Assembly (NCBI GenBank): GCA_003519585.1
Contig: DOWL01000096.1
Location: 439 to 12,753, forward strand
DNA from: Nocardioides sp.
Lineage (GTDB): Bacteria; Actinomycetota; Actinomycetes; Propionibacteriales; Nocardioidaceae
DNA: 12,315 nucleotides
Direction: 5' to 3'
A program made the position numbers and the translations under genes. Position 1 is the first letter of the stretch; every line of letters begins with the position of its first letter. The notes under the pieces are model-generated. The model made no database searches, was not told where the DNA came from, and was given only the letters and a program-made list of their open reading frames with translations. This document shows, piece after piece, positions 1-12,315 of the stretch.

Positions 1-571
1 CGGCCGCGCGCTCGTCGGCGGCCTCGGCCGTCGCGGCCGCAGCCGTGTACGCGTCGTACCGGTCCTGCATCGCCTCCTCGGCGTTGCGCAGCGCGGAGGT
101 GCTCTCCATGACGTCGGTGATGCCCTGGGCCTGGCTGAGCGCGCCGAGCGCGCCGAGCTGCGGCGACATGATGTACGCCGCGGTGACGGCCTCGCCGTAC
201 GCCGTGCGCTGGCGCTCCAGGTCGGCATCCGCGGCCGCGGCTTCGGCCTGGGCCAGCCTGGACGCCTCCGCGGCCTGCTGGGATTCGTAGCGTGCGCCGT
301 TGAACGCTTCGCCGGCCCGCGCGGCGGTGACCTGGGTGGCCTCGAGCCGTTGCTGGGCGGCGGCGAGCCGGGCGCGCACGGAGGCGACATCGGTGGCCTT
401 GGCCTCCACGGCCGCCTCGGCGCGGTCGACGTCGCCCTGAGAGACGTCGCCGCCGGAGCCATCGGGGTCGGCACCCCAGGCGCTGGCCACCACGCTGGGC
501 ACCACGGTGGGCACCGCCAGTCCGGCGGCGCAGGCGAGCGCCGTCCCCGCTACAACAATCCGTGCACGCAC
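1..571 (-). CDS. Secreted coiled-coil protein, probable NlpC/P60-type cell-wall hydrolase (N-terminal part, truncated by window edge)
   Basis: An open frame runs on the minus strand from a GTG at 571 to the window edge without a stop, giving 190 residues. Residues 1-30 form an export signal: Arg at 2 and 4, a hydrophobic run (IVVAGTALACAAGLAV), then ASA before WGADPDG. From about residue 45 to beyond 125 it is Ala/Glu/Gln/Arg-rich with heptad-like spacing (AEAAVEAKATDVASVRARL, AAQQRLEATQ), a long coiled coil. A less charged stretch (YIMSPQLGALGALSQ) follows, then a second helical region. This layout is known from actinobacterial RipA-like and other NlpC/P60 endopeptidases, in which the coiled coil precedes a C-terminal Cys-His peptidase. 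The catalytic domain would lie outside the window, so the enzyme class is inferred. AGGGG eight bases before the GTG is a suitable ribosome binding site and supports this start. Confidence 0.75.
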   Translation of the reverse strand, partial: MRARIVVAGTALACAAGLAVPTVVPSVVASAWGADPDGSGGDVSQGDVDRAEAAVEAKATDVASVRARLAAAQQRLEATQVTAARAGEAFNGARYESQQAAEASRLAQAEAAAADADLERQRTAYGEAVTAAYIMSPQLGALGALSQAQGITDVMESTSALRNAEEAMQDRYDAYTAAAATAEAADERAA

Positions 572-619
572 GGTCTCGACCCCTGTGTCCCTATCGGGAC
601 CGGCTCCTTCCCCGAGCCG
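572..619 (-). promoter_or_regulatory. Structured 5' leader: two back-to-back hairpins before the wall-hydrolase start
   Basis: Read on the minus strand, the leader contains CGGCTC-(7 nt)-GAGCCG at 619-601. This is followed without a gap by GTCCC-GATA-GGGAC at 600-587, a 5-bp stem with a GATA tetraloop. Then come the AGGGG ribosome binding site and the GTG start. GGTC at 602-599 could alternatively pair with GACC at 575-572, immediately before the start codon, which would enclose the ribosome binding site. The pairing potential is seen directly; a regulatory role is inferred. Actinobacterial wall-hydrolase genes are often controlled by the c-di-AMP (ydaO) riboswitch, but its conserved CCGACAGCTAACC-like core is absent here. 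Confidence 0.4.
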
Positions 620-637
620 GTCGTGGTCGCGCACCGC

Positions 638-668
638 CAGTCACACAGATCGCTCTCAGTCACACAGA
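638..668 (-). repeat. Two 12-bp direct repeats upstream of the wall-hydrolase gene
   Basis: TCTGTGTGACTG occurs twice on the minus strand, at 668-657 and 649-638, with a 19-base period. A further GTGAC lies 18 bases upstream of the first repeat's GTGAC, giving three GTGAC units at about 18-19 base spacing. Regularly spaced short direct repeats upstream of a wall-hydrolase gene suggest a site for a response regulator. MtrA is one that is known to bind GTnAC repeats near such genes, although the spacing here is longer than usual. Regulator assignment is a guess. Confidence 0.4.
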
Positions 669-680
669 GCAATCAGGTCA

Positions 681-695
681 CTTGTGGCGCACAAG
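681..695. promoter_or_regulatory. Perfect inverted repeat CTTGTG-GCG-CACAAG, possible operator
   Basis: A perfect 6+3+6 palindrome lies about 110 bases upstream of the GTG of the wall-hydrolase gene, in an intergenic region (572-806) with no gene. It resembles a dimeric regulator site (TGTGnnnCACA). The binding protein is unknown. The rest of this 235-base gap holds the direct repeats and leader hairpins listed separately and, next to the PAP2 stop, an unremarkable stretch with no clear terminator. Confidence 0.3.
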
Positions 696-806
696 CAACA
701 ACCGTGACCGGGATGACGGGCAGCGTCAACCGGATCAGAGAAATTTCTTGAATTCGTCGGCGTGTCGGCTTGACGCACTACACCGATGTAATTCGCAGTG
801 CCCGGC

Positions 807-1853
807 TCAGTCGCGCAGGACCGGCACCGCCGAGGTGGTCGTCGTGGGGTGCGAACGGGTGCCCCAGCGCTCGAACCGTTGGCCGCTCGCGAGCCCACCG
901 AGGTAGAAGCTGACCAGGGCGATGAACACGCCCGCGACGTCGTCGGCGATGTAGTGCCAACCGAAGTAGAGGGTGGCCACCGCGGTGATGGCGAAGTTGA
1001 CCCAGACCACGATCTTGAGCCACCTGATGTGGATCGTGAACTGCACCATCAGCGCCACCAGCATGGTGATGCCGCAGTGCAGGCTGGCGAACCCGGCCAC
1101 CGACTGGACGGCGTTGCTGAGCGACCCCGTGACGACGTAGTCGCGGGTGAAGTCGAGGGAGTCCATCAGCTGTTTGGACGGGGTGTTGGGCAGGTCGGTG
1201 TAGAGCTGCACGTAGCGGAAGCCGGGACCGAGCGTGGGCAGCGCGTAGTAGGAGAGCGTGCCGAGGGTCCAGGCCAGGCACTGCGAGGTCACGAACCAGT
1301 AGCCGTAGGACAGGTTGCGCACCCAGACGACCCACGCGGTCACCACCAGCGGCACCATCGGCAGGAACCACAGGTAGACGTAGGACAGCACGTGCGCCGC
1401 GATGCCGGTGCCGAGCACCGTGTGCAGCAGCGTGGCGGGGTCGTGGCCGAAGAGCAGCGCGTGGTCGATCAGGTGCAGCTCGCGGTCGTACTTCGTCTCG
1501 ATGACGAACGGCAGGAACGACTTGATGTTGCGGTAGGTGACGTAGACCACGTAGAAGCAGATGATCCCCAGCGCCACCAGGGTGATCCGCTCCTTGTTCC
1601 AGTGGGTGCGGAGCCGGTGCCGGACGACGGACGGGATCTGTCGCGGGTTGCGCCAGGAGTTCCAGATCGTCATCGGCAGCAGGTCGAGCAGCAGCGCGCC
1701 GAGGAGCAAGATCGGCAGCCGGATGTAGGACGGACCCAGGAAGCTGCCCTCGGGGTCGACGAGCCGCTTGTCGAGGACGATCGCCTCGACGATCGCCCAC
1801 GTGGCCATGCCCACGGCCAGGACGACCATGAGGACCCACGCGCGGCGATACAC
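807..1853 (-). CDS. PAP2-superfamily membrane phosphatase/transferase (Aur1/inositolphosphotransferase-like)
   Basis: The 348-residue integral-membrane protein has hydrophobic segments near residues 6-26, 43-62, 90-107, 145-180, 185-205, 262-275, 281-298 and 306-322. The PAP2 signature is present: GFASLHCG with His259 (C2 motif) and WHYIADDVAG with His300 and Asp304 (C3 motif). YALPTLGPG (203-211) matches the Pro-rich stretch before the catalytic half in the PAP2_3/Aur1-like subgroup. Members move or remove phosphate head groups on lipids, with the active site at the outer face of the membrane. The substrate here (phosphatidylinositol-type or polyprenyl phosphate) cannot be read from sequence. 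The GTG start at 1853 has no purine-rich ribosome binding site; the sequence just upstream is pyrimidine-rich. TAGACT lies seven bases before it, so a leaderless transcript is likely. An internal ATG at codon 9 is a weaker alternative. Confidence 0.85.
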   Translation of the reverse strand: MYRRAWVLMVVLAVGMATWAIVEAIVLDKRLVDPEGSFLGPSYIRLPILLLGALLLDLLPMTIWNSWRNPRQIPSVVRHRLRTHWNKERITLVALGIICFYVVYVTYRNIKSFLPFVIETKYDRELHLIDHALLFGHDPATLLHTVLGTGIAAHVLSYVYLWFLPMVPLVVTAWVVWVRNLSYGYWFVTSQCLAWTLGTLSYYALPTLGPGFRYVQLYTDLPNTPSKQLMDSLDFTRDYVVTGSLSNAVQSVAGFASLHCGITMLVALMVQFTIHIRWLKIVVWVNFAITAVATLYFGWHYIADDVAGVFIALVSFYLGGLASGQRFERWGTRSHPTTTTSAVPVLRD

Positions 1854-1866
1854 GGAGGGCAGTCTA
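1854..1866 (-). promoter_or_regulatory. Probable leaderless promoter (-10 TAGACT) of the PAP2 gene
   Basis: On the minus strand TAGACT (1866-1861) fits the actinobacterial -10 consensus TAnnnT. It ends seven bases before the GTG start at 1853, so transcription would begin at or next to the start codon. No ribosome binding site and no good -35 box are visible. The same arrangement (TAGTCT, six bases, ATG) occurs before the gene at 11697. Confidence 0.4.
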
Positions 1867-1897
1867 GAGATCCGCTCCGCACGGCAGGCGACCCAGT

Positions 1898-2908
1898 TCA
1901 GCCCCCGACCGGTGCCGTCCGGGTCACGTCCACCGCCAGCCGCACTGCCTCGCCGACCGCGGGGTGCTGGTCGAGAGGCGCCACCGCGTCCACCTCGCCC
2001 ACCCCCTCGACCTCCACGACCAGCCGCACCTGCTCCGGCGTCGTACGCGCCGCGGTCACCCGGCCCCGCAGCCCACCGTCCGCGTCGACCCGGAACGCAC
2101 TGCGGCGTACGGCGAGCGGGATAGTCCGTGACGTTTGTGTGGGCGGCTCGGCGGAATCACCCACACAAACGTCACGGACTATCCCGGCGGCGGGACCTTC
2201 GAGCACCCGCGCATAGCCGAGGAACAGGGCGGTCTCGGGATCGATGGGAGTCCGCCAGACCTCGTCGATGGGGCCCTGTTGGACGATCTCGCCGGCGCGC
2301 ATCACGGCCAGGCGATCGGCGACCGTGAAGGCCTCCTCGTGGTCGTGGGTGACCATCAGCGCAGTGATCCGCTTCTGGGTCAGGATCTGCCGCAGGTCGG
2401 CCGCCAACCGCTGGCGGAGCCCGGTGTCGAGGGACGACAGCGGTTCGTCCAGGAGCAGCAGCCGCGGGCGTACGGCGAGGCAGCGGGCCAGCGCGACCCG
2501 CTGCCGCTCGCCTCCCGAGAGGGTGGCGGGCAGCCGGTCGCCGTACCCCTCGAGGCCGACCAACTCCAGCAGCTCTTCGACGCGGGCCGCTGCTCCCGGG
2601 GTGCGCCGCAGCCGCAGGGCGTAGCCGATGTTGCGGGCCACGGTGAGGTGGTGGAACAGCTGCCCGTCCTGGAACATCAGCGCGAAGCCCCGCCTGTGCG
2701 TCGGGACCTCGGAGAAAGGTCGACTGTCTACGTAGATCTGACCCGAGGCGAGCGGCTCGAGGCCGGCCACGGCACGCAGCAGCGATGACTTCCCGCAACC
2801 CGACGGGCCGAGCACGGCAAGCACATCGCCGTCGGGCAGCTCGAGCGAGGCATGGCGTACGGCGGAGATGCCGTCGTAGGCCACCGAGACATCCGCGAGG
2901 CGCAACAT
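1898..2908 (-). CDS. thiQ: Thiamine ABC importer, ATP-binding subunit
   Basis: The cytoplasmic ATPase would power thiamine uptake by the ThiBPQ importer. From the ATG at 2908 it has 336 residues: Walker A GPSGCGKSS (34-42), Q-loop Gln80, signature LSGGE (130-134), Walker B LLLLDEP (150-156) with Glu155, D-loop SSLD, and switch His188. It is about 100 residues longer than enteric ThiQ (about 232). The extra part is an insertion (residues 241-264) encoded by a perfect DNA palindrome, followed by a TOBE-like C-terminal region (AVRRSAFRVD onward). The ATG overlaps the thiP stop in TGATG, indicating translational coupling; a GTG one codon upstream (2911) is an equally open start. Third gene of the thiB-thiP-thiQ operon, downstream of the TPP riboswitch. 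The thiamine assignment rests mainly on the ThiB homology and the riboswitch. Confidence 0.85.
   Translation of the reverse strand: MLRLADVSVAYDGISAVRHASLELPDGDVLAVLGPSGCGKSSLLRAVAGLEPLASGQIYVDSRPFSEVPTHRRGFALMFQDGQLFHHLTVARNIGYALRLRRTPGAAARVEELLELVGLEGYGDRLPATLSGGERQRVALARCLAVRPRLLLLDEPLSSLDTGLRQRLAADLRQILTQKRITALMVTHDHEEAFTVADRLAVMRAGEIVQQGPIDEVWRTPIDPETALFLGYARVLEGPAAGIVRDVCVGDSAEPPTQTSRTIPLAVRRSAFRVDADGGLRGRVTAARTTPEQVRLVVEVEGVGEVDAVAPLDQHPAVGEAVRLAVDVTRTAPVGG
2117..2186. repeat. Perfect 27-bp inverted repeat (palindromic element) inserted in frame within thiQ
   Basis: The left arm (2117-2143; core ATAGTCCGTGACGTTTGTG) and right arm (2160-2186) are exact reverse complements over 27 bases, separated by a 16-base loop. 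The element lies inside thiQ, after the nucleotide-binding domain and before the TOBE-like region, and adds about 24 codons (GIVRDVCVGDSAEPPTQTSR...) without a stop. Both strands stay open across it, and both give the peptide GIVRDVCVG because of the symmetry. No second copy, transposase or target duplication is visible in the window. There is no T-run after the stem, so it does not look like an ordinary intrinsic terminator. A REP/palindromic-element type repeat that tolerates insertion into coding DNA is the best reading. Confidence 0.85.
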
Positions 2909-4548
2909 CACACGGTCCCGAGCGAGCGGCCGCCGAACCGGTCGACCACGAGTACGACGATCGCAGTGGTGGCCGCGAGCACGACCGAGGCGGAGAGCGC
3001 CATGCCGAAGTTCTCGCCACCGGGACGGCCGATCAGCTGGTAGATCACCACCGGCAGCGTGGGGTGTTCGTCACGGGCGAGGAACGACGTCGCACCGAAC
3101 TCCCCCAGGGACACCGCGAACGCGAACCCCGCAGCGGCCACCAACGGCCGCCACACCAGCGGCAGGTCGACGGTCGCGAAGGCACGCAGCGGTCCGGCTC
3201 CGAGCGAGGCGGCCGCCTGGCGCTGCCGATCGTCGATGCCGGTGAGCACGGGCACCAGCGTGCGCACCACCAGCGGCAGTGCGACCAGGGCCTGCGCGAC
3301 CGGGACCAGCAACGGCGAGTCGCGCAGGCTCAGCGGCGGCCGGTCCAAGGTGATGAGGAAGCCGAAGCCGAGCGTCACCGCGGAGACGCCGAGCGGCAGC
3401 ATGAAGAAGCCGTCGAGCGCGCCGCGCAGCCGGCGCTCCCCTCCGGTGAGCGAGCGACGGCTGACCACGACCGAGATCAGGCCGCCGAGGAGCAGCGCCA
3501 TCCAGGTCGCGTCGACGGCGGTGCGCAGGGAGATCACCAGCGCGTCGGTGACCGGGACCAGCAACGCGTTGCCGTCGCCGACCGTGGTGAGCCGCTGATA
3601 GTTCGCGAGGGTCCACGCATCGTCGGCGCGCAGGGACCCGACCACGAGGGTCAGGATCGGCGCCGCTACGAGGGCCAGCACCAGCACGGTGAGCGCGACC
3701 GGGACGACATCCGGACGGCGGGGGCGACGCGGGCGCGCCGTACGCCGCTCCACGGTCGGGTCGGGCGAGGCGCGCAACCGTCCGACCAGAAGCAGCAGCG
3801 CGGTGATCGCCAGCAGTTGGAGGATGGACAGCGCGGCCGCCGCGGGCAGGTCGAGCAGTTGGGTGGTCAGCAGGTAGATCTCGGTCTCCACCGACGAGTA
3901 GCGCAGCCCACCCAGGGTGAGCACCACTCCGAACGACGTCGCGCAGAACAGGAAGACCACGCTCGCCGCACCGACCAGCGCGGGTCGCAGCGCGGGAAGC
4001 GTGACCGTGCGGAACACCTGCGCTGGACTGGCCCCCAGCGCCGCGGCCGCCTCGCCGGGTCGAGGGTCGAGCGACTCCCAGGCGATGCCGACGGCGCGGA
4101 TCACCACGGCCACGTTGAAGAAGGTGAGGCCCGCGATGATCGCCACCGGGGTCCCGTCGAGGCCCAGCGGACCGAGCGGACCCGAGTCGTTGATGAGCAA
4201 CCGGAAGGCCACCCCCACCACGACCGTGGGCAGCACGAACGGCACCAGCAGCAGCGCCCGCAGCACGAGCCGTCCCGGGAACGAGAGTCGATAGAGGACA
4301 TAGGCGGCAGGCAGACCGAGCAGCACGCTGGCGAGCGTCGCGAGCCCTGCCGACCAGACGGTGAACCACAGCACCCGGTGGGTGCGCGGGCGGCCGAGCA
4401 CCTCGACGACCCCGCCGGGATCGAACCGGCCGTCGACCACGAATCCGCGGCCGACCATCCCCGACACCGGCAAGACGAAGAAGACGGCGAGCACCAGCAC
4501 CGGCCCGAGCGCCAGCCCGGCCAGGGTGAGCAACCGCCGCGCGGTCAT
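2908..4548 (-). CDS. thiP: Thiamine ABC importer, fused two-domain permease
   Basis: The 546-residue inner-membrane permease would form the translocation path of the thiamine importer. It contains two tandem binding-protein-dependent permease domains, each with about six membrane segments. Each carries the cytoplasmic EAA loop that docks the ATPase: EAAAALGASPAQVFRTVTLP in the first half and QAAASLGAGPLRAFATVDLP in the second. A charged Arg/Pro-rich linker (RTARPRRPRRPD) separates the halves. Length and architecture match ThiP (E. coli about 536 residues) and related ferric-iron permeases of the FbpB type. The ATG at 4548, leading into MTARRLLTLAGLALG and the first membrane helix, is preferred over the 50-codon upstream extension, which runs through thiB in another frame and is low-complexity. 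It begins 19 bases after the thiB stop and ends overlapping the thiQ start (TGATG). Confidence 0.88.
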   Translation of the reverse strand: MTARRLLTLAGLALGPVLVLAVFFVLPVSGMVGRGFVVDGRFDPGGVVEVLGRPRTHRVLWFTVWSAGLATLASVLLGLPAAYVLYRLSFPGRLVLRALLLVPFVLPTVVVGVAFRLLINDSGPLGPLGLDGTPVAIIAGLTFFNVAVVIRAVGIAWESLDPRPGEAAAALGASPAQVFRTVTLPALRPALVGAASVVFLFCATSFGVVLTLGGLRYSSVETEIYLLTTQLLDLPAAAALSILQLLAITALLLLVGRLRASPDPTVERRTARPRRPRRPDVVPVALTVLVLALVAAPILTLVVGSLRADDAWTLANYQRLTTVGDGNALLVPVTDALVISLRTAVDATWMALLLGGLISVVVSRRSLTGGERRLRGALDGFFMLPLGVSAVTLGFGFLITLDRPPLSLRDSPLLVPVAQALVALPLVVRTLVPVLTGIDDRQRQAAASLGAGPLRAFATVDLPLVWRPLVAAAGFAFAVSLGEFGATSFLARDEHPTLPVVIYQLIGRPGGENFGMALSASVVLAATTAIVVLVVDRFGGRSLGTV

Positions 4549-4567
4549 GGGCTCGTCATCACCACAG

Positions 4568-5632
4568 TCATCGGGAGGTGACGTCACTCCAGTCGCGCAG
4601 CCACTCCTCGCGGTGCTCGGCGATGTCGGCCGGGTCGAGGGAGTAGGCGTCGTCGGGTTGCTTGGCGAAGCTCGCCCAGTCGGCGGGCAACGCGGCACCC
4701 GCGTCGACCGGGAACACGTACATCGCCTCGGGGAGGGCCTCCTGGAACGGCCGGCTCACCATGAAGTCCACCAGCGCCTGAGCGCCCTCGGGGTTGTCGG
4801 CGCCGGCCAGGACGCCGGCGTACTCGATCTGGCGGAAGCAGGTGTCGAGCAGCGCGCTGGTCGTGGTGCCGCCCTGGCCGTCGACGGTGAACGCCGGCGA
4901 GGAGTCGTAGGACAGCACGATGGGCCGGTCGCCGCCGCCTCCGCCCTGGGTGAAGTCGACCTCGTAGGCATCCGACCAGCCCTGGGTCAGTTCGGCGCCG
5001 TTGTCCATGAGCCGGGTCCAGTAGTCCTGCCAGCCGTCGTCGCCGTACTCCGCGATCGTGGCGAGCAGGAAGGCGAGCCCCGGCGAGCTGGTGGTCGCTC
5101 CCGGGGTCACGAACAGGTCGCGGTACGCCGGCTGGGTGAGGTCGTCGAGGGTCTGCGGCTCAGGCACCCCGTGGTCGGCGAACCAGGTGTCGTCGACGTT
5201 GACGCAGACGTTGCCGGTGTCGACGGGCGTCAGGTCGTGCTCGTCGTCACCGGGGAGCGCGTAGTCGGCGGCACCCTCCGGCAGCTTCGCGTCGTACGGC
5301 GCCAGCACGCCCTCGTCGATCGCCCTCGACCCGAAGGTGTTGTCGATGCCGAAGACCGCGTCGCCGGTCGGATCGTCCTTGGTCAGCACCAGCTTGTTGG
5401 TGAGCGCGCCCGCGTCGCCGGACGCCCGGATCACGAGGTCGTAGCCGCTCTCCTTCTCGAACTGCTGCTGCAGTTCGTCCGACATGACGAACGACTCGTG
5501 GGTCACCAACACCACCCGCTTGCCGCCGTCACCGCCTCCGTCGCTCCCATCGTCGTCTCCGCCCACCAGCGAGCAGGACGTGGTGACCAGTGCCGCCGCG
5601 ACGAGCGCAGCCGCGGTCGCAAGGTGCCGCAT
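4568..5632 (-). CDS. thiB: Thiamine-binding lipoprotein of ABC importer
   Basis: The 354-residue extracellular solute-binding protein has a type II signal: basic start, hydrophobic core, and a lipobox-like LVTTSC with Cys20 as the lipidation site. An Asp/Gly-rich tether (GGDDDGSDGGGDGG) follows. The mature domain matches ThiB-family landmarks in order: VVLVTHESFVMSDEL, GDAGALTNKL, GDAVFGIDN, SSPGLAFLL, TQGWSDAYEVDF, VLSYDSSPAF, and FMVSRPFQEALPEAMYVFPV near the C-terminus. It should capture thiamine or its phosphates outside the membrane and deliver them to ThiP. It is the first gene of the operon. The ATG at 5632 lies six bases after AGGGAG, which is part of the 3' end of the TPP riboswitch, so its translation is probably directly riboswitch-gated. 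Confidence 0.92.
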   Translation of the reverse strand: MRHLATAAALVAAALVTTSCSLVGGDDDGSDGGGDGGKRVVLVTHESFVMSDELQQQFEKESGYDLVIRASGDAGALTNKLVLTKDDPTGDAVFGIDNTFGSRAIDEGVLAPYDAKLPEGAADYALPGDDEHDLTPVDTGNVCVNVDDTWFADHGVPEPQTLDDLTQPAYRDLFVTPGATTSSPGLAFLLATIAEYGDDGWQDYWTRLMDNGAELTQGWSDAYEVDFTQGGGGGDRPIVLSYDSSPAFTVDGQGGTTTSALLDTCFRQIEYAGVLAGADNPEGAQALVDFMVSRPFQEALPEAMYVFPVDAGAALPADWASFAKQPDDAYSLDPADIAEHREEWLRDWSDVTSR

Positions 5633-5636
5633 CTGT

Positions 5637-5721
5637 GACTCCCTTCGCCGGTGCTAACCGGAGCAGGTTCATAGGGTCTGCGGCTTTTCCGCACTCTCAG
5701 CGCCGTCGGCGCTCCCCTGTC
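5637..5721 (-). promoter_or_regulatory. TPP (thiamine pyrophosphate) riboswitch, THI element
   Basis: Read on the minus strand, all hallmark THI-box elements appear in order: ACAGGGGAGC; the P2 stem GCGCC/GGCGC; the conserved CTGAGA (5700-5695); a P3 hairpin TGCGG-AAAAG-CCGCA; ACCCTATGAACCTG (5677-5664); the P4/P5 arm CCGG-TTAGCA-CCGG; and GAAGGGAG. The last element contains the AGGGAG ribosome binding site of thiB, six bases before its ATG. Ligand binding to such elements represses thiamine uptake and synthesis genes. Here the overlap with the ribosome binding site points to translational control, since no separate terminator hairpin with a T-run is seen before thiB. The P1 stem looks short. 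Confidence 0.95.
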
Positions 5722-5724
5722 GTG

Positions 5725-5736
5725 ACGACCACAGTA
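5725..5736 (-). promoter_or_regulatory. Probable -10 box (TACTGT) for the thiBPQ operon
   Basis: TACTGT at 5736-5731 on the minus strand fits TAnnnT and would start transcription at about 5724, just before the conserved 5' part of the riboswitch. A convincing -35 hexamer is not seen, as is common in GC-rich actinobacteria. Confidence 0.4.
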
Positions 5737-5758
5737 ACCCGCCGCGGTCACGCTGCGA

Positions 5759-6643
5759 TCACCGCGCCAGCGTGACCTCCTCGTCGACCCGGGCCAGCTT
5801 GTGCGGATTGCGGACGAAGTAGAGGCCGGTCACCCGGTCGCCGTCGATGCGGATGGTCGCGATGGTGTCGAGGACGTCGTCGGAGATGAGGCGCAGGCCG
5901 AGATGGCCGTTGACCCACACCGGTTCGGCGCGGTTGTCGGCATCCGCGGGGGTGACCGCCACGAGGAACCGCAGCACCTTCTCCACCCCCTGGATGGGCC
6001 GCAGCGCGGCCTGCTTGACCCCGCCGCCGTCGGTGATGAGGACGACGTCGGGGGCGAGCACGTCCATCAGCGACTGCAGGTCGCCGGTGGCCACGGCAGC
6101 CATGAACCGCTCGATCACGGCGTCGCGCTCGCGCCCGCCGACCGTCTCCCGCGGCCGGCGGGCCTCGACGTGGCTGCGGGCGCGGTGCGCGATCTGCCGC
6201 ACCGCCGCGGGCGTCTTGTCGACGGCGGCCGCGATCTCGTCGTACGGCAGGTCGAAGACCTCGCGCAGCACGAACACCGCGCGTTCGGTCGGGCTGAGCG
6301 TCTCGAGGACCAGCAGCATCGCGGTCGACACGCTGTCCGCGAGCTCGACGTCCTCGGCCACGTCCGGCGAGGTGAGCAACGGCTCGGGCAGCCACGGGCC
6401 GACGTACGACTCGCGTCTCCGCGACAGCGATCGGATCCGGTTGAGCGAGAGCCGAGTGGTGATCCGGACGAGGTACGCGCGGACGTCGCGCACCTCGGTC
6501 AGCTCGACATCGGCCCACCGCAGCCACGTCTCCTGCAGCACGTCCTCAGCGTCGGCGGCCGAGCCGAGCATCTCGTAGGCGACGGTGAAGAGCAGGTTGC
6601 GGTGGGCGACGAACGCGTCGGTCGCGTCGGATGCCGAGGTCAC
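5759..6643 (-). CDS. ECF41-type RNA polymerase sigma factor with SnoaL-like C-terminal domain
   Basis: The 294-residue protein starts at the GTG at 6643. Region 2 spans about residues 8-75 (YEMLGSAADAEDVLQETWLRW, VRAYLVRITTRLSLNRIR). Region 4 spans about 105-160 (LETLSPTERAVFVLREVFDLPYDEIA, TPAAVRQIAHRAR). A C-terminal NTF2/SnoaL-like domain of about 120 residues follows. The three landmarks described for ECF41 sigma factors are all recognisable: WLPEP (84-88), DGGGVK (205-210) and NPHKL (279-283, for NPDKL). In this group the C-terminal extension replaces an anti-sigma factor and both inhibits and supports activity. Its GTG overlaps the stop of the upstream carboxymuconolactone decarboxylase gene (GTGA). 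Linkage to such a gene is typical of ECF41. Longer starts upstream run through the neighbour in another frame and were rejected. Confidence 0.92.
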   Translation of the reverse strand: MTSASDATDAFVAHRNLLFTVAYEMLGSAADAEDVLQETWLRWADVELTEVRDVRAYLVRITTRLSLNRIRSLSRRRESYVGPWLPEPLLTSPDVAEDVELADSVSTAMLLVLETLSPTERAVFVLREVFDLPYDEIAAAVDKTPAAVRQIAHRARSHVEARRPRETVGGRERDAVIERFMAAVATGDLQSLMDVLAPDVVLITDGGGVKQAALRPIQGVEKVLRFLVAVTPADADNRAEPVWVNGHLGLRLISDDVLDTIATIRIDGDRVTGLYFVRNPHKLARVDEEVTLAR

Positions 6644-7245
6644 GACACCGACCGTACGGCGGTCTCGCCGGACGGCCGAGCGAGCGGCAGCTCGCACACG
6701 TCGGAGTAGCCCTGGCTCTGCAACCCTGCGGCGGAGTTGAACCGGGAGCGCATGTTCTCCAGCGCCACCATCTGGGTCAGCTCGACGACGGCCGGCGCGC
6801 CCAGCTGGTCGACGAGGTTCGCGACCATGGCGTCGGTCACCGTGGGGGGCGTGAGGGTCATCGCCTCGGCGTACTCCATGACGTCGCGCTCCAACGGCGT
6901 GAAGACGTCGGACTCGCGCCACCGAGGCACCTCACGGACCTTGTCGAGGTCCAGCCCGTCGTTGTGGGCCTTGAAGTAGCCGAAGTCGAGGCACCACGAG
7001 CAGCCGATCACGCCGGCGCTGACGAGTTGGCAGTAGGACTTGAGGTCCTCGTCGAGGCGGTCCCACTTCTCGACCTTCCCCTCGAAGGACAGGATCGCCT
7101 TGAGGACGGGCTTGTGGTGGAAGTAGACGTAGCCGTTGTCGGGGAACTCGCCGCCGAGCTTCTTCTTGGCGTACAGCTTCACCAAGGAGCCGAAGAGGCC
7201 GGTGACGGGTGCCTTAGGGATGCGGAAGGTGCTGGTACTGGTCAT
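6640..7245 (-). CDS. Carboxymuconolactone decarboxylase / AhpD-like family protein linked to ECF41 sigma factor
   Basis: The 201-residue protein starts with MTSTSTFRIPKAP at the ATG at 7245. The AhpD-type redox motif is visible as GCSWCLDFGYFKAH, with Cys82, Cys85 and His94, inside a helical all-alpha core. Family members act as peroxide-reducing disulfide proteins or decarboxylases; which applies here cannot be told. The gene overlaps the ECF41 sigma factor by four bases (GTGA), so the two are co-translated. Carboxymuconolactone decarboxylase, oxidoreductase or epimerase genes are the known partners and targets of ECF41 sigma factors. No strong ribosome binding site is seen before the ATG. 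The probable ECF41 promoter lies so close that the mRNA may be leaderless or nearly so. Confidence 0.88.
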   Translation of the reverse strand: MTSTSTFRIPKAPVTGLFGSLVKLYAKKKLGGEFPDNGYVYFHHKPVLKAILSFEGKVEKWDRLDEDLKSYCQLVSAGVIGCSWCLDFGYFKAHNDGLDLDKVREVPRWRESDVFTPLERDVMEYAEAMTLTPPTVTDAMVANLVDQLGAPAVVELTQMVALENMRSRFNSAAGLQSQGYSDVCELPLARPSGETAVRSVS

Positions 7246-7253
7246 GCCCACGA

Positions 7254-7280
7254 GACACCGGCCGCCGCCACCGTGTGACA
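7254..7280 (-). promoter_or_regulatory. Probable ECF41-dependent promoter (TGTCACA-N16-TGTC)
   Basis: On the minus strand TGTCACA (7280-7274) is followed after exactly 16 bases by TGTC (7257-7254), eight bases before the ATG of the carboxymuconolactone decarboxylase gene. The published ECF41 promoter motif is TGTCACA at -35 and CGTC at -10. The -35 is perfect and the -10 matches three of four bases. This fits autoregulation of the operon by its own sigma factor. Confidence 0.65.
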
Positions 7281-7308
7281 AGTCGTGTGACAACTCGTGT
7301 GACAGGTC
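7273..7308. repeat. Three tandem 12-bp repeats carrying the ECF41 -35 motif
   Basis: GTGTGACAAGTC, GTGTGACAACTC and GTGTGACAGGTC lie head to tail at 7273-7284, 7285-7296 and 7297-7308 on the plus strand. On the minus strand each unit reads TGTCACAC, so the ECF41 -35 heptamer TGTCACA occurs three times at 12-base spacing. Only the copy closest to the gene has a suitable -10 partner. The repeats sit in the 83-bp gap between the divergent decarboxylase-family and hydrolase genes. Confidence 0.9.
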
Positions 7309-7328
7309 GGATGTGGAAGATTGCGCGC

Positions 7329-8252
7329 ATGCCCAGTAGTCGCCACGAGCTGCTCGCGCGCGTGGTGCCGAAGCTGCGCAAGTCCCGCGAGCTCGACAGC
7401 CCCGAAGCCGAGCGGGCGCGCCTGGAGCGGTGGCACGCCACCCTGGACCGCGGCTTCCCCACCCGCGCCGTACCACTCTTCGACCGGCGGTACGCCGTGG
7501 TGCGCGAGGAGCTCCCGGGCTCCGAGGCCGGGCCGGGCTTCCCGGCGTACACCCTGACCCGGCGCGGGACCACGCCGAACCGCACCGTCGTCTACTGCCA
7601 CGGCGGCGGCTTCGTCGGCCCGATCGATCCCTATCACGTGCGGTACGCCGCCCGGCTGGCCTCGGGGCTCGGTGTCCGGGTGGTGCTGCCGGACTACCCA
7701 CTCACCCCCGAGCACACCTGGCACGACTCGCACGAGCCGCTGGTGGGGCTGGTGCAGCGGCTACTCGCTGATACCCCGGGCGGCGTCGCGCTCGCCGGCG
7801 ACTCGGCCGGCGGCGGACTGGCCCTGTCGATCGCCCTCACGCTGCGCGATCGGGGTGGCCCGCAGCCCAGCCACCTACTCCTCGTCTCGCCGTGGGTCGA
7901 CCTCACGACCAGCACTCCCGAGACCCTCGAGGTGACCGAGGACGATCCATGGCTGTTCATCGGCAAGATGCGCGCCTACGCCGAGTGGTGGGCCGGCTCT
8001 GCCGCCGAGATCGGCCGGCCGGAAGTCTCCCCCGCACTCGGCGACCTGGCCGGGCTACCACCGGCACTGATGTTCTTCGGGACCCGCGACTCGCTCTGGC
8101 CCGGTGGGCGACTGCTGGTGCGCCGAGCCGCCGAGGCCGGGTGGCAGTTGAGGTACGTCGAGGAGCCCGGGCTGCTGCACGTCTACCCGATCCTGCCGTT
8201 CATCCCCGAGGCCCGCCGGGCCTGGCGCACCACGAAGGAGTTCCTGGCGTGA
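7329..8252 (+). CDS. Alpha/beta hydrolase, hormone-sensitive-lipase (HSL) family esterase
   Basis: The 307-residue enzyme has the HSL-family oxyanion motif HGGGF (91-95) and the nucleophile elbow GDSAGG (157-162) with Ser159. Asp254 (GTRDSLWPGG) and His284 (GLLHVYPI) are the probable remaining triad residues. Such cytoplasmic enzymes hydrolyse short-chain esters or amides; the substrate is unknown. The ATG at 7329 is chosen because GGAAG lies nine bases upstream. In-frame ATGs at 7311 and 7275 exist, but the latter would place coding DNA inside the repeat promoter region. The gene diverges from the ECF41 operon across a shared 83-bp intergenic region and overlaps the next gene by four bases (GTGA). 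Confidence 0.9.
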   Translation: MPSSRHELLARVVPKLRKSRELDSPEAERARLERWHATLDRGFPTRAVPLFDRRYAVVREELPGSEAGPGFPAYTLTRRGTTPNRTVVYCHGGGFVGPIDPYHVRYAARLASGLGVRVVLPDYPLTPEHTWHDSHEPLVGLVQRLLADTPGGVALAGDSAGGGLALSIALTLRDRGGPQPSHLLLVSPWVDLTTSTPETLEVTEDDPWLFIGKMRAYAEWWAGSAAEIGRPEVSPALGDLAGLPPALMFFGTRDSLWPGGRLLVRRAAEAGWQLRYVEEPGLLHVYPILPFIPEARRAWRTTKEFLA

Positions 8253-8683
8253 AGATCTCGGCGGTGCCGTTCGCGTCGCTCGACCCGCTCACGGCGTACA
8301 GCCTCTGGAAGCTGCGCCAGGACGTGTTCGTGGTCGAGCAGGAGGCGGCGTACCCCGACCTCGACGGGCGCGACCTCGACCCGGCGACCCGGCACGTCGT
8401 GATGGAGAACGACGACGGTGTGGTGCTGGGCTGCGCGCGGGTGTTGGACGACGGCCAGGAGTGGCGGATCGGCCGAGTTGCGCTCCATCGGACCGTGCGC
8501 GGTCAGGGCTGGGCCGACCAGATCATGCAGGCGGCGCTGCAGGTCTGCCCGGACCGCGACGTCGTGCTCGACGCCCAGTCACCGCTGGCGGGCTGGTACG
8601 GCACGTACGGCTTCGTGGTGACCGGGTTGGAGTTCCTCGACGACGGCATCCCACACCTGCCGATGCGACTGCGTCGGTCGTAG
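8249..8683 (+). CDS. elaA: ElaA-type GNAT N-acetyltransferase
   Basis: The 144-residue acetyl-CoA-dependent acyltransferase matches the ElaA subgroup along its length: LWKLRQDVFVVEQ (19-31), YPDLDGRDLD (35-44), the acetyl-CoA pyrophosphate loop RTVRGQGWAD (81-90), SPLAGWYGTYGFV (111-123) and EFLDDGIPHLPMRL (128-141). The physiological substrate of ElaA proteins is not established. The GTG at 8249 overlaps the TGA of the hydrolase, and GAAGGAG seven bases upstream is a strong ribosome binding site, so this start is well supported. It ends in TAG directly abutting the stop of the convergent hydrolase gene (TAGCTA). Confidence 0.9.
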   Translation: MKISAVPFASLDPLTAYSLWKLRQDVFVVEQEAAYPDLDGRDLDPATRHVVMENDDGVVLGCARVLDDGQEWRIGRVALHRTVRGQGWADQIMQAALQVCPDRDVVLDAQSPLAGWYGTYGFVVTGLEFLDDGIPHLPMRLRRS

Positions 8684-9753
8684 CTATCCCGCCGCGGCGA
8701 AGGTGACCACCCCATCGGCGTCCTCTGAACGGGTGGCCTGGCCGCGGGCGACGAGGAGCTCGAGGTGGGCCTTGGTCTCCATCGCGGCCATGCCGCGGCT
8801 GAAGGGGTCGAGGTCGTCGTAGGGGTGCTCGTGCCGGGTCCACCCCAGATGACCGGCGACCTGGGCAGAGGTGAGCGGGCCGCCGGCGAGGGCGGCCAGG
8901 CACTGTTCGAGCCGGTGCTCGTGGTGCACGAGCAGGGCGTCGACCCGGGCGTGGGAGGACGGCGCGACGGGGCCGTGCGCGGGCAGGATGCGGAGATCCG
9001 GGAGGGCGCGCACCTTGGTCAGCGATGCCATGAAGTCGCCGAGCGGCTGAGGCGTGGGCGGGAACGTGAACCCGATGGACGGCGTGATCGTCGGCAGCAC
9101 GTGGTCGCCGGCGAACAGCAGCCCGTCGCCACGGTCGGCGAAGACGAAGTGGCCCGGCGTGTGACCGGGCGTGTGTACGGCGTCGAGGGTGCGCGCGCCG
9201 ACCGGGATCTCGTGGTCACCCTCGAGCCACGAGTCGGGTAGTGCCACAGCTCGGGGTCCGGACGCTTGGCGCCGCCGATCTCGGAGTTCCACAGGTCGGC
9301 GATGTCGTGGGCGCCGGCGGTGCGCAGCAGCCCCGCGAACGGGTTCTCGGTCAACCGGTCGAGGTCGTTGAGCGCGGCCAGCGCGGGCTCGTCGCCACGA
9401 CCGAGCGCTACGTCGACACCGAGCTCGGCGCCGAGCACTCGCGCCAACGTGTAGTGGTCGCGATGGACGTGGGTGACCAGGAACCGCCTGATGTCGCCGA
9501 AGCCCGATCCGATCGTGCGCAGGCACCGGTCGAGGAGCTCGCGCGCCTCGGGGATCGCCCAGCCCCCGTCGATCAGCACCAGGCCGGTGTCCGTGGTGAT
9601 CACGTAGACGTTGATCGCCTTGAGCCCGTCCATCGGCAGCGGCAGCGGGATCCGGTGGATCCCCTCGGCCACTTGCCACGCACCCTCCGCGGTCCAGTGC
9701 TCACCGGAGTCGGGCGAGACGGCGTACGCCGTGGGGGTGGTTGACGAGGTCAC
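8684..9753 (-). pseudogene. Metallo-beta-lactamase-fold hydrolase, interrupted by an apparent 1-base frameshift
   Basis: Two overlapping frames together encode one complete MBL-fold protein of about 355 residues. The first frame carries the N-terminal half, including INVYVITTDTGLVLIDGG and the metal motif THVHRDH. The second carries HTPGHTPGHF, LLFAGDH, LPAHG and a C-terminal winged-helix-like region. The switch falls at about 9235-9239, where LWHYP in one frame should continue to DSWLEGDHE in the other. One extra G or C there would restore a single frame, and the total length is one base short of a multiple of three. Upstream of this break the sequence is normal. Members include glyoxalase II-like and other thioester or ester hydrolases. 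The GTG at 9753 has AAGGTG six bases upstream; a GTG at 9762 is possible. Sequencing error, recent mutation and real pseudogene cannot be told apart. It is probably the last gene of the operon from 11697. Confidence 0.8.
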
Positions 9754-9796
9754 CCTTCGCACCTTAGGTGCTGGCCGTGGATTGGCGACGCCTCCG

Positions 9797-10597
9797 TCAT
9801 GTGAGATCCGGCATGCCGAGGTCCATGGTCGGCTGCTGGATGCCGCCGTCGACCTCGACCAACTTGCCGGTGAGGTACTGCCCGGCTCGCGAGGCCAGGT
9901 AGACCACGCAGGCCGCGATGTCCTCGGGTTCGCCGACTCGGCCCAGCGGCGTCTTGCTCTCCAACTGACCCATCAGCTCCGGCTGGGAGGCGACGAACTC
10001 GAGCGCACTGGTGAGGATCGACCCGACATGGATCCCGTTGACGCGGATCCGCGGGGCCAGGTCCTGGGCGGCCATCCTGGTCCAGTGGGCGAGCGCGGCC
10101 TTCGCGGTGCCGTACGCGACGAAACCGCGGTCCGCCGTACGACCCATCATCGAGCTGATCGTCACCACCGACTGGCGACCATCGGCGTTCTGGAGCATCA
10201 ACGGCACCGCGGCCCTGGTGAGTGCGTGCGCGGTGCCGACGTTGAAGCTGAACGCCCGCTCGAGGTAGCCGGTGCTGGTGTCGAGGAAGGCGCGCGGCAT
10301 CGTGCCGCCGACGTTGTTGACGACCGTGTCGAGCCGGCCGAACTCGTCGTACGCAGACTGGGCGAGCCCGGCGACCGCGTCGAGGTCGGAGAGGTCGGCA
10401 GGCACGACCACGCACCGGCGTCTGGTGGCGCGGATCTGTTCGGCCACAGCGTCGAGCTGGTCCGCCGTACGCGCGGAGATCAGTACGTCGGCGCCGGCCT
10501 CGGCGAGCGCCACGGCGGTGGCCGCACCGAGGCCGCGGCCGGCGCCGGTCACGATCGCCGCGGTGCCGGGGACGGCGAAGCGGTCGAGGATGCTCAT
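9797..10597 (-). CDS. Short-chain dehydrogenase/reductase (SDR), classical type
   Basis: The 266-residue NAD(P)-dependent oxidoreductase shows the Rossmann motif TGAGRGLG (17-24), NNVGG (94-98, the NNAG position), catalytic Ser148/149 (TISSM), Tyr162 and Lys166 (YGTAK), and a C-terminal [11 protein letters not shown]. It probably oxidises an alcohol or reduces a ketone; the substrate is not readable. The start ATG at 10597 overlaps the stop of the upstream oxidoreductase gene (ATGA), so the two are translationally coupled. The MBL-fold gene follows 43 bases downstream. The operon begins just after a KstR-type operator, and SDRs are frequent members of KstR-controlled steroid catabolism clusters, which makes a hydroxysteroid or acyl side-chain intermediate a reasonable guess. 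Confidence 0.9.
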
Positions 10598-11697
10598 CGG
10601 GAGACCAGTCCGCGGCCGGTGACCAGCGGCAGGTCCACGGCGCGGACGATGCCGGGCTCGGCAGCCACGACCGCGGGGAGCGCGTTGATGATCCGCTGGG
10701 CGGTGGTGATCATCCCGGACACGTTGTGGTCGCCGTGCTCGCCGTGGTGGGTGAAGTCGACGTTCATCGTCGGCTCACCGGTGATCCTGATCCGGTAGCA
10801 GCCGTCGGCACCCGCGGGTGGCCGCTCCCATTCGGGGACCTGCTCGGGATCGGTGCGGGTGATGTGCTCGAGCACGACACGCGGGACGCCGTCGACCTTG
10901 CCGACGACGGCGAACTTCACCGCTCCCATCGTGCCCTTGCGCACCGTGCCACTGCTGACGTTGTCGGTGTCCCACTCGGCCGGCCGCCGATCGACCTCCT
11001 CGGTCAGCGGCTCGTCGAGCGTGACGTCGAGGCCGGCGGCGAGCTGCCGCACCACGCTCCCCCACGCCATGGTGAGGATCCCGGGATGGAAGATCATGCC
11101 GACCTCGTCCATCGGCTTGCCGAAGCCGAACAGCTCGTTCATCACCACCGGTTGGTAGTACGTCGAGTAGTCGCAGATCTCCATGACCCGCACCTCGTCG
11201 ATGCGCCGGCTCAGGCTCGTCATCACGAGGGGAAGCACGTCGTTGGCGAACCCCGGGTCGATGCCGTTGACGTGCAGGCTCGCAGCGCCGCGCACGCAGG
11301 CGTCCTCGATCCGCGCGATCATCTCCGGCGGCAGGATCTGCTCGGGCCACTGGAGCAGGACCGGTCCGCTGCTGGTGACGTTGATGCCGGCCTCGACGAA
11401 GGAAACCAGGTCGTCGATGCACTCGAAGACCCGGTCGTCGGCCATCGCGGTGTGCACGATCGCATCGGGCGCCAGGGCGATCAGGGCGTCGCGATCGGTC
11501 GTGGCCCTGATGCCGAGCTCACGGCCCAGCTCGGCCAGCTCACCGGCGTCCCTGCCCTCCTTGGCGGACGTACTCGTCCAGACCCCGACCAGTTCGAGAT
11601 CGGGGTGCGCGTCCACGCCGGCGATCGCGTGCCGCCCGATGGTGCCGGTCGACCAGACGACCACGCGCAACGGCTTCTCGGGGATGACCTGGCCCAT
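10594..11697 (-). CDS. NAD(P)-binding oxidoreductase, 2,4-diaminopentanoate dehydrogenase / dihydrodipicolinate reductase-like
   Basis: The 367-residue protein has an N-terminal Rossmann fold ([17 protein letters not shown], residues 12-28; [22 protein letters not shown]). After it come TAMADDR and [15 protein letters not shown], and then a C-terminal domain ([14 protein letters not shown] onward) like that of diaminopentanoate dehydrogenase-type proteins. Paralogues of this type are common in mycobacteria and other nocardioform actinobacteria, where substrates are mostly unknown and amino acid catabolism is not implied. The ATG at 11697 is preceded by CTCCCCGC without a ribosome binding site; TAGTCT six bases upstream suggests a leaderless mRNA. 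It is the first gene of a probable operon with the SDR (4-base overlap) and the MBL-fold gene. A KstR-type palindrome covers its promoter. Confidence 0.82.
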
Positions 11698-11709
11698 GCG
11701 GGGAGACTA
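11698..11709 (-). promoter_or_regulatory. Probable leaderless promoter (-10 TAGTCT) before the oxidoreductase operon
   Basis: On the minus strand TAGTCT (11709-11704) is followed by CCCCGC and then the ATG at 11697, placing the expected transcription start at or next to the start codon. The box overlaps the right half of the KstR-type palindrome, so a bound repressor would block it. Confidence 0.45.
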
Positions 11710-11723
11710 GAACAGGTTCTAGT
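11706..11723. promoter_or_regulatory. KstR-type operator (ACTAGAAC-AG-GTTCTAGT)
   Basis: This is a perfect 18-bp palindrome with two central bases. It meets every fixed position of the mycobacterial KstR consensus TnnAACnnGTTnnA and the commonly seen extended form with CTAG on each side. KstR is the TetR-family repressor of cholesterol/steroid catabolism, relieved by steroid acyl-CoA intermediates. The site overlaps the stop codon (TAG, 11721-11719) of the upstream flavin oxidoreductase gene and the -10 box of the downstream operon. Assignment is by motif only; no kstR gene is in the window. Confidence 0.75.
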
Positions 11724-12315
11724 TGTGCGCTAGCGGCTCCAACTCCACGCACCGCGTCCCCGAGTAGATCGTGGGCATGCACCGGTTGCAGTGGATGCAG
11801 GCGCCCGCGGCCTCACGACCTGCGATCAGCTCGTTGACCAGGGTCGGCTCGCGGAGCAGGGCTCGGCCCATCGCCACGAAGTCGAACCCGTGTGCCATGG
11901 CGCGCTCCATGGTGTCGCGGCGGTTGATGCCACCGAGCAGCATCAGCGGCATCGAGAGGCGCTCGCGGAACCGCAGGGCCTTGTCGAGGAAGTACGCCTC
12001 GTGGAACTCATACTCCTTCAGGAACCGCTTGCCCATCGGCGTACGCATTCCCCACCGCACCGGCGCCGGCATCACCGCGGCGAACTCGTGGATCGGGGCC
12101 TCTCCGCGGAAGAGGTACATCGGGTTCATCAGCGAACTGCCGCCGCTGAGCTGCAGCGCGTCGAGGGCACCATCGGCCTCGAGCATCGAGGTGACGTCGA
12201 GGCTCTCCTCCGTAGTCACGCCGCCGCGGAAACCGTCGCTCACACTGACCTTCGCCGTGACCGCAGCCGACGACCCGACCTCCTCGCGGACCGCCCGGGC
12301 GACCTGACGAGCGAG
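11719..12315 (-). CDS. Old Yellow Enzyme-family NADH:flavin oxidoreductase (C-terminal part, truncated by window edge)
   Basis: The frame is open from the window edge to TAG at 11721-11719, 198 residues; an internal GTG at 12243 is not the real start because the family pattern continues upstream (AVREEVG...VSDGFRGG). It forms the second half of the FMN-binding TIM barrel: GGVTTEESLDV, ALQLSGGS, MPLMLLGGINRRDTMERAM (phosphate-binding strand) and FDFVAMGRALLREP. Near the end comes a cysteine cluster CIHCNRC with a further Cys ten residues later, resembling the [4Fe-4S] site of the 2,4-dienoyl-CoA reductase/trimethylamine dehydrogenase branch. The protein stops about nine residues after the last Cys, so it lacks the FAD/NAD domain of that branch. 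It probably reduces an activated C=C bond. It is followed 21 bases later by the KstR-linked operon on the same strand. Confidence 0.85.
   Translation of the reverse strand, partial: LARQVARAVREEVGSSAAVTAKVSVSDGFRGGVTTEESLDVTSMLEADGALDALQLSGGSSLMNPMYLFRGEAPIHEFAAVMPAPVRWGMRTPMGKRFLKEYEFHEAYFLDKALRFRERLSMPLMLLGGINRRDTMERAMAHGFDFVAMGRALLREPTLVNELIAGREAAGACIHCNRCMPTIYSGTRCVELEPLAHN

Follow-up and report, generated by a model that had tools for sequence, protein, structure and literature searches.

A perfect hairpin lies in frame within the thiQ-like gene of a thiamine-uptake operon, and it probably belongs to a family of short palindromic DNA elements, unnamed so far, which occurs in Nocardioides-like actinobacteria and has repeatedly entered, been replaced in and been lost from the linker between the ATPase and TOBE regions of ThiQ. 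The letters of this hairpin are rare, while its predicted arrangement is recurrent among homologues. The window, which is the whole stretch of 12,315 nucleotides that was analysed, carries the operon on its minus strand in the order TPP riboswitch, thiB, thiP and thiQ, followed by a PAP2-family gene. The features of the operon and of the hairpin are as follows.

5623 to 5728, minus strand: TPP riboswitch that leads the operon (64.9 bits, gathering threshold 54.3)
4568 to 5632, minus strand: thiB-like thiamine-binding protein (TIGR01254, 219.4 bits against a cut-off of 93.4)
2908 to 4638, minus strand: thiP-like permease, 576 residues from the start used (models score below their cut-offs)
1898 to 2911, minus strand: thiQ-like ABC ATPase gene of 337 residues that carries the element (thiQ models score below their cut-offs)
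2160 to 2186, minus strand: first palindrome arm when read along thiQ (arm 1), 27 nucleotides, encoding (G)IVRDVCVG
2144 to 2159, minus strand: loop of 16 nucleotides, inverted relative to the back-translated loops of homologues P0001 and P0002
2117 to 2143, minus strand: second palindrome arm when read along thiQ (arm 2), 27 nucleotides, encoding PTQTSRTIP
1925 to 2113, minus strand: TOBE_2 match (residues 267-329), downstream of the element

The identity of thiQ is based on the operon and on the names of its homologues, and the riboswitch was the sole match in an Rfam scan of the window at gathering thresholds. In the homologue P0124, the ThiQ tail is fused to the start of a PAP2 protein much like the gene downstream of thiQ in the window (807-2911), and because of this layout the thiQ-PAP2 order is found again in a relative. 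Elsewhere in the window, a metallo-beta-lactamase-like hydrolase, named by reading its sequence, is apparently split between two overlapping minus-strand frames, with the first half in frame 9762-9019 and the second in frame 9679-8684; it seems to be a pseudogene or a sequencing error.

Direct reading and pairing confirmed the geometry described in the initial annotation, that is, two 27-nucleotide arms (2117-2143 and 2160-2186) with 100% complementarity around a 16-nucleotide loop. Its placement of the hairpin in frame between the ATPase and TOBE regions also held, as the element covers about residues 242-265 of ThiQ, with the ABC ATPase match (residues 19-158) on the N-terminal side and the TOBE_2 match on the C-terminal side, and both strands do encode GIVRDVCVG. 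Folding of the sense (minus) strand gives -63 kcal/mol, compared to -29.07 +/- 3.2 kcal/mol for 200 dinucleotide shuffles, none of which reached this value. An intrinsic terminator was ruled out, as the GC-rich stem is followed on its 3' side by CTCGCCGTACGCCG in the sense direction and not by a T-run. A search of the window for the arm core GATAGTCCGTGAC with up to three mismatches gave four matches against 3.96 expected, and the two exact matches are the arms themselves.

The composition of the insert differs from that of its host gene. Third-position GC is 0.57 in the insert compared to 0.89 in the remainder of thiQ, and the insert contains an ATA codon that is otherwise unused across the nine genes counted. 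Third-position GC as low as that of the insert occurs in 27 of 2577 codon windows, which is a rough guide given that the count includes the sig and mbl genes in wrong or broken frames. The low third-position GC and the ATA codon fit DNA that is not codon-adapted. In a structure model of ThiQ with a mean pLDDT of 86.4, residues 239-250 form a helix (mean pLDDT of 91 over residues 241-250), and residues 251-260 are modelled with low confidence (mean pLDDT of 61).

In order to compare the linker among relatives, the best 120 of 7994 proteins matching the ThiQ of the window were taken, among which the named proteins are from Nocardioides. Later searches added P0121-P0124 (42-residue query) and P0125-P0127 (chain of insert peptides). 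From 124 proteins and the window's own, 121 linkers were cut between fixed anchors, with four rows having no anchor, and all comparisons among relatives were back-translated from protein. Linkers of at least 31 residues make up 66 of the 121, and the others have 6-29 residues. The linker of the window has 32 residues compared to 18 or 23 in the commonest insert-free linkers between the same anchors, and the net gain is therefore about 9-14 codons, fewer than the 24 or so originally estimated. The nearest homologue by tree path in the set, P0016, is insert-free, with 87% identity over 310 columns. Within the 35-residue class, the outer residues IVRD..S.TIPP stand at the same place across loop families, and other insert types apparently use a shifted frame and have another 5' boundary. 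The large sequence change across homologues bears out the earlier suggestion that the protein tolerates the insert. In P0123, the ThiQ sequence is lost directly after the insert.

Several individual linkers are of separate interest. Three more distant ThiQ proteins (P0093, P0099 and P0120) carry a palindromic insert in the same linker, apparently in another frame, with ..HPKVTDYP.. in two and ..HPKVTDHP.. in one; the in-frame TGA expected from arm 1 is apparently altered, and pairing is significant in two of the three. The short linkers of P0050, P0044 and P0071 resemble hairpins from which the centre or one arm has been deleted, and none of the three scores as a palindrome. The public protein P0041 is identical to the ThiQ of the window up to the palindrome (..IVRD) and then continues with EIGRASCRERG, which we take to be a translation of Illumina adapter. 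The contig deposited for P0041 apparently includes adapter sequence and breaks off where the hairpin lies.

The arms of these inserts were compared by counting how many of the 24 stem pairs are possible under the best choice of codons in 51 distinct 21-residue inserts. Own arms allow 20.82 of 24 pairs compared to 18.38 for swapped arms, and none of 2000 permutations reached the own value, although the permutations disregard relatedness and the signal is inflated to that extent. Matched changes in both arms are seen, for example, in IVRD..SRTI, IVPD..SGTI and IVTD..SVTI. In five of the 51 inserts the average swapped arm pairs better than the insert's own, and own arms are the best or equal-best partner in only 29% of rows. 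By back-translation, the arms co-vary between homologues as an average and not a universal effect. A register-free test, with a threshold of at most five of 100 shuffles as good, indicated that 48 of the 66 long linkers have the potential to encode a palindrome, compared to two of the 27 shorter linkers scored, the 28 linkers with fewer than 12 core residues having been left unscored. No significant palindrome was found by this test in the remaining 18 long linkers, which we read as decayed or overlooked. Arms that stay complementary while their sequence changes, as in inverted repeats subject to template switching, are thus seen at the protein level in the set as a whole. Because the arms co-vary across homologues, their perfect match in the window need not mean recent arrival, one of the two readings offered in the initial annotation. 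The initial annotation had also named, as a pattern that would refute it, an insert conserved as protein on diverged arms; here the encoded peptide varies and the two arms change in step.

Both strands of the element are open in one frame, and therefore a reverse-complemented loop is also readable. Among 54 inserts (1431 pairs), with a match defined as within three nucleotide changes, loops match in the sense direction in 75 pairs and as reverse complements in 55, of which 44 differ by six changes or more when both are read in sense. With shuffled inserts, the mean was 0.1 inverted matches and the maximum was one in 100 rounds. The largest loop family is divided between the two orientations (seven and eight members), and the second largest, with eight inserts, occurs in one orientation only. 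The closest matches of the window's loop are P0002 (one change inverted, three not inverted) and P0001 (two changes inverted, five not inverted). Spacer inversion between relatives, a further feature of template-switched inverted repeats, is therefore present at the protein level, and re-insertion both ways is also compatible with it.

Comparison of near-identical genes points to rapid turnover of the insert. The initial annotation had asked for orthologues without the insert, and these exist: P0072 is insert-free and is 98.4% identical outside the linker to P0020, which carries an insert. Unlike loops occur in the near-identical genes P0002/P0005 (97.4%), P0010/P0019 (97.1%) and P0009/P0034 (96.1%). 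The 13 pairs with at least 96% identity comprise four in which both are insert-free, three that differ in presence and six in which both carry an insert. By reading, three of these six are alike and three unlike; a script counted two and four, because P0019 and P0035 differ in length. Some close ThiQ pairs retain the same insert. As judged from these alignments, insert presence and loop family change between genes that are 96-98% identical, and loop flipping alone cannot yield unlike loops in near-identical genes. Across 12 hand-chosen close pairs, differences within 12 residues of the junction affect 10 of 288 positions compared to 142 of 3426 elsewhere; they are no denser beside the junction, and there is therefore no sign of a wider recombination tract. 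Replacement of the insert is thus tight.

A 97-row tree built without the linker (61 rows with the insert, 31 without and five uncounted) requires 21 changes of presence or absence, and still 11 once branches with bootstrap below 95 are collapsed; a quick tree of 117 rows gave 24. Loop family and orientation require 16 changes over 31 rows compared to a shuffled mean of 20.98. With weak branches collapsed, 13 changes are required against a shuffled mean of 15.53 and minimum of 12, and because this value lies within the shuffle range the loops track the tree weakly.

Copies outside thiQ were sought with a chain of eight insert peptides as query, which identified 12 proteins among 2748 candidates, 11 of them ThiQ or fragments of ThiQ. 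The remaining one, P0127, is an ORF of 253 residues that has no ThiQ flanks and contains GIVRDVCVGQSAIRPTQMSRTIPP. Its search E-value is 5.8, and 19 of 23 residues equal the insert of the window. Its own arms allow 23 of 24 pairs, a value reached by two of 1000 shuffles of the second arm. P0127 has no Pfam match, lies on a 5.6-kb contig that might be misassembled, and gives the impression of a spurious ORF that runs over the end of a gene. That it sits at the end of a different gene is no more than suggested by seven of seven residues shared with the antisense reading of one of the genes in the window (E 0.028). P0127 is the only direct sign of dispersal; dispersal beyond thiQ is likely on this comparison, but thinly shown. 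Every protein recovered by the 42-residue search (34 of 72 candidates) includes a ThiQ part, and copies that share the outer residues alone would fall below its threshold. The dispersed copies predicted at the outset are thus represented by one similar element outside thiQ, and the exact core was dispersed in none of the collections searched, so that the original reading as a mobile palindromic element is partly supported.

Nucleotide searches gave matches at chance level only. The exact 18-mer core had one chance match in GTDB contigs (L001), a single arm without a partner within the 251 bases read, and none in IMG/VR. Three exact and relaxed hairpin patterns had zero matches in IMG/VR. The pattern ATAGTCNNNGAC..GTCNNNGACTAT matched five IMG/VR stretches, with the NNN positions complementary in none of the five, and GGGATAGTCC..GGACTATCCC matched one (L015, on a contig of 39% GC), where pairing beyond the searched ends is barely above chance. 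No ThiQ was confirmed in IMG/VR. The 70-bp palindrome gave one chance-level record each in plasmids and phages, and the peptide chain gave 19 weak plasmid records with E-values of 0.9 and up and less than 60% identity. A hairpin of like size with ATAGTC..GACTAT was absent from the first 50 kb of the plasmid record examined, presumably Nocardioides pNOCA01 (the other 258 kb were left out). In literature text, the 12-base arm core matched one paper, on plant viruses. Titles and opening parts of abstracts on palindromic repeats combined with in-frame insertion, actinobacteria, Nocardioides, REP, MITE, thiQ or TOBE describe no such element, and the word Nocardioides is absent from a REP survey (PMC12306157, in excerpt).

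We favor a scenario in which a family of such elements enters one tolerant spot, the ATPase-TOBE linker of ThiQ. The element is close to symmetric and each of its strands has one open frame, so that the reading frame survives whichever way round it lies. Replacement would come about either through transposition in trans or through an ectopic copy made from a different member. No target duplication or transposase was seen in the material compared. After entry, template switching during replication may re-match the arms and flip the loop, a plausible role, and the element could be lost from the linker without breaking the host protein. The two halves of this mechanism are each backed separately, by Rickettsia palindromic elements in ORFs (PMC10969869, in excerpt) and by arm homogenization and spacer inversion in yeast (PMC8604942, in excerpt). 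It is rather doubtful that the element targets this one position of one gene, making the ThiQ linker a hypervariable natural cassette in which one whole hairpin takes the place of another. If this were true, symmetric arms with one open frame on both strands would allow insertion and flipping either way with the host protein intact.

The main rival, which has perhaps one chance in a few of being correct, is a single ancient insertion into thiQ followed by change in place only, through template switching, deletions and recombination of alleles between strains, with no mobility. Template switching is reported to homogenize arms and invert spacers in yeast coding DNA (PMC8604942, in excerpt) and to create and maintain stems (PMC8794818, in excerpt). 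The outer residues recurring across loop families of the 35-residue class agree with one origin, and short linkers such as those of P0050 and P0044 resemble deletion remnants. This rival accounts for the arms and the flips but not for swapped families or P0127. Unlike loop families sit in genes 96-97% identical, where flipping is insufficient, and the flanks show no excess of differences that would mark a recombination tract (10/288 compared to 142/3426). Furthermore, a similar element occurs outside ThiQ, and other types apparently lie in shifted frames with different 5' boundaries.

Selection for nucleic-acid structure in the thi operon mRNA, for instance a site of RNase III action or of pausing by which ThiQ is tuned, with co-variation as compensatory evolution, is unlikely. 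The highly stable fold, the co-varying arms and the riboswitch-led operon would suit it; however, many close homologues have no hairpin, presence changes at least 11 times, significant pairing is missing from 18 of the 66 long linkers and the stem has no T-run after it. A protein module under selection in ThiQ, with the palindrome as by-product, is very unlikely and was dropped as an explanation. A long insert does occupy the open ThiQ frame in 66 of 121 linkers (a count without the anchorless rows and partly a result of construction), and residues 239-250 are modelled as a helix, with a mean pLDDT of 91 over 241-250. Nevertheless, the sequence turns over, to the point that some inserts are reverse-complement readings of one another, the codons are rare (ATA being otherwise unused in the nine genes counted), residues 251-260 are of low confidence, and P0123 loses ThiQ right after its insert. 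An assembly artefact in the window is scarcely credible, since P0041, a second record of the same gene, does break at the palindrome with an adapter-like tail but comparable inserts occur in dozens of homologues from other contigs.

If the favored scenario of repeated entry, replacement and loss is right, it opens to testing a long-standing question, that of what keeps perfect hairpins in genes: selection, mobility or correction by template switching. Caution is required, as co-variation alone is no proof of a functional RNA.

Among known systems, REPs and REPINs with their RAYT transposase are short hairpins, suspected to be mobile and sometimes found within genes (PMC3733652 and PMC3116915, in excerpt). 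Their stems are of 5-13 bp (GTAG) or 8-9 bp (CGTC) with a GTAG/CGTC motif at one end (PMC3733652, in excerpt). Membership in these two superfamilies was ruled out, as the stem here is of 27 bp and neither motif is found in the 14-nucleotide flanks on either strand. In Nematomorpha mitochondria, long perfect inverted repeats lie inside working genes and their arms encode conserved protein regions (PMC6649704, in excerpt), whereas many ThiQ homologues are without the insert. Quasipalindrome template switching at coding inverted repeats in yeast homogenizes arms, flips the spacer and changes several residues at once, with spacers of 2-5 bp and arms of 10-16 bp in ten tabulated cases (PMC8604942, in excerpt). 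The thiQ element is similar in its matched arms and flipped spacer and differs in its 16-bp loop and swapped loop families. Finally, Rickettsia palindromic elements are palindromic DNA placed in frame in protein genes, read as peptide and apparently tolerated, and were first reported as about 150 bp long in many unrelated genes (PMC10969869, in excerpt). The thiQ element is likewise an in-frame palindromic insertion in an ORF. However, it is about 70 bp long, occurs repeatedly at one gene site in high-GC actinobacteria (Nocardioides homologues) and not in Rickettsia, and shows flipped loops and co-varying arms; unrelated genes are represented by one non-ThiQ ORF (P0127, E 5.8) in a search of limited sensitivity. 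If the proposed scenario is correct, actinobacteria would have their own counterpart of the Rickettsia coding palindromes, one whose record at a single site is richer, with dozens of differing inserts, arms that co-vary and loops that lie either way round.
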